Part shown: piece by piece, positions 1 to 64,000 of the stretch
Layout: each line of letters begins with the position of its first letter
How positions within the stretch are numbered: position 1 is the stretch's first letter
Source of the DNA: Acidimicrobiia bacterium
GTDB taxonomy: Bacteria > Actinomycetota > Acidimicrobiia > ATN3 > PSLF01
Assembly (NCBI GenBank): GCA_040289475.1
Contig: PSLF01000010.1
Span: 1 to 64,000 of the forward strand
Direction of reading: 5' to 3'
DNA: 64,000 nucleotides
Position numbers and translations under genes: made by a program
Notes under the pieces: model-generated
The model's database searches: none
What the model was told of the DNA's origin: nothing
Seen by the model: only the letters and a program-made list of their open reading frames with translations

Positions 1-105
1 TCCCGCGGCTCCGATGGCTGTTGAGCAATGGCCTGTTTAGGTAGGAGATAGTCATACTCGCCCGAGCTGTATTCGCCCAACTCCATCCCTCTGTCGGCCG
101 CTGCT

Positions 106-1158
106 CTACACCTCCTGGTCGAAGATGGAGAGCAGCTCCGCTTCTAGCGGATGTTCCACGCCGATGTGCTGGTACGCCAGCGGAGTCGCCACTCTGCCCC
201 TCGGAGTCTTGTGCATAAATCCTTGTTGTATAAGATACGGCTCGTACATCTCCTCAATTGTCTCGGGATCTTCCCCCACCACAGCAGAGAGGGTCTGCAG
301 CCCCACCGGACCACCTCCGAACTTCGTTACCACGGCCTTGAGGATTGCGCGATCTGTTCTATCGAGACCCCGACTGTCGATCTCGAACAACTCGAGGGCC
401 TGGCATGCAATTGATCTAGTAATGACTTCTGCCCCTTCCACCTGGGCGAAGTCCCTCACCCTTCGCAGAATCCGGTTGGCGATTCTAGGGGTGCCCCTAG
501 AACGTAGTCCTATCTCTGCTGCAGCGCCTTCATCTATGCGTAGCGAGAGCAACGATGCCGAGCGTTTTACGATTTCCGCCAGAGCTTCGGGCGAGTAGTA
601 GTCAAAGCGAGATATGAAGCCAAAACGGTCTCTGAGCGGACCTGTAATCAAGCCTGGTCTTGTGGTGGCTCCGATCAAGGTAAACCGAGCTATCTCGATT
701 CGCACCGACCGGGCTGCAGGCCCTTTACCAATGACAATGTCTATCTTGAAATCTTCAAGCGCTGGATACATCAGTTCCTCGACGGTTCTAGGTAGCCGAT
801 GTATCTCATCCACGAAGAGTACGTCCCCGCGCTCTAGATTCGATAGGATCGCGGCAAGGTCGCCCGGTCGCTCCAGGGCAGGCCCGCTGGTAACTCTGAA
901 CCCTACACCCAGCTCTGAAGCGACAATGCCAGCCATGCTAGTCTTGCCCAAACCTGGAGGGCCGCAAAACAACATGTGGTCGCAAGCCGCGTCTTGACGT
1001 TGCTTCGCGGCTTCTATCATGACCCTCAAGTGCTCCTTGAGTGCAGGTTGTCCAATGAATTCGGCCAGGCTCTTAGGTCTCAGGGCCTGCTCGGTGGCTG
1101 CGTCCTCAGAAACAGCCTCAGGAGAGAGAGGACGAACATCGGAAAGATCGTCGGCCAT
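106..1158 (-). CDS. ruvB: Holliday junction branch-migration ATPase RuvB
   Basis: AAA+ motor that drives branch migration of Holliday junctions with RuvA. The 350-residue length is normal for the family. Visible motifs are the Walker A GPPGLGKT at residues 66-73, the Walker B DEIH at 117-120, a sensor-1 stretch (GATTRP) and the C-terminal winged helix (GEDPETIEEMYEPYL). The gene starts directly after the ruvA stop, so ruvC, ruvA and ruvB form one tightly packed minus-strand operon. The 105 bases downstream, up to the window edge, hold no gene I can support. Confidence 0.97.
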   Translation of the reverse strand: MADDLSDVRPLSPEAVSEDAATEQALRPKSLAEFIGQPALKEHLRVMIEAAKQRQDAACDHMLFCGPPGLGKTSMAGIVASELGVGFRVTSGPALERPGDLAAILSNLERGDVLFVDEIHRLPRTVEELMYPALEDFKIDIVIGKGPAARSVRIEIARFTLIGATTRPGLITGPLRDRFGFISRFDYYSPEALAEIVKRSASLLSLRIDEGAAAEIGLRSRGTPRIANRILRRVRDFAQVEGAEVITRSIACQALELFEIDSRGLDRTDRAILKAVVTKFGGGPVGLQTLSAVVGEDPETIEEMYEPYLIQQGFMHKTPRGRVATPLAYQHIGVEHPLEAELLSIFDQEV

Positions 1159-1755
1159 CTACACTGCTCTCCGCCTCTCGCCCAACGCCTTGAGCGCTGC
1201 GGACACGATTTCTTCGACCGGCAAGGTGGGATCGGCTACCTGAAGTGCCTCCGCAATCTCGGCAGCCGAGTATCCAAGCTCGCCCAAAGCGGCTCGGGCC
1301 TCAGACATTGCAGAACCTGAGGGTTCTGCGGGCATCAATCCTTTACCCAACCGGTCCCTCATCTCGACCACAATGCGCCGGGCGAGCTTGGGACCTATGC
1401 CGGGCACAATGGCTAGTGCTCCGGCATCCTCCCCCGAGACTGCTAAACATAGCTCCGCTGCGCTGTACACAGAAAGAGCGGATAGGGCTACCTTGGGTCC
1501 TACACCGGGCGTCGCCATGAGTACCTCGAATGCGTCCCGGTCTTGTGGCGTGTTGAATCCGTAAAGTACCAACGCATCCTCTCGAACATGCAAGTACGTG
1601 TGGAGAAAGACATCGCTGTTCTGCCGAGAGACGGACTCAGCGATACGTGTTGGAACGAGAACGCGGTAGCCCACTCCGCTTACGTCTACCACGATCTCAA
1701 GTCCTGAATCGAGATCGCGAACAGCTATTACCTTTCCTCTTATCGCAGCTATCAA
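1159..1755 (-). CDS. ruvA: Holliday junction binding protein RuvA
   Basis: RuvA binds four-way junctions as a tetramer and loads RuvB. The 198-residue protein has the N-terminal OB fold (begins MIAAIRGKV), two helix-hairpin-helix motifs (TPGVGPKVA and VPGIGPKLA) and a C-terminal RuvB-binding domain after an Ala/Ser-rich linker. The start is TTG, preceded by a GAGGAGAG ribosome-binding site, and overlaps the ruvC stop by 4 bases, which suggests translational coupling. Confidence 0.96.
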   Translation of the reverse strand: MIAAIRGKVIAVRDLDSGLEIVVDVSGVGYRVLVPTRIAESVSRQNSDVFLHTYLHVREDALVLYGFNTPQDRDAFEVLMATPGVGPKVALSALSVYSAAELCLAVSGEDAGALAIVPGIGPKLARRIVVEMRDRLGKGLMPAEPSGSAMSEARAALGELGYSAAEIAEALQVADPTLPVEEIVSAALKALGERRRAV

Positions 1756-2249
1756 AGTGCTCTCCTCACGGAGGCTGCGAGACGACTCGAATTGAGGTGC
1801 GCCACAGCTACCGCAGCAGCGTCGGCAGCATCGGCCTCAATACTCGCTGGCTCCAACCCTAGAAGCCGCGCCGTCATAGAAGCCATCTGCTTTTTGTCAG
1901 CGGCCCCGTACCCCGTAAGGGCTCGCTTGACCTCGTTGGGCGAGTATCCAAAGACATCTAAACCGAACTTTCCTGCTAGTAAAAGCACGACCCCAGCCGC
2001 CTCGCCAACTTGTATAGCGGATTTAGCATTCACCTGAAAGTAGACCCGTTCCAGTGCCACGCACTCTGGCTCGAAGGAGCCAAGAATTCCAAGGAGCGCT
2101 TCCTCCAAACTACAGAGACGCTCAGAAATGGCAGTTCCTCTCAATGTCTTGATCACACCGATAGCCGGTGCGTACAGTCTCGAGCCGGCCTCTTCAACGA
2201 TCGCGTAGCCGGTCCGAGCAAGCCCCGGATCGATTCCCAACACTCTCAA
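1752..2249 (-). CDS. ruvC: Holliday junction resolvase RuvC
   Basis: Endonuclease that cuts Holliday junctions in the RuvABC complex. Acidic active-site segments are visible: IDPG at the N terminus, ALERVY in the middle and DAADAAAVA near the C terminus. A longer frame is open up to 2378, but those extra 43 residues do not resemble RuvC. A TTG at 2249 lies about 10 bases after GGAGGAGA and gives a 165-residue protein beginning just before VLGIDPG, which matches the family, so I chose it. First gene of the ruvCAB operon. Confidence 0.93.
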   Translation of the reverse strand: MRVLGIDPGLARTGYAIVEEAGSRLYAPAIGVIKTLRGTAISERLCSLEEALLGILGSFEPECVALERVYFQVNAKSAIQVGEAAGVVLLLAGKFGLDVFGYSPNEVKRALTGYGAADKKQMASMTARLLGLEPASIEADAADAAAVAVAHLNSSRLAASVRRAL

Positions 2250-2487
2250 ACCGACGAATCTCTCCTCCCTGGCTCTATTGTTCTCGAGCGATAAAAACCC
2301 CCTCGCCGCTCTATCCGGCGTCCCAGCACCATATAGACTCAGCGCCGATGACGCTCGGACAAGCAAAGTAGTCGCCATGCTGATTTGCTGCTCTGTAGAG
2401 CCTGAAAAGTCTCAAAGACTCACTAGATTCACGATAACGGAGGGTTACGACAATCCAATGGATTCCGAGCCACACAGGCCCTAAATT

Positions 2488-3237
2488 TCAGCCTGCTTCT
2501 GCCAGAATTTGGTCGGGAATGTCGAAGTTAGCGTAGACAGCTTGGACGTCGTCGCTGTCTTCTAGCGCCTCTATGAGTTTGAGAACTTTCTGAGCCGTGG
2601 CACGGTCAGAAACCGGAACCGTTGTCTGAGGTATCATCGTCACCTCTGCTTGCATAATTCGCACTCCCTCGGCCTCCAAACTGTCCCGCAGGTCTTTCAA
2701 TGCCTCCGGCGCGCAACGGATTTCCCACACAGAACCGTCAGTGTCGACGTCTTCGGCGCCAGCCTCCGCAGCAACCTCGATTAGTTTATCTTCGTCAATG
2801 GAGCCTGCCTCGACGCTCACAACACCTCGCATCTCGAATATCCACGAAACCGACCCGGGCTCCCCCATTGATCCTCCATTGCGAGTTACGATCGAACGAA
2901 CCTCGGAGGCAGCCCTGTTCCGGTTGTCGGTCAGCACATCGATAAGTAAGGCCACGCCGCCCGGTGCATAGGCCTCATACGAAACCCTCTCGTAGGTGGT
3001 TCCTTCGAGCTCGCCCGTTCCCCGTTTGATGGCGCGCTCTATATTGTCCATGGGCATCGAGGCATCTCTGGCTTTCTGGATAGCCGTGGCCAGAGTAGGG
3101 TTGCCTTTTGGATCGCCTCCTCCCTGTCTCGCCGCCACCTCGATAGCGCGAATTAGTTTGGCGAAAAGCTTGCCCCGGCGAGCATCGACTACGCCTTTCT
3201 TGTGCCTTATGGAGTGCCACTTCGAGTGTCCCGACAT
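2488..3237 (-). CDS. YebC/TACO1 family protein
   Basis: Family first annotated as transcriptional regulators and more recently linked to translation of difficult motifs. The N terminus MSGHSKWHSIRHKKG is the family hallmark and the 249-residue length is standard. In many actinobacteria this gene sits between pdxT and ruvC, exactly as here. About 240 bases separate it from ruvC, so it may or may not share a transcript with the ruv genes. Confidence 0.95.
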   Translation of the reverse strand: MSGHSKWHSIRHKKGVVDARRGKLFAKLIRAIEVAARQGGGDPKGNPTLATAIQKARDASMPMDNIERAIKRGTGELEGTTYERVSYEAYAPGGVALLIDVLTDNRNRAASEVRSIVTRNGGSMGEPGSVSWIFEMRGVVSVEAGSIDEDKLIEVAAEAGAEDVDTDGSVWEIRCAPEALKDLRDSLEAEGVRIMQAEVTMIPQTTVPVSDRATAQKVLKLIEALEDSDDVQAVYANFDIPDQILAEAG

Positions 3238-3255
3238 CTCGACAGACCGCCTTTT

Positions 3256-3828
3256 CTATTTAGCCCTCTCGAGAAAATACAGATGGAACCGGTCGTCTCC
3301 GGCCAACTCGGGATGGAACGCGAACAAGAATAAGTTGCGGTCCCGTACTGCCACAGGTTTGCCGGCAAGGAATGCTAAGGGCTCCACACGCTCATCTATG
3401 CGCTCGGGAAGGGGAGCCCTGATGAACACGCCGTGGAAACGGGGCGGATCTAAAACCGGAGCTTCCAGGTCTGCCTCGAAACTGTGAATCTGGCGACCAA
3501 AGGCATTGCGCCTCACCGATATACGGGCTGCCGCAAGAGTCTTTTGACCCAGTACCCCGTCTTCGACCTCGGATGCGCAGATGATCATGCCAGCACACGT
3601 TCCCATCACCGGCAGGCCTTCAGAGATCAGCTTGGAAAGCGGCTCAAAAATTCCTGAAGATTCCATAAGTTTTGACTGCACCGTAGACTCGCCGCCAGGA
3701 ATCACCAGAGCGTCAATACCAGAAAGGTCAGAGGGCACTTTTACCTCTTTGGACTCTGCTCCAAGACGAGCCAAGACCGCTTCGTGCTCCTTGAATGCCC
3801 CTTGCAAAGCGAGAACCCCGACCTTCAC
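3256..3828 (-). CDS. pdxT: Pyridoxal 5'-phosphate synthase glutaminase subunit PdxT
   Basis: Glutaminase subunit that feeds ammonia to PdxS in the DXP-independent route to PLP. It shows the class-I amidotransferase triad: Cys in GTCAGMI, and His and Glu in FHPEL near the C terminus, plus the IPGGEST loop. The frame is open to a TTG at 3894 overlapping the pdxS stop. A GTG at 3828 starts the protein at VKVGVLALQG and gives about 190 residues, the usual length, so I prefer it, although no strong ribosome-binding site precedes it. It follows pdxS directly. Confidence 0.94.
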   Translation of the reverse strand: MKVGVLALQGAFKEHEAVLARLGAESKEVKVPSDLSGIDALVIPGGESTVQSKLMESSGIFEPLSKLISEGLPVMGTCAGMIICASEVEDGVLGQKTLAAARISVRRNAFGRQIHSFEADLEAPVLDPPRFHGVFIRAPLPERIDERVEPLAFLAGKPVAVRDRNLFLFAFHPELAGDDRFHLYFLERAK

Positions 3829-3887
3829 CGGGTCTATGCCACTTCTGATCTCCAAAGGCCCAATCAGAGACCTCAGCTCTCGGTCCG

Positions 3888-4781
3888 CTACCAACCACGA
3901 GGCGCCAGGCGCTGTTCTTCGGGGAGCGAGGCAACATCAATCCCCTTCATGGGGACGCCGAGGCCACGGGAGACTTTCGCCACGATATGTGGATCGTTGT
4001 AATGGGTTGTCGCCTCGACGATAGCCCTAGCCATACGAGGTGGATCCTCCGATTTGAATATCCCCGATCCTACGAAGATACCTTCGGCCCCTAGCTGCAT
4101 CATGAGGCTTGCATCGGCAGGGGTGGCCACGCCTCCAGCACAGAAGAGTACAACGGGGAGTCTGCCAGTCTTCGCCACTTCTTCGACGAGGTCTAGCGGA
4201 GCCCCCAGCTCTTTAGCCGCGGCAAACCTCTCCTCTGGAGACATCGCGCGCAGCCGGGTAATGCCCAAACGAATAGCACGCATGTGGCGCACAGCCTCGA
4301 CAATGTTTCCAGTTCCAGCCTCGCCCTTCGAGCGAATCATAGCAGCGCCCTCGGCTATCCGCCTGAGCGCCTCACCCAAATTTCGAGCTCCGCAAACAAA
4401 GGGCACCTTGAACTGCCACTTGTCTATATGGTGTTCTTCGTCGGCTGGTGTGAGAACTTCAGACTCGTCGATGTAGTCGACCTCCAACGCTTCTAGCACT
4501 TGAGCTTCAGCAAAGTGACCAATGCGAACCTTCGCCATAACCGGAATAGTCACCGCTTCTTTTATGGCCTCGATAATCTGAGGGTCTGACATCCGGGCCA
4601 CTCCTCCATGGGCGCGGATGTCTGCTGGTACTCGCTCCAGCGCCATCACTGCGCAGGCTCCCGCATCCTCTGCTATGCGAGCTTGTTCGGGCGAGACCAC
4701 GTCCATAATTACGCCGCCCTTGAGCATCTCAGCGAGGCCGCGCTTGACCTTTGCAGTGCCGACTCGGTGGTTGTCGCTCAT
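3888..4781 (-). CDS. pdxS: Pyridoxal 5'-phosphate synthase lyase subunit PdxS
   Basis: Synthase subunit that condenses ribose 5-phosphate, glyceraldehyde 3-phosphate and ammonia into PLP. It is a TIM barrel with the expected segments [32 protein letters not shown] and [15 protein letters not shown]. The frame extends upstream to 4934, but the ATG at 4781 has a GAGGTAG site just before it and yields the normal length of 297 residues. Co-transcribed with pdxT. The 281 bases upstream contain no PdxR-type regulator gene. Confidence 0.96.
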
Positions 4782-5062
4782 ATCTACCTCAACTTCTGTT
4801 TCTATTACACGAATTCTGGGACACAACTCGTATTGGGAGATCTTTCCAACCCCACGCTGTCCTCGTTTCGGTTTCGCAACCGAAACTTCTCTTGGACAAC
4901 CGCGTGCTCGAGTCCCACAGCTCTTTGTAGCCAATTCTAGAATTGGCCTCCAAATAGAAGGAAGAGGTTCTTCTAGGACGGACGCAACGAATTACCTTCT
5001 ATCTTCAAGACGATATACAAGCGAAAAACGAGAACGTAAGTCGGTCTCGGTAAATTCGGGCT

Positions 5063-5950
5063 TCACAGCTCTTTTAGAGCCTCGATGCGCTCTTCTATAG
5101 GAGGGTGTGTGTCAAAGAGTCGGTTAAGTACGGAGCTTTCGCTGGCAACGGGAGACTCTATATAGAGATGCGCGATGGCATTGGAGTGGTGTCGCACAAC
5201 AGTCGGATTGTCTCGGAGCTTTTCCAATGCCCCGATCAGGCCAGGCGGATAGCGAGTTAGCTGGACTGCGGAGAAGTCGGCCAAGCTCTCTCGCCGTCTT
5301 GATATGGCTGCTCGAATGAGAGCGGCTCCTAGGGGAGCTAGCACCACCGCAAGCAACGCCAGAGCTAAAAAGATCGGGTTTTTAGATTCCGAATCCCGTC
5401 CCCTCCGGTCGCCCCCGAACCACAGAAGACGCAGAGTAATATCCGAGGCAACGACAACAGTCCCAGCCAATACCGCGGCCACAGTTCCTACGAGGGTATC
5501 GTAGTTTTTGATGTGGCTCATCTCGTGAGCTATGACACCCTCGAGTTCCACTCTGTTCATGATCTCTAGCAGTCCCGTTGTGACCGCTATAGCCGCGTGT
5601 CGGGGATCTCGTCCCGTTGCAAAAGCATTAGGCGCGGGGTCGTCTATTACATACACCTTCGGCTTGGGAATACCTGCTGCGATCGCCATCGCCTCGACGA
5701 GATTATGAAGTCGTGCATACTGCACAGGATCGGCTGGCTTTGCACCAGCCAGCGCTATCACGATTTTGTCAGAGTTCCAATACGATCCGACGCTCAGAAC
5801 CAACGCCACTACCCCAGCAACGGCCAGGCCAATCCAGCCAAAGCGCAAGAGGTAAGAGAGAGCCGCGCCCACAGCGAGGACAAATGCTATGAACAACCCA
5901 ACGAGGAGGACCGTCCGGCGCTTGTTAGATGCAATTCGTTCGTAAAACAT
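5063..5950 (-). CDS. htpX: M48 family membrane zinc metalloprotease (HtpX-like)
   Basis: Membrane-bound zinc protease of the HtpX/M48 family, thought to clear misfolded membrane proteins. The zinc motif HEMSH is at residues 142-146, with a downstream ESLADFSA segment carrying the third ligand region. Two transmembrane helices lie near the N terminus (about 12-35 and 38-57) and two more flank the catalytic core. The 295-residue length is normal. It lies just downstream of a lemA-like gene on the same strand, a pairing seen in many bacteria. Confidence 0.92.
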   Translation of the reverse strand: MFYERIASNKRRTVLLVGLFIAFVLAVGAALSYLLRFGWIGLAVAGVVALVLSVGSYWNSDKIVIALAGAKPADPVQYARLHNLVEAMAIAAGIPKPKVYVIDDPAPNAFATGRDPRHAAIAVTTGLLEIMNRVELEGVIAHEMSHIKNYDTLVGTVAAVLAGTVVVASDITLRLLWFGGDRRGRDSESKNPIFLALALLAVVLAPLGAALIRAAISRRRESLADFSAVQLTRYPPGLIGALEKLRDNPTVVRHHSNAIAHLYIESPVASESSVLNRLFDTHPPIEERIEALKEL

Positions 5951-6029
5951 CCCTCGATTTCACTATCTCTGGCACAAAAAGGCGCGCTCGTGCCGAGTGG
6001 GTCCGTGTAGCAGCGATACTAGCCAGCAA

Positions 6030-6584
6030 TCAGCTAAAGCTGATCCTGGGAGGAGTCGACCTGTCGAGGCCAGGCTCCTCGAACATCTCCTTCGGCGTGC
6101 GAGATCCCTTGAACAACAAACCAGGGAAAGTCTCAATTTTATTGTTAAAAGCCAGCACGGCATCGTTGTAGAACTGGCGAGCATAGGCTATGCGGTCCTC
6201 GGTGGCTGTCAGCTCCTCTTGAAGTTGCAAGAAGTTCTGGTTCGCCTTCAAGTCCGGATATGACTCCGACAGGGCGAACAGCTGTCGCAGGGCATCGGTG
6301 ACAACGTTTTGGGCTTGCCCCTGTTCTTTAGGGCCTCGGGCCGAGAGAGCTTGGTTGCGAGCTTGCACTACCCGCTCTAAAGCCTCTCGTTCGTGGGCGG
6401 CGTATCCTTTGACCGCTTCTACGAGATTGGGAATCAAATCGAGCCGTCTTTTTAACTGAACGTCAATCTGACTCCAGGCATTGTCGATCCGGTTTTCTAG
6501 GCGGACGATGGAGTTCCACACACCCACAGCCCAAGCTATCAAGCCCACGACGACAATCAATAAAACGATAAAAGCAATAGTCAT
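6030..6584 (-). CDS. LemA family protein
   Basis: LemA proteins are small membrane-anchored, mostly helical proteins of uncertain function. This 184-residue protein has one N-terminal membrane helix (about residues 2-22) followed by the family core: RLENRIDNAWSQIDVQLKRR, then LIPNLVEAVKGYA and a later ARQFYNDAV segment. It precedes the HtpX-like protease by 80 bases on the same strand. Confidence 0.92.
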   Translation of the reverse strand: MTIAFIVLLIVVVGLIAWAVGVWNSIVRLENRIDNAWSQIDVQLKRRLDLIPNLVEAVKGYAAHEREALERVVQARNQALSARGPKEQGQAQNVVTDALRQLFALSESYPDLKANQNFLQLQEELTATEDRIAYARQFYNDAVLAFNNKIETFPGLLFKGSRTPKEMFEEPGLDRSTPPRISFS

Positions 6585-6598
6585 TGATTAGCTCCAGT

Positions 6599-7597
6599 TC
6601 AGTTCACCTCAAGAGCACCCTTTTGCAGAGCTGTACTAAAAGAGACGATACACGGAACAAGCTCTTCCATGGCGGAGATGGAAGCGTCCAGTTCGGCAAG
6701 GATTGCCTTGTGCAATTTGGCATTGGATGCCGCGACAATAGAAATCTGAGCCTGGCGGTCAGACCCTAGCAAGCTCCTATTCCCTATAGCCTCTCCCCAC
6801 GCGTCGGTTACAACGCCACCTGCATTTCGCAGGCATAAATAAGCAGCTGCTATATCGTAGGGCGCGTTGCACACGACGGCTCCACGCCCGGCCCGCAAAA
6901 ACTCCGCTTCCAAAACAGGGTAGGTAGCCAGCACTCGGAGCGCTGGATCGACGTATGCGTCGAGCTGGCCGGTGACTATTCGGGTCATGATGTAGCTGGC
7001 AGAGCCTAAATCGAAGGTCGACCCACCAATCGCACACGCATCGGCGAGGCTGGATACCGCAGCGGCCACTGGTAGGTACGGCCGCCCCCTGTATCCGCCG
7101 GCCCAAAACGCAGAGGATAAGTCGGAGTTGTCGGTGGGTGATGGGCGCAGCCGCTCTTCCCCAGCGACTATGGCCACCTCGCCGTTCGAGTCAGCGAGAA
7201 AACAAGTACCCGACTTGATCTCTAGAACGCATGCGGCCTCTATGTCATCGAGGACCGGATCTTCGAGATTGGTCGTCGCCGCCACCGACACACAGCTCGA
7301 CTCGAAACCAGCCGCAGCGGGCCGCGTGCCGTCTATCGGATCGACGACGAGGATCGCCTCGGCCCGAGGAGATTTATTCAAACCAGCATCCTCCGTGTAG
7401 ATCGAGTAGGTGGGCCTTTCCTCGATGAAAGCCCGAACCACGCCTTCTGCTACTTCGTCTATCTTCATCGTGGCATCCCCTCCAACCGCAGTACCTACCT
7501 GGTCTCGCGCGCCGAAGGTTCCCATATGCGGAAGAACAGCTGCCCTCACTTTGCGAGCCAGCTCCACGCAGTCAAAAAGAAGATCGGATGTGTACAT
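6599..7597 (-). CDS. Inositol monophosphatase-like phosphatase
   Basis: Member of the Mg-dependent, Li-sensitive phosphatase superfamily (IMPase/FBPase/CysQ). The metal-binding signature appears as DPIDGTRPAAAG and the C-terminal GGVVTDAWG segment matches the second signature. An ED pair in IYTEDAG occupies the usual GEE position. The middle is divergent, so the substrate is uncertain. Its place beside the lipid/PIM genes makes an inositol phosphate plausible but not shown. The frame is open to 7624; the ATG at 7597, after a GAGG-rich stretch, is the better start. Confidence 0.8.
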   Translation of the reverse strand: MYTSDLLFDCVELARKVRAAVLPHMGTFGARDQVGTAVGGDATMKIDEVAEGVVRAFIEERPTYSIYTEDAGLNKSPRAEAILVVDPIDGTRPAAAGFESSCVSVAATTNLEDPVLDDIEAACVLEIKSGTCFLADSNGEVAIVAGEERLRPSPTDNSDLSSAFWAGGYRGRPYLPVAAAVSSLADACAIGGSTFDLGSASYIMTRIVTGQLDAYVDPALRVLATYPVLEAEFLRAGRGAVVCNAPYDIAAAYLCLRNAGGVVTDAWGEAIGNRSLLGSDRQAQISIVAASNAKLHKAILAELDASISAMEELVPCIVSFSTALQKGALEVN

Positions 7598-7707
7598 ACC
7601 GTCCGTACCTCTTCCTCGGGTCAAAGGCCGATAGCTTCACCCTCTTCGGGATCTTGGTACTTCCGCATTGTTCTCGTCGGAGCCGGTCGAAGCTTGTCTC
7701 CGTTTGG

Positions 7708-8826
7708 CTATGCGTCTTGACCAGAACCAGCTGCCTCCTTGTAAGTCGCCATAACATCGGGGACCAGTCGTTCCCAGTCGAAGCGAGCTGCTCGAGAGCG
7801 CCCACGCCTCGCTAGCTCGTCCATACGCATTGGTGTAGCCAGAAGATCGCAGATCGTCTCGGCGACTGCCCTCGAATCTCCGGCAGGGAAATAAGCAACC
7901 GCGTCTCCCCCGACCCACCGGTAGCCATCGAGTTCGGCAGCGGCCACACACGCGCCCGATGCCATTCCCTCCAACAGCACTATTCCGAAGGACTCGGAAG
8001 CGACCGAGGGAACGCAAACTACCCTGGCGGAGCCGTAAGCCCTCAATAGCTCGTCGTCATCGAGGCGTCCTTTCATCTCTACACCTCTGATGCGAGCAGC
8101 TTTGGCCTCAAGGGTGGCTCTCAAGGGTCCGTCCCCTACAACAACGAGGCGGGCACTCGGATGGGAGTCTATAACCATCGGCCAACTGTCCAAAAGAATG
8201 TCGCATCCCTTTCGCATTTCCAACCTTCCCACAAAAAGAACGATCTCGGGCCGAGAAGAGGGCGGCTTAGAAAGGCCCGCGAACTTCGCGACTTCTATTC
8301 CATTAGGGAGAATCCGGATCTTTTCGGCCACTTCATCACCGAAGTGACGTCGTAACAGCTCTCTTGCCGGCGGCGACACAGCTGCCTTGATCTGGATGCG
8401 TCGGAGCAGCCGCGCGAATGCTGGCCGAAACCAGTCATAAAAGGGCATCCGCTCCGCTGCCGCGTGAAAAGTCGCTACCAATGGTGGTCTTTCCCTTAGA
8501 AGCAGCGTATACAGAGAGACGCCCGCCTGTAGCGGCTCGTGAACGTGTACGACCTCTGGTTTGAAGTGCGAAAAAAAGCGCCGTAATCGAAGTGGTACCG
8601 CAGGAGAAAGCGCCAGTCTCGAGACGGACTTGTTAGCTGGGAAAGGCAGAGAACGCCCAACACCAACCACTTCGACGCCATCGACAGAAGGAGAATCTCC
8701 GTCCAGTGGCGCCATCACTAACACCGTGTTACCGGCCATAGTTAAGTGGGTTGCCAGCGACAGAACGTGGTTTTGGACCCCGCCCGGTGCTGACAGCGAG
8801 TAAGGACATACAAGAGCAATCCGCAT
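7708..8826 (-). CDS. GT4 glycosyltransferase, PimA-like phosphatidylinositol mannosyltransferase
   Basis: GT-B fold glycosyltransferase of family GT4. The N terminus MRIALVCPYSLSAPGGVQ is the form seen in PimA and relatives, and the C-terminal half has the nucleotide-sugar motif (SFGIVLLEGMASG) with the EX7E arrangement. In actinobacteria this gene follows pgsA and the patA-like acyltransferase and adds mannose to phosphatidylinositol on the inner face of the membrane. I chose the ATG at 8826 rather than 8907, since the longer form would overlap the upstream gene. Gap to that gene is 14 bases. Confidence 0.87.
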   Translation of the reverse strand: MRIALVCPYSLSAPGGVQNHVLSLATHLTMAGNTVLVMAPLDGDSPSVDGVEVVGVGRSLPFPANKSVSRLALSPAVPLRLRRFFSHFKPEVVHVHEPLQAGVSLYTLLLRERPPLVATFHAAAERMPFYDWFRPAFARLLRRIQIKAAVSPPARELLRRHFGDEVAEKIRILPNGIEVAKFAGLSKPPSSRPEIVLFVGRLEMRKGCDILLDSWPMVIDSHPSARLVVVGDGPLRATLEAKAARIRGVEMKGRLDDDELLRAYGSARVVCVPSVASESFGIVLLEGMASGACVAAAELDGYRWVGGDAVAYFPAGDSRAVAETICDLLATPMRMDELARRGRSRAARFDWERLVPDVMATYKEAAGSGQDA

Positions 8827-8840
8827 GCGTGATCGCCCAA

Positions 8841-9893
8841 CTAACTCGGTGCCTGAACCCCGAGAGCCTCCCAATCGGAAGGCCAAAAGGGAGTGAACAG
8901 GTGCCACTGCTCCGGATCGTTGCGAATGAGCTCCTCGAATTCCCTGATCAAGGATGTGGTTGTCTCGACTATTTTCTCCTGCACACTGGAGCCTTGGCTC
9001 GGGCCAATAGGTGGGCGGACAACCCCGCGGTGACGCCCTCCCTCGATCATGTAGAGCCCCACTGGAAGTAAGTCGGCCCCCGTTCGCAAGGCCAAAGCCG
9101 CAGGGCCTGCCGGGACGCGGGTAATCTCTCCGAAGAACTCCACTGGTATCCCCCCAGGCCCTATCTGCCTATCCGCGACGAGGGCTACGATACCGCCCGA
9201 CTTCAACTGCTTAATCGCTTCTTTGACGGAAAGAGATGTACCGTCCAACGGCACTATACGCATGCCCAGCCGTTCACGGGTCCGTTTCCAATGCTCAAAA
9301 GCCTTGCGCGGCCTCAAGTACTCCGCAATCGCAAGCACTGGGCCGTACCTGTGGGATACGTAGCAGCCCGCCATATCCCAGTTTCCAAGGTGAGGAAGGG
9401 CGAGAATGACACCCTTGCCCTTCTGCAGCGACTCGGCAATCCATTCCTCCCCCTCAGTCTCCAACAGCTCGACAACTTCAGAACTAGGCATCGATGACAA
9501 TCTGAACGTCTCGTACCAATATCGGGCATAAAGCGCCGTTGCTCGTTGCATGCGTTGCTCTAGCTCGCGTGCGGGCATGGGGCCTAGCACTTTCTCGAGG
9601 TGCCGGCGCATCATGAGCATTCGCCGCTTAGACATCCTGGAATAGGCGGTTTGAAGAGCCCACAGGAGGGGAGGCGCAAGAGATTCCGGCAAAACCCGAG
9701 CTAGAAATTCTCCTATCCGGGCCCACCCATATGCGATCCAAGGTCCAGCCTCGAACTTCCGGAACGCCTCCCAAGGGCCGGCAGGAGCCGAGTCTCCCAA
9801 AACTAAGCGGTCTTTCGTGCGCAGCGGTCGGAGCTCCACCTTGCCGAGCCTCCTATTGCCAGCGGACGCTCTTGAACGAACTTCAAAGTTCAC
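8841..9893 (-). CDS. Lysophospholipid acyltransferase family protein (PatA-like)
   Basis: Membrane-associated acyltransferase of the LPLAT/HtrB-like superfamily. The catalytic H-x4-D appears in LPHLGNWDMAG and a substrate-binding segment in VEFFGEITRVPAGPAALAL. In the actinobacterial pgsA-patA-pimA cluster the equivalent enzyme acylates mannosylated phosphatidylinositol, which is the likely role here. Its start overlaps the end of the phosphatidyltransferase gene by 4 bases, indicating one operon. Confidence 0.88.
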   Translation of the reverse strand: MNFEVRSRASAGNRRLGKVELRPLRTKDRLVLGDSAPAGPWEAFRKFEAGPWIAYGWARIGEFLARVLPESLAPPLLWALQTAYSRMSKRRMLMMRRHLEKVLGPMPARELEQRMQRATALYARYWYETFRLSSMPSSEVVELLETEGEEWIAESLQKGKGVILALPHLGNWDMAGCYVSHRYGPVLAIAEYLRPRKAFEHWKRTRERLGMRIVPLDGTSLSVKEAIKQLKSGGIVALVADRQIGPGGIPVEFFGEITRVPAGPAALALRTGADLLPVGLYMIEGGRHRGVVRPPIGPSQGSSVQEKIVETTTSLIREFEELIRNDPEQWHLFTPFWPSDWEALGVQAPS

Positions 9894-10609
9894 CGGTTCC
9901 TAGCCCGCCGAGGAAGGGATCGCCGCCGCGCGAACTCCCATCGCTCCTTGTACCGTGCTCGAGCCAAGGCGCTCCGTCGCTTCAACTCTGCCACACTAAG
10001 CTTATATGGCTCGATACCCACCGGCTGAGGCGGGGGCTCCGACTGCTGGAGTATGGACCAGAACCGCTGGACGACAGTGAAGCCAGTACCAGCAACGAGA
10101 ATCCACAATGCAGGAACCAACGCTCCCGGTACACCGACGGCAATACCAAGAAGGATCAAACGCTCGCCGCGCTCAAACAATCCCCCCTTTCCTTTGAGCC
10201 CTAAAGATTCGGCTTTGCTTCTCTCATAAGAGATGATCAGTGAAAATCCCAGTCCCAGTAGGCATAAGTACGCAAGCTTCGGTCGAGTGCCTATCAGGTA
10301 CCATCCGAGGCCAGCGAACATCGCCGTCTCCGACAGCCGATCACCCACCGAGTCCAAAAACGCCCCCCGCCTAGACGAAGTCTGCCCCGCCTTAGCTACT
10401 GCGCCGTCTAGCATATCGAGGACTGTACCAACAGCTCCCACGAGGAGCGCCAAGACGAATCGGCCCGTAGCGACTAGCATCGACGCGGCGACGCTGAGTA
10501 CGAACCCAGTCACCGTCAACTTATTCGCTGAGAACCCGAGGCGGACGAGAAAGCGGCCGACCGGCTCGGTAAAACGCTCCGCTTTTCCCCTTAGCTTGTT
10601 ATCGAGCAT
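9890..10609 (-). CDS. CDP-alcohol phosphatidyltransferase (PgsA/phosphatidylinositol synthase-like)
   Basis: Integral membrane enzyme that transfers a phosphatidyl group from CDP-diacylglycerol to an alcohol, here probably inositol phosphate given the PIM-type neighbours. The signature D-x2-D-G-x2-A..G-x3-D-x3-D is present as DMLDGAVAKAG followed by GAFLDSVGDR. The protein has 239 residues with several membrane helices and a basic tail. It is the first gene of the three-gene lipid block and is divergent from the EF-G-like gene. Confidence 0.87.
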   Translation of the reverse strand: MLDNKLRGKAERFTEPVGRFLVRLGFSANKLTVTGFVLSVAASMLVATGRFVLALLVGAVGTVLDMLDGAVAKAGQTSSRRGAFLDSVGDRLSETAMFAGLGWYLIGTRPKLAYLCLLGLGFSLIISYERSKAESLGLKGKGGLFERGERLILLGIAVGVPGALVPALWILVAGTGFTVVQRFWSILQQSEPPPQPVGIEPYKLSVAELKRRSALARARYKERWEFARRRSLPRRARNR

Positions 10610-10741
10610 TCGAACCTACTTTGGGAAGTCACGTCGCAAGCATAGCCCCAAGCCCCGTACCGATACCATGTTGTAGTCAGGTTTTGACCGGCGACTCCAA
10701 AGCTAAGATTGCAGGGTGATGTAGCTGGAAGGAGTGGATCC

Positions 10742-12820
10742 TTGAAACAGTACGCCTCCGAGAAAATAAGAAACGTAGTGCTTATAGGACACAACGGGAG
10801 TGGGAAGACAAGCCTTGCAGAGGCATGCCTCTATGTAAGCGGGGCGCTGAGTCGACAAGGCCGAGTTGAAGATGAAAACACCGTCTGCGACTACGAGCCC
10901 GAGGAGACAAAGCGAAGGTTTTCCATATCGCTTGCACTCGCGCCTGTTGAGTGGAAGGGCGTAAAGATCAATCTAGTCGACACTCCCGGCTCCCCAGATT
11001 TCGAGGGGGAGGCGATCGCAGGATTGTACGCTGCTGACCTCGCCGTCTTCGTAGTAAGCGCAACAGATGGCCCCCAGGTCCAAACCCGCTACTACTGGAA
11101 AATCGCAAAAGAGATGGGAATCCCCGCCATGTGCTTCGTAAACAAGCTCGACAAAGAGAGAGCCTCTATTTACGAAACCTCCGAGGTTTTAAGGGACACG
11201 TTCGGGGGGGATGTTTTGGCGGTACAAGGCCAGATCGGCCGTGAAGAAAACCTGGAAGGCTTGTACGACAACTTCTCGAAAAAGGCGTTCTTGTACAAAA
11301 ACGGATCCTTCAGAGCCGAGCCTTCGGATAGCCATCTCCCCGAAGACCAAGACGTCGAGGCTGCCCGAATTTCCCTTGTCGAAGCTGTCGCTGAGACTGA
11401 CGAGGCCCTGCTGGATACATACCTAGAAACCGGGGATCTAGACATCAAATCCTTCTCGGAAGGGATGGCCAAAGCGATCATGTCTCGTCAGATACTGCCT
11501 GTATTGGGAGGATGTGCAACTCGTCCCCTAGGGGTCGATCTGTTCTTGGACTTCATTGCTGAGTTCGGGCCGTCTCCCCTCGAACACAAGATCATCCGAG
11601 GCACGAAAAGTTCCGATTCCGACCAGGAAGTGCAGCTCGACGCGAGCCCCGAAGGTCCCTTTGTTGCCCGCATATTCAAGACAATCGCCGATCCTTTCGT
11701 AGGAAAGCTCTCCGTGTTCAGGATCGTATCCGGTGGCATAAAGGGCGACTCAGTCGTTTGGAATACGACCTCTGGGCACGAGGAAAAACTGCACCAAGTC
11801 TTTGCATTGAGGGGCAAAGAGCACATCGAGGTCGAAGCGTTGTCGATGGGCGACATAGCTGCAGTCGCTAAGCTTACCAACACGAAAACCGGCGACACTC
11901 TCGCTTCGAAAGGTCTTCACCTGGTCCTGTCACCCATGCGCCTTCCGGATCCCGTGTTCAGTCTTGCGGTGGCCCCTAAGTCGAAGGGTGACGAGGACAA
12001 GCTGAGCCAAGGATTGCATCGGCTGTCCGAAGAGGATCCGACTTTGCGGATCCATCACAATCCCGAGACACGGCAGTTGATTCTCTCGGGGCTAGGAGAT
12101 ACCCACCTCAATGCGACTCTTGAAAAGTTGAAGCGTAAGTTCGGCGTTGAGGTAGAAACCTCGCTTCCGAAAGTGAGCTACAGGGAGACGATTACGAAAC
12201 CTGCACGTGCAGAGGGTAAGCATAAAAAGCAAACAGGAGGCCATGGCCAGTTCGGTGTCGCGGTGATCGAAATCGAGCCGCTTCCGAGGGATTCGGGCTT
12301 CGAGTTCGTGGATCAGATAGTCGGAGGCGCGATCCCCAAAGGATTCATTCCTGCGGTAGAAAAGGGAATCCGAGAGGCCATGGAAAGAGGTTTTTTTGCT
12401 GGATATCCCCTTGTTGACATCCGCGCCACTTTAGTCGATGGAAAGCACCACCCTGTCGACTCCAACGAACTCAGCTTCAAGATGGCTGGTTCTTTGGCTC
12501 TGCAAGCAGCCCTTCCTGATGCAGGGGTAGTACTGTTAGAGCCAATTATGGATTTGGAAGTAATAGTCCCCGACGACAAAGTCGGCGATGTCCAAGGCGA
12601 TCTCAACGCGAAGCGGGGCAAAATATTGAGCACGGAGCCCGCTGAAGCAGGTTTTACTCTCATCACGGCCAAGGTTCCAGAGGCAGAGCTCCTTCGTTAC
12701 TCGGCTGACCTTCGCTCTCTCACGGGCGGGCAAGGCCGGTTTTCGATGAAATTTAGCCACTACGAAGAGGTGCCTAGCCACATAGCCGAGCGAATCAAGG
12801 CGGAAGCGCGAGGATCCTGA
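10742..12820 (+). CDS. EF-G-like translational GTPase (EF-G2 type)
   Basis: Homologue of elongation factor G with all five EF-G domains (about 692 residues). G motifs are altered relative to canonical EF-G: G1 is GHNGSGKTS instead of AH(I/V)DxGKT, G2 is around KRRFSIS, G3 is DTPGSPDF and G4 is NKLD. These changes are typical of the EF-G-like/EF-G2 subgroup, whose role is not settled. The frame is open from 10709, but a TTG at 10742 lies just after GGAAGGAG, so I take it as the start. It is a single gene between divergent and convergent neighbours. Confidence 0.9.
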   Translation: MKQYASEKIRNVVLIGHNGSGKTSLAEACLYVSGALSRQGRVEDENTVCDYEPEETKRRFSISLALAPVEWKGVKINLVDTPGSPDFEGEAIAGLYAADLAVFVVSATDGPQVQTRYYWKIAKEMGIPAMCFVNKLDKERASIYETSEVLRDTFGGDVLAVQGQIGREENLEGLYDNFSKKAFLYKNGSFRAEPSDSHLPEDQDVEAARISLVEAVAETDEALLDTYLETGDLDIKSFSEGMAKAIMSRQILPVLGGCATRPLGVDLFLDFIAEFGPSPLEHKIIRGTKSSDSDQEVQLDASPEGPFVARIFKTIADPFVGKLSVFRIVSGGIKGDSVVWNTTSGHEEKLHQVFALRGKEHIEVEALSMGDIAAVAKLTNTKTGDTLASKGLHLVLSPMRLPDPVFSLAVAPKSKGDEDKLSQGLHRLSEEDPTLRIHHNPETRQLILSGLGDTHLNATLEKLKRKFGVEVETSLPKVSYRETITKPARAEGKHKKQTGGHGQFGVAVIEIEPLPRDSGFEFVDQIVGGAIPKGFIPAVEKGIREAMERGFFAGYPLVDIRATLVDGKHHPVDSNELSFKMAGSLALQAALPDAGVVLLEPIMDLEVIVPDDKVGDVQGDLNAKRGKILSTEPAEAGFTLITAKVPEAELLRYSADLRSLTGGQGRFSMKFSHYEEVPSHIAERIKAEARGS

Positions 12821-12863
12821 CCCCACCAGGCCACATCGCTACTTCACAGGCATTCTGGGATTT

Positions 12864-12882
12864 GTAGGTAATCTATACCTAC
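12864..12882. terminator. Hairpin between convergent EF-G-like and MMPL genes
   Basis: Perfect inverted repeat GTAGGTA / TACCTAC (7-base arms, 5-base loop) lying 44 bases after the EF-G-like stop and running into the MMPL stop codon. It could end transcription from either side, but neither strand has a T-tract behind it, so the role is uncertain. Confidence 0.35.
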
Positions 12883-15272
12883 GGACCGCCTAGGCCCGAT
12901 GTCGTCTCTGCCCTGACCTTCGACTGTGACTGAGTCGAACGCTCTGGTTCTGGTATGGCATCATTCAGAGCTACTTGAGAAGCTTCCCGGTTTTCCGAGT
13001 CAGAATCGTCAGATTTGGCCTCTACGGAAATCTTGGGAAGAACACGATCTAGCCACGGCGGAAGCCACCAATTTGCTTTTCCCAATAGCTCCATAGTTGA
13101 TGGAACCAGCACCAGTCGCACCATTGTCGCATCGACGAATATCGCGGTCGCCAGGCCCAACCCGAAGAGCTTTATAATCCGGTTGTCGTTCCAAACGAAT
13201 GACAAAAACACCGCAACCATGATCGCTGCTGCGGCCGAGATTACGCGAGCAGTGGCGGCCAGACCGTCTGCTACGGAGCTTTTGGGATCCTCGCTCTTGT
13301 CGTATTCTTCCCTGATTCTCGAAATCAAGAAGACTTCGTAGTCCATAGACAATCCGAAAAGGATCGCAAACATCATCATCGGTATGAATGGTTCTATCGG
13401 TCCTGGCTTCTCGACCCCGACGAGGTCCTTCATCCACCCCCACTGAAATATGGCGACGACGACGCCGTATGCAGCACCTATAGACAGGACGTTCATAACC
13501 GCAGCCTTCAATGGGACTAGCAACGACCGAAACACGACCATGAGAAGAAAGAAAGAGAGCGCAACCACGCCTCCAATAAGCCAAACAAGACGCTGGCTCA
13601 AATAGTCCGAGAGGTCAACGAACGCGGCGGTGAGGCCCCCGACCAGCACCTCGGGCCCTCCCCTGGCACGGTTATCGGCAGCCAAAGACCTAATGAAGTG
13701 TATGAGCTGCCGAGTCTGGGAGTCCTGTGGGGATGTAGATGGAATTACTTGAAACAGATATGCCTTGCCCGAAGGGGCCGGCATCGGGCGAGTAACTTGG
13801 GCAACTCCGGGAATACTCGCAACGGAGCCATGTACGCTCTCAACCGAGCTAGGAAGCGGGACTGGAACGCGTTCTAGCCTGCGCTCCTCTTGCAATGCCG
13901 GTGCAATTCTTTGATCCTGCGTCCCTAGGTCATTCCCAGGCCCTGACTCAGGCTGAATACCTTGAATTTGTTGGGGTGTCTCTTGAGCGAGTGACTCAGC
14001 TTGAGGAGTTCGGATGACAACTAAAACCGGGGCGTTGAATCCCGGACCGAACGCATCGGATAGCAAATCGTATGCGCGCCGCTGAGTCTTTGAACGAGGG
14101 ACATTTCCCAAATCCGATGCTCCCAAATCCAAGGAGAGCGTTGGGAGGGCCAGAAGCAAGAGGGCTGCTCCCGACACTATTGCAGCGGCCCAAGGACGAC
14201 GCTGAACTGTCCTAGACCATCGATACGACCAACTCTTCCTATAGTTGCTCTCATCGCGGCTAAATATTGGAATTCTCAATGCGTCGATTTTGCTTCCCAG
14301 CGTTACGAGGGCCACCGGTAGAAGGGTTAGCGACACGGCAATCGCTAGCACAACGGATATTCCCGCCGACAGCGCCATTCCATTCACAAAGTCCAATCCC
14401 ATCACAGCCAGGCCGAGGAGGGATATGGCCACGATCGCTCCCGCAAACAGCACCGAACGCCCGGCTGTTGCAATGGCTCCCACTGCGGACTCAGTTGGAC
14501 CCGCCCCCGAATGAAGGTTCTGGCGGAACCTGGTGACCACCAACAGCGCGTAGTCGATCCCCACGCCAATCCCAATCATCCGCGCCAATTCGGGGGCGAA
14601 CATCGGAACGGTCATGGCATGACTGAGACCTACGATGAGTGAGATGGCGGTCGCCAAAGTGAACAAGGCCGTAATGATGGGTAGGCCGGTCGCTATAAAA
14701 GACCCGAACCCTACAAGCATCACGAGGACCGCAACTATAAGTCCCACAATCTCTGCACTTCCCAACTCGGGCATGTCAGCGCGGGAGATCGCCATCCCGC
14801 CAGCCTCGACTTCCATCCCGGGTCTAGATTTTTCAATTATCGTGTCGCGGAGACTGGCAATGGCTTCTCTAGGAATTTGGGTGGGCTCTCTATCGAACTC
14901 TATGGTAGCGAATGCCACTTTCTGGTCTTTGGAGACAGCTCCTTGACCTTCGTAGGGAGACCGCACGGAAGAGACATAGGGGAACGCCTTGACTCGGTCG
15001 AAGAGAGCTTGCATTTCTTCTTTGGTTGCTGGGTCGAAGACCCCTGATTCGGAGCGGAAGACAATCTGAACAGGTTCCCCCTTGAAGTCTGGAAACTCAG
15101 ACTGCAATACCTCGAAAGCCTCGCGAGACTCCGAGTGTGGGAGTCTAAACTCGTTCGAGTAACGCGGGCCCAACGAAGAAGACAACACAAAAGAGCCTGC
15201 AAGAATGAGTATCCAGAAGAGTAGAACTACCAGCCTGTGACGCACGCAAAACTCGGCTGTCTTCGCAAGCAT
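12879..15272 (-). CDS. MMPL/RND family membrane transporter
   Basis: Large RND-superfamily transporter of the MMPL type (797 residues). Two homologous halves each have one helix, a large extracytoplasmic loop and a bundle of five helices. Signature segments are GIGVGIDYALLVVTRFR in the first half and LFGLSMDYEVFLISRIREEY in the second. In actinobacteria such proteins export lipids or act as drug pumps; the substrate here is unknown. The ATG follows AAGGAG. A MarR-type regulator is divergent from it and a palindrome lies between them, so repression by that regulator is likely. Confidence 0.9.
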   Translation of the reverse strand: MLAKTAEFCVRHRLVVLLFWILILAGSFVLSSSLGPRYSNEFRLPHSESREAFEVLQSEFPDFKGEPVQIVFRSESGVFDPATKEEMQALFDRVKAFPYVSSVRSPYEGQGAVSKDQKVAFATIEFDREPTQIPREAIASLRDTIIEKSRPGMEVEAGGMAISRADMPELGSAEIVGLIVAVLVMLVGFGSFIATGLPIITALFTLATAISLIVGLSHAMTVPMFAPELARMIGIGVGIDYALLVVTRFRQNLHSGAGPTESAVGAIATAGRSVLFAGAIVAISLLGLAVMGLDFVNGMALSAGISVVLAIAVSLTLLPVALVTLGSKIDALRIPIFSRDESNYRKSWSYRWSRTVQRRPWAAAIVSGAALLLLALPTLSLDLGASDLGNVPRSKTQRRAYDLLSDAFGPGFNAPVLVVIRTPQAESLAQETPQQIQGIQPESGPGNDLGTQDQRIAPALQEERRLERVPVPLPSSVESVHGSVASIPGVAQVTRPMPAPSGKAYLFQVIPSTSPQDSQTRQLIHFIRSLAADNRARGGPEVLVGGLTAAFVDLSDYLSQRLVWLIGGVVALSFFLLMVVFRSLLVPLKAAVMNVLSIGAAYGVVVAIFQWGWMKDLVGVEKPGPIEPFIPMMMFAILFGLSMDYEVFLISRIREEYDKSEDPKSSVADGLAATARVISAAAAIMVAVFLSFVWNDNRIIKLFGLGLATAIFVDATMVRLVLVPSTMELLGKANWWLPPWLDRVLPKISVEAKSDDSDSENREASQVALNDAIPEPERSTQSQSKVRAETTSGLGGP

Positions 15273-15349
15273 CTTCTCTCCTTGGAACGGTTCAAACTAG
15301 TGACCCGACTCCAGCCAAACCGTGACCGGGGTTCAAGGACTCACTAACT

Positions 15350-15367
15350 TAGTTTAGGGCTAAACTA
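15350..15367. promoter_or_regulatory. Palindromic putative operator between MMPL and MarR genes
   Basis: Perfect 18-base palindrome TAGTTTAG-GG-CTAAACTA in the divergent intergenic region. A weaker related repeat, GTTTT-GGCT-AAAAC, lies at 15415-15428, nearer the marR start. MarR proteins commonly bind 16-20 base AT-rich palindromes in such positions, so this is a good candidate operator for autoregulation and control of the transporter. Binding is inferred. Confidence 0.6.
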
Positions 15368-15445
15368 TCGCAGTGAAGCATACATAGTCAACACCGGGGA
15401 GCTTGACTGCGAGTGTTTTGGCTAAAACTTAGAAAGGTATCTGTA

Positions 15446-15982
15446 GTGGTGGATTCGAAACATTGCTCAAGAATTGCCAGCAAAACCTGGTTCCTGCGCA
15501 CCGACCGAAACTTACCCTCGATAGCAGAGCGATTGAGAGTGCCGGAGCAAGCCCTCGAAGCAGTGGCGCTCATCCGATCCGCCGCTGCAGTTGTTTCTCA
15601 GCTCGAGGCAGCACACTGGGCCCGGTACAACCTTGGTGCTGCCTCCGGGTGGGTCTTGTTGGAGCTGGCCCTAGAAGGTCCAACTCGTCCTGCAGATCTT
15701 GCGGCGTCGTTCTTGGTCACCCCTGGAGGGATGAGTCAAGTAATTGCCTCCCTCGAAAAAAAGGGACTTGTGGAAAAAGTAAGGGATTCCCAAGATCGCA
15801 GGTCGCTGCTGGTAGCCCTCACCGACAAAGGTCGTGCCCTGGTCAAAAAGCAGCTCCCGGAGTTACGTCAGGCCCTAGAGGGAATCGAGGAACAAATCGG
15901 AAAGCGCCGTCTAGAAGGGCTTTGCACCACCCTAGAAGACTTTCTTGCAGCCCTCGACCCCCTATCTTCCGGACCGGAATAA
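15446..15982 (+). CDS. MarR family transcriptional regulator
   Basis: Winged-helix MarR-type regulator. The DNA-binding region is visible as RPADLAASFLVTPGGMSQVI, followed by EKKGLVEKVRD and DRRSLLVALTDKG, the family wing, and then a dimerisation helix. The frame opens at 15413, but GTG at 15446 lies 8 bases after AAAGG and fits better; the earlier start would place the second palindrome inside the coding region. Divergent from the MMPL exporter, which it probably represses. Confidence 0.88.
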   Translation: MVDSKHCSRIASKTWFLRTDRNLPSIAERLRVPEQALEAVALIRSAAAVVSQLEAAHWARYNLGAASGWVLLELALEGPTRPADLAASFLVTPGGMSQVIASLEKKGLVEKVRDSQDRRSLLVALTDKGRALVKKQLPELRQALEGIEEQIGKRRLEGLCTTLEDFLAALDPLSSGPE

Positions 15983-16051
15983 GCCTTCCCGCTTCGAGAA
16001 CGGCGAGGGCACACTCCTCCTCTAATCGCAAGCGCTACACGGCTTACGACG

Positions 16052-16558
16052 TTACGAGCCAGACTCTGACCAGGATTCCTCCGGGTTTTCCTCGTCAATC
16101 TTGTCGACGACTTCTCCACTTATAGCATCGACTGCAACATAGCCTCGCCTCTTGGGACGCGGCTCGTCACCTGAGTACGCCAACAAACGCCACACGGGGC
16201 GGGAGAGGATACCTTTCCAACCAATGCTGATAGAAGATGGTCCCACCGGAAATGACAAGCTAGCTGCGGCACGAAGAATCGCTTCCCTCTCGGAGATTTT
16301 CAACTGCCATGAGCATGCAAACATGTAGAGGGCGACCCCGATTCCAATCAAAGAGGCAGCAATCCATCCACCGTTGGAGTAAGAGTCATCGGCTAAGTAC
16401 ACAACTGCAATTCCCCCCAACGAGGCTGCCATCACAAAAGCCGCCCCGTAAGCACGTCTCCTTATATCGGGAAACTCGTACTCCTCTCCGATGGCTCCGG
16501 GAACGAGATCCGCTGGAATGTCTACCGAATCGCCGGCCTTTTGCTCGTTCGAGGTCAT
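16052..16558 (-). CDS. Hypothetical two-helix membrane protein
   Basis: No family recognised. The 168-residue protein has a hydrophilic N terminus, two adjacent membrane helices (about residues 36-56 and 63-83), and a C-terminal soluble part ending in an acidic tail. A central segment has a GPSSISIGWKGILSRPVWR motif and a basic patch RPKRRG. Its start overlaps the end of the HIT gene by 4 bases, so it is translated with it. Confidence 0.75.
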   Translation of the reverse strand: MTSNEQKAGDSVDIPADLVPGAIGEEYEFPDIRRRAYGAAFVMAASLGGIAVVYLADDSYSNGGWIAASLIGIGVALYMFACSWQLKISEREAILRAAASLSFPVGPSSISIGWKGILSRPVWRLLAYSGDEPRPKRRGYVAVDAISGEVVDKIDEENPEESWSESGS

Positions 16559-17076
16559 CGAGACTTGGTAGGGTTCTGCTCAAGGTCTCCCAAGGCGGCT
16601 GTCAGCTTCTCGTAAGTGGTTCTCAAGTCCTCGGGTAGAACCTTCGTATCTGCGACGACGGGCATAAAGTTGGTGTCCCCTGACCATCTCGGCACTATGT
16701 GCATGTGAAGATGACCTGGAAACCCGGCACCGGCGACCCTCCCAAGATTCATTCCTAGGTTGAAACCATCTGGAGAGTAAGCACGCCGTAGTGCAGCAAC
16801 TACCTCCCCACAGAGCTCCATAAGAGCCCCCCGCACCCGAGAGTCTAGCTCTTCTATAGAAGACGCGTGCGCGTATGGAGCGACCATCGTGTGGCCGACG
16901 TTATATGGGTAAATGTTCAAGACCGCAAACACAGATGGCCGTCGAGCAACAAGCATCGCTTCCCGGTCGTTACCTGCGTTTGGAAGCTCGCAAAAGATGC
17001 ATGCCTCCTCGCCGGAAGGAACTGCCGATGCCCCCTCGATGTATGCCATCCTCCAGGAAGCCCAGAGCCTATCCAT
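16555..17076 (-). CDS. HIT family nucleotide hydrolase/phosphorylase
   Basis: Histidine-triad protein acting on dinucleotide polyphosphates or related adenylates. The triad is HLHMHIVPRW, and a zinc-binding pair CIFCEL lies near the N terminus. Length is 173 residues. In mycobacteria the thrS-linked HIT protein is an Ap4A phosphorylase; that assignment is likely here but not certain. It directly follows thrS with no gap, matching the conserved actinobacterial order. Confidence 0.9.
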   Translation of the reverse strand: MDRLWASWRMAYIEGASAVPSGEEACIFCELPNAGNDREAMLVARRPSVFAVLNIYPYNVGHTMVAPYAHASSIEELDSRVRGALMELCGEVVAALRRAYSPDGFNLGMNLGRVAGAGFPGHLHMHIVPRWSGDTNFMPVVADTKVLPEDLRTTYEKLTAALGDLEQNPTKSR

Positions 17077-19005
17077 TCAAGTTTTCTCCGCAACTTCTGA
17101 CTCTATTCGCGACAGAATTTCCTGTATTGGCACTCCCCTCGTGTCAGAGCCATCCCGCGTCCTTAGACCAGCCGTACGCGCCAGGACATCGCTATCACCG
17201 ACAACCGCTACGTACGGCACCTTTTCCAGCTGAGCCCTCCTGACTTTGTTCGACAAAGTCTCTCTAGAGTTGTCAACTTCGACACGGATCCCTCGAAGCG
17301 CAGCTTCTTTTGCGATACTCGCCGCGTACTCGAAGTGCCTATCCGCCACAGGCAAAATCTTGAGCTGCACCGGGGCAAGCCAGGTAGGGAAAGCGCCCGC
17401 AAAGTGCTCGATGAGGATTCCAAAGAAGCGCTCTATCGAGCCGTACATAGCCCTGTGAATCATGATCGGACGGTGGCGAAGGTTGTCCGGACCCATATAC
17501 TCAAGATCGAACAACTCCGGCAAGTTGAAGTCGAGCTGAATAGTGGATAACTGCCAATTACGGCCAATCGCGTCGGCGACGTGGATGTCGATCTTGGGTC
17601 CGTAAAAAGCCCCACCTCCTTCGTCCACCTCGTACCGCAATCCAGTCTGCTCCAGGCCCGAAGCGAGTGCGGCCGTTGCCCTCTCCCATATCTCTTCCGA
17701 CCCCACCGACTTGTCGTGTGGCCGGGTGGAAAGATTTGCCGAAAAGCGATCGAACCCGAAGGTTCCGACCACTCTGGTCATGAACTCGATTAGAGATACA
17801 ATCTCGGCATCAAGCTGCTCGTCAGTACAGAAGATGTGAGAGTCGTCTTGCGTGAAACCTCTAGTCCTGAGAAGACCGTGTATGACCCCTGAGGGTTCCA
17901 TTCTGTACACGGTTCCTAGCTCAAACAGCCTAAGTGGAAACTCACGATACGAGCGTGTGCGGCTTTTGTAGATCATCACGTGGAAAGGGCAGTTCATTGG
18001 CTTTGCGTAGTACGAAGCGCCTTCCACCTCCATTGGCGGAAACATCAAGTTCGCGTAGAAGTCAAGGTGCCCGCTGGTTTCCCACAGTACCGAGCGGGCA
18101 AGGTGGGGGGTGTATACCAGCTTGTACCCTGCGGCCTCGTGCTCTTGGCGTGAGAAGTCTTCGAGAATTTTCCGAACCGCGGCGCCCTTTGGATGCCAGA
18201 GTGCAAGACCGCTGCCGAGCTCGTCTGGAAAGGAAAACAAATCGAGCTCGACGCCGAGGCGACGATGATCTCGCCGGGCCGCTTCTTCCAGTCGCCTAAG
18301 ATGACTCTCCAGATCCTCTCGAGTAGCCCAACAGGTACCGTAAACGCGTTGCAACTGACGGTTGCGGGCATCGCCCCGCCAATACGCTCCTGCCACCCTC
18401 ATCAGCTTGAAATGCCGAACCATCCCTGTGGAAGGAACGTGGGGGCCTCTACACAGATCCACAAAGTCAGGGGGATTCCGGTAGATGCTAACCACGCTCT
18501 CTCCAGCCCCTTCGCCTTCATCGACCGACTCGATGATCTCTACTTTGTAAGGCTGATCCGCGAAGATCTTTAGCGCCTCGCTCTTGGAGATCTCCTCTCG
18601 AATAAAGGGGCGGTCGGCTTCGACGATCTCTTTCATCTGTTCTTCGATCCGAGACAGATCGTCGTCGGTAAAAGGCCGCTCGACGTCGAAGTCGTAAAAA
18701 AAGCCGTCATCAGTAGCTGGGCCAGTGGCGAACTTGGTACCCGGATACAGGCTCAGCACTGCGTTCGCCAGGATGTGGGCAGCCGAATGCCGCAAAACAG
18801 AGAGACCCTCCGGGTCTTTCGAGCTTATGAGCCTTATGTTTTCTTTCCCTGCCACTGCCGACGAGATGTCGACTAACTTGCCGTCCGCTACCGCAGCCAC
18901 TACCTCCCCGGCTAACGAGGGAAAAAGACGACTGATGGCCTGCGCGATGGTGCCATCGTTTCCGACATCTTTGGGTTCAAACCCGGGCGCAACGATCTTG
19001 GGCAC
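17077..19005 (-). CDS. thrS: Threonyl-tRNA synthetase
   Basis: Class II aminoacyl-tRNA synthetase that charges tRNA-Thr. The order is an N-terminal TGS domain, an editing domain with the HSAAHILANAV motif, the catalytic core (including RTRGFTQDDSHIFC and DFNLPELFDLEYMG), and a C-terminal anticodon-binding domain. The frame is open to 19038; GTG at 19005 sits after AAGAGGAG and starts at VPKIVAPGF, giving about 642 residues. No T-box leader was recognisable in the 251 bases upstream. Confidence 0.95.
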   Translation of the reverse strand: MPKIVAPGFEPKDVGNDGTIAQAISRLFPSLAGEVVAAVADGKLVDISSAVAGKENIRLISSKDPEGLSVLRHSAAHILANAVLSLYPGTKFATGPATDDGFFYDFDVERPFTDDDLSRIEEQMKEIVEADRPFIREEISKSEALKIFADQPYKVEIIESVDEGEGAGESVVSIYRNPPDFVDLCRGPHVPSTGMVRHFKLMRVAGAYWRGDARNRQLQRVYGTCWATREDLESHLRRLEEAARRDHRRLGVELDLFSFPDELGSGLALWHPKGAAVRKILEDFSRQEHEAAGYKLVYTPHLARSVLWETSGHLDFYANLMFPPMEVEGASYYAKPMNCPFHVMIYKSRTRSYREFPLRLFELGTVYRMEPSGVIHGLLRTRGFTQDDSHIFCTDEQLDAEIVSLIEFMTRVVGTFGFDRFSANLSTRPHDKSVGSEEIWERATAALASGLEQTGLRYEVDEGGGAFYGPKIDIHVADAIGRNWQLSTIQLDFNLPELFDLEYMGPDNLRHRPIMIHRAMYGSIERFFGILIEHFAGAFPTWLAPVQLKILPVADRHFEYAASIAKEAALRGIRVEVDNSRETLSNKVRRAQLEKVPYVAVVGDSDVLARTAGLRTRDGSDTRGVPIQEILSRIESEVAEKT

Positions 19006-19256
19006 TGAACTCCTCTTAGAACAAAAGCTACTTGTCAATCCAGTCTGCCCACACGAGCGGCGTTGTGGGCAAAGCTAAGGTATTGCTTGTGCCACTGCGA
19101 GATAAAAACGATAAAACCAAATCTTGCACAATTACGAGCACGAGCTATGTGACAACTCGATGCAGCGAGCCAGAATGGACGTCCTATTGTGTACTAGCAG
19201 CTTGTAATAGTTCGCTAACGGCCGTCTTTTGAAGCAGTAGCCACATTCTATGCCAC

Positions 19257-21062
19257 ATGTCTGGAGAATCCTCTGTGTTGGTGAACAAAAGCGATCCCTC
19301 AGTTTCGCGAGTGTCGTCATCGCACTTCTACCTCAGAACTAATGCCTCGAAAGTCACAGTGATCTTTTTTGCCTTGACCTTGGTGACATCCTCATGTTCA
19401 GGGTTGAAAAAGAGCGCTCCTCCCAGCCTTTTCGAAGAAGTAGCGAGCGGCGTGGGGATCGATTACACCCAGTTCAGACCATACGAGTGCTTCGACCCGC
19501 CGCCTTGTGGACCGCTTTATATGTCCGGTGGCGCTGCATCGGGCGACTATGACAACGACGGCTATGTCGACCTGGTGGTGACGCGGGTAAACGAGTTTCC
19601 GATCCTCTACAGAAACGATGGAAACGGCCACTTCACGGATGTCACAGCTGGATCGGGCCTGAACATTCCAGAGGCTCGACGCACCAACGGTGCTGCTTTT
19701 GTAGACGTGGACTCCGACGGATGCTTGGACTTGGCTATGACAGTCCTCTACTCCCACCGCAACCTATTGTTTATGGGAGACTGTCGCGGCCACTTTAGGG
19801 AAGAGGGACTCCAGAGAGGTTTTGCGGAGGAACGGGCCGAACCAAGCGTCTACGGGTATGGTATTGCGGCCGGCGACTACGACAAGGACGGATACGTCGA
19901 CTTGTACGTCGGCGAATGGAGGTTCGACCTCACCTTCCCTGGAGCCCCTTCTGACTCCAAGCTGTTGCACAATCTTGGTGCTGCTGCACCTGGACACTTC
20001 GAGGATGCTTCGTCAAAAGCGGGAGTCACCCCACAAAAAATAGGGGGTCTGCTGACCGGCAGGTTCTGGTGGACGCCAGCCTTTGTCGACTTGGACAACG
20101 ACGGCTTCCAAGACCTGTTATTAGTTGGTGACTTCGCCTCCACCAAACTGTACTGGAACAACGGAGACGGAACCTTCACTGAGTCCACGATGAAGGCTGG
20201 CGTGGGGACCGAAGAGAACGGGATGGGCTTAGCCCTCGGTGACTTTAACAACGATGGCTTTATCGACATCTTCGTGAGTTCGATTTTTCAAACCCACCAG
20301 TGCGAGGTCGCCAAGAACGAGGAGGAAATCTGTGCCCACTGGGGAACGAGTGGTAATCGTCTGTTCAAGAACAATGGAAACAGGACATTCGAAGACGTAA
20401 CCGACAAAGCAGGGGTTCGCAACGGTCGTTGGGGATGGGGTGCCTCCTTTTTGGACTACGACGACGATGGCTTCTTGGACATAGTTCAAACAGCCGGCCA
20501 GTTCTACCCGTACCCCGACTTCCGGGCAGACAACTTCTATGACGATCCTAGTTTTTTGTGGAAAAACCTAAACGGCAATACATTCGCCGACGTATCACGC
20601 GACGCTGGATTAGACAAAGTCAGGAGGGGTAAGGGGCTCTTGGTAATGGATTTTGACCACGACGGTCTACAAGACGTATTCGTGGTTCAGAACTCCGACA
20701 AACCAAAGCTGTACCGGAACCTAGGCGCTCAGCCCCGAGGCAATTGGATCGAGGTGGAGCTTAAAGGAGCCGGTCCCAGCGAAAAGGGCTCGAATCTTCA
20801 GGGTATAGGAGCTGTAGTAAAGGTCGCTCCTTCAGGTGGACCCCACGTACTCACGGCACAATCTGTAGGTGGATCGAGCTTTCTTGGTCAGAACTCGCCG
20901 GCGCTGCACTTCGGGATTGGAACGAGCACCGAAGCTCGGAAAGTCGAAGTTTACTGGCCTGTCTCTGGATGCCACCAAGAATCACAAAATGTGCCAGCGC
21001 GCTCGCGGATTCTCTTTAGCGAGCAGGAGTGCCTTCGAGCGCGGCCTCGCCAGGCCGGCTGA
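19257..21062 (+). CDS. Exported lipoprotein with FG-GAP/VCBS repeats and ASPIC/UnbV domain
   Basis: CRTAC1-like surface protein of 601 residues. An N-terminal hydrophobic segment ending LTLVTSSC looks like a lipoprotein signal with a lipobox cysteine. At least six FG-GAP/VCBS calcium-binding motifs of the form GDYDNDGYVDLVV follow, suggesting a beta-propeller. The C-terminal part (from GNWIEVELKG to VEVYWPVSG) is an ASPIC/UnbV domain. Role unknown, possibly adhesion or carbohydrate binding. The 3' end overlaps the convergent membrane-protein gene by 47 bases. Confidence 0.88.
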   Translation: MSGESSVLVNKSDPSVSRVSSSHFYLRTNASKVTVIFFALTLVTSSCSGLKKSAPPSLFEEVASGVGIDYTQFRPYECFDPPPCGPLYMSGGAASGDYDNDGYVDLVVTRVNEFPILYRNDGNGHFTDVTAGSGLNIPEARRTNGAAFVDVDSDGCLDLAMTVLYSHRNLLFMGDCRGHFREEGLQRGFAEERAEPSVYGYGIAAGDYDKDGYVDLYVGEWRFDLTFPGAPSDSKLLHNLGAAAPGHFEDASSKAGVTPQKIGGLLTGRFWWTPAFVDLDNDGFQDLLLVGDFASTKLYWNNGDGTFTESTMKAGVGTEENGMGLALGDFNNDGFIDIFVSSIFQTHQCEVAKNEEEICAHWGTSGNRLFKNNGNRTFEDVTDKAGVRNGRWGWGASFLDYDDDGFLDIVQTAGQFYPYPDFRADNFYDDPSFLWKNLNGNTFADVSRDAGLDKVRRGKGLLVMDFDHDGLQDVFVVQNSDKPKLYRNLGAQPRGNWIEVELKGAGPSEKGSNLQGIGAVVKVAPSGGPHVLTAQSVGGSSFLGQNSPALHFGIGTSTEARKVEVYWPVSGCHQESQNVPARSRILFSEQECLRARPRQAG

Positions 21063-21813
21063 AAACCCTCGCCAACCCATTCTCTTTGAGAAGACCGGCG
21101 CGCCTCAGCTCTCCTACTCCGCCAAGGACTAAGACAGTGGGAACGAGGTTTAGCACAAAGTGCCACAGAATCCGATTTCCACTAGCCCAAGGAGACGGAA
21201 ATTTGTATGCGAGGCCAAAATACGTTGTTACACCGCGCGGGATTCCAAAGAGGTACCACGTGCTCGTCAGAAGCGCGTGTTCTATGAGGTGGAATCCTTC
21301 GACATAGTACGCCCATGTAGCCCAGCGCCGTGAACTCTTGTTGACTCCCGCTTTCTTCAGGGCGTCTACCATTGCCACCAGTCCTGCGAAGAACACTCCG
21401 TTGCCAAGCAGATGTAGGACCTCGTTCCCCGACTGGAGTCTAGCCTGGGGATCGAAAAAAGTGGTCAGCCCCCTCTGCGCGGCCAAAGCCCATGGGGACA
21501 GCCAAGGAAACGAGTAGGGGTGCCTTACCCAGAAGCCAGCCTGCAGAATATGCTCAAGCGTGTGAATAACTTGAAACACTACCGTTCCGTAGACGAGAAA
21601 TAAAAAATACTGTTCAGCTGCCCGGGCTTTCCCGTTGCGAGAGTTTCTGAAGTACCCTACTAAGCCGACCGAAGCTACAACAAAGAGGAGAACGGTGAGT
21701 CCTCCGGCTAATAGGTTGATTCCAGTAGGCTTGTTATACAGATCGGCTCGAGTCTGTGCTAGCACTTTCCCTCCTGCCAAGAAAGATTTTTCAATAAGAA
21801 TTTTGCGCGCCAC
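21016..21813 (-). CDS. Histidine-rich multi-pass membrane protein, function unknown
   Basis: No family recognised. The 265-residue protein has about six hydrophobic segments with histidines in or near them, including VIHTLEHILQAGF, EVLHLLGNG, FHLIEHALL and ILWHFVLNLV. The repeated HxxEH/LEH pattern is suggestive of metal or heme coordination, but that is only inference. The GTG start has no convincing ribosome-binding site, so the true start could be slightly downstream. It converges on, and overlaps, the FG-GAP lipoprotein gene. Confidence 0.65.
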   Translation of the reverse strand: MARKILIEKSFLAGGKVLAQTRADLYNKPTGINLLAGGLTVLLFVVASVGLVGYFRNSRNGKARAAEQYFLFLVYGTVVFQVIHTLEHILQAGFWVRHPYSFPWLSPWALAAQRGLTTFFDPQARLQSGNEVLHLLGNGVFFAGLVAMVDALKKAGVNKSSRRWATWAYYVEGFHLIEHALLTSTWYLFGIPRGVTTYFGLAYKFPSPWASGNRILWHFVLNLVPTVLVLGGVGELRRAGLLKENGLARVFSRPGEAALEGTPAR

Positions 21814-21969
21814 TATCTTATACCACAGTTGCTCATCCGCAGGCCTGTCTCGCCTTCTATGCCTTGAGGCCCCCGCTGAATACGGATTACCTAGGGCAGA
21901 ACCGGCATCCTTTATTCCACAAAGCAGGGGCGGTTTCGTCGGAGCTACATCAGTAGAAGGGGCAACAGT

Positions 21970-23067
21970 ATGAGAGTCGAGTCGCCAGCCCGCGTCCTAG
22001 TAGCTCCTCGAAAGCTCGACTCACGCACCGTCGAAGCTGACATACCCGAAACCGGTGGCCTACTCGAAGTCGAAGCTTGCGGCCTTTGCGGCACGGACCA
22101 TGAACAGTACAGCGGTGCCCTGCCTGGTCCTTTTCCTTTCATTCCGGGCCACGAGATTGTGGGCACGGTACGGGAGATGCCTCCCCAAACCGCTAAACGA
22201 CTCGGAATAAATCCCGGCGAGCGTGTAGCTGTAGACATTTTTCAGTCCTGCAGAGCGTGCTCAGCTTGCGAAGAGGGCGACTTCCGGCACTGCCGAACTC
22301 ACGGACTCCTAGACAGCTACGGTTTCATTTCCATCACGAAACCTCCTTCGCTTTGGGGAGGATATTCCCGGTTCGTATACCTGAGCGAAGACGCCGTCGT
22401 TCATCGGGTTCCCGCCTCCGTCGATCCTGTAGTGGCGACTCTTTTTAATCCTCTAGGGGCTGGAATTAGATGGGCAGTGAAAGTGCCCCGACTTGAACCC
22501 GGAGAAACTGTAGCTATCTTGGGGCCAGGTATAAGGGGGATCTCGGCGCTCGCCGCATGCAAATCCGCAGGTGCGGGGTTCGTGCTAGTTACCGGAAAAG
22601 GTGAGCGTGACGCGGTTCGGCTCAGAGTAGCCTCGGAGTTTGGAGCCGACGCAATAGTCGACATAGATAGGGACGATCCCGTCAGGGTACTCAAAAAGGA
22701 AGCGGGTGGCCTGGCTCACGTTGTCGTCGATGTCACAGCCAAAGCACCCGGTGCTCTCGCCCAGGCAGTAAGCATGTCAGCGCCAGGAGGTCGCATAGTG
22801 CTTGCCGGCACGAAAGGGTCGGCTGACACCCCAGGATTCATCCCGGACATGGTGATCTACAAAGAGCTCACGATCATCGGCGCCCTAGGAGTCGACTCAG
22901 CTTCTTATGAGGAAGCCCTTCGACTCATTGCATCTCGGCACTATCCATTCGAAGACTTACCGCGCCAGGTAGTGGGATTGGAAGGCGCCGAGGAAATCCT
23001 GCGTACTATGGGGGGAGAAACCCACCTTGAACCACCCCTGCACGCGGTAATCGCTCCGCAAGACTAA
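21970..23067 (+). CDS. Zinc-dependent alcohol dehydrogenase (MDR family)
   Basis: Medium-chain dehydrogenase/reductase of 365 residues. Catalytic zinc ligands are C40 (GLCGTD) and the H61-E62 pair in GHEIVG; structural zinc ligands are C94, C97, C100 and C108. The Rossmann motif is ILGPGIRGISA. The ATG follows GAAGGGG. The specific substrate is not predictable. It lies 182 bases upstream of the LLM-hydrolase-CMD operon and may belong to the same pathway, but that operon has its own promoter. Confidence 0.9.
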   Translation: MRVESPARVLVAPRKLDSRTVEADIPETGGLLEVEACGLCGTDHEQYSGALPGPFPFIPGHEIVGTVREMPPQTAKRLGINPGERVAVDIFQSCRACSACEEGDFRHCRTHGLLDSYGFISITKPPSLWGGYSRFVYLSEDAVVHRVPASVDPVVATLFNPLGAGIRWAVKVPRLEPGETVAILGPGIRGISALAACKSAGAGFVLVTGKGERDAVRLRVASEFGADAIVDIDRDDPVRVLKKEAGGLAHVVVDVTAKAPGALAQAVSMSAPGGRIVLAGTKGSADTPGFIPDMVIYKELTIIGALGVDSASYEEALRLIASRHYPFEDLPRQVVGLEGAEEILRTMGGETHLEPPLHAVIAPQD

Positions 23068-23199
23068 GCCAACAGCCTTTCGAGCTAGCACTAACAGCAC
23101 GAGCGTTCCTTAAGACCCGGCTCTGAGCACGACCTAGAACCCCCCTAGATCACTCGGGCGGCGCTGTTCTCTTATCAGAAAGCACCTTCCCGCTCCCCC

Positions 23200-23228
23200 T
23201 TGACTTGTATGTTACTCGCAGGTAACAT
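23200..23228 (+). promoter_or_regulatory. Promoter with overlapping palindromic operator upstream of LLM operon
   Basis: A -35 box TTGACT (23200-23205) and a -10 box TAACAT (23223-23228) are separated by exactly 17 bases. A perfect inverted repeat ATGTTAC-TCGCAG-GTAACAT (23209-23228) covers the spacer and the -10 box. This is the arrangement expected for repression by a TetR- or GntR-type regulator. The ATG of the LLM gene follows 21 bases later with a GAAGGAGG ribosome-binding site. No regulator gene is adjacent. Confidence 0.7.
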
Positions 23229-23249
23229 CGATGTCGAAGGAGGCTCATT

Positions 23250-24404
23250 ATGAAATTTTTTTCGTTTCACTTGATGCCGTGGCCGTATCTGCCTTCTGAC
23301 TACGATGGGCCCGCCTGGATCACGTGTCCAAACGATCTTTACGACCCAGCCCGTGGCCACGATTTATACAACCGCTACCTCGACGAACTAGAGTTCGCAG
23401 AGCAACTGGACTTTGACGGAATAGTGGTAAACGAACACCACCAAAACGCCTATGGCCTCATGCCCAGTCCTAATTTGTTTGCGGCCGCTCTTGCACGCCG
23501 CACACATAAAGTGAAAATCGCTGTTGTCGGTAACGCCTTGCCGTTATACAACCCTCCCACCAGAGTTGCAGAAGAATACGCAATACTAGATGTTTTGTCC
23601 GGGGGCAGACTGATCGCGGGGATGGTGGTCGGGGGTGGACCAGAGTACTACAGCTTTGGAATCAATCCTGCAGAGGCCAGGAGGCGATTCAGCGAGGCAC
23701 TGGACCTGATCGTAGAGGCATGGACCAAACCCGGCCCCTTTGAGTTCAACGGAGAATTCTACAAACTCAGATACGTCAATCCATGGCCCAAGCCGCTCCA
23801 GAAGCCGCACCCACCCATCTGGATTCCAGGAATCGGATCTGTCGAGACGATGGAGCTTGTAGCCGAGAGAGGTTACTCATACACCGGAATTCCCTTTTTC
23901 CACTTCGAGGTCTTCGAGAAGAACTACGCTTTGTTTCGCCGCATATGGGTAGAGCGGGACCGCAAGCCAGACCCCGAGGCACTGGGATGGCTCGTGCCAA
24001 TCTTCGTGGGCGAAACCGATGCAGAGGCACGGCGTCGATTTGAAGAGCACTTCTGGTACTTTGCGCACAAGCTCTTGGACGGCGTACAGATCAACCCCCC
24101 TGGCTATACAAGTGCCCAATCCGCAATGCGTATCAGGAGCGCCATGTCCCGCTTTATGCTCTCAGTCAGAACATGGGAAGAGGTCGAGTCTGGCATGTAC
24201 GCTATCGTCGGATCTCCTCAGACTGTGGCCGAGAAACTCGCTTTAGGGATAGAAAAGCTTGGCGTCGGGCACCTGCTAGGCCTTTTCCAGCTGGGTACCC
24301 TTCCTCATGAAGCAACAAAAGCCAATCTGGAGCTGTTCTCCGCAGAAGTTATGCCAGCGCTTAGAAGGGAGTTTCCAGGAGGTCCGACATGGCCGGAGGG
24401 CTAA
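23250..24404 (+). CDS. LLM class flavin-dependent oxidoreductase
   Basis: Luciferase-like monooxygenase-fold enzyme (384 residues) using FMN or F420. Family features include GIVVNEHHQNAYG in the N-terminal part, VAEEYAILDVLSGGRLIAGM, and the late GSPQTVAEKLALGI. The EHH motif is found in the alkanal-monooxygenase-like subgroup. Strong GAAGGAGG site before the ATG. First gene of an operon with an alpha/beta hydrolase and a CMD-family protein, which suggests oxidation followed by hydrolysis of a small organic compound. Confidence 0.9.
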   Translation: MKFFSFHLMPWPYLPSDYDGPAWITCPNDLYDPARGHDLYNRYLDELEFAEQLDFDGIVVNEHHQNAYGLMPSPNLFAAALARRTHKVKIAVVGNALPLYNPPTRVAEEYAILDVLSGGRLIAGMVVGGGPEYYSFGINPAEARRRFSEALDLIVEAWTKPGPFEFNGEFYKLRYVNPWPKPLQKPHPPIWIPGIGSVETMELVAERGYSYTGIPFFHFEVFEKNYALFRRIWVERDRKPDPEALGWLVPIFVGETDAEARRRFEEHFWYFAHKLLDGVQINPPGYTSAQSAMRIRSAMSRFMLSVRTWEEVESGMYAIVGSPQTVAEKLALGIEKLGVGHLLGLFQLGTLPHEATKANLELFSAEVMPALRREFPGGPTWPEG

Positions 24405-24408
24405 GACA

Positions 24409-25185
24409 GTGGAACGAGTAAAAGTTGACGGAGTGACCGTCCGGGTCTTCAAAGAAGGATCTGGCCCAGAAGTCATCTATTTTCACTCGGGATTCGGTGA
24501 AATGGGGCCTATCCGGTTCTTAACAGAGCTAGCCGCTTCGGGTTTTACGGTTGTGGCCTTGGAGATGCCAGGGTTCGGTGCCTCTGAATCCTCCAGGGAT
24601 TGGCACAAGATAGAAGATGCGATTTTCTTTTACAGAAGGGCCTTGGACACCCTAGAGATCGACTATCCTGCTCTCGTTGGCCAGTCTCTCGGGGGATGGA
24701 TTGCGGCAGAGATAGCTGTGTGGTTCCCCGAACGTGTGAGGGCTATGGTTCTCATAGACTCAGTGGGACTCTATGTCGAAGGAGAACCAATTCACGAGCT
24801 CTTCGGCGTGGAGCCGATCAAGCTCATGCCCCTTGTCTTTCCTTCGGGAGGCAACATCGTAGAACATGTGGTCCCTGCGTTAGAGGGAAACCTCGACTCG
24901 GACTCGGTACTGCTTCATTTCTTCCGGGCGATGGAGGCGACCGCTGCTATTGGATGGTCGCCATACATGCACGACCCAAAACTGAGGGAGCGTCTGAAGA
25001 CCGTGAGAGCTCCAGCACTCGTCATTCATGGGGAGAAGGATGGCATAGTTCCTGTGGCTCACTCGGAGGTCTACGCGGCAGAACTCCCCAAAGCGAGACT
25101 TGAAATACTGGATGGTCTAGGACACCTTCCTGCCCTAGAGCAGCCCTCTATGGTGGCTGGAATAGTAACTGATTTCCTTCGGTGA
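24409..25185 (+). CDS. Alpha/beta hydrolase
   Basis: Alpha/beta hydrolase with an intact triad: nucleophile Ser in GQSLGGW, Asp in GEKDGIVP and His in GLGHLPALEQ. The frame extends upstream inside the LLM gene to 24307; GTG at 24409 follows GGAGGG by 8 bases and starts 4 bases after the LLM stop, giving 258 residues. It probably cleaves an ester or C-C bond in the product of the upstream flavin enzyme; substrate unknown. Confidence 0.9.
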   Translation: MERVKVDGVTVRVFKEGSGPEVIYFHSGFGEMGPIRFLTELAASGFTVVALEMPGFGASESSRDWHKIEDAIFFYRRALDTLEIDYPALVGQSLGGWIAAEIAVWFPERVRAMVLIDSVGLYVEGEPIHELFGVEPIKLMPLVFPSGGNIVEHVVPALEGNLDSDSVLLHFFRAMEATAAIGWSPYMHDPKLRERLKTVRAPALVIHGEKDGIVPVAHSEVYAAELPKARLEILDGLGHLPALEQPSMVAGIVTDFLR

Positions 25186-25823
25186 ACATGAGCGGCGGCG
25201 AGACTCGGAAAACTTCGGGGGCCGCCTTCGAGAATCGCACCAGCCATTACCGTATTCCATTGCTAACTGAAGAAGAAGCCCGCAGGGCTTTAGAGAAAGC
25301 CGGGGTTCCAACGGTAATATCCTCGCTCAATATCTCCAGAGCCCTCGCCAACTCCGATCTACTCATAAAGATCGCGACCCAACCTACATCGCTACTCATG
25401 ACCCAGGCAGAAATTGAGCCCCGCCTTCGGGAGCTCATTATTTTGAGGACTGCTTGGAACAACGCTTGTGAGTACGAGTGGACACAGCACTACCACTTCG
25501 CCCGTGCGCTCGGAGTATCCGACGACGAGATAATGGCTGTAAAGAACTGGCAGTCATCGGATCTCTTCGACGAAGATGCCACGGCGGTGCTCGAGCTATC
25601 CGACACTCTAGCGAAAGGAAACTCCGTAGACGACGACGTATGGGGCAGCCTCGTCTCAGCTTTAGGGGGCGAGATGTTGGCGTTAGAAGCCGCAGCTATC
25701 GCAGGGGCTTGGACGATGGTCGCTTACGTTCTCAAGGCGGCAAGAATCCCCCTCGAAGAGGGTCAGCCCGTATGGCCTCCCGATGGAACCAAACCCCAAA
25801 ACGCGCGAGCCGCGGGTTCATAA
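25182..25823 (+). CDS. Carboxymuconolactone decarboxylase (CMD/AhpD-fold) family protein
   Basis: Protein of the AhpD-like fold with 213 residues. The core LRELIILRTAWNNACEYEW followed by QHYHFARALGVSDDEI matches the CMD domain. Only the first cysteine of the AhpD CxxC pair is present, so thiol peroxidase chemistry like AhpD is unlikely. The GTG start overlaps the hydrolase stop by 4 bases; an ATG two codons later is an alternative. Third gene of the LLM operon. Confidence 0.88.
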   Translation: MNMSGGETRKTSGAAFENRTSHYRIPLLTEEEARRALEKAGVPTVISSLNISRALANSDLLIKIATQPTSLLMTQAEIEPRLRELIILRTAWNNACEYEWTQHYHFARALGVSDDEIMAVKNWQSSDLFDEDATAVLELSDTLAKGNSVDDDVWGSLVSALGGEMLALEAAAIAGAWTMVAYVLKAARIPLEEGQPVWPPDGTKPQNARAAGS

Positions 25824-25851
25824 GAAGACGAAGACGACCGCGTGGTCCTTA

Positions 25852-27642
25852 CTACGAGGCGTAGATCTCCTCGATGAGCGAGGCGTATTTCTGAACGATG
25901 TTCCGTCGCCTCACCTTCAGGGTGGGAGTGATCTCCCCGCCATCAATGGTGAACGGCTTGTCTAAGATCTTGAATTTCTTGATCGATTCAGCACTAGAGA
26001 AGTGCGAATTGACCTCGTCGATGATCTTTTGGACCTCCGCTTGGAGGTCTTCGTCGTTTACGAGCTCCGAGAGGGATCCGGACTTGCCCTTGGACGCTGC
26101 CCATTTCTCCGCGGCCTCTTGATCTAGAGTTATAAGAGCCGCCAAAAATTTTCGTCCGTCCCCTACTACCACTGCTTGGTCGATCAAGGGTGCCAACTGA
26201 AGGCGCGACTCAAGCTCTTGAGGAGCAACGTTCTTCCCGCCTGCAGTGATAATCAGATCTTTCTTGCGATCGGTGATCGTCAGATAACCATCGTCGTCCT
26301 GGGTTCCGATGTCTCCAGAGTGCAGCCATCCGTCAATCAGTGTCTCGCTGGTGGCCTCAGGGTTCTTGTAGTACCCCCTGAAGACGTTTCCGCCTTTCAC
26401 TAAGATCTCACCGTCTTCGGCGATCTTTACAGTAACTCCGGGGATCGGTGGTCCGACGGTGCCGATTTTTATCTTTTCGGCCGGATTGACGCTCGTAGGA
26501 CCGCAGTCTTCGGTTTGGCCATAGCCTTCCCGTATTCGAACTCCAATGGCATGGAAGAATTTGCAGACCTCTGTGTTGAGAGGCGCAGCACCAGAGAACG
26601 CCATACGAACCGAGTTCATCCCAAGCTGAGAGCGAATCTTAGAAAACACGAGTCGGTCGAAGACGGCCAGCTGCAAAGCGTCCAAAATTCCAATCGAACG
26701 GCCTGCCTGCTCGGCCTCGACCGCTTTGAGGCCCAATTCGATGGCCTTCGTAGCGAGGGTGTGGCGAAGTCCCGTCGACTCTTCGATCCCCTCTTTTATG
26801 CGGTTGTACGCCTTCTCCCAAACCCGGGGAACCGCCACCATGATAGTTGGCTGGCAGTCCTGCAAATCCCGTACGAGGGTGTCGATCGACTCGGCAAACC
26901 AAGTAGTGGTGCCGTTCGCGATCTGGCTGAAGTGACTCACTAGCCGCTCGAGGATGTGGCTCAGCGGGAGAAACGACAACGACCTGTCGTACTCGTTAGC
27001 TTCTACAACCTGCTGCAGAGAGCGGACGGTCCATGCGATGTTGCCATGAGTAAGCTCTACACCCTTAGGCATCCCGGTAGTCCCCGAGGTGTAGACAAGC
27101 GTGGCGAGGTCGTCCGGAGACACGGCCGAGGACCGCTCTTCGTAAAGCTTTGGCTCTTGGGAGTCGAGTTCTCTCCCTAACTTGCGGACTTCATCAAAAC
27201 CGACTACGAAGTCGTCGTCGACACTTCCATCCATCAACACCACCCGCTGGACGGTCTCCAGCTTTTCTCGAAGATCGAGAATCTTCTGAGCGAATCCCGT
27301 GTTTTCGCACACAATGTAGCGCGCCTCAGAGTGATTTAGGATGTAGACGATCTGGTCCGACGCAGAGGTCTGATATATCGGAACGGTAACGCCGCCCATG
27401 GTCATACAACCCAGATCAGCCATGTGCCACTCAGGTCGGTTGTTAGAAAAGACAGCCATCATTTGACCGGGCTCGAAACCCATTGACACCAGACCGAGCC
27501 CGAATTCTCTAACCGCCCTGTAGTACTCGTTCCAGGTGATCGACTCCCAAAGCCCGCCTTGACGTCGACGCTTAAGGGCAGCGCGATCCCCCAATCTCTC
27601 CACTTGCTCGTGGAACATCTTTACAATCGTTTCATCGCTCAC
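25852..27642 (-). CDS. Long-chain fatty-acid--CoA ligase (AMP-binding)
   Basis: Adenylate-forming enzyme that activates long-chain fatty acids to acyl-CoA. Motifs are the P-loop-like YTSGTTGMPKGVELTHGN, the GYGQTE segment and GDIGTQDDDGYLTITDRKKD near the C-terminal hinge. The frame is open to 27690, but GTG at 27642 lies 8 bases after GGAGG and gives about 596 residues, matching the FadD15/bubblegum-type class. Divergent from the membrane protein gene that starts near 27.8 kb. Confidence 0.92.
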   Translation of the reverse strand: MSDETIVKMFHEQVERLGDRAALKRRRQGGLWESITWNEYYRAVREFGLGLVSMGFEPGQMMAVFSNNRPEWHMADLGCMTMGGVTVPIYQTSASDQIVYILNHSEARYIVCENTGFAQKILDLREKLETVQRVVLMDGSVDDDFVVGFDEVRKLGRELDSQEPKLYEERSSAVSPDDLATLVYTSGTTGMPKGVELTHGNIAWTVRSLQQVVEANEYDRSLSFLPLSHILERLVSHFSQIANGTTTWFAESIDTLVRDLQDCQPTIMVAVPRVWEKAYNRIKEGIEESTGLRHTLATKAIELGLKAVEAEQAGRSIGILDALQLAVFDRLVFSKIRSQLGMNSVRMAFSGAAPLNTEVCKFFHAIGVRIREGYGQTEDCGPTSVNPAEKIKIGTVGPPIPGVTVKIAEDGEILVKGGNVFRGYYKNPEATSETLIDGWLHSGDIGTQDDDGYLTITDRKKDLIITAGGKNVAPQELESRLQLAPLIDQAVVVGDGRKFLAALITLDQEAAEKWAASKGKSGSLSELVNDEDLQAEVQKIIDEVNSHFSSAESIKKFKILDKPFTIDGGEITPTLKVRRRNIVQKYASLIEEIYAS

Positions 27643-27804
27643 AGCCTCGACCTCCGAATAGACTCGCCCAACGGGTATCGTGGAGCGCAATTAACGCTTG
27701 AATTATGCACTTAAATGCAGAGCCGGTCTATGGACAGCTGCGTGGTGCTCCGAATAAGTATCGGAGAAGGAAGATATCGAACGGCTTTGGATAGGCGGTC
27801 GCTG

Positions 27805-28980
27805 GTGGAAAAGGCACAAACCGCGAGCAAGCTAAATTTGGTTAAAAAACTCCTGTGTACCGGGCGCCGAATTGTGGCGTTGTCAGTCGCCACTGGAATA
27901 ATAGCTATCGCTCCTATTGCAGCATCTCCTCCTGCGACAGGCCAGACCTCATCCGAATCAGCTCTAGAGATCGAGGCAGAGATAGAAGGCGCCAAGCTCG
28001 CTCAAGGAGCCGAGACGCCCGTAAAAGTCGTGGCTTCCGAGCCGACTAGGATCAGGATCGTCGCTACGAACAAGGGATCAACACCTCGAGAATTGAGCGG
28101 GATACGCTTTGAGGGAAAGGTAATCGGCATCCCCGTGTTCAGGTGCGACGTTATAGCGCCCATACTGGTGCCTCCCGGCCAGAGCGTCGAGCGCAGCTTC
28201 GAGATAGAGCCCGCTTGCCTTCGAGACCAAGCCACCGGTCTGGTTCCTGCGTGGCTGACTGTGAATGGTCCTCAACAAATTCCTTTACGACGGTGGGCAC
28301 TAGTCCTCGACATTAAGGGGAGCCTCAAGAGTATCTACGGTCTAAGTGGGCTGTTCATAGTGGTCGTCACGCTCTTTGCACTCGCCTCTCTACTCGCAGC
28401 ACTCGTCCGCCAGAAGTTACCTAGTAACCGATTTTCTCGTGCAATGCGCTTTATGACAGTAGGGCTAGGAGTCGGGTTCTCGCTAGTTTTCGTTCTTGCA
28501 TCTGCCGCCGTAATGGTGCCTGAGGCAGAAAACTGGATTCCGATCGTTGTAATTCCTGCAATCGTTTCGACGGTAGCAGGTTATCTGTCACCCTCGCCCC
28601 AACGAGAGAGAGATGCTCGTATTACCGCTGCTGAGAGTACACAGCTCATGCCTCAACCGTGGCTGGGACCAGAGAAGACCGACGTTCTTCCGCAAGCAGC
28701 CAAGACATATCCCGCTCAGCCTTTGACGACTCAGTCCGGCCAGCCGACCCCAGAAACTAAGCATGTGTCCGGTGCCGAAACCGAAACTGGTGACTCTATT
28801 TTGCAACGAACTCCGACCTCTTCTGCATCAGCAACGGTAATTCCCCCTCAAACGACAGCGCCTGTATCCCAGCCACGGTTTATCCCTACTAAAAAAGTGC
28901 GCCCGGCCTCTTCTGTAGAGAGCACAGGCGACACCGATGGAGGCGAGGCTTCAGGCGAGCTCACGGGAGACAAAAGTTGA
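27805..28980 (+). CDS. Membrane protein with extracytoplasmic domain, linked to Ser/Thr kinase
   Basis: No named family recognised. After an N-terminal hydrophobic segment (VALSVATGIIAIAPIA) comes an extracytoplasmic beta-rich domain, then three membrane helices (GLFIVVVTLFALASLLAAL, FMTVGLGVGFSLVFVLASAA, WIPIVVIPAIVSTVAGYL) and a Pro/Thr-rich cytoplasmic tail. The helical part resembles the C terminus of the adjacent kinase in layout. The frame is open from 27715; GTG at 27805 is my preferred but uncertain start because the earlier one leaves almost no room for divergent promoters. It overlaps the kinase start by 4 bases. Confidence 0.75.
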   Translation: MEKAQTASKLNLVKKLLCTGRRIVALSVATGIIAIAPIAASPPATGQTSSESALEIEAEIEGAKLAQGAETPVKVVASEPTRIRIVATNKGSTPRELSGIRFEGKVIGIPVFRCDVIAPILVPPGQSVERSFEIEPACLRDQATGLVPAWLTVNGPQQIPLRRWALVLDIKGSLKSIYGLSGLFIVVVTLFALASLLAALVRQKLPSNRFSRAMRFMTVGLGVGFSLVFVLASAAVMVPEAENWIPIVVIPAIVSTVAGYLSPSPQRERDARITAAESTQLMPQPWLGPEKTDVLPQAAKTYPAQPLTTQSGQPTPETKHVSGAETETGDSILQRTPTSSASATVIPPQTTAPVSQPRFIPTKKVRPASSVESTGDTDGGEASGELTGDKS

Positions 28981-30875
28981 GCGCTCCGCCGAGCCCAGAG
29001 GTCTCCGAGGTCCTGGCCGCCTACGAGATAGAAGGCGAGATTGGACGAGGATCTTGGGGTGTTGTATTGAAAGCGAGACATCGTCAGCTCGGAAGAGAGG
29101 TGGCGGTCAAGCAATTACCCGTTGACTTCTCATCGCAGGAAGAGGTAAGACGCAGATTCGTAAACGAGGCTCGCCTTTTAGCCTCTCTCGACCATCCCCA
29201 CATCGTTCCGGTATATGACTACATAGAAAAAGAGGGCGTCTGCCTTCTAGTGATGGAGTACCTCCCCGGCGGAACGGTGTGGAAGCGATTCAACGCTGAA
29301 GGATTCGACTACATAGACTCGGTCTCTATTGCCCTTGCCACGTGCGCGGGCCTTCACTATGCGCATCGCCACGGCGTCTTGCATCGAGACATAAAGCCGG
29401 AAAATCTAATTTTTTCCTCGTCTGGAATTCTCAAAGTCACCGACTTTGGGATCGCCAAAGTGCTCGGGGCAGCGTCGACCATGGGTACCCGAGCCGGCGA
29501 AGTACTCGGCTCGCCAGCCTACATCGCTCCCGAACAAGCGACTGGCACAGAGCTCGGCCCGTTCACTGATGTTTACGCAACCGCTGTCGTGCTCTACGAG
29601 CTGCTCTCGGGTCGTCTACCGTTTCCTGACGACGGCGACCCCCTTATGGTCATGTACCGACACGTCCACGAGGCACCTAGGCCTCTAAAACGAGTGGCTC
29701 CAGAGGTCCCCGATGCAATTGCCCAGGTAGTCATGCACGGGCTGTCAACTTCGAAAGAAAACCGGTATCAAACCGCCGAGGAGTTCGGAGTGGCATTGGC
29801 CGAGGCAGCGACTGCAAGCTTTGGCCCCGGATGGCTCCAGAGCTCTTCTATCCCCGTAATGGGGAGCAGCGCCATAATAGCTGCCACCGAACGAATAACG
29901 TTTTCCCTAGAAAACATAGCCCCAAAGAAAGCCCCAAATGATGAGGTTTTGGCCTCAGAAAGCGGGCTGCCTGCCCTCGCCGTACCACCAAACCGCCCGC
30001 AACCAGAAACCGTCTTGCAGCAGTACGAATACCCTCTCTCAGCGCAGCCCCAGGCGCTCTCTCCAGCCGAAGCTTTTAGCGGAAGAGAAGAAAAATTGAC
30101 TCCTGGCGTATCGAGGATGGCGTCGGTAGCCCTAGTAATCTCGCTGGTGCTTGGTGTAATAGCTGTGCTACTCGCTTTTCTTGGGCCCTCAAAGACAACT
30201 CCGTCGATACCGGCATCGAATATCGGAGGGGTTTCACTCTCGGTACAGGGCACATCCATAAAAGACCAGGTCGTCACAGCAGACTTCCAACGGCCAGTAG
30301 ACTTCCGAATCGAACTCCCTCCAGGCCGGACACTGGAGATTCCAGACACTGCCAAGCTGGTAGCCACAGCCTCGCTACCGGGCGGCATATTGGTGCCGAT
30401 GCACTCACAGCCGGTCAGGAAGGAAGGGGATACGTTCGTGTTCCTTTTCGAGGGAAGGCAGTTCAAATACTTGGTCGCCGGAAAGACGACTCTTTATTTG
30501 AAGTTGGAAGCTACTAATTCGGAGACTAACCGTGCCCCACTACCCGAACTGCAAGGAGCGGCAGTGCAGCTACAGCCTGTCAGCAAGAACCTGTTCGCGA
30601 TCCCGACCATTGTGGCGTCTCTTACGCTCCTGGCCGTCTTGGCGTATGTCGAAGCTCTCCTTATACCTCTAAAACGCAGAAAGAAGCGAGTAGGGCCTGT
30701 CATAGGACTGGGCGCTTTGGCGGCAGTGGCAGGAATCGCGCTGGGATACCTCGGATGGGCTCTCGGGACGATAGATCCCAGCGCCGTGGTTACGGCTCTA
30801 GGGGCCCTCCTATTCGCAGCGTCCGGCGTCGCGCTGGGGCTTTGGGCATTTCTCTCTCCATCCCAGCACAGCTAG
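28977..30875 (+). CDS. Transmembrane serine/threonine protein kinase
   Basis: Hanks-type kinase of 632 residues. Kinase domain at about residues 16-275: glycine loop GRGSWGVV (23-30), K45 in VAVKQL, HRDIKPEN at 136-143 and DFG in VTDFGIAKV, plus the GSPAYIAPEQ activation segment. A membrane helix (about 380-400) leads to an extracytoplasmic domain, then three further helices to the C terminus. There are no PASTA repeats. TTG start overlaps the stop of the upstream gene; the two genes are translationally coupled and likely work together in signalling. Confidence 0.92.
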   Translation: MSAPPSPEVSEVLAAYEIEGEIGRGSWGVVLKARHRQLGREVAVKQLPVDFSSQEEVRRRFVNEARLLASLDHPHIVPVYDYIEKEGVCLLVMEYLPGGTVWKRFNAEGFDYIDSVSIALATCAGLHYAHRHGVLHRDIKPENLIFSSSGILKVTDFGIAKVLGAASTMGTRAGEVLGSPAYIAPEQATGTELGPFTDVYATAVVLYELLSGRLPFPDDGDPLMVMYRHVHEAPRPLKRVAPEVPDAIAQVVMHGLSTSKENRYQTAEEFGVALAEAATASFGPGWLQSSSIPVMGSSAIIAATERITFSLENIAPKKAPNDEVLASESGLPALAVPPNRPQPETVLQQYEYPLSAQPQALSPAEAFSGREEKLTPGVSRMASVALVISLVLGVIAVLLAFLGPSKTTPSIPASNIGGVSLSVQGTSIKDQVVTADFQRPVDFRIELPPGRTLEIPDTAKLVATASLPGGILVPMHSQPVRKEGDTFVFLFEGRQFKYLVAGKTTLYLKLEATNSETNRAPLPELQGAAVQLQPVSKNLFAIPTIVASLTLLAVLAYVEALLIPLKRRKKRVGPVIGLGALAAVAGIALGYLGWALGTIDPSAVVTALGALLFAASGVALGLWAFLSPSQHS

Positions 30876-30949
30876 ATATTCATCCAACACGATCGAAACC
30901 TTTTTCCGATAGCAACGAAACGCACAATAGATATTCCCCCTGACGCATG

Positions 30950-31021
30950 TGGGTGCGGCTGGGATCGAACCAGCGGCCTCTGCCGTGTGAAGGCAGCGCT
31001 CTCCCGCTGAGCTACGCACCC
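30950..31021 (-). tRNA. tRNA-Val (anticodon CAC)
   Basis: 72-base cloverleaf read on the minus strand. Acceptor stem GGGTGCG pairs with CGCACCC and the discriminator is A. The anticodon stem CTGCC/GGCAG encloses loop TTCACAC, so the anticodon is CAC for codon GUG. The T-arm has GGTTCGATCC. The 3' CCA is not encoded. It stands alone, not in a tRNA cluster. Confidence 0.95.
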
Positions 31022-31171
31022 GTGCCAAACCAGCGCTCGCTGCAGGAGACGTGAGACCCTAATTTCTTAGAGCGCCGCCTGGCGTTAGTAACGGAAAGAT
31101 TAGTCAACGCGTTTGGTAGAGCGAATCCAATTCGGCGGCGCAGCCCATTCGCAGTAAGGACAATAGAAGTC

Positions 31172-32083
31172 ATGACTGCTCGCGACAGAAGAAACAAAAA
31201 AGATTTTCCCGAGTCTCGCAGATCAATTGTGCGCGGCGCTCCTTACAGTGCAATCATTACCAAAGGAGGGCTCGAAAACTTTCAGCGCGTACCAGTGCCG
31301 CCTCCTTCTAGTGGTTCAGTTGGACCCGAACCAACTCCAGGCTCCGGGCAGCTCTTTGAAACTGAATCAGCACAGTCCCAGCAAACTGCTACGCCCGAGA
31401 ACACTCCCCATAAACATCCGTCTGCTCCTAAAGTCTCCTTCGGCGGTCGTCCGACCCTAGGTAGGCGCCCTGTCGTAGTAGCAGCCTCAGCTATTGGAGC
31501 CACAGTCGTGGTCGGGGCTGTCGCAGTGGTCATTGGAGCACGGCTTCTCGCCAGTCAAAGCACAACTCGACAGCCACCGGCTACCGCAGAGGTACCTGCT
31601 GAAACAAGCCCGCCACCCGTAACTGGCGAAACTATGCCCAGTGAACAGCGCATCCAAATGGGCAGCTACCAGGTAGTGGTGCCCAGGGGATGGCAGCTAG
31701 CAGGGCAGGGGGCAGGCTCGGTTCAACTACGCAATCCCGCTACAGCAGCTACTATCGAAATTAGAATTCCATACAGCGGTTCGCACGCGGGACTAAGACC
31801 GCAATGCCAACAGCCCCAGACACCGGTTCCCAGCACCACTTTGACTCCTTCTCCAACTCCCACCAACTCTCCTGCGCAATCCTCATACTCGATTCGAGGC
31901 AGGAGCACAGTACCTGTCGCTGACTCGACAGGAGAGATGGAAGACGGAGATTTGCGATGCCCCGAAGGAGGCACTCGCAAATTCGCTACCGTTCTAGCGT
32001 CCAGCGCTGCAATCGGAATCAGTTATTTGGGTGACCCCACCGACCTACGCTTTTTACTTCCTGATCTAATCAAAAAGCTATAG
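31172..32083 (+). CDS. Single-pass membrane protein with Pro/Thr-rich linkers, function unknown
   Basis: Not assigned to a family. The 303-residue protein has a basic N terminus, a Pro/Ser-rich cytoplasmic stretch, one membrane helix (about residues 107-130: VVVAASAIGATVVVGAVAVV), a Pro/Thr-rich spacer and an extracytoplasmic domain with YQVVVPRGWQLAG and a VQLRNPATAATIEIRIP strand pair. That domain recalls small lipoprotein folds that open with a PxGW motif, but the match is only by eye. A cysteine in each half of the domain could form a disulfide. Confidence 0.65.
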   Translation: MTARDRRNKKDFPESRRSIVRGAPYSAIITKGGLENFQRVPVPPPSSGSVGPEPTPGSGQLFETESAQSQQTATPENTPHKHPSAPKVSFGGRPTLGRRPVVVAASAIGATVVVGAVAVVIGARLLASQSTTRQPPATAEVPAETSPPPVTGETMPSEQRIQMGSYQVVVPRGWQLAGQGAGSVQLRNPATAATIEIRIPYSGSHAGLRPQCQQPQTPVPSTTLTPSPTPTNSPAQSSYSIRGRSTVPVADSTGEMEDGDLRCPEGGTRKFATVLASSAAIGISYLGDPTDLRFLLPDLIKKL

Positions 32084-32233
32084 ATCTTTCTAAAGGACAA
32101 CCGTTGGTCCCAGCCTGAGGGGGCAGACAAAATTGAAGATGGTAACTCTAAATACCACTCCTTTAGCAAAACTAGGATTCTTAGTCCTGAGCCTTTGTCC
32201 TCGGGATCGAACAACGGTCTGGGGAATGCGCGC

Positions 32234-32827
32234 CTATGAAATCTTCGGACCCTCGAAGGTTAGCTGCACAGCACAGTCCCGAATAGCCGGGTAAACAAAG
32301 TAATCGCCCGAGATAGACCCTGGAGTACCTTTACCGACCATCACCTGTCGCAACGCTCTCCGACTTCCGGGAACCATAGGAACCGACGATTCCACCCTGA
32401 AAGACCCGTCCTCTCCACCCGGACCCTCGAGAATCGAGTTAGTGAAGGTATCTTCTACCCTGACTCCAGCCTCGATAATAGTCACTACGAGTTCATGCTC
32501 CTGGGGAGAGATGTGCTCTCCGCACGAGTCCGCCTTGATCCTAAATAGGACCCGATAGCGCCCTTCTAACCAAGAAGCCGGCGGCGGCTTTGCCGTAAAG
32601 GGTGCTGGAGTAGCAGGATTCGGCGGGATCGTCTGTAGAACCGGTGTGGGGGTGGGTGCATCGGTGATCAAGAATCCCGACCCTGCAACAGGGGTCGGAA
32701 GCGTGATCTCGGGAGATGGCTCGCTATCTGGAAGTCGAGGACTCCTCGATATCAACATCGCCGCCGTGGTGCCGACTGCTACGGCCGCCACGACAACTAC
32801 CCCCATTATCGCCGCCCTCTTTTTCAT
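32234..32827 (-). CDS. Membrane-anchored or secreted protein, function unknown
   Basis: No family recognised. The 197-residue protein begins with a signal-anchor (MKKRAAIMGVVVVAAVAVGT), a Pro/Thr-rich spacer (about 35-85) and a C-terminal beta-rich domain containing WLEGRYRVLFRIKADSCGEH and a final CAVQLTFEG. The two cysteines could pair outside the cell. It has the same design as the protein encoded convergently at 31.2-32.1 kb, although the domains look unrelated. Confidence 0.65.
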   Translation of the reverse strand: MKKRAAIMGVVVVAAVAVGTTAAMLISRSPRLPDSEPSPEITLPTPVAGSGFLITDAPTPTPVLQTIPPNPATPAPFTAKPPPASWLEGRYRVLFRIKADSCGEHISPQEHELVVTIIEAGVRVEDTFTNSILEGPGGEDGSFRVESSVPMVPGSRRALRQVMVGKGTPGSISGDYFVYPAIRDCAVQLTFEGPKIS

Positions 32828-32954
32828 GTCAGTATCGTCGTCCCCGCAAAATCAGGAATCTGGCTAGCGCACATATTTTCAAGATAGCTGCGCGCCTTTC
32901 TACCGGTCCCATCTCAGCTCACTCGTACGCCAACAACAGTTGCTCTTTTGGGGG

Positions 32955-33752
32955 TCATAGGTATCGCGTTATGTATCCCTTGCGTGCAAAAGCATCCAAG
33001 CTCCTCTTTGCAACCCACACCATTACCAAAAGGTATATGCCATTTAGCGCCAGAGAGATCCCTACCCAATCCCATCGGAGCGGGCCACCCGCCAAAACTT
33101 GCCTCATACCCTCGAATATGTAGGAGGCCGGCCAGAAGCGGGCCGCCGCGACCAGAGGCCTAGGTAAAACAGATACGGGGAAAAACACTGCCGAGATAGG
33201 CATGAAAATGAAAGCTAACCCCCAAGCGAGTACCTCGGCCCCCTTTCCGAGTCTTAGGACAAGGACAATCGTCATCAGCCCGAGAACTAGCGCAGTGACA
33301 AGCAGGCTAGCGACAAAAGGAAGCAGTGCCACCCCCAATGTGGTCACGTTGAAAGAGTACGCAGCCCATGCTACGAACGCAATAAGGCCCCAGCCCACGC
33401 CGACTTTTAAGAAGCCAAATACGGTCGCACCAGCGAGGTACTCAGCCGAGCTTAGTGGAGTCGCCAACACGTTGAGAACGTTACGGCTCCAAGATTCTTC
33501 TAGTATCGCGATCCCTATGGCGAGTTTGCCTCTGAACATGATGTCCCAAAGAAGCATTCCCCCGAGAAGAAACGAGGCGGCAACAGCAAGGTCTGGGGAA
33601 AGATTTCTGAGATAGACCGTGAGAAAGCCCCAAAGCACTACATCCACTAGAGGCCAGAAAAACATCTCGAAGTTTCGGAAAGGAGAATGTAAGGTCACGT
33701 AGAACTGCCTTAAAAAAGACCCCCGAATTCGCTGAAATGTCCTACTGCTCAC
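32955..33752 (-). CDS. ABC-2 type transporter permease
   Basis: Membrane component of an ABC exporter. The 265-residue protein has six hydrophobic segments and the ABC-2 layout, with a cytoplasmic N terminus and a reentrant region before the last helices (FPVSVLPRPLVAAARFWPASYIFEGMRQVL). It lies 25 bases downstream of its ATPase partner on the minus strand. Substrate unknown; similar pairs export lipids, polysaccharides or drugs. Confidence 0.88.
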   Translation of the reverse strand: MSSRTFQRIRGSFLRQFYVTLHSPFRNFEMFFWPLVDVVLWGFLTVYLRNLSPDLAVAASFLLGGMLLWDIMFRGKLAIGIAILEESWSRNVLNVLATPLSSAEYLAGATVFGFLKVGVGWGLIAFVAWAAYSFNVTTLGVALLPFVASLLVTALVLGLMTIVLVLRLGKGAEVLAWGLAFIFMPISAVFFPVSVLPRPLVAAARFWPASYIFEGMRQVLAGGPLRWDWVGISLALNGIYLLVMVWVAKRSLDAFARKGYITRYL

Positions 33753-33777
33753 GGGAAACAGCTCCTTCTGGCCGCCT

Positions 33778-34596
33778 CTAGACCGTGGGCCTTTGGTTCC
33801 TACCCACCTCTGCCAACTCTATGAAAGCATCCTCTAGATCTTCGGCCCCCAAGGTCTCGGCCACGTGGTGTGGGGATCCATCTGCAACTATCCGGCCTTG
33901 GTGCAAGAAAATGACCCTCTGGGCAAGTTCTTCCACTTCGCGCATATTGTGTGAGGTCACGAGCATGGTACACCCCAGCTCCTCGTGCAAATCCTCAAGC
34001 AGGCGCCGGGTGCGTCTGGCTACATCGGGATCGAGACTCGCAGTTGGCTCATCCAAAATCAATACTTCAGGGCCGCACAGTACCGCCTTGGCAAGACTCA
34101 CGAGCGTACGCTGACCCGCAGACAGGGTCCCGTTCAAGGACCGCTCGAGATGGCGTATGCCGAACAGATCGATAACTTCTTCCACACGCCGCCGAGGCGA
34201 GGGAACGGCGTAGAAATCTGCGAAAACCAACAGTGCCTCTTTGACTCGCATGAGATCAGGCAAAGATAGATACCCAGCCGCAAAGCCTGTCTTTTCCAGC
34301 GCCCGACGCCGTCCTCGGGGCATCGAGTATCCTCTCAGCCACACCTCGCCTTGGTCAGGGGTAATGACGCCGAGGATTGTGAGGAGCGTCGTGGTCTTGC
34401 CGGCGCCATTGGGCCCGAGGAGCGCTACGCTCTCGCCCGGGTAAATCTCAAAGCTTATGGAATCGAGGACGCGCCGACCTTTAAAAGATTTGCCCAGTCC
34501 CCTAACCTCGACTGACGCAGAAGCTCGCTCCGTTCCCCTCGCTCCTTCAAAGCTGTAATCAGGAGGTGTATGGTCTACTCCTTTTCCTACGAGCAC
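33778..34596 (-). CDS. ABC transporter ATP-binding protein
   Basis: ATPase of an ABC-2 exporter, paired with the permease gene that follows it. Walker A is GPNGAGKTTTLLTI, the signature is LSAGQRTLVSLAKAV (LSAGQ instead of LSGGQ, common in this subfamily) and Walker B is VLILDEPTASLD, followed by the H-loop TSHN. The first 30 residues before VEVRGLGKSF are not conserved and the exact start is unsure. Confidence 0.9.
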   Translation of the reverse strand: MLVGKGVDHTPPDYSFEGARGTERASASVEVRGLGKSFKGRRVLDSISFEIYPGESVALLGPNGAGKTTTLLTILGVITPDQGEVWLRGYSMPRGRRRALEKTGFAAGYLSLPDLMRVKEALLVFADFYAVPSPRRRVEEVIDLFGIRHLERSLNGTLSAGQRTLVSLAKAVLCGPEVLILDEPTASLDPDVARRTRRLLEDLHEELGCTMLVTSHNMREVEELAQRVIFLHQGRIVADGSPHHVAETLGAEDLEDAFIELAEVGRNQRPTV

Positions 34597-34634
34597 CTTT
34601 ATGATCGATTCGCGTCATTCGATACGCGATGCGA

Positions 34635-34898
34635 CTAACGCTCGTCGCCCGGTTCTGCCTCTTCCCCAGGGATCGACATTTTGTTAGCGCGAGCCCATGC
34701 TCGCACTTGGGGCCAGTACCACGTATCTCGCTCCTCCCCACCAATTTTCAGCTTTATTGCCACGGGGAAATCCTTCATGCGAACGAGCTTACCTGCTTCC
34801 TCCTCGGTAACCCCCAAACGCTTAGCCAAGCGTGATACACCCACGATCAACAGCGAGTGCCGTCCGAGAATGTGGTTAGGCGACTCTAGATCAGCCAT
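34635..34898 (-). CDS. Small helix-turn-helix DNA-binding protein
   Basis: An 87-residue protein with an AlpA/MerR-like winged-helix pattern: VSRLAKRLGVTEEEAGKLV, then DFPVAIKLKIGGEERDTWYW and WARANK. Such small proteins bind DNA as excisionase-like or regulatory factors. ATG at 34898 follows a GGTGGCGGGG site; an in-frame TTG two codons earlier is possible. It sits between the ABC exporter and the cobalamin locus and could belong to either unit or neither. Confidence 0.7.
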   Translation of the reverse strand: MADLESPNHILGRHSLLIVGVSRLAKRLGVTEEEAGKLVRMKDFPVAIKLKIGGEERDTWYWPQVRAWARANKMSIPGEEAEPGDER

Positions 34899-34979
34899 TG
34901 TCAATTCCCCGCCACCTAAAAGTCGAGTGTTCCTCAGCCCACATGTGGCTTTTAGGATACTTGCCTCGACAGCAAAGCG

Positions 34980-35930
34980 CTAATGCTGAGAATCGATCCC
35001 GGCTCTTCGCCTCCTACGAGTCACGACAGCAGAAGTCACCATAGCCGCGAGAGTCCCTCCCACCGCAACGGCCGACCAGATAGGACTCGAGAGCTCGAGC
35101 CCGCGAGCGCCCTTGTTATCGCTGCCGCCATCCTCCCGGCTCGCTTCGCTGGCAGTGACTTCAGAAACTGGACTTTCCGTTTCGGTCAACGCCACTCCAG
35201 CTCTTCCAGCGTCTCCAGGCACTGCCAGTTGTCCCCCTTCGCTGGCCATCTCGGATGCAGTGTGAGAGCTCTGCCCCGTTCCACCTGCGCTTCCTGCTTG
35301 GGAACCGGCAGCATTCTGCTGGCCGGTAGCAATCGCTACGACTTCCCCGCTGCTCGAAGACCCCGGCGAGTTAGCACTCGAAGGAGGAGAGCTTCCTCCA
35401 CCACCGCTTCCAGCAGTTCCGCCGGACGCACACCCCGCAGTCTCGCAGAAAGAGTAAAAGGGTGGAGGCTGGCCGGTCCCGAATTTCCAGCCCTCGACGT
35501 CTTTATCGTGCACCACAGAGGCGCCAGCGCCCACCGATGAGTAGGTATAAGAAGTAGATCCGGCTGGTGCTCGGAAATATGCCCAATAGCGTGGATCCGA
35601 TGGTGTACCAAGACAAGTCTTGGCCGTCGGCTCGTGCCCTATCCCGAAGAGCTTGCACACTGCCGCGCCTTGACCCGAGTACCCGAGAGTCACCGGATCA
35701 GCACCGGCTAGTCGAAGTGCATCCAGACCGGTTATCGACGAGCTTGAGAAGGATACAACTCGAACATAAACGTTGTCTCCTGTATCTACCACAACAACAG
35801 CTCGATTCGAGGCAGCTGCGGCATCCCGAGAGACAGCTCCTACAGCCGGAATTCCCAAAACGAGGAGTGCTGCTAGCGCCGAAGCGCAGCGGCGCCTGGC
35901 GCTCAGATCAAGAAGCTGCAAAAGCTTCAC
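34980..35930 (-). CDS. Surface protein with DUF4430-like (transcobalamin beta-domain-like) domain
   Basis: 316-residue protein with a signal peptide (about 1-40), a beta-rich domain at about 43-155, a long Gly/Ser-rich linker (about 165-280) and a C-terminal membrane helix followed by RRRRR, so it is displayed on the cell surface. The domain shows the DUF4430 pattern: SITGLDALRLAG, YWAYFRAPAG, and SVVHDKDVEGWKFG near its end. C92 and C106 may form a disulfide. Established: DUF4430 is related to the C-terminal domain of transcobalamin/intrinsic factor. It starts 3 bases after the alpha-barrel gene and lies behind a cobalamin riboswitch, so corrinoid binding is the likely role. No function has been shown. 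Confidence 0.8.
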   Translation of the reverse strand: MKLLQLLDLSARRRCASALAALLVLGIPAVGAVSRDAAAASNRAVVVVDTGDNVYVRVVSFSSSSITGLDALRLAGADPVTLGYSGQGAAVCKLFGIGHEPTAKTCLGTPSDPRYWAYFRAPAGSTSYTYSSVGAGASVVHDKDVEGWKFGTGQPPPFYSFCETAGCASGGTAGSGGGGSSPPSSANSPGSSSSGEVVAIATGQQNAAGSQAGSAGGTGQSSHTASEMASEGGQLAVPGDAGRAGVALTETESPVSEVTASEASREDGGSDNKGARGLELSSPIWSAVAVGGTLAAMVTSAVVTRRRRRAGIDSQH

Positions 35931-35933
35931 GTG

Positions 35934-37673
35934 TTATCTAGCTGCTATCGCAGGTCCACCTATCGCATCGCCAGAAAGGTACGGCGGTGCATAGATTGTG
36001 TGGTCGACCACCACACCTGCCCCCGACGACTCCACCTTGGTAGCAACGTTGAAGTCCGAGGGTACCCAGTCGTTGGCCCGCACCGAGCGCCTGGTGCCTG
36101 GAGGAAGCACAAACGAGGGACCCGGGACCTGTCCCGATCCGGTCAGGAAGGTCACAGTGATGTTCGCGTTCTGGGTGGGATCCGGATTAGCTACCAGCAC
36201 CCAGGTTTCAAAGCCTCCTGCGGTAGCTCCTTCTGGCAGGAACCAAGAATGAGCTGGGCGCGCTATTTCTTTTCCTAAATGAGCACCCCGTTTATCGCGC
36301 TGAGTCGAGTACACAGCACGCTCGGAGTAGACAGGACGATCGAGACTCTCCACCACGGTCCCTACGTCAAAAGTAGTCACATAGTCATTGACTTTCACCG
36401 ACCGCCTTGAAAGGGGCGGAATTACGACCAGTGGACCGACCTGAGATCCCGTTGAAGTGAGAAACGTAAGGCGGGCAGTTGCATCCTCGGTCGGATCGGG
36501 ATTCGAGAGTAAGATCCACGTTTCAAAGCCACCTGCGCTAGCTCCCTCCGCGAAGTAGCCACGAACGGCACAGCTTGAACTAGCCTTAGCCACCGGCAAC
36601 CAGCGCCTCAGTAGAGCTTGGACGGACTGAGACGTCGCAAACGTAGTGATTCCGAAACTGTCGTTCGGGCTCTTTATATGTCCGTCCGCATCCTGCTGAA
36701 AGGCGAGCCAAGAGTCGGGTGATACGTACGGTGCTCCTGCTCCTTCGTGATAAAACTCGTCTCGCCAACATGAAGAGTTGACGTCATAACCGGCGGCGGT
36801 AACTCCAAGGATTCCCAACGCCGTCGAGTTCGGATCCGCTGAAGAGAAAAGCGATGGCCAGCTACCGTCGGGGTTGATGCTGCGAGCTAAAAGGCCGAGG
36901 GCCTTAGCAACAGCTGGATCCGAAGCATCTGCGCCCCCAGCCACCAATGCCTGGATAGCCAAGCCTGTCGTGTCCACATCCACATCGGTGCCGGAGGGAT
37001 CTCCCAAATAGTTCCACCCCCCGTTGGTCTGCTGCGCATTTCGCACAGTCGCAAGAGCGGCTGGAGGCACATGACCATCGCATATCAAATACTTGGCGAG
37101 AATACCGAAAAGGGTCTGATTGAAATACCCGAAGGTAGCTGTGTTCGCCGCGCATCCACCTGGATCAAGCGTAGCTGACAGGTCCACCGGCGATGGAGAG
37201 TCCCCGGAAGGATCGAAGTCGGATGGATTAATCCCCAAAGGTACAGCGTCCAGCACTATGAGTTTAGCTGCTGTCCCCGCCGAGCTGCTCGCCTGGGCTT
37301 GCTCGGCCATCTTGTCGAGGTAGTCGAGAGGAGAAGGCCCCGATCCACCGTAGCGCACGGCCTGAACGGCAGCAAAGGCCTCGGCACTGCTCCAAACAGG
37401 CATCGTCTGAGAGGCTTCAGCGATGGCCAGAACGGCATCGGGTGTCTCGAAGCCTGGGAAACCGGCAATCTCGAAGCCTCCGTCGCTTTGTTGCTGGCTC
37501 TTTATCCAGGCAACTGCTTTCGAAGCAACGGTCTGTGATCCGCCGGTAGCGGCCGCGTTAGTGAGGGTAAAAACCGGCAGTAAAACGCCCGTAAACACAG
37601 AGAGTATAAGAATCGCAACACCAGCGCCCAACACACGCGCTCGAGGCTGACCGAGTTTTCCAGACTTTCTCAT
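35934..37673 (-). CDS. Secreted prenyltransferase-like alpha/alpha-barrel protein (transcobalamin alpha-domain-like)
   Basis: 579-residue exported protein. After an N-terminal hydrophobic signal (about 14-40) come squalene-cyclase/prenyltransferase-type repeats at about 53-365, including WIKSQQQSDGGF, AQQTNGGWNYLG, VDTTGLAIQALVAGG and SINPDGSWPS. No cyclase DxDD motif is evident, so an enzyme is unlikely. The C-terminal part has two tandem beta repeats starting GYFAEGASAGGFETW and FLPEGATAGGFETW. The same barrel fold forms the N-terminal half of transcobalamin. The ATG at 37673 follows GGGGGAGG. First gene after the cobalamin riboswitch, so expression should rise when B12 is scarce. Confidence 0.82.
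   Translation of the reverse strand: MRKSGKLGQPRARVLGAGVAILILSVFTGVLLPVFTLTNAAATGGSQTVASKAVAWIKSQQQSDGGFEIAGFPGFETPDAVLAIAEASQTMPVWSSAEAFAAVQAVRYGGSGPSPLDYLDKMAEQAQASSSAGTAAKLIVLDAVPLGINPSDFDPSGDSPSPVDLSATLDPGGCAANTATFGYFNQTLFGILAKYLICDGHVPPAALATVRNAQQTNGGWNYLGDPSGTDVDVDTTGLAIQALVAGGADASDPAVAKALGLLARSINPDGSWPSLFSSADPNSTALGILGVTAAGYDVNSSCWRDEFYHEGAGAPYVSPDSWLAFQQDADGHIKSPNDSFGITTFATSQSVQALLRRWLPVAKASSSCAVRGYFAEGASAGGFETWILLSNPDPTEDATARLTFLTSTGSQVGPLVVIPPLSRRSVKVNDYVTTFDVGTVVESLDRPVYSERAVYSTQRDKRGAHLGKEIARPAHSWFLPEGATAGGFETWVLVANPDPTQNANITVTFLTGSGQVPGPSFVLPPGTRRSVRANDWVPSDFNVATKVESSGAGVVVDHTIYAPPYLSGDAIGGPAIAAR
36255..36575 (-). repeat. Tandem beta-repeat coding units in the alpha-barrel protein
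   Basis: Two related units, one starting near 36565 and the next near 36255 on the minus strand, encode the motif (A/P)EGA(S/T)AGGFETW followed by NPDP and RRSVK/R..ND. The DNA of the two motif starts is similar but not identical. This suggests an older internal duplication of an exported beta domain. Confidence 0.6.
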
Positions 37674-37799
37674 ACCGACCTCCCCCGACCCCACTCCACG
37701 AGGGTCGTCTCAAGCCGCACATGCGGCAAGGGTACACAGATCAGCCGGAGAGACATCTACGTGAGCGCTAAATAATGCAACCCTTGCTCTTATCCTCCG

Positions 37800-37965
37800 G
37801 CGAGCGGCGGCGGGTACTCTGGCTTGCTTGCGCCCACGAGAGCGCTAGCTTACAGTTGCGGGTCAGCGCCGGACTTTCACCGGTCTTCCCCCGTCCGGAG
37901 AGCGCAGCCCTCCGGACCGCGTGTGACATCCGGGCCACACACGACCGCAGCTAAATCCGGATACT
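37800..37965 (-). ncRNA. Cobalamin (adenosylcobalamin) riboswitch
   Basis: On the minus strand the conserved core is clear: GGTGAAAGTCCGG (37869-37881 region) followed by CGCTGACCCGCAACTGTAA, then the B12 box GCCAGAGTACCCGCC at about 37809-37823. Stem sequences CGGTCCGGAG and CTCCGGAC flank a loop upstream. It lies about 130 bases before the start of the alpha-barrel gene and should repress that two-gene unit when cobalamin is abundant. No intrinsic terminator is obvious after it, so control may be at translation. Ends are approximate. Confidence 0.93.
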
Positions 37966-37982
37966 AGCGAAGCACACTGGCT

Positions 37983-40793
37983 ATGTCAAAGAATCCTCGA
38001 CTTCGAAAAACCTCAGCTTCGAATTGGCACGGTCTCGCCTGGCTCGCCTGGGCAGCGGCAGGGGCTATTACCATCCAGCTCGCATCCTCACCACTGTATG
38101 TCGGCTTGGTAATAGCCGCATCCGTTATTGTCGTGGTCACATCCGATGCCGAGCCCCCAAAAACCAAAGTGTTCGGACTGATAATGACGTGGGCTGTAGC
38201 GTTCGCGGCATTGCGCGTGGTCTTGACAGTCCTCACAGTCCATGCAAACGGACACACCATTCTCACAACACCAAGCTTGCAGGTTCCTCGAATTCTCGGT
38301 GGATTCGAAGTTGGGGGTCCTATAGATGCAGAGACGCTTTTCTCTGCCGGAAGTCAGGCCCTGTCAATCGTGGCGATAATTGCTGTTTTCGCCACTTTCA
38401 ATGCCGTGGCAAGCCAGCGAGATCTGGTCGAAGCCCTTCCTAGATCCTTCTACGAAGTGGGAGTTGCAATCGCCGTAGCATTGGCTTTCATACCTTCGAT
38501 CGCAGAGACCGTGTCCGAGACTCGTGAGGCAGACCGAGCGCGTGCAGGCGGCAGGCCTGTAAAAAAGCGACGCCTTCGTAGAGTTTTGGTCCCAGTCCTC
38601 GAAACCTGTTTGGAAAGAGCGGTTCTTCTATCCGAATCAATGGATGCACGGGGATTCGGAGCAAAAAGAGCTGCCAAGTACGAGGTGATGGCGGGATGGC
38701 TCGGCGTCGCTTCTCTTGGTTTCATGGGCTCGGCTCTCGTAGCCCTCGTAGCCAGGTCACAGTCCATAGCGGTGGCGCTAGGTGTTCTAAGCCTTGCGGC
38801 CTTGGGAGCGGCTTTCTATATCTCTGCTACCCACGCACCCTCCCGTTATAAGCGACGGCCGATCACTCGATCCGACGTCTGGATGGTACTCGCTTCTTTT
38901 GGGGCTCCGGCAACCACTTGGCTGGCCGCCCTTGTAGGAGACAAGTCCCTAGCCTGGCCCAGTGAAAGCCTCCGGTGGCCAGTCGTATCTCCTCTTCCCC
39001 TGGTGGGTGTCTTCGCATTACTCGCTCCGGTGCTTCTCCAGCGGCGGGCATTCTTACCGCAAGCTCTTGCAAACGAGGGCGACAAGCTGGATTCGTATTG
39101 CACGCAGGGGAGTTCGGAGATAATCGATAAGACTTCAACCAGACCACAGTCTGTCCGCTTCGACAACGTTCACTTTGAATTCCCAGACGGCACCAAAGCG
39201 CTTCTTGATATCTGTCTCGAAATCGAAAAAGGGCAGTGTCTCGTCGTAATGGGGAACTCAGGGTCAGGCAAATCCACACTTCTAAGGACGGTAAATGGCA
39301 TAGTTCCGCACTCGACAGGGGGAAGGCTATCCGGATCTGTATGGGTAGGTCCGTACATGACCTCTGCAACAAAGCCTCGCTATATGGCAGAGTTAGTTGG
39401 ATTCGTTCACCAAGATCCAGAAGCTCATTTCGTCGTCGATGAAGTCGAAAGCGACATTGCCTTTGCCGCCCGGAATATTGGACTCCCACCTCGAGAAATC
39501 GCGTACCGCGTAACCGAGATCGCAGAGCGACTCGGGATCGATTCTCTCCTGCACCGCAATCCTGCGACACTGTCGGGAGGTGAAAAGCAAAGGTGCGCGA
39601 TAGCCGCAGCTTTGGTATGTCGGCCCGCGGTCTTGGTCCTAGACGAGCCGACTGCTCAGCTAGATCCAGAGGGAGCCGACGCGGTTTTCGATGTTTTGGA
39701 GAACATACGATCGCATTTCGGCACTACCGTGATACTTGCGGAACACCGCCTCGAACGTGCTTCGCGACTCGCTAATCAAGCAGTCCATATGGAAAAAGGA
39801 AGGATCGAACGGCGGGGTTTGCCCAAGGAAGTAATCCCCTTTTACGAAGGTGCTCCAGAGGTAACCTCCCTCGGAGTTTTATTAGGCTGGGACCCGCCTC
39901 CTATAACAATCGAAGAAGCGGTTAGGCTGGCGTCTCGGTCTCTTAGACCGAGGTTTATGCAATCCTCGAACTCTAAGCAAAGACCGCCGCAGGCTTTCTC
40001 TACAAGATCGGGTCCGCTTTTAGCACAGTCGGCTTCTGAACTTGCTGCAAAACTCTCGAGCCCTGGAGAGGTTTATCTGAAAGCTCGCGGAGTGAGCGTG
40101 GCGTTCGGAACAATACAAGCCCTAAGAGACGTAGATTTCGAGGTCGCTGAGGGAGAAATAGTGGCTGTATTGGGGAAAAACGGATCCGGAAAGACCACGC
40201 TGCTACGAGTACTTGCGGGACTGATTACGCCAGGCACAGGACACGTGGAACGACTCTGCAGAGCAGCTTATGTACCTCAAGACCCAGGCACCCTCTTGCA
40301 TGCCGAAACCGTCTCTGAAGAGGTTTTAGCGACCCTCGATTTGTTGGGGAAGAAAGGCACAGCCCAAAAGCGCACCGCTGAGGTTTGGATGGAAGTGATG
40401 GGTCTTGCAGAGCTTGCTTGTCGTCATCCCAGGTCCCTTTCGGGAGGCGAAAGACAGCGACTCGCCATTGCTGCAGTCGCCGTGGGCGGCGCCGAAGTGC
40501 TTCTCTTGGACGAACCCACGAGAGGAATCGACGCGTCGTCTCGGAAGGTATTGATGGACTTCATTCCCTCTCATGCAAGAAGAGGGGGGGCGGTAGTAAT
40601 AGCGACTCACGACACAGACCTTGCAGCATCAGTGGCCACTCGTGTACTGATCCTCAACGATGGATATATAGTTGCCGACGGTCCTCCGAGACGCGTACTG
40701 ATCGGCACTCCGTTCGAACCCCAAATCTCGAAAGTATTGCCCCCATTTCTTTCGGTATCCGAGATAGAGCGCGAGCTCGCCGCAGTACGATGA
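37983..40793 (+). CDS. Fused ECF transporter: EcfT plus two ATPase domains
   Basis: 936-residue fusion of the three energising parts of an energy-coupling factor transporter. The EcfT/CbiQ membrane part (about 1-360) has five or six helices and coupling motifs ARAGG and DARGFG. NBD1 has Walker A GNSGSGKS (near 423-430), signature LSGGEKQ (near 530) and Walker B VLVLDEPTAQLD. NBD2 has GKNGSGKT (near 728), LSGGERQ (near 818) and VLLLDEPTRGID (near 839). These are normally three genes. The ATG has no visible ribosome-binding site. Divergent from the riboswitch-controlled genes and followed by an S component, so corrinoid uptake is inferred. Confidence 0.92.
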   Translation: MSKNPRLRKTSASNWHGLAWLAWAAAGAITIQLASSPLYVGLVIAASVIVVVTSDAEPPKTKVFGLIMTWAVAFAALRVVLTVLTVHANGHTILTTPSLQVPRILGGFEVGGPIDAETLFSAGSQALSIVAIIAVFATFNAVASQRDLVEALPRSFYEVGVAIAVALAFIPSIAETVSETREADRARAGGRPVKKRRLRRVLVPVLETCLERAVLLSESMDARGFGAKRAAKYEVMAGWLGVASLGFMGSALVALVARSQSIAVALGVLSLAALGAAFYISATHAPSRYKRRPITRSDVWMVLASFGAPATTWLAALVGDKSLAWPSESLRWPVVSPLPLVGVFALLAPVLLQRRAFLPQALANEGDKLDSYCTQGSSEIIDKTSTRPQSVRFDNVHFEFPDGTKALLDICLEIEKGQCLVVMGNSGSGKSTLLRTVNGIVPHSTGGRLSGSVWVGPYMTSATKPRYMAELVGFVHQDPEAHFVVDEVESDIAFAARNIGLPPREIAYRVTEIAERLGIDSLLHRNPATLSGGEKQRCAIAAALVCRPAVLVLDEPTAQLDPEGADAVFDVLENIRSHFGTTVILAEHRLERASRLANQAVHMEKGRIERRGLPKEVIPFYEGAPEVTSLGVLLGWDPPPITIEEAVRLASRSLRPRFMQSSNSKQRPPQAFSTRSGPLLAQSASELAAKLSSPGEVYLKARGVSVAFGTIQALRDVDFEVAEGEIVAVLGKNGSGKTTLLRVLAGLITPGTGHVERLCRAAYVPQDPGTLLHAETVSEEVLATLDLLGKKGTAQKRTAEVWMEVMGLAELACRHPRSLSGGERQRLAIAAVAVGGAEVLLLDEPTRGIDASSRKVLMDFIPSHARRGGAVVIATHDTDLAASVATRVLILNDGYIVADGPPRRVLIGTPFEPQISKVLPPFLSVSEIERELAAVR

Positions 40794-41653
40794 GTGCACA
40801 AAGATATTGTCCAGAAACCGTAGCGTCGCCGAAAGGATTGGCCGGAGAACCGGCGCGGCAAGTTCCGTCTCTACTCGTGTACGTTCTCGTAGCAGCCGTG
40901 GGCACATCTGCATTTCTATATCCGTTCTGGCTTCCTTCCGAGGCGCTTCCCAACTCTGCTCACTCCGGCGACGCTCCGTTGTTGTCGGCTGCTGTAGCAG
41001 CCATGGTCGTAATGGCGATTGTTTTCGAGGTACGCGGTGGCTCGATGAATGCCGCAGGAATAGCAGTGCTAGGGGTCCTGTCAGCGTTCGCAGGATTGCT
41101 TCGTCTCATTGACCTACCGGGCGGCGGTAGTGGAATGTTTTTCTTGGTCATTCTCGCTGCAGCTTCGTTGGGGCCTCGGTTCGGCCTATTGCTGGGGATT
41201 ACGGCAATGGCAGTCTCAGCCGTCGTGACCGGGGGTGTAGGGCCGTGGCTCCCCTATCAGATGCTGGCGTTAGGGTTTATGGGCGCCTCCTCGGGAGCGT
41301 TAGCAATCTTTAGCCGCCGACTCCCTCTATCTTTGGAATTGGTTCTGCTCGTAGCGTGGTCTTGGGTCTGGGGGTTCGTTTATGGGGCCATCATGAACCT
41401 GTGGTTTTGGCCATTCATGCGAGGACTGGGACCGTTGTCGTGGCAGCCGGGAATGGGATTTGTAGAAACACTCAAAAGCTACTGGCGTTTTTACGTTTCG
41501 ACCTCTCTCGCATGGGACGCCGCAGGAGCAATTTCAAACGCAGTACTCGTGGCCGCCACCGGCATACCAGTTCTTGCAACTCTGCGGAGGTTTGCGGCAC
41601 GAGTAGAACCCCCTGTTGTAATTGAGGCAATTGGAAGAAGTGCTAAAGCCTGA
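40790..41653 (+). CDS. ECF transporter substrate-binding S component (probable cobalamin/corrinoid)
   Basis: 287-residue membrane protein with about six helices, overlapping the end of the fused ECF gene by ATGA, so translationally coupled. Conserved-looking segments are LAAASLGPRFGLLLG, VGPWLPYQMLALGFMG and WGFVYGAIMNLWFWPF, typical of S components. The frame continues upstream to 40385, but that part lies within the preceding gene. Cobalamin specificity is inferred from the riboswitch and the transcobalamin-like genes next door; the closest known type would be CbrT-like. Confidence 0.85.
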   Translation: MSAQRYCPETVASPKGLAGEPARQVPSLLVYVLVAAVGTSAFLYPFWLPSEALPNSAHSGDAPLLSAAVAAMVVMAIVFEVRGGSMNAAGIAVLGVLSAFAGLLRLIDLPGGGSGMFFLVILAAASLGPRFGLLLGITAMAVSAVVTGGVGPWLPYQMLALGFMGASSGALAIFSRRLPLSLELVLLVAWSWVWGFVYGAIMNLWFWPFMRGLGPLSWQPGMGFVETLKSYWRFYVSTSLAWDAAGAISNAVLVAATGIPVLATLRRFAARVEPPVVIEAIGRSAKA

Positions 41654-41738
41654 AAAACTCTTGAAATTCTAGAAAGCCCCGAACGTCGTAGAGCTTGGTC
41701 TCTTTAGCCAAAAAATCGAAAGCGAGGAGATACCCGGA

Positions 41739-42587
41739 TCAATAACCGGCTACGACGAAATTCTTCATTCTCCCTATTCTCTCAATCTCGGTTTCAACTA
41801 CGTCTCCTGGAGCTAGAAATCGAGGAGGATTCTTTACGAATCCGACGCCAGCCGGAGTTCCCGTAAGACACACATCTCCGGGGCGCAAGGTGACGACCGA
41901 TGACAAAAACTCGACAAGCTCGGCTACGCCGAACACCATGTCCTTTGTGTTTCCGGACTGACAGACCTCTCCATTTACAAGACATCGGACATTCAGGCCC
42001 GCGGGGTCTCCCACTTCGTCGGTGCTCACTAGATACGGTCCCATTGGGAAGAAGGTGTCGAAGCTTTTACCAATTGAAAACTGGCGTCCCGCAGTCATCT
42101 GGAGAGTCCTCTCGGAGAAGTCCTGTCCACACATAAACCCCGCTATATACTCGAGGGCCTCCGAGGCCATTACGTTTTTCGCCGGCCTGGAAATTACGAA
42201 CACTAGCTCGGCCTCGTAGTCGACTTTTGATTCTCGGGAGGGGATGATCAACTCATCGAAGGGACCGCATATAGAAGTAGGAAACTTAGTGAAAACAGGC
42301 GGTACTTGGGGAACCTCCATTCCGGCTTCAGCAGCATGGTCCTTGTAATTAAGGCCTATTCCAAAAATAGCTTTTGGTGAAGGAACCGGGGGGCCAAGCT
42401 TTACGCTCTCCAAGACTTTTCCCGAGTCGTAAGAACCCTCATCCGCGACCTCTACGATCCGCTCCCAGGACTGTTCGAGAGCCTTTTGCGGGTCGTCAGC
42501 GATCTCTCCGCCAGAGATCTCTGATAGTAGGTACACAGATCCCTCGACGACTATGGCAGCTCGCCCGTTAGCGTTCACGAATCTCAA
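41739..42587 (-). CDS. Fumarylacetoacetate hydrolase (FAH) family protein
   Basis: 282-residue enzyme of the FAH superfamily, which cleaves or isomerises beta-diketo acids with a divalent metal. The N-terminal accessory part is followed by the catalytic core with IFGIGLNYKDHAAE, a metal-binding DYEAELVFVIS stretch and the GVCLTGTPAGVG segment (here DVCLTGTPAGVGF). The TTG start overlaps the stop of the degraded LLM gene by 3 bases (TTGA), so the two were once translated together, probably in aromatic or keto-acid catabolism. Confidence 0.9.
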   Translation of the reverse strand: MRFVNANGRAAIVVEGSVYLLSEISGGEIADDPQKALEQSWERIVEVADEGSYDSGKVLESVKLGPPVPSPKAIFGIGLNYKDHAAEAGMEVPQVPPVFTKFPTSICGPFDELIIPSRESKVDYEAELVFVISRPAKNVMASEALEYIAGFMCGQDFSERTLQMTAGRQFSIGKSFDTFFPMGPYLVSTDEVGDPAGLNVRCLVNGEVCQSGNTKDMVFGVAELVEFLSSVVTLRPGDVCLTGTPAGVGFVKNPPRFLAPGDVVETEIERIGRMKNFVVAGY

Positions 42588-42947
42588 ATCAGCTCCTTCA
42601 AACGCTCGACGCCCGCATCTCGGTACGCTGCCACCTGAGAGATTACCTCGTTAACCGGCCCGAGCAAATGTCCCCCCATGGCGGCGACCTGAGATCCCAT
42701 CGTAGACACGCAAGCCTCGTTGCCAATAATTGGCAGGGTTTCGCATGCTCGTGCTAAAGACTAAGCAGCCAATTCGAACTCGCTCTGTGACCATGGCCAG
42801 AGAAGTCAAGGCTACCGTGGCTTCAATATTAGGTCCCTCAAGAGAGCCTGTACCGAGAGTGGGATAAAGGTGATCCCACACTGAGATCCAGTCGAAACCC
42901 AATTCCTCGATTTGCCGCCACGACGAGATCAGCTCGTCGAAACGCAA
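42584..42947 (-). pseudogene. Internally deleted LLM class oxidoreductase
   Basis: A fragment starting at 42947 encodes an LLM N-terminal part: FDELISSWRQIEELGFDWIS, VWDHLYP, then VRIGCLVFSTSMRNP, and ends at 42651 after a non-family tail. In another frame, 42584-42700 encodes a typical LLM C-terminal part: GPVNEVISQVAAYRDAGVERL. The central 150-200 residues are missing and the frame changes between the parts. The most likely history is an internal deletion. The C-terminal fragment still ends in TGA overlapping the FAH start. Confidence 0.78.
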
Positions 42948-43080
42948 GGGCTGTGGCCCCAGATACCGAGGCTACACACGGATCCGCTCTAGACCGCTGG
43001 AAACCTCCCCGCTAGAATGCAAGGGCTCGTCCGAGGTTGTCGAGTATCAATACTAGGCCATAGGAGAGGAGCGCTTTGCG

Positions 43081-43605
43081 GTGAACGAATCGAATCCCCC
43101 GAATGACTCCACCCATCGGAGCGGAGAACATGAGCCTCAGCCCTTCGGTCCCGAACCTCGAACTCCTAGTCCCTCGTATCCGGAGTATGGCGAGCCGACA
43201 ATAGTAGACGCGACAGCTCAGCCAACCAGCGGTTATCCGCCACCTTATACCGGCCCTGGAGTGCCTCCGCCTCCGGGCACTCCCTCCGCTGGCGAGCTGG
43301 AGCCAGAAAAAAAGAATCGTGGCCTGATAATCGCTGTCATTGTGTTGGCGGTGCTTTTAGTCATCGCTCTTGTGGGCCTGGCGTTCGCAATTGGATCGCG
43401 CCGGTCACAGCCTTCACCCACACCCTCCCCAACTCTTTTCCCTTCACCCACTCGCACGGCAAATCCCACTCCTTCTCCCACTGTCAGTGCCTCCCCGACC
43501 CCGTCTCCAACGCCCAGTCGCTCCCCTTCTCCATCTCCATCCCCCACTCCTTCCCCGACCCCGTCTCCAACTCGTTCCCCGACCCCCTCTGTGACTTCGG
43601 CGTAA
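43081..43605 (+). CDS. Membrane protein with Pro/Ser/Thr-repeat tail, function unknown
   Basis: 174-residue protein, GTG start preceded by GGAGAGGAG. The first 75 residues are Pro-rich and polar, then a basic KKNR and one membrane helix (about 82-103, [20 protein letters not shown]), then a long extracytoplasmic tail of SPTPSP-type repeats. The design resembles an anchored stalk or wall-spanning segment with no terminal domain. The repeat might be length-variable. Confidence 0.7.
43400..43600 (+). repeat. Low-complexity Pro/Ser/Thr codon repeat
   Basis: Imperfect short repeats of CCNACNCCN/TCNCCN type encode SPTPSP-like units to the end of the gene. One 20-base unit (CCCCGACCCCGTCTCCAAC region) occurs at about 43494 and again at about 43555. 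Such tracts are prone to slippage and length change. Confidence 0.8.
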
Positions 43606-43771
43606 GGACCTGCCAAAATCGAAAGTCTCTTATGAGTGTTCGCTGAGAAAAAGGTTGGGGGACAAGACCATTCCGCTCGTCAATGCGACCTTGAGCCCGA
43701 AGCAACTTGCCGTGTCTAGTTTTGTACCTACTCGGGTTTTGGGAAAAGGGAGTGCCGACTACCGGCGGATC

Positions 43772-44110
43772 TTATCCGCTTCTCAGGCGAGCCAATCGCT
43801 CGATGCGTCGCACATACAGGGGGGATCGCCTGAGCCTAGAGGCAATCTCGGCGTAGGAAGCACCTCGCTCGCGCCATTTGACGACGACTCGCTGCCGCGG
43901 AGACATCTTGTCGGCCGGGGAGTTATCAGCCCTTTCAACACCCGACCTTCCTTCTTCCAAGTTCTTTCTCAACTCTCCAATAGAAAGGACTTGTCTTATA
44001 AAACGGGGTGATCTCCTGAACTTCACCGCTATCGCAGCCTCGTCGAGGCCCGCTTCTCTAAAAGCAATCACCCGCCGCTCAAGAGCACTCATTCCTGCGT
44101 TACCCAACAC
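43772..44110 (-). CDS. Tandem helix-turn-helix protein
   Basis: 112-residue basic protein made of two similar helix-turn-helix units. Unit one reads RRVIAFREAGLDEAAIA then FRRSPRFIRQVL; unit two reads RVVVKWRERGASYAEIA then LRRSPLYVRRIE. Each resembles sigma-70 region 4 or a homeodomain-like HTH. The GTG start has AAGGAG seven bases upstream. No named family recognised; a DNA-binding role is inferred. It is flanked by an unrelated membrane protein gene and the alpha/beta hydrolase pair. Confidence 0.72.
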   Translation of the reverse strand: MLGNAGMSALERRVIAFREAGLDEAAIAVKFRRSPRFIRQVLSIGELRKNLEEGRSGVERADNSPADKMSPRQRVVVKWRERGASYAEIASRLRRSPLYVRRIERLARLRSG

Positions 44111-44303
44111 TTTTTTTCTCCTTGCCTCTCCGATGTCCGTGCGATACGAGTTTCAGATTTTGCTGGGGCTTTCCGGCACCACCCTAGTCTACTTCCTAGC
44201 TTGCAGGGAAGCGGTCTCGTCTCTGGTTGGAAAAGGGTCGAGGCTTGTGAGAGCGATCTAGCTTTCCGTGGTCACGCAAATTACCGGGCAAGAGGTGTCT
44301 AGA

Positions 44304-45074
44304 TTACGACCGATTCTTGCGAGCCTTAGCGTACATGTCGAGGGCAGACGCAAGGTCGGTCTCGAGAACCCCAGGTTCTCCCACCACGGCCTCCAGCCAA
44401 GGTGGCCTAAGCATGCCACAGACTGATATTGGATACTCGAGCAAGGACGCGTTGGTGGCCAACCACACAAATGCAGCCGCATAGTCTGGAGGCCTAATGT
44501 CGCGAGCAAGCTCTACGAGAGCGAATGGATCGGGAGGAGCAATCGCTGCGGTGTCGGGCATCGTTATGTAGTAAGAACCTGGTTGGGGTGCACCTCCGAT
44601 CAAGCCGGGGCCGTCGAGGATTGCTGCGCCTGTCACTACGTCGGGACGAGCTCCCGCAGCTAGAAGGGCTATGTAACCCCCTAATCCTCTTCCCACGACA
44701 GTAGCCTCACCGAGAAATTCGAGTGCCGAGTTGGTATCGGCCAGCATTAGCTCGGCCGTGTAACCTCCCCCCTTTGGAACAGTAGACTCTCCATGTCCCG
44801 TGAAATCTAGCGCCCACACCGCTCCGCTCCAGCGGGAAAACTCGCCAGGTAACTTCTCGGGAGACTGCTCTCCCAAGCCATGCAAGAGAAGAAGTGGATG
44901 TGCTCTCTCGTCCCCACCGTCCTTGAGGCGGTGTAGAGCCAAGTCAACTTTGGAATGCCTTAGCTTTACAGTCTCTAGTCTCATACGCTCAATCAAGTCT
45001 GTCTCTACGACCCCACTCCCTACCCCGCTTGACGATGAGTCTCCAAAAGCGCTCTGCGAAGAGCGCAGGCTCAA
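44304..45074 (-). CDS. Alpha/beta-hydrolase-fold protein lacking the catalytic serine
   Basis: 256 residues with the alpha/beta hydrolase frame: LLLLHGLGEQS oxyanion loop and DFTGHGEST, then a nucleophile elbow reading GRGLGGY, where the catalytic Ser is replaced by Gly. No clear catalytic GH is seen near the C terminus either. It is probably not a hydrolase. The start overlaps the end of the next hydrolase gene upstream by 4 bases; an internal ATG before RLETVKLRHSK is another candidate start. It may bind rather than cleave a ligand or partner the active neighbour. Confidence 0.78.
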   Translation of the reverse strand: MSLRSSQSAFGDSSSSGVGSGVVETDLIERMRLETVKLRHSKVDLALHRLKDGGDERAHPLLLLHGLGEQSPEKLPGEFSRWSGAVWALDFTGHGESTVPKGGGYTAELMLADTNSALEFLGEATVVGRGLGGYIALLAAGARPDVVTGAAILDGPGLIGGAPQPGSYYITMPDTAAIAPPDPFALVELARDIRPPDYAAAFVWLATNASLLEYPISVCGMLRPPWLEAVVGEPGVLETDLASALDMYAKARKNRS

Positions 45075-46030
45075 CCATTCTCTAAAAACTCGAGCACGAG
45101 TTCCGCTACTTCCTTTGGCTTTTCTATGTGGACGAAGTGTCCCGCGTCTTCGAACACCTCCAACCTTGCACCTTCTGGTAAGAAAGGCTTTACCGTCTCA
45201 GGCGTGGTACCCCAACCCATCTGCTCCGGCTGAAGACCAAGAATACCTAGCAAGGGCGCGGACATAGATCTCAACCGGAAAAGAGCCCACTCGGGCTTCC
45301 AAGGACCTAGTCCGCCGAAGCGCAAAGACGGATCGATCTTCCATCTCCAGCCATCGGGGTGCTTCCTGGCGCCAATGGGAACTAGATATCGAAGCCACTC
45401 CAAAGAAAGCCTGGGGTTCATTCGACCTCTACGTCTTGCCAAATCGTCAATCGTTCCTGGCTTTCTGACTGCCTCGGCTGCTCGTGCCCGATGCTGTAAC
45501 CAGTCGCGCAGAGTCTCCCCAAGCATTCTTCGGCGCTCTCGTTCGGCAATGTCTGGGCTCGGGCGCCTCGATGGGAGCCCATCGATGTTGACTACTTTCT
45601 TTACCCTGTGCGGACACGCCTCCGCCAGATGCAGCATGAGTGCCCCTCCCTTCGAGTGCCCTATGACAGAGACGGGCTCACGGGAGACAGAGTCGATTAC
45701 ACGAAGAGCATCCCTAATATCGGCATCCCAACTGTAGAGGTGAGCGTGCTCCGAGTCCCCGTGACCGCGCTGATCCCAAGAGATCACGCGATAACCGGCG
45801 TCTGCGAGGAGTGGCGCGAATACATCGAAAGTTCCTGCAAAATCGAACCCCCCATGTACCAGAAAAACCGGTTCGCCTCTTTCGTCACCCCATTCGTAGA
45901 CAGCTATGCGAAGTCCGAAGGAGTCGATCGCTCGAAAACGGTCGGGTCGGCGCGCGCCCGGGTAAGTTATTACCTCGTCGATCCCTTCCTCTTCTAGAGC
46001 TTCGCTTGTCCCTTTATTCGCGTCGCTCAT
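45071..46030 (-). CDS. Alpha/beta hydrolase
   Basis: About 319-residue alpha/beta hydrolase with an intact triad: Ser in GHSKGGA, His in DAGHFVHIEKP and an Asp/Glu before it; oxyanion loop VHGGFDFAG and SWDQRGHGDS match the epoxide-hydrolase/haloalkane-like class. ATG at 46030 has GAGGT seven bases upstream and is preferred to 46054. Upstream partner of the serine-less paralogue; substrate unknown. Confidence 0.87.
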   Translation of the reverse strand: MSDANKGTSEALEEEGIDEVITYPGARRPDRFRAIDSFGLRIAVYEWGDERGEPVFLVHGGFDFAGTFDVFAPLLADAGYRVISWDQRGHGDSEHAHLYSWDADIRDALRVIDSVSREPVSVIGHSKGGALMLHLAEACPHRVKKVVNIDGLPSRRPSPDIAERERRRMLGETLRDWLQHRARAAEAVRKPGTIDDLARRRGRMNPRLSLEWLRYLVPIGARKHPDGWRWKIDPSLRFGGLGPWKPEWALFRLRSMSAPLLGILGLQPEQMGWGTTPETVKPFLPEGARLEVFEDAGHFVHIEKPKEVAELVLEFLENG

Positions 46031-46227
46031 CTCTAATACCTCGGATTCGCTCACTTAGTGGATCTGGGACTCGTTGGATTTGGAGGCCCGCTTAACTTGT
46101 GGGCCTCCTGCCAAGTGCATCACTGGCCGCGTGAATAGTTCGAACTCTGGATCATTTTGCGGCCTGAGCGCCCTGTATCGCTTCAACTCTTAGTCGCCCT
46201 GAGATCCCTCACGACCATCTGCTTTCC

Positions 46228-47394
46228 TCAGGACAAGCGCTCTATGATCATGGCCATACCTTGCCCACCGCCTACGCACATAGTCTCGAGACCCACTGTT
46301 TTGTCAAGGGTTTGGAGGTCGTTTATGAGAGTGCCCATGATTCTGGCTCCTGTCATTCCGAAGGGATGCCCGAGAGCAATAGCTCCACCGTGAGGATTGA
46401 GCTGATTTTCGATGTCTATTCCCAACTCGTCACAGACCGGAAGGACCTGTGCAGCAAAAGCCTCGTTAAGCTCGACTACGTCAATGTCGGTGATCTTCAT
46501 CCCAGTTTTGTCGAGGACATTCCTTACAGCCTCTATGGGACCCACACCCATAATCTCGGGAGCTATACCGGACACCGAAGAAGCAATGATTCTAGCTAGA
46601 GGCTGGATTCCCAAAGATCGGGCCCGCTCTTCTGACATAACGAGTACCGCGGCTGCCCCATCATTCAAGGGGCATGAGTTTCCGGCGGTCACCTTGCCAT
46701 CCGGCTTGAAAGCAGGCTTTAGCTCCGCCATCTTTTCGAGCGTCACGCCCCGCCTTGGCCCGTCGTCGGTGTCAACTACAGTCCCATCTTCTTTGGTATA
46801 GGGAACTATCTCCCTAGCAAAAAATCCGCTGTCTTGAGCTGCTACCGCTCGATCCTGGGAGAGTTTCCCAAACCAGTCCATTCTTTCGCGGCTAACGTTG
46901 TATTTTTCTGCGACGTTCTCGGCCGTCAGGCCCATGGGTATATAGACATGGTTTACAAAATCTGGTCTACTCTCATCGAGAAATCTCCTGTTGAAATCCT
47001 GAGCAGTGAATCCTTTGTTCATACAGCGCGTGATGCTTTCTACACCCCCGCAGACATAAGTGTCGCCCTCACCGGTCTTTATCGCATGAAAGGCCATGCG
47101 GATGGCTTGCAATGAAGAGGCGCAAAACCGATTGACGGTGGTTCCCGGAACGGAGTCAGGCAGTCCTGCGAGAAGAGCAGCGTTGCGTCCAATGTTGTAT
47201 CCCTGCTCGTGATGGGGCAGCCCGCAACCGACTATGACGTCGTCGACGTCGGCCTTGTCGACAGCAGGAACCTTCTCCATAAGCTTTTCAATCACGAACG
47301 CGAGAAGGTCGTCAGGGCGTACATCAATTAGCGACCCTTTGTTTGCCCTCCCTATCGCGGAACGCGCAGTTGCGACGATAACTGCCTCAGGCAT
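46228..47394 (-). CDS. Acetyl-CoA acetyltransferase (thiolase)
   Basis: Thiolase of 388 residues, acting in fatty-acid breakdown or acetoacetyl-CoA metabolism. The acylated Cys is in FCASSLQAI, the His in GGAIALGHPFGMTGAR and the second Cys in MCVGGGQGMAM. The frame is open to 47520, but ATG at 47394 follows AAGGAG and starts MPEAVIVATAR, the normal N terminus. It stands alone on the minus strand and is divergent from the ferritin-VIT gene. Confidence 0.94.
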   Translation of the reverse strand: MPEAVIVATARSAIGRANKGSLIDVRPDDLLAFVIEKLMEKVPAVDKADVDDVIVGCGLPHHEQGYNIGRNAALLAGLPDSVPGTTVNRFCASSLQAIRMAFHAIKTGEGDTYVCGGVESITRCMNKGFTAQDFNRRFLDESRPDFVNHVYIPMGLTAENVAEKYNVSRERMDWFGKLSQDRAVAAQDSGFFAREIVPYTKEDGTVVDTDDGPRRGVTLEKMAELKPAFKPDGKVTAGNSCPLNDGAAAVLVMSEERARSLGIQPLARIIASSVSGIAPEIMGVGPIEAVRNVLDKTGMKITDIDVVELNEAFAAQVLPVCDELGIDIENQLNPHGGAIALGHPFGMTGARIMGTLINDLQTLDKTVGLETMCVGGGQGMAMIIERLS

Positions 47395-47684
47395 CACTTG
47401 CTCCTTGTCTCGCTTGACTGTGCTAGGCGAACGGAGAACTATCAGCACCTCTCGCCTATCTGATTGCCGTTCGAAGTCTACATACCCGAGGTTACGATTG
47501 CCGAACCGCTCCCCGCACACGCCGAGCCAAAAACGCGATGCACCCGAGTGCTCCGAAAAAGTTCATTCCCCGGCAAACAACTCCACTAGGGGAGGCGCGC
47601 TCACCCAACAGACCCGGTTTGTTTTTGTGTTTTCCAATTAGCTCAGCGGAAGTCCTGGGCGCAAAAATAAGTAAGCTCTCTGAG

Positions 47685-48869
47685 ATGAAAAAGTTACTAC
47701 CCGATATTCGTCGATACCTCGACAACCTACAAGAAGAGACCGACGCTGCCGCCTTGTACGAGGCAATGGCTGACGCCGAGCGCAACCCCAAGCTCAAGCG
47801 GATCTATCGGGAACTTTCAGACACCGAGCGTCGGCATGCACAGTTCTGGGTGGCAAGGATCGAAAGCGCCGGCGAGTCAGCTCCCGAAGTCAAAGTGGGA
47901 TGGCGTGCACGCATCCTTTGCTGGCTCGCTCGGCGATTTGGGCCTAATGTCATACTCCCAACGATGGCCCAGCGGGAGTATGCCGGACGATTCCGCTACG
48001 ACACTCAACCCGAAACCGAAAACACCTCGCTGAGGACCGATGAGAGGTCCCACGCTGCGCTTCTTTCCAAGCTGCGAACTGGAGACGAAGCAACCGCCGC
48101 AGAAGACCGTCTGAACCTCGCCAATAGCATAACCCATGTAGAAGGCCCGCCTGGGCCTGCAATCGCTCGCCTCGAAGGAAGGCACCGAACGGTTCAGGGC
48201 AATACCCTCCGAGCCGCAGTACTCGGAGCCAACGACGGCCTCGTTTCTAATCTGAGCTTGGTGATGGGAGTGGCGGGGGCAGAGTTCTCCCGCGGCGGAA
48301 TAGTCATAGCGGGAATCGCAGGGTTACTCGCAGGATCGATTTCTATGGCTTTAGGCGAGTGGCTCTCGGTCAGGAGCTCGCAAGAACTTTACGAACACGA
48401 GATGGAGATAGAGGCCGAAGAGCTTGAGGCAAACCCAGAGGCAGAGGTAGAGGAGCTCAAGCTAATCTTCGAAGCAAAAGGTGTGGATGCACCACAGGCT
48501 TCTCAACTCGCAAACGAATTGGTAAAAGACAAAGAAAAGGCCCTCGAAACGATGGCCCGTGAGGAACTCGGGATCGACCCGGAGGAGATGGGCGGATCTC
48601 CGATGGCTGCGGCTTCAGCCTCGTTCATTCTATTCGCGGTGGGTGCAATAATTCCGCCTTCACCCTTCTTTTTCTTCGGAGGATGGGTTGGCATTGTCTC
48701 GAGTCTAATATTGAGCGGTCTCGGACTATTCGGACTGGGAGCAGCCACAACTCTTATGACTGGGAAGCCCGTACTATTTGCAGGGACAAGGAGCCTAATA
48801 ATAGGAATGCTCGCAGCTGCGGTTACTTTTGGCATCGGCAGGCTTCTGGGTGTGTCTTTAGGGGGATGA
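47685..48869 (+). CDS. Ferritin-like domain fused to VIT1/CCC1 membrane domain (MbfA-like)
   Basis: About 394-residue protein with an N-terminal four-helix ferritin-like domain (EETDAAALYEAMADAE and DTERRHAQFW, giving the ExxH di-iron pattern) and a C-terminal VIT1/CCC1 domain (NDGLVSNLSLVMGVAGAEF and several membrane helices). This is the layout of MbfA iron exporters, which move ferrous iron out of the cell. The frame is open to 47538; ATG at 47685 begins the conserved part but has a weak ribosome-binding site. Regulation by iron is expected from the family, but I see no operator. Confidence 0.88.
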   Translation: MKKLLPDIRRYLDNLQEETDAAALYEAMADAERNPKLKRIYRELSDTERRHAQFWVARIESAGESAPEVKVGWRARILCWLARRFGPNVILPTMAQREYAGRFRYDTQPETENTSLRTDERSHAALLSKLRTGDEATAAEDRLNLANSITHVEGPPGPAIARLEGRHRTVQGNTLRAAVLGANDGLVSNLSLVMGVAGAEFSRGGIVIAGIAGLLAGSISMALGEWLSVRSSQELYEHEMEIEAEELEANPEAEVEELKLIFEAKGVDAPQASQLANELVKDKEKALETMAREELGIDPEEMGGSPMAAASASFILFAVGAIIPPSPFFFFGGWVGIVSSLILSGLGLFGLGAATTLMTGKPVLFAGTRSLIIGMLAAAVTFGIGRLLGVSLGG

Positions 48870-48880
48870 AACCATCCCTG
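48862..48880 (+). terminator. Hairpin at the end of the ferritin-VIT gene
   Basis: GGGATG-AAAC-CATCCC stem loop with an added G-T pair, overlapping the stop codon, followed by a moderately T-rich stretch. A plausible weak terminator between the gene and the convergent ligase gene; not a textbook T-tract. Confidence 0.4.
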
Positions 48881-49052
48881 TGCTTGTTAGTCATGATCTT
48901 GTTTGGCAACAACGACACCAGTACTGCTAAGTCTGGTCATTTGACTTGGTTGATCTCGGCTTAGGACAAGCGAGGGAATATGTTAGCTCCCCCAGATTTC
49001 GGGCGGTTTGGTGCATAAAAGGGTCATGGTCTTCGAGCGTTCTGTTCACACG

Positions 49053-50168
49053 CTAGGCAAGCTTGGAAGCTATGGAGCTGGCCACCCTTAACAGACTTCC
49101 CTCGGCACCGGTAGCATCGAAAGTTCTGGGTGGTGCCTGAACAGCTTCTTCTAGCATCTGCTCCAAAAGCTCGGCAGGCTCTATGCGAGGATCGACCCAC
49201 AAGTACACCGATAGTGCCCCCGGAATGGTGTTAATCTCGTTTAGGTACACTTCTTCTCCGTCGCTGAGAAAATCGATGCGAGCGACGGACCGCACCGCTG
49301 CGATGTTTGCGATCTCTGTCGCGAACCGCCGTATGGTCTCTTCAATCTCAGAGTTCAACTTCGCAGGGACCTCGCGTGCCATTCCCTCCAAACCCTCTCT
49401 GCGCATGTACTTTTGTTCGTAATCCAGGACTGCTCTTTGAGAATCCTCCCTAAGTGGCCTTTCTATTGCCGAAAGTTCCAGGCGAGGCCAAGTCTTGACA
49501 GCGATATTCAGATCGAAGAGATCCTCTCGGTAGGGCTCAACAACAAAACCCCCTCTAAGGTGTACAGAATTCTTGGCGACGCTCTCTAGAGTGGCACGGT
49601 CGGCAACCACTTCTATGCCGATAGACGATCCTCCGAATCTCGGTTTGAGAATGTAAGGCGGATCGAAAGAAATCTTTGTTAGTCGAAGGGCAGAGCCGGC
49701 CACTCGATCTAACACGGGCATTCCGGCGTCACGAGCCATGCAGTAAAAGAGGTACTTGTCCATCCCTACGAATGCACCTACATACGATGGGCCGGTGTAA
49801 GGAATACCGCAAAGGTCCAGGGCCGCTTGTAGGGTGCCGTCCTCTCCTGGTCCCCCATGGCAAGCGTTGAGCACAACGTCGAGCTCAAGTCTCTTGATGC
49901 GCCTTGCCAATAGTCCCTCTTGGTAGAAGAAGCCACCGTTGGAATTCACCACAAAACGAAGTGGCCTGTGTCCTTTCGGTGGTCCCTCTAGATAGTCGCG
50001 GGCTTCGAGTTCAGGTGGGGTCTCGAAAAACTCGCCCGCTTTGGACCAGTAGATACACGTGACTGAATGTCCCGCGTTTTGGAGAATCCTACTAGCCTGA
50101 AGCCCCGTGAGGATACTCACGTCGTGCTCCGGAGACGGTCCCCCGAAAATCACACATACCTTCATCAC
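49053..50168 (-). CDS. D-alanine--D-alanine ligase-like ATP-grasp protein
   Basis: 371-residue ATP-grasp ligase of the Ddl family. Motifs: GGPSPEHDVSILTG, HGGPGEDGTLQAAL, KPRFGGSSIGIEVV, DYEQKYMR and NEINTIPGALSVYLW. Most residues of Ddl are kept, but the end of the last motif (NTIPGALSVYLW) departs from the usual NTMPG-T-S. It is last in a minus-strand series with a membrane Mur ligase and an alpha/beta hydrolase. It could be the housekeeping Ddl or a paralogue making a different dipeptide. Confidence 0.87.
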   Translation of the reverse strand: MMKVCVIFGGPSPEHDVSILTGLQASRILQNAGHSVTCIYWSKAGEFFETPPELEARDYLEGPPKGHRPLRFVVNSNGGFFYQEGLLARRIKRLELDVVLNACHGGPGEDGTLQAALDLCGIPYTGPSYVGAFVGMDKYLFYCMARDAGMPVLDRVAGSALRLTKISFDPPYILKPRFGGSSIGIEVVADRATLESVAKNSVHLRGGFVVEPYREDLFDLNIAVKTWPRLELSAIERPLREDSQRAVLDYEQKYMRREGLEGMAREVPAKLNSEIEETIRRFATEIANIAAVRSVARIDFLSDGEEVYLNEINTIPGALSVYLWVDPRIEPAELLEQMLEEAVQAPPRTFDATGAEGSLLRVASSIASKLA

Positions 50169-50270
50169 GCACCAGCCCTACGTTCTTCTCGTCAGCGCTC
50201 GGGTAGTCACCGATAAGTTGCTGGATAGATTAGTTCGTGCTGTAGAAGGCCTGAACAACCAGCCTCAACC

Positions 50271-51833
50271 TCAGGGGTAGTGATCGGGTAGGTCGTTTTC
50301 GTAGAGTACGACGTCACCACCTTTTAAGTTGTCTCTGACCCAGGCTACTGCCTCGTCTCTCGTATCGAAGATCCTAGCCTCGCGTCCGGCGGCCCGAGCA
50401 CCTTCCAGTAATGCTTTTCTATTGGTGAATCCAACGATGACAAGTTCGAAACCCTTCTCGCACACCTCGCTGGCAAACTTCAAATTCTCTTCAAACTGGA
50501 TGTCGCCCAGCTCGACCATCCCGGGAGTGACCACTACTACCCTAGATCCCTCCGTCCTAAGTGATTCCAGTAGCTTCAAAGATTCTCTTACACCTGCTGG
50601 GTTCGAATTGAAGGTATTGTCCACCACGAGGGTACCCTTCTGCGAGCGCTCTACAGCCCGGCGATGCTCCACAGCAGGGAGTGTATCTAGGCGCCTGGAA
50701 ATCTCCTCTGGCTTGCAGCCTGCAGCCAAAGCAAGCTCCACGGCTGCTGCTACGTTGTAGGCAATGTGCCTGGAAGCATCGAAACTCCCCAGAAGCGTGC
50801 CCTTGTGAAATATCCTGCCTTTCTCGCCGGAGACATCGACAAATACGTCCGCAGCTGGATCTTTGCAGGAATACCACAAGACCCGAGGTACTTCTCGGTC
50901 CTGTTCCCCGCTCGTGTGCTCTTTTACTTTGGCTGCAACAAGAGGATCATCGGCGTTTGCCACAACAACTTTTGCGCCTCGCAGAATCTCTGCTTTCGCC
51001 GAAGCTATCGCCTCGATGCTCCCGAAGCGCTCTAGGTGAACGGGCCCCACTGCCAAAAAACCTACGATTTTCGGCTCAAGCCAACTGCACAAATCCGCTA
51101 TCTCACCCGGCCCATAAGTCCCTAACTCTACGACGAAAACCTCAGTAGAGTGAGGCATCGACTCGTTTATTGCTCGAGCTATCCCTAAGCGATTATTGAA
51201 GCTCGCGGGAGTAGCGAAGACCCTTCTGAATCCAGATAGCAGGTGCTCGGTGTAACGCTTAGTTGTGGTCTTTCCGTAGGATCCAGTCAAAGCAACAACA
51301 AGAGGCATTACTCTGTCTAGTTTTTGGCGTGATGCTTTTATAAATTTGTCGGAGAGTAACCTCTCGACAGGGGCGGTTATAGCCAAGCCAAGATCCACGA
51401 CGGCCGGTGCTGTGAGCCCAGAAAAAACAAAAATCGTGTAGCCAATCCGCCCTCCGAGATAACCGGCGACGCCCGCCACACCATAGAACGCCGCGACTAT
51501 CCCGGCGAGCCTCCGCATCCGCGGAGTCCATGCAAGCTTGGAAGTTCTTCCTCTGAGCGTCAGCCCGGCAGGTAAGAAAACGAGGAACCACGTTGCCCCC
51601 GTCCCCCAAAACGGATGCACAAATGACAGGCTTGCTAGGACGAGGTACGAGAGAAGTAGCAACAAGTTGCCAGAGTGAAACGTCCACCACCTAACAGCGA
51701 ACTCTGCTACAGAACCTGGGATGTAGTGTTCGCGCTGAGCAACCCTCAGCCAGCGAACAGTCGACACAAGGATCCCGGCGTAGGTTATGGCGATTACGAT
51801 TAGGTACTCAGCGCTGCGTTCTCGGAGACTCAA
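50271..51833 (-). CDS. Membrane-anchored Mur ligase (MurF-like)
   Basis: About 520-residue Mur ligase with an N-terminal membrane region (three to four hydrophobic segments up to about residue 150), then the ligase: P-loop TGSYGKTTTKRY, FNNRLGIARAINE, HRRAVERSQKGTLVVDNTFNSNPAG and a C-terminal YENDLPDHYP. The membrane part is not found in standard MurF. The frame is open to 51881, overlapping the hydrolase gene by 74 bases; TTG at 51833 after GAGGAA gives a smaller overlap and is preferred. Likely adds a dipeptide to a cell-wall-like precursor. Confidence 0.83.
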   Translation of the reverse strand: MSLRERSAEYLIVIAITYAGILVSTVRWLRVAQREHYIPGSVAEFAVRWWTFHSGNLLLLLSYLVLASLSFVHPFWGTGATWFLVFLPAGLTLRGRTSKLAWTPRMRRLAGIVAAFYGVAGVAGYLGGRIGYTIFVFSGLTAPAVVDLGLAITAPVERLLSDKFIKASRQKLDRVMPLVVALTGSYGKTTTKRYTEHLLSGFRRVFATPASFNNRLGIARAINESMPHSTEVFVVELGTYGPGEIADLCSWLEPKIVGFLAVGPVHLERFGSIEAIASAKAEILRGAKVVVANADDPLVAAKVKEHTSGEQDREVPRVLWYSCKDPAADVFVDVSGEKGRIFHKGTLLGSFDASRHIAYNVAAAVELALAAGCKPEEISRRLDTLPAVEHRRAVERSQKGTLVVDNTFNSNPAGVRESLKLLESLRTEGSRVVVVTPGMVELGDIQFEENLKFASEVCEKGFELVIVGFTNRKALLEGARAAGREARIFDTRDEAVAWVRDNLKGGDVVLYENDLPDHYP

Positions 51834-52566
51834 TCCGTTCCTCAGCTTCTTCGATTGCCTCGCGGAACTCGTGTCGCTCAAGGACTGAATAGTGGTCCGC
51901 TCCCTCGAGCACCATAAGTGCGGCCGAGGAAAGAATCGCCCGAGCTCGGCTCGCTATCTCTATCGGCACGACTGTGTCCTCGGAGCCCCATACAAGAGTG
52001 ACATGACAGCGAATTTGCTCCAACACCGTGCCGTACTCCTCGTTTACAACTCGAACTAACACGTCGCGCATCACGCCATTGGACGATCGATAATCTGCGG
52101 ATCCATACCTTCGCCTTGCCCGGTCTAGCCGCTCTTCCGAGACGAGACCCAACCTCGCCAGTTTTTTTACGAAACGATATCCAACAGGTGATCTGGGAGC
52201 GTCTCCCAAGCGAAGAAGCGGTGTTCCTGTAAGCACCAACGATGAAACTAGATCCGGGTGGAGCTGTGCGAGCCTCACCGCAATCCGTCCACCAAAAGAG
52301 TGACCCACAACCGCAAAACGCTCACCCATGCTGGAAAGTGTCTCGGCTAGGAATGCGGCATACTCCGCACTTCCCCATGCATCACTTGGTGGCGGACTCG
52401 CCCCAAAGCCCGGAAGATCGACTGCAAGCGCCGCCATACCTGAAAACGCCAGATTGAAGTCCTTGTGACTCCGGCCCCATCCATGCAAGCCGATGATTTT
52501 CGGAGGCCTATCCCCGTAGAAAGCCCCGAACAATTGTCCTCGGTCAAGCTGGGATAAGGGGGGCAC
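51808..52566 (-). CDS. Alpha/beta hydrolase of the Mur ligase operon
   Basis: 252-residue alpha/beta hydrolase with triad residues: Ser in GHSFGGRIA, Asp in WGSEDTVVP and His in GADHYSVLERH. GTG start follows GGAGGG by 9 bases. It overlaps the start of the membrane Mur ligase gene and is therefore likely in one operon with it and the Ddl-like gene. Substrate unknown; an ester or amide in the cell envelope is possible. Confidence 0.86.
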   Translation of the reverse strand: MPPLSQLDRGQLFGAFYGDRPPKIIGLHGWGRSHKDFNLAFSGMAALAVDLPGFGASPPPSDAWGSAEYAAFLAETLSSMGERFAVVGHSFGGRIAVRLAQLHPDLVSSLVLTGTPLLRLGDAPRSPVGYRFVKKLARLGLVSEERLDRARRRYGSADYRSSNGVMRDVLVRVVNEEYGTVLEQIRCHVTLVWGSEDTVVPIEIASRARAILSSAALMVLEGADHYSVLERHEFREAIEEAEERIESPRTQR

Positions 52567-52582
52567 GCTTTAAGTCCCTCCA

Positions 52583-53065
52583 TTAGCTGCTGTTTTCAGG
52601 ATCGCTATCACTGCCCCTAGCAGCTAACACTTCCAAGGCTCGGTCCGCGTGGACGTTCATTGAAAACTCGTTGTGCACTACTTCCAAAATCTCTCCGCCC
52701 TTATCGATCACAAAAGTTGTGCGCTTTGCAATAGGAAGCAGGTTCCGCTTTACGCCGTAGAGCTTGCACACCGTCCCGTCGGGATCCGCTAGCAGAGTGT
52801 AGGAAAGGCCGTGTTCTGAAGCGAACTCGCTTTGTTTATCGACGTTGTCGGTGCTGACCCCGAAAATCCTTGCACCGACCTTTTCGAACTCCGATCTCAG
52901 ATCCCTGAAGTGACATGCTTCGGCAGTACACCCAGGAGTAAACGCCTTTGGATAGAAGAACAGCACAACGGGACTGTTTGCCCATACTTCGGAGAGTTGA
53001 ATTTTTTCTCCGGTATGTGTCAGGGCCTCAAAATCCGGAGCCCTATCTCCAGGTTGTAGCGCCAT
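52583..53065 (-). CDS. Peroxiredoxin, BCP/PrxQ type
   Basis: 160-residue thiol peroxidase that reduces peroxides. The peroxidatic Cys lies in FTPGCTAEAC and a second Cys five residues later is the usual resolving Cys of the PrxQ type. ATG at 53065 follows GGAGGT by 7 bases; the frame extends to 53110 without family similarity. It lies 16 bases upstream of the hydrolase gene and may be co-transcribed with it. Confidence 0.93.
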   Translation of the reverse strand: MALQPGDRAPDFEALTHTGEKIQLSEVWANSPVVLFFYPKAFTPGCTAEACHFRDLRSEFEKVGARIFGVSTDNVDKQSEFASEHGLSYTLLADPDGTVCKLYGVKRNLLPIAKRTTFVIDKGGEILEVVHNEFSMNVHADRALEVLAARGSDSDPENSS

Positions 53066-53290
53066 TGTCGACACCTCCAAGAGATCTACATCTAAGCAAA
53101 GCACCATCACTTTGCTGAAAACTGCCGCTGCAAAACTCTAGCCGACCCCTACCGTGGCCTTCACGCAGCCATACATCGCTATTCAGCTCCTGTTAAGTAG
53201 CGTGGCCCCTACCTATGCGCTACCAGAACCAGTGCGACGGAAGCTAGCTAGGAGTGCGTCTACGATGAGAAGATACACTCCAGATTCGCA

Positions 53291-53315
53291 TAGCACGGTG
53301 CTCTTACCCGTGCTA
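53291..53315. promoter_or_regulatory. Inverted repeat upstream of the carboxylesterase gene
   Basis: Perfect 8-base arms TAGCACGG / CCGTGCTA with a 9-base loop, 63 bases before the esterase start. It could be an operator, a leader hairpin or an attenuator. The rest of the 312-base gap between the peroxiredoxin and the esterase holds no gene I can support. Confidence 0.45.
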
Positions 53316-53377
53316 GACAAGCTAGATAAGTACAAAACGAGCAAGCTATTGGAGTCCATCTACTCAAGAGGCTGATT

Positions 53378-55003
53378 ATGCGGATTGTTGCCAAGACACG
53401 AGTCGGAAAATTCGAGGGAGTAGATGCGGGCCGCGCCATGGTATTCAAGGGCATCCCCTACGCCCGACCCCCTGTCGGAAAACTTCGCTTTAGGTCGCCC
53501 GAACCTCCGCCTCCTATACGAAGTACCTACGATGCCACAAAGTTTCGACCTTCATGCCTTCAACCGCCTTCAGAGCTCTTCCCTCAGACCGGCCCTACAG
53601 AGATGTCCGAAGACTGCCTTTATTTGAACATTTGGACTCCTCGTCTAGACACGAAACCTCGGCCAGTCATGGTTTGGATTCACGGCGGAGCATTCGTTGC
53701 GGGATCGGGGGCCTTCCCCTGGTACGACGGAGCACGACTCGCCAATCACGACGTGGTCGTCGTAACGCTCAACTACCGACTGGGCCCATTTGGGTTTCTC
53801 TACCTGGAAGCTCTCCTAGGATCAACATTTGCCGAGTGTTCAAACCTCGGACTCCAAGATCAGATGGCTGCACTAGCCTGGGTGCGGCAACACATTGAGG
53901 GATTTGGAGGAGATCCCGAAAACATTACGATTTTTGGAGAATCGGCGGGAGCAATGAGCGCGGCAACGCTGATGGGAGTCCCCACCGCCAAAGGGCTTTT
54001 CGAAAGAGTGATAGCCCAAAGCGGTGCAGCCCACAATGTTTTACCTGCCGAAGTCGCCGCTAGGATCGCAGAAAAGTTCGCCGAGCAACTGGAAAACATT
54101 ACGGGGGAGCGAATAATACAGGGAGATGCAATACAAAAGATTCCGGCCACAGCAGTTCTGGATGCCGGGATGGAAACCCTCGCCTATTTTAGCGATCCTC
54201 GCGAAAACCACAGGTCGCAAAGGCATGAGAAGGGAGATCCCACAATCCTTCTTCCTTTCCAACCAGTACTCGACGGCTCGCTTATTCCCCGTAGGCCTTT
54301 AGACGAAATTGGCGAAGGAAACGCTGCTGGCATTCCGTTGATAACGGGCACAACTCGCGACGAATACATGCTGTTTACCTTCACCGATAGAGCGTTTCAC
54401 AGTCTTGATCGGAAGATGGTTATCCGGCGCATCGAGAGAACTTTTATTACGGCCAAGCAATTAGGGCTATATTCAGACAAATCGCATCTCTCATCAACTC
54501 GACAGGCAACAGACATTTACGACTTCTACGTCGATTGGCTACGGCGCCACAAACGTCCTGCGGATGCTAAACATGTCTGGGCAGCAGTTGCGACCGACAT
54601 AATGTTTCGAGTTCCCGCAATTCGCCTAGCCGAAGCTCAGGCTCCTTACGCTCCTTCTCGTCTTTATTTATTCACCCGTCCGTCTCCAATGGCGAACGGT
54701 AAGTTTGGATCTCCTCATGCCATCGACATTCCATTCGTCTTTGGAAATCTCGAAGATCCCGCGGCCAAGTTGTTCTGCGGGGAGGGACCAGAAGTTGTAA
54801 AGCTCTCTTCCGAGATGCAGTTGTTATGGACATCATTTGCTGCTAAAGAGCCGCCTCACAGTCCCAGAGTTCCAGAGTGGCCAACCTACAGCTTAGATAG
54901 GGAGTCGAGACGGCCAGGGTTAATCGTAGAGCTCGGAGACTTTGTCGGTGTAGTAAAAGATCCTGAAGCCGATAAAGCCTACCTCTGGGAAGGGATCCTC
55001 TAG
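53378..55003 (+). CDS. Carboxylesterase type B
   Basis: 541-residue serine esterase of the carboxylesterase/lipase type B family. Oxyanion region WIHGGAFVAGSG, nucleophile FGESAGAMSA, and conserved DQMAALAWVRQHI just before it. The acid and His lie in the C-terminal half, with HAIDIPFVFGN the likely His segment. No signal peptide is visible, so it is probably cytoplasmic. Stand-alone gene; substrate unknown. Confidence 0.92.
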   Translation: MRIVAKTRVGKFEGVDAGRAMVFKGIPYARPPVGKLRFRSPEPPPPIRSTYDATKFRPSCLQPPSELFPQTGPTEMSEDCLYLNIWTPRLDTKPRPVMVWIHGGAFVAGSGAFPWYDGARLANHDVVVVTLNYRLGPFGFLYLEALLGSTFAECSNLGLQDQMAALAWVRQHIEGFGGDPENITIFGESAGAMSAATLMGVPTAKGLFERVIAQSGAAHNVLPAEVAARIAEKFAEQLENITGERIIQGDAIQKIPATAVLDAGMETLAYFSDPRENHRSQRHEKGDPTILLPFQPVLDGSLIPRRPLDEIGEGNAAGIPLITGTTRDEYMLFTFTDRAFHSLDRKMVIRRIERTFITAKQLGLYSDKSHLSSTRQATDIYDFYVDWLRRHKRPADAKHVWAAVATDIMFRVPAIRLAEAQAPYAPSRLYLFTRPSPMANGKFGSPHAIDIPFVFGNLEDPAAKLFCGEGPEVVKLSSEMQLLWTSFAAKEPPHSPRVPEWPTYSLDRESRRPGLIVELGDFVGVVKDPEADKAYLWEGIL

Positions 55004-55164
55004 GAGGCGGCCAGCTCTTAAGAATCATCGAAAGTGAATCTCAAAGCGTCTGCTCAAGAGAATCTTTTCGATGTCTTGAAAAACTAATCGCAGAATAGTC
55101 TCAGGGCAAATCGGGTTTGTTAAAGAAGCTTTCACCGGGTGTCTTGTTGCATTCGAGGTGAGCC

Positions 55165-55701
55165 ATGAGGAGCCGGCTCCCAGATGATCGAGCGTCGGAG
55201 AAATTGCGGCGGCGGCAAATCTCTGTTGCGCCGCACCGGATTGCCGTCTACCTCGACTTAGAGAATCTATTCTACGAGTACCGACAGGTCGCAGCGTTAG
55301 AAGCTGGCCTCGCAGAATTGTCATCCTTTCTCGCTCGCCTGCGCAGGCGAGGCACGGTCGTAGCTGCGGTGGCGGCTTGCGATAGGGACCTACAGAAAAG
55401 AGTCGCTATAGAGTTAGACAGGTTGGGAATCAGACCTTTTAGACACAGAGGCGGGCCCGACGCCGCAGATAAACAGCTGCTCGATTTTCTTCGCCACGAG
55501 GTACCAGCTTCATGCCAAACAGTGATCATAGGCTCGGGAGATCACATATTCGCAGAAGAGGCGCGTCGTTTGAGACAAAGTGGAAAGCGCGTTGAAGTCA
55601 TTGCACCTCGCAGCAAGATATCTGCCGAGTTATACAAGGCGGCAGACAGCTACGAAGAGTTTGCTTTACCACCCGAACGCAAATCCGACAAGATTGCTTG
55701 A
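55165..55701 (+). CDS. NYN domain (PIN-like nuclease fold) protein
   Basis: 178 residues. The NYN core is clear: AVYLDLENLFYEYR with the first acidic residues, AACDRDLQKR, GGPDAADKQLLDFLRHE, IIGSGDHIFAEEARRLRQSGKRVEVIAP. These proteins resemble LabA/MARF1-type nucleases that act on RNA; activity is not shown here. The start (GTG/ATG after GAGGTGAGCC) is reasonable. Converges on the thiamine operon. Confidence 0.87.
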   Translation: MRSRLPDDRASEKLRRRQISVAPHRIAVYLDLENLFYEYRQVAALEAGLAELSSFLARLRRRGTVVAAVAACDRDLQKRVAIELDRLGIRPFRHRGGPDAADKQLLDFLRHEVPASCQTVIIGSGDHIFAEEARRLRQSGKRVEVIAPRSKISAELYKAADSYEEFALPPERKSDKIA

Positions 55702-55741
55702 GCAGTCGCCTCGCGAGGTAGCCACTCGACACCCCAGCTGC

Positions 55742-56590
55742 TTACTGGAGCGTGGTCTTGAGGGTGCTCGCACCTAGGTGATCGACGGGCCCGCGGCCCC
55801 CGCCAAGGCGCCATGTGGCAGCTAGTTCTAAAGCTCTCGTGACGTATTCCTTTGCAGCCGCTATCGCAGCTATCGGTTCGTCTCCGAGTGCGAGTCGCGC
55901 AGCGATGGCAGATGCAAAAGTACAGCCAGTTCCGTGGACATTTTTAGTGTCGATGCGAGGAGATCGAAGCTCGACAATTTCGCCAGACGGAGTAAACACT
56001 ACGTCGATAGCCTCATCAGCCTGCTGTTCTAGATGGCCTCCTTTTATGACCACGTATCGTGCGCCCGACCCAGCTAACTCCTCCGCCGCGTTCCTCATCG
56101 CTTTTGTGTCCTTAATCTCCCTTCTTACCAAAACCCGGGTTTCCCGCAAATTGGGAGTTACAACCAGAGCCTGGCTAAACAAGACTTCCAGGTAAGCGTG
56201 CTCGGCGTCTGCATCCAACAACCGATCTCCGCTGGCTGAGACCATGACGGGATCGACAACCAGATTGGGCAAAACTCCTTGTTTCGCCAGCTCTGCCACA
56301 GTGCTGATGATCCCCGCGTTAGCCAGCATCCCTGTCTTTGTAGACAAGATTTCGATGTCAGAGACGACAGCTTCGACTTGGGCCAATACAAATTGAGCGG
56401 GGAGAACGTAGATACCTCGTACGCCTTTGGTGTTCTGCGCAGTTACGGCGGTGACGGCAGATGTACCGTGGACCCCGTGAGCCAGAAAAGTTTTTAGATC
56501 AGCTTGAATCCCCGCGCCGCCGCCGGAGTCAGAGCCTGCAATAGTTAGAACAGAGGGTGGAGTAGGGCGCGGGCGAGCCGGGGTGCTCAC
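55742..56590 (-). CDS. thiD: Hydroxymethylpyrimidine (phosphate) kinase ThiD
   Basis: Kinase that phosphorylates HMP and HMP-P in thiamine synthesis. Family motifs: LTIAGSDSGGGAGIQADLK at the N terminus, GTSAVTAVTAQNT, DPVMVSASGD, VVIKGGHL and the anion hole VHGTGCTFASAIAA. Length 282 is slightly above average from a Pro-rich N-terminal start. The start overlaps the upstream thiE-like gene by 4 bases, the last gene of the operon. Confidence 0.95.
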   Translation of the reverse strand: MSTPARPRPTPPSVLTIAGSDSGGGAGIQADLKTFLAHGVHGTSAVTAVTAQNTKGVRGIYVLPAQFVLAQVEAVVSDIEILSTKTGMLANAGIISTVAELAKQGVLPNLVVDPVMVSASGDRLLDADAEHAYLEVLFSQALVVTPNLRETRVLVRREIKDTKAMRNAAEELAGSGARYVVIKGGHLEQQADEAIDVVFTPSGEIVELRSPRIDTKNVHGTGCTFASAIAARLALGDEPIAAIAAAKEYVTRALELAATWRLGGGRGPVDHLGASTLKTTLQ

Positions 56591-57279
56591 CGATTTTTTC
56601 CTTTCTCAGAAACCGCTTCTACTTCTCTCAGCAGACTAACGGCAATCGAGGACGGGTCTCGAGATTTCATAACCGCTCCACACACAGCCACTCCGTCTGC
56701 GCCTGCGGTGATGCACTCCTTTGCTTTACCAATCTCAATCCCTCCAAGAGCTAGCAGCACAGGTCGGCGTGTGCCCTCGACAGCGCTGGATCTTACAGCT
56801 CTGATGAGATCGACTCCGGACCCAGTGAATCCTTTTTTGGAAAGCGATGAAAAGATTGGGGAGATCGTTACGTAGTCCGCCCCCTCGATGAAGGCCCGGA
56901 AATAGGCCCACGGTGAGTGAGTAGATCTCCCTAACAATCCTCCATACAGCGCGTGCTTGGAAGGGTACAGAGCATCCGAAGAAAGGTGAAGCCCTGTGGC
57001 AGTCAACTCTTTGGCGATAAGAGCTCCGCCGTCTCTTTGGCTAGAGGTAGCAACAATAAAACTAGCGCCGTACGAAAACGTCACCTCAGCAACGCAATTG
57101 GCGAGCTCGAACCTCCTCGAGGGCTCCAAATCCTTCTCTCTGTACAAGACTCCGACCTTAGATACCGCGGACGGGCCTAGTTTCTCTATTCCAGCAAGAG
57201 TTCGGCTGACCTGGTATGGAAGCGGAAAAAACGCAATACGTCTGTCTGTCACCACAAGAACCCTGGGCACCCGGACCAT
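56587..57279 (-). CDS. ThiE/TenI-like protein (divergent thiamine phosphate synthase homologue)
   Basis: About 230-residue TIM-barrel protein of the ThiE/TenI group. Recognisable segments are VLYREKDLEPSRRFELA, GADYVTISPIF and LALGGIEIGKAKECITAGADGVAVCGA. The middle differs from canonical ThiE: the usual DVHLGQxD segment reads LHLSSDALYP. A second, canonical thiE lies at the start of this operon, so this copy may be a TenI-type thiazole tautomerase or a regulatory paralogue. The frame opens at 57315 and overlaps thiG; ATG at 57279 is preferred. Confidence 0.82.
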   Translation of the reverse strand: MVRVPRVLVVTDRRIAFFPLPYQVSRTLAGIEKLGPSAVSKVGVLYREKDLEPSRRFELANCVAEVTFSYGASFIVATSSQRDGGALIAKELTATGLHLSSDALYPSKHALYGGLLGRSTHSPWAYFRAFIEGADYVTISPIFSSLSKKGFTGSGVDLIRAVRSSAVEGTRRPVLLALGGIEIGKAKECITAGADGVAVCGAVMKSRDPSSIAVSLLREVEAVSEKGKNR

Positions 57280-57289
57280 TGCTAGGAGC

Positions 57290-58382
<1,093 letters not shown>

Positions 58383-58394
58383 CGTAACTCGCCT

Positions 58395-59606
58395 TTATTG
58401 TGCTCCTGAGTTGCGGAAAGCTTCAGTCGCAGTCAGGCTTGATTTATAGAACCTCAACGGTGAGAACTGGGTCGCATAATCAGGCGGCCTTCCCTCTCGT
58501 ACAATTTTTGCTACCGCATAGGCCGTTGCGGGAGTCAGCAGTATTCCGTTTCGAAAATGTCCAGTCGCATAAATCAGACCTTCGATTCCCGACTCGCCTA
58601 TCAAGGGAGCGTTGTCGGGGCTTCCCGGCCGCAGTCCGGCCAGCATTTCTTTGATCTCGTACTCGACAATAGCCGGTATAAGTTCATAAGCGTCCCGCAG
58701 TAAATCTAAGATCGCTCCAGCGGTGACCCTGGCGTCGTAACCCATTTCCTCGACGGTTCCTCCGACCACGACCCTGCCATCGCTCCTTGAAACCAAATAC
58801 ACAGTCCTGCCGTGCACCAATCCCCTCACAGTCATTGAGATCGGAGGTGCAAGCGGCGGCTTAGCCATGATCATCAGCTGGCCCTTCACCGGCCTCACTG
58901 GGGGAACGAACTCCGGTGGCACCCCACCGACCTGAGCGGAATAACAGCCTGCAGCCAAAATGACTCGGGCAGCCTCGATCCGGTCACCACCTTCCAGCAG
59001 CACACCCCGCGCCCGATCTTTTGATATGACGACCTCTTTCGCTTTACGTCTGACAATCGAGGCCCCACACTGAGTTGCGGCTTCGATTAGCGCTTCCCCT
59101 AACTTTCGGTTGTCAATTGTGGCGTCCGATTTGGCATACACACCCCCTCTTAGAGAAGGACTGAGAAGTGGCTCCAACTCTCTGCATTCCGATGCCTTGA
59201 CGACTTCGGCGTCGAGTCCAAGGGATCTCTGATACTTAGCTAGTTCATCCAATGTCGCCTTGTCATCACCGTCTTTTGCGACCAGCAGTATCCCCCCTGG
59301 CCTGTAATCCGGGTCGATACCTGAAACCTGGGCAAGCTCCTCGAGAAACTGGGGGTACATACGCGCCGACTCGAGGTTGAGCCTTAGAAGAGAGATCTCG
59401 CCGTAGTGAACCTCAGTTACAGGCGCTAGCATGCCAGCGCCGACTTTGGATGCCCCACTCATCGGGGCCGGATCGATAATACAAGTCGAGACGGAACTTT
59501 CTACTAACTTCCAGCCTGTAGCCAACCCTATAAGGCCTGCACCGACAATGACTACATCCACAGCGCGTGGGGGTTTTTCTGTGAAACGATCAGGCGAGCC
59601 GACCAT
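58395..59606 (-). CDS. thiO: Glycine oxidase ThiO
   Basis: FAD-dependent amine oxidase that makes glycine imine for ThiG in aerobes. The dinucleotide motif is VVIVGAGLIGLATGWKL, and the C-terminal part has GLRPGSPDNAPLIGES and GLIYATGHFRNGILLTPATA, typical of ThiO. 403 residues. Placed between thiE and thiS in the operon, so it supports a thiamine role rather than general amino-acid oxidation. Confidence 0.92.
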   Translation of the reverse strand: MVGSPDRFTEKPPRAVDVVIVGAGLIGLATGWKLVESSVSTCIIDPAPMSGASKVGAGMLAPVTEVHYGEISLLRLNLESARMYPQFLEELAQVSGIDPDYRPGGILLVAKDGDDKATLDELAKYQRSLGLDAEVVKASECRELEPLLSPSLRGGVYAKSDATIDNRKLGEALIEAATQCGASIVRRKAKEVVISKDRARGVLLEGGDRIEAARVILAAGCYSAQVGGVPPEFVPPVRPVKGQLMIMAKPPLAPPISMTVRGLVHGRTVYLVSRSDGRVVVGGTVEEMGYDARVTAGAILDLLRDAYELIPAIVEYEIKEMLAGLRPGSPDNAPLIGESGIEGLIYATGHFRNGILLTPATAYAVAKIVREGRPPDYATQFSPLRFYKSSLTATEAFRNSGAQ

Positions 59607-59717
59607 CGACTAGCATTCCCAGCTCATATCCTCACAGTTCTATAGGCTTCGCCGGTGCAATTCTCGAATAACTGCTTCATGTACCTGCTACACCATCTCG
59701 TACAAGGCATTGCAGAG

Positions 59718-60350
59718 TCACGGTCCTACCCAGCCGATAATTGCTTTGAGCAATCTCTGTGTAGCGTCCTTCGGATCCGAAGCATCGGACACCGCAGATA
59801 TCACAGCTACACCGTGAGCCCCGCTTTCCAAGACAGAGGCTATGTTTTCGACAGAAATCCCCCCAATTGCTACAACAGGAATCCTGACTGATTTGCAAAC
59901 TTCAGCTAATCCCGCCAACCCGATCGGAGGTGGTAAGTCTGCCTTTGACTTGGTCTCAAAGCAAGGCCCTACGCCCAGATAAGTTGCGCCCTGCGACTCC
60001 AAGCGCCTTGCTGTGTACGCATCCCTCGCGGTAGCCCCAATGATGAAATCTCTTCCGGCTACTCTCCGAACTGCAGGGACCGGAAGGTCATCTGCTCCTA
60101 GGTGTACCCCGTCAGCCTCGGCTGCCAAAGCTACATCTACTCTGTCGTCTACCACACATCGTCTGCTCTTGGCCCTACACAACTCCACGATGGTCGATAC
60201 GACCGCGAATGCCTCCCGGTCACTTGCATTTTTGAGACGAACCTGAATCACATGCGCTCCCCCTGCAAGCGCTGCAGAGGCTAGCTCAACGGGGTCGAGC
60301 GCAGTGTGATCTCCCACGATGACGTGAAGCCGTCCGAGCTTCAAGAGCAA
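59718..60350 (-). CDS. thiE: Thiamine phosphate synthase ThiE
   Basis: Joins HMP pyrophosphate and thiazole phosphate. Canonical segments: VIQVRLKNAS (the QxRxK site), VVDDRVDVALAAEADGVHLG, FIIGATARDAYTARRLESQGATYLGVGP and VAIGGISVENI. Length 210 residues. Several TTG codons are clustered at the start after GGGAGG; the one at 60344 has better spacing than 60350. First gene of the operon. I looked for a TPP riboswitch upstream and did not find one. Confidence 0.94.
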   Translation of the reverse strand: MLLKLGRLHVIVGDHTALDPVELASAALAGGAHVIQVRLKNASDREAFAVVSTIVELCRAKSRRCVVDDRVDVALAAEADGVHLGADDLPVPAVRRVAGRDFIIGATARDAYTARRLESQGATYLGVGPCFETKSKADLPPPIGLAGLAEVCKSVRIPVVAIGGISVENIASVLESGAHGVAVISAVSDASDPKDATQRLLKAIIGWVGP

Positions 60351-60416
60351 GACCTCCCGTCTCAGTCGCAGCTAAGCGCCGCGGCCTATCCGACGGCGGT
60401 GTTCCCACAGTAGGAC

Positions 60417-60710
60417 TTATTCGGCAGCGGGCGAAACAGAATCCGAGGTCTGCTCGACGAGAGTGGCTTTGCGACGTAAAGTCCCCCTTATACCTGACCC
60501 GACAGCTTTCGCTCGCTTGCTCGCTTGCTCCTTAGCCTTGTCGAGAAGCCTTCTCGCCCACAGATACTCGGTGGCAAGAAGGCCCAACCCAGCGATAATA
60601 GTCAGCCACCCTGGTCCGGGAAGCACCAACATGGCGATACCGGCCAGGACCACGGTGAGCCCCACCACCGTTATGATCACGCGCTTTGCGTGTCGCAGCA
60701 CTGAATCCAA
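60417..60710 (-). CDS. Small PGPGW-type membrane protein
   Basis: 97-residue protein with two membrane helices around the motif LVLPGPGWLTIIAGLGLLATEYLWARR, the signature of the PGPGW/TIGR02611 actinobacterial family. A positively charged C-terminal tail follows. Function unknown. It lies 67 bases upstream of the thiamine operon on the same strand but has no known link to thiamine. Confidence 0.82.
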   Translation of the reverse strand: MDSVLRHAKRVIITVVGLTVVLAGIAMLVLPGPGWLTIIAGLGLLATEYLWARRLLDKAKEQASKRAKAVGSGIRGTLRRKATLVEQTSDSVSPAAE

Positions 60711-61080
60711 AGAGGCCCCTCGCTATGTGATGTCTTGCCGATTACAAAGAATTGATGACAAAGCTCACTGGCAGTTCGCAGCGTATGTTCCTCTGAGAGC
60801 ATACTACACACCCGCATGCTCCCGCCTCTCGTCTGTACCCGCTGTTACATGATTAAGCTCACCCTTAGCTGACTCGTGCCTTTCGCTTTCAACCGATCCA
60901 CCAACCCTCTCCGACTCTCCCAAGTAATACGGATAATAGTTATTCAGATGTGGCACTTGAAGGTAAAAGGGATTACCGTTTAGAGATGCCAGTCAAAGCC
61001 CGAGCAGGTGCTTGAGCTTGTAAAAGAGACAGGGGATGCGCCGGGGTCGCCGGTAGCAGTGGCAAAGGAATACTCCGGGG
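60711..61080 (+). other. Intergenic region with candidate structured leader
   Basis: 370 bases between the divergent PGPGW gene and the large secreted protein gene. No credible coding region was found. A nested inverted repeat is present near 60951-60991. An AT-rich stretch around 60924-60945 may contain the promoter. No known riboswitch motif was recognised. Confidence 0.5.
60951..60991 (+). promoter_or_regulatory. Nested inverted repeat in leader of the large secreted protein
   Basis: Outer arms TGGCA (60951-60955) and TGCCA (60987-60991) enclose inner arms GGTAA (60962-60966) and TTACC (60973-60977) around a 6-base loop. It may fold as a two-stem RNA in the 5' leader or be a protein-binding site. 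Short arms make chance possible. Confidence 0.35.
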
Positions 61081-64000
61081 ATGCATAGGGCACGCATACG
61101 AGTTCTGCCATCAAAAAAGTTTCCTTGGCCCAACTCCCGGGCTCGGACAAGTGCAGTGTTGATTTGCCTCATAGCCGTTCTCAGCTACCAGGCTCCAGCA
61201 GGCGCCGTGTTTCCTTGGCCCCCCAAGCCCCCGACCGTGAGCAATCCTTGGCGCTACGAGGATTATCTCTTCAGCTCGACACCCCCGTCCGAATTCAATC
61301 CCGCCAATTTCAGACAGTCCGGAGCGCAGTCGAGCAATCCGGCTTTACAGGGGTCACCCCAAGAGCTTCATGGAGTAATCGGTCCTAGCGTAGACAAAGC
61401 ATGGAAGATTACGACCGGCCGCCCCGACGTGGTTACAGCAGTGCTTGACGACGGCATTTTGTGGCGAAATCAGACAACAATGAGCGATCTCGCAGCCAAG
61501 GTGAAACTAAACGAGGGGGAGCTGCCGGTGCCTAGGCCATCCACGCCTCCCCCGGATCCTTCCCATCCCTACGACAAAAACGGGGATGGCGTCTTTAACT
61601 TGCGTGACTACTGTTCGAATTTGGGACCCCCTCCAAACTGCGAGGATACTCGGGTTACCGACCGCAACGGCAACTCGATGATCGATCCCGAGGATCTTAT
61701 CCTCGCGTTTTCCGACGGTGTAGATAACGACGGCAACGGATACGTAGACGACATAGCAGGCTGGGATGCGTTTCAAAACGACAACGATCCCTTCGACAAT
61801 GTCAGCTTCGGGCATGGATCGGGACGAGCTCGCGAGGCGGTTGCCGAAGCTAACAACGGAAATGACGTGGGCAACTGCCCCAACTGCATGTTTATCCCCG
61901 TTAGGGTTGGCGACAGCTTCATTGTCTCGGGGAACAACTTTGCCAAGGGCGTTGCCTACGCGGTGGACGCAGGGGCCAACATAATTCAGGGCGCTTTGGG
62001 CGCACTCACAACATCCACATTCGGTCAAAAAGCGGTGGACTACGCTTACTCCAAAGGCATTCCCGTAATTTTGGCGATGGGAGACGAGGAGTACTTCCAC
62101 CACAACATGCCCCAGGGGTACGAACGAACCATTGGGGTAAACGCGGTGAGAAATCCCACTACTGCCGATTTCCCCGAGGGCTACCTCTACATGTCGCAGT
62201 GCACCAACTACGGGGGGCAAGTGCTCGTCACCGTTCCCACAACCGAATGCTCGTCGGGAGCCACAGGCAACATGGGGGGTATCGTGGGTCTGGCTATCTC
62301 GGCAGCCAAGAACCGAGTGGCTCAAGGCCGTCTCACGACCTACAAAAGAGACGATGGCACATTGGCTCCATATCCGTTATCGGCAAACGAGGTTGCTCAA
62401 CTGCTTCGAGCTGGAGCCGATGACATCGATTTCTCGACACCCCGAGGATCTGACCCGGCCAACAACTTCTCTCTGCCACCTGCAATGGGATTTATAACTT
62501 CAGAAAGGTGGCACACGGTCCAGGGGTGGGATATGTACTCGGGATACGGAAGAGTCAACGCCTATCGGACCGTAGAACTTGTCTCCGACTCGACAACTGC
62601 TATGCCTAAGATTCCGCCAGAGGCCGAAATTACCTCACCCCTCTGGTTCGAAACATTGCCAGCCTCGGGCATCATCCAGATCTCGGGAAGAGCTGCTGCC
62701 AACCGAGCATCCAATTTCAATTGGGTACTCGAGTGGGCCCCTGGCCCACAGCCACCGGATTATCCGGCATCGGACTCCTGGACTCAGATTGCTTCTGGAT
62801 CTTCGAATCAGGCTGTGACTGGGGTTCTGGGAAGTCTTGACATGTCTACGGTAGCGGCCGCGCTTGGAGGCGCTTCGGGACCTCCCACGACACCTCAAGG
62901 ATTGCCGGACCCAAACAAGTTCACCTTCCGCATAAGACTCAGAGTCACCGACAACTTCGGAAACAAAGGGGAGTTTCAAAAGCATGCGTTTGTCCACCAA
63001 GACTCACAACTTTTGCCCGGTTTTCCGTACAGACTGGGGCCAGGAGGCGAACAGAGTCCGACATTTGCAGACCTAGACGGTGACGGAAAAGACGATCTGA
63101 TCCTTGCAGACTCGGACGGAAAGCTACATGCCTTCCGGCCGGACATGACGGAACTTCCCGGCTGGCCAGTTACTGCAGACGCCATCCCGCTTCCTAGTTC
63201 TGCCGTGGCGTACACGAGCGGCGCTCTGCCTTCGACCGTTTACGCAGAATTCGCCTCTGGATCTCCGGCTGTTGGAGACCTCGAAGGTGACGGTATTCCG
63301 GAGGTCGTAGTAGCCGATTTCGAGGGAAAGGTCTACGTTTTCGAGCCGAATGGGTCTAGAAAAGCAGGTTTTCCTGTCCAGACAAACCGAACGTACTCTT
63401 CCGATGCCGTGAGAAACGCCGACAACAGAGTTCACTGGTCGATCACGGCCAACCCGATCCTGGGCGATCTTAACAAAGACTCAAAGCTAGAGATCATAGT
63501 TGGAGCTAACGACCGGCATGTCTATGTCTGGCAACACGACGCGACTCTTCTACCTGGATGGCCCGTCCTCGTGCGAGATCCCGCTAAGGTCCAATCTGTC
63601 GACCCGATCAATCACAAGATCACATTCAAGCCTGGAGCAGGACAACGGATAGGATCCAAGATCATCGTACCTCCCTCGCTTGGAGACCTTGACGGAGATG
63701 GCGTCTTGGAGGTCTTGGTCGGTGTGAACGAGGAGTACGCCGAGACGCCCAATATCCCCGGATTCACACCTCTACCCGGCATAGAGCCCGGCAACGGCAG
63801 AGCGTACGCCATCAAGGCTACAGGTCTAGCCTCCCCAGGCGTCCCACCCGGCTCGGCTCTACACCCGAACGCATTTATGCCAGGTTGGCCTGTAAAGGTC
63901 CCCCTCCTCGCGCTCGGCATGCTCCCTTCTGTAGCGACAGGCATCAATGGGCCGCCGGTAGCAGCTGACATCGACGGAGACGGCAAAGACGAGGTAGCAG
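61081..64000 (+). CDS. Subtilase-like exported protein with FG-GAP repeats (partial, cut by window end)
   Basis: Open from ATG 61081 to the window end (at least 973 residues). A signal sequence (SAVLICLIAVLSYQAPAGA) is followed by a subtilisin-type (S8) domain with calcium loops (DNDGNGYVDDIAGWD). Catalytic positions: D123 in LDDG and H245 in GHGSG are kept, but the oxyanion Asn is D335 (AMGDEE) and the Ser is T395 (SGATGN instead of SGTSM). After about residue 500 come a beta domain and FG-GAP/VCBS repeats (FADLDGDGKDDLI, VGDLEGDGIPEVVV, LGDLDGDGVLEVLV). Probably surface or secreted and perhaps not a working protease. The C terminus is not seen. Confidence 0.85.
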   Translation, partial: MHRARIRVLPSKKFPWPNSRARTSAVLICLIAVLSYQAPAGAVFPWPPKPPTVSNPWRYEDYLFSSTPPSEFNPANFRQSGAQSSNPALQGSPQELHGVIGPSVDKAWKITTGRPDVVTAVLDDGILWRNQTTMSDLAAKVKLNEGELPVPRPSTPPPDPSHPYDKNGDGVFNLRDYCSNLGPPPNCEDTRVTDRNGNSMIDPEDLILAFSDGVDNDGNGYVDDIAGWDAFQNDNDPFDNVSFGHGSGRAREAVAEANNGNDVGNCPNCMFIPVRVGDSFIVSGNNFAKGVAYAVDAGANIIQGALGALTTSTFGQKAVDYAYSKGIPVILAMGDEEYFHHNMPQGYERTIGVNAVRNPTTADFPEGYLYMSQCTNYGGQVLVTVPTTECSSGATGNMGGIVGLAISAAKNRVAQGRLTTYKRDDGTLAPYPLSANEVAQLLRAGADDIDFSTPRGSDPANNFSLPPAMGFITSERWHTVQGWDMYSGYGRVNAYRTVELVSDSTTAMPKIPPEAEITSPLWFETLPASGIIQISGRAAANRASNFNWVLEWAPGPQPPDYPASDSWTQIASGSSNQAVTGVLGSLDMSTVAAALGGASGPPTTPQGLPDPNKFTFRIRLRVTDNFGNKGEFQKHAFVHQDSQLLPGFPYRLGPGGEQSPTFADLDGDGKDDLILADSDGKLHAFRPDMTELPGWPVTADAIPLPSSAVAYTSGALPSTVYAEFASGSPAVGDLEGDGIPEVVVADFEGKVYVFEPNGSRKAGFPVQTNRTYSSDAVRNADNRVHWSITANPILGDLNKDSKLEIIVGANDRHVYVWQHDATLLPGWPVLVRDPAKVQSVDPINHKITFKPGAGQRIGSKIIVPPSLGDLDGDGVLEVLVGVNEEYAETPNIPGFTPLPGIEPGNGRAYAIKATGLASPGVPPGSALHPNAFMPGWPVKVPLLALGMLPSVATGINGPPVAADIDGDGKDEVA

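Follow-up and report, generated by a model that had tools for sequence, protein, structure and literature searches.

The closest described systems were predicted by Burroughs et al. (2007), who defined a transcobalamin-like clade of beta-grasp (SLBB) domains with toroid fusions in Firmicutes, found the fused proteins beside CbiO/CbiQ genes in bacteria without B12 synthesis and proposed that they scavenge B12 (PMC1796856). A literature search for experiments on bacterial transcobalamin-like proteins returned nothing beyond this 2007 prediction. On the transporter side, ECF-CbrT is a characterised ECF vitamin B12 transporter with no known surface binder (PMC5997447), and ECF modules behind cobalamin riboswitches are described in acI actinobacteria, in an account whose passages considered here mention no surface pair (PMC5301498). 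The Streptomyces families SCO2321 and SCO2322 (NF053823 and NF040672) occur in loci with ECF genes and a riboswitch; they carry no assigned function, and a literature search for them returned no relevant paper.

We investigated a locus within a window of 64,000 nucleotides, the whole stretch of DNA that was analysed, from an Acidimicrobiia bacterium. Like the Firmicute proteins of 2007, its products combine a toroid with a transcobalamin-type beta-grasp domain, are predicted to be exported and are encoded beside ECF-type genes in a genome where B12 synthesis is missing. In those low-GC Gram-positives, toroid and beta domain commonly lie in a single fused chain, whereas here there are two proteins, in Acidimicrobiia and Chloroflexota. 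The sequence-only reading of this DNA overstated its novelty, since B12 scavenging by toroid and beta-grasp domains encoded beside CbiO/CbiQ had been proposed earlier (PMC1796856). What is new, and sets the locus apart from the 2007 proteins, is the division into two proteins, a beta family that Pfam DUF4430 does not cover, a direct and near-universal link to cobalamin riboswitches, and the spread in Acidimicrobiia, Chloroflexota and Streptomyces.

The pair resembles animal transcobalamin, intrinsic factor and haptocorrin in the fold of its beta domain and in joining a toroid to a beta domain, which in some bacterial homologues share one chain. It differs from them in consisting of two separate, predicted surface-attached proteins and in having a toroid that is not specifically transcobalamin-like; the animal carriers serve an endocytosis receptor, whereas the bacterial pair would feed a membrane importer. 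That importer is of the ECF type and would carry cobalamin, as ECF-CbrT does, but it is accompanied by a candidate surface binder pair, and its EcfS has no detectable relation to CbrT. The combination of an ECF module and a cobalamin riboswitch in an actinobacterium without B12 synthesis is shared with acI (PMC5301498). Both window proteins gave weak but specific profile matches to the SCO2321 and SCO2322 families, which lie in the same kind of neighbourhood; the Streptomyces chains combine a beta domain and two toroid units, whereas the window proteins are separate and score far below the family cut-offs.

Layout of the locus and the need for B12

The coordinates proposed for the locus in the sequence-only reading held on re-check, and its features are collected in Table 1. 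For the toroid gene, an ATG at 37673, which stands behind GGGAGG, is a likelier start than the GTG at 37694. The beta gene begins 3 nt past the toroid stop codon, and the EcfS start ATG overlaps the EcfT-A-A stop (ATGA).

Table 1. Features of the riboswitch, toroid, beta and ECF locus, in window positions.
Feature	Position	Strand	Basis
Sigma-70-like promoter for the pair	37961..37989	-	TTGACA-17-TAGTAT, 10/12; consensus match only
Cobalamin riboswitch aptamer, RF00174	37807..37920	-	cmscan
Toroid protein gene, secreted	35934..37694	-	ORF, 586 aa from GTG
Toroid domain, residues 52-376	36567..37541	-	AlphaFold2, Foldseek
Two DUF5719-like beta repeats, toroid C-terminus, residues 377-586	35937..36566	-	PF18986
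Anchored beta protein gene	34980..35930	-	ORF, 316 aa
Putative signal sequence, beta protein	residues 1-40	-	judged by eye
Transcobalamin-beta-like (DUF4430-like) domain, residues 41-169	35424..35810	-	AlphaFold2, Foldseek, hhalign
Gly/Ser-rich stalk, beta protein residues 170-281	35088..35423	-	sequence
C-terminal TM helix and Arg-rich tail, beta protein residues 282-316	34983..35087	-	Kyte-Doolittle
EcfT-A-A fusion, 936 aa	37983..40793	+	PF02361, PF00005 twice
EcfS substrate-specific component	40790..41653	+	PF12822

The cobalamin riboswitch that had been read ahead of the toroid and beta genes was confirmed by cmscan, with an RF00174 score of 46.1 bits against a gathering score of 31.5 (E 2.2e-8). 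It is the sole cobalamin riboswitch across the 1.97 Mb genome. A consensus scan placed the promoter-like match just 5' of it, where shuffles expect a mean of 0.0 matches. In the leader RNA 3' of the aptamer, fold stability was not above that of shuffles and no terminator was found. The ECF genes had also been described as lying under the riboswitch; in the window this did not hold, because they are divergent from the strand that carries the riboswitch, toroid and beta genes and are therefore not under its control.

To examine the need for B12, the source genome (97% complete) was searched for B12-dependent and B12-synthesising proteins. Three proteins with a B12-binding domain (PF02310) exceeded the cut-off. 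Their lengths of 1156, 718 and 165 aa fit MetH and either a methylmalonyl-CoA mutase or a small subunit that binds B12. A PduO-type cobalamin adenosyltransferase is also present. No MetE, CobS or CbiC was found in the genome, whose 97% completeness limits such absence calls. Because B12-using enzymes are present and MetE, CobS and CbiC are absent, the genome, judged by its gene content, must import complete cobalamin. It contains only three TP-methylases, and no FecCD permease scored over the cut-off in the 97% complete assembly. The window locus is the genome's only riboswitch-controlled candidate for cobalamin import. Among Acidimicrobiia, CbiC occurred in 0 of 16 carriers of the pair and in 6 of 34 others (Fisher p 0.16), which is no more than suggestive of mutual exclusion between the pair and corrin-ring synthesis.

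Predicted folds of the pair and its transporter

The beta domain was modelled with AlphaFold2 at a pLDDT of 91, and on its overall predicted fold it is a transcobalamin-type beta-grasp domain. Foldseek against the PDB returned 15 matches at probability 1.00, all 15 of them transcobalamin, intrinsic factor or the DUF4430 structure 3u7z, and the next match dropped to 0.18; the E-values were modest (best 1.6e-3), and TMt was 0.68-0.77 against isolated domains. The earlier description of this protein as DUF4430-like is thus borne out by structure comparison. Comparison of its profile with PF14478 members by hhalign gave a probability of 93.9 (E 1.6e-7), against 2.7 and 0.3 for unrelated control profiles. 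Pfam searches yielded no match for the window beta protein, PF14478 included, and no PF14478 match in the Chloroflexota homologues or anywhere in the genome; membership of DUF4430 therefore rests on fold and profile comparison. The beta profile found no meaningful match among PDB sequences, transcobalamins included, and its similarity to the NCBIfam family SCO2322_fam was weak and below the cut-off (18.8 bits against 85, E 0.0017).

The Gly/Ser stalk and C-terminal anchor assigned to the beta protein from its sequence were recovered. The C-terminus has a Kyte-Doolittle value of 1.65, followed by 5 basic residues, and carries no LPXTG. The combination of stalk, C-terminal TM helix and basic tail is common to most beta homologues.

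The toroid domain was modelled with very high confidence (pLDDT 96.6, pTM 0.94), which upholds the alpha/alpha fold proposed for it. Its likeness to transcobalamin was not specific: type II terpene cyclases ranked first in Foldseek, whereas transcobalamin and haptocorrin appeared at rank 37 and below (probability 0.99-1.00), with TMq of about 0.60 for the cyclases and 0.42-0.47 for transcobalamin. The sequence profile also groups the toroid with squalene-hopene cyclases, and its DxDT motif is similar to the DxDD motif of cyclases. The predicted toroid is compatible with transcobalamin, but its fold is generic and alone not diagnostic. The proposed comparison with transcobalamin thus came out as specific for the beta domain and as compatible for the toroid. 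The toroid matched SCO2321_fam at 41.9 bits (E 5.7e-11), below the cut-off of 300.

The C-terminal 210 residues of the toroid protein are DUF5719-like (PF18986, 27.7 bits against a cut-off of 26.2). Their place is taken in homologues by LPXTG anchors, by DUF4214 or by nothing, so a surface-attachment role fits these C-terminal modules. DUF5719-like repeats also occur in large ORFs (658-1568 aa) on genome contigs C1, C4, C7, C9, C15, C19 and C24, which suggests a surface-protein module used across the lineage. The added beta repeats of the earlier reading are thus present, but their occurrence in many other ORFs makes them a general surface module. Toroids without other anchors end in PRFTG, PRLTG or PRGLTG (L035, L038, L039, L045, L077 and L078); this tail could be a protein-level feature or the product of an overlap with the start of the next gene.

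Pfam recognised every component of the divergent, fused ECF transporter reported next to the pair. The EcfT-A-A chain consists of a CbiQ-like T domain (PF02361, E 8.5e-9) followed by the two ABC ATPase domains, and EcfS matched PF12822 at 39.6 bits against a cut-off of 30.7, the sole PF12822 match in the genome. The EcfS profile found no PDB chain up to E 1, CbrT included; its specificity would be for cobalamin, as judged from context. In two related loci (L032 and L044), T and A-A are encoded by separate ORFs with a slight overlap; in the window they form one chain, for which either a true fusion or a single-base indel is possible.

Conservation of the pair with cobalamin riboswitches

Relatives were gathered by toroid similarity alone, so that neither the riboswitch nor the partner genes were selection criteria, and loci were counted after duplicate removal. 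We found toroid-beta pairs in 52 loci, 25 of Acidimicrobiia type, 19 of Chloroflexota type and 8 from Streptomycetaceae. A cobalamin riboswitch lies upstream on the same strand in 50 of them, within about 110-420 nt of one of the pair's domains, and in the two exceptions (L065 and L101) the toroid ORF starts at the contig start and the upstream region is missing. The expectation that the same pair would recur near cobalamin riboswitches elsewhere was thus confirmed, and the pair keeps to this riboswitch class in all three lineages. Riboswitch and ECF genes share the contig with 44 of the 52 pairs. By comparison, a riboswitch was found for 0 of 10 toroids without beta and ECF genes. Their sources include an archaeon and Pseudonocardia, and some of them sit on short contigs. 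A toroid and a riboswitch with no beta gene found nearby occur in three Acidimicrobiia loci (L056, L059 and L067), which counts against the pair reading. For part of the survey the riboswitch model was built from Acidimicrobiia riboswitches; Rfam confirmed the riboswitch in 14 of 15 Acidimicrobiia relatives, the remaining one (L040) being cut by the contig start, and in most of the more distant loci examined, from Chloroflexota and Streptomyces.

In Chloroflexota, the riboswitch is followed in one direction by the toroid gene, by one or two genes for beta proteins and then by EcfT, EcfA-A and EcfS, and this co-directional order links the ECF genes to control by that riboswitch there. Beta and toroid domains share one chain in a Caldilineales locus (L082) and in Streptomyces loci (L099 and L107, for example). 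These single-chain homologues argue for a shared function and support the proposal that the two window genes encode halves of one unit.

Several further features were observed among the relatives. One candidate for a clean fusion (L070) was rejected as strong evidence, because its two domains are separated by an LPRTG anchor and a further signal-like stretch. Two beta paralogues are present in each of six Chloroflexota loci (L079, L081, L084, L085, L089 and L111); the first is short with a PEP-CTERM-like anchor (PF07589 over cut-off, L085:9345-9995), and the second ends in a stalk and TM helix. Streptomycetaceae loci (L094, L097, L098, L099, L102, L105, L107 and L116) carry several cobalamin riboswitches on both strands, including ahead of an additional, divergent toroid gene, forming a small B12 regulon island. 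The labels of some metagenome bins are at odds with their sequences: loci labelled Acidobacteria bacterium (L051) and Bifidobacterium breve MAGs (L052 and L078) group with Acidimicrobiia-type sequences, and L051 matches a contig of a genome (G001) placed in the window's own order.

Proposed function and alternatives

We consider it highly likely that the locus serves B12 uptake. The explanation we prefer, at a probability of roughly 0.7, is a two-protein, transcobalamin-like trap for B12 at the cell surface that feeds the ECF importer. When B12 is scarce, the riboswitch, acting as an off-switch, would permit expression of the toroid and beta genes, and both proteins would be secreted. The beta domain would be tethered by its flexible stalk and C-terminal membrane helix, and the toroid protein may be held at the surface by wall-type modules, here the DUF5719-like repeats. 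Toroid and beta domains would together enclose a single cobalamin, in the manner of the two domains of transcobalamin (alpha and beta), before passing it to EcfS of the adjoining transporter; the imported cobalamin would serve MetH and methylmalonyl-CoA mutase-type enzymes. The two proteins probably form such a joint binding unit, and hand-off to the neighbouring importer is also favoured, if slightly less firmly. This toroid-beta arrangement is very probably how related bacteria collect B12.

The strongest competing explanation accepts a B12 uptake locus but makes the toroid and beta proteins independent binders, or a relay that captures and then passes on the ligand, with no joint closure. 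The frequent presence of two beta proteins per toroid in Chloroflexota, the several toroid domains in some loci and the few riboswitch-bearing toroids without a nearby beta gene would all suit it. We nevertheless regard it as unlikely, since the genes stay together in 52 loci and form one polypeptide in several lineages, and since the domains of transcobalamin sandwich B12 jointly (PMC1796856).

It is less likely still that the ligand of the pair is an incomplete corrinoid (cobinamide, for example), cobalt or a different solute related to B12, a proposal prompted by the cobalamin riboswitches of other bacteria that also govern cobalt and precursor transport (PMC3766115). Without CobS and CbiC, the usual route from cobalt or cobinamide to cobalamin is closed, and the beta domain folds like those of cobalamin binders. 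A third alternative, in which the toroid would be a secreted enzyme, terpene-cyclase-like or other, the beta protein would be an adhesin with no relation to it and the riboswitch link would be a regulatory coincidence, is hardly credible, despite top sequence and fold matches to squalene-hopene and type II terpene cyclases, given the riboswitch link in 50 of 52 pairs from three lineages, the change of DxDD to DxDT, the export of the toroid and a beta fold specific to transcobalamin-type proteins.

Two further points count against the preferred explanation: the toroid model matches terpene cyclases better than transcobalamin, and ECF transporters normally bind their substrate by the S component alone, so that a surface binder is not obligatory. 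The proposed capture complex would be unusual in giving such a transporter a substrate binder of the soluble type. Few organisms synthesise B12, which is exchanged as a nutrient in lakes, soils and sediments. In Bacteroidetes, B12 binders are known at the cell surface, but B12 collection by bacteria without an outer membrane is poorly described. The riboswitch-linked pair offers a concrete, testable candidate for it in Acidimicrobiia, Chloroflexota and Streptomyces. The pair also suggests a function for the two uncharacterised Streptomyces families, SCO2321 and SCO2322, and bears on the origin of animal transcobalamins: we tentatively raise the possibility that a widespread class of ECF transporters uses a dedicated two-protein extracellular complex that assembles around cobalamin as transcobalamin's halves do and lets cells lacking an outer membrane trap scarce B12 at their surface, and that the fused animal carriers may be one outcome of an older, two-part bacterial design.
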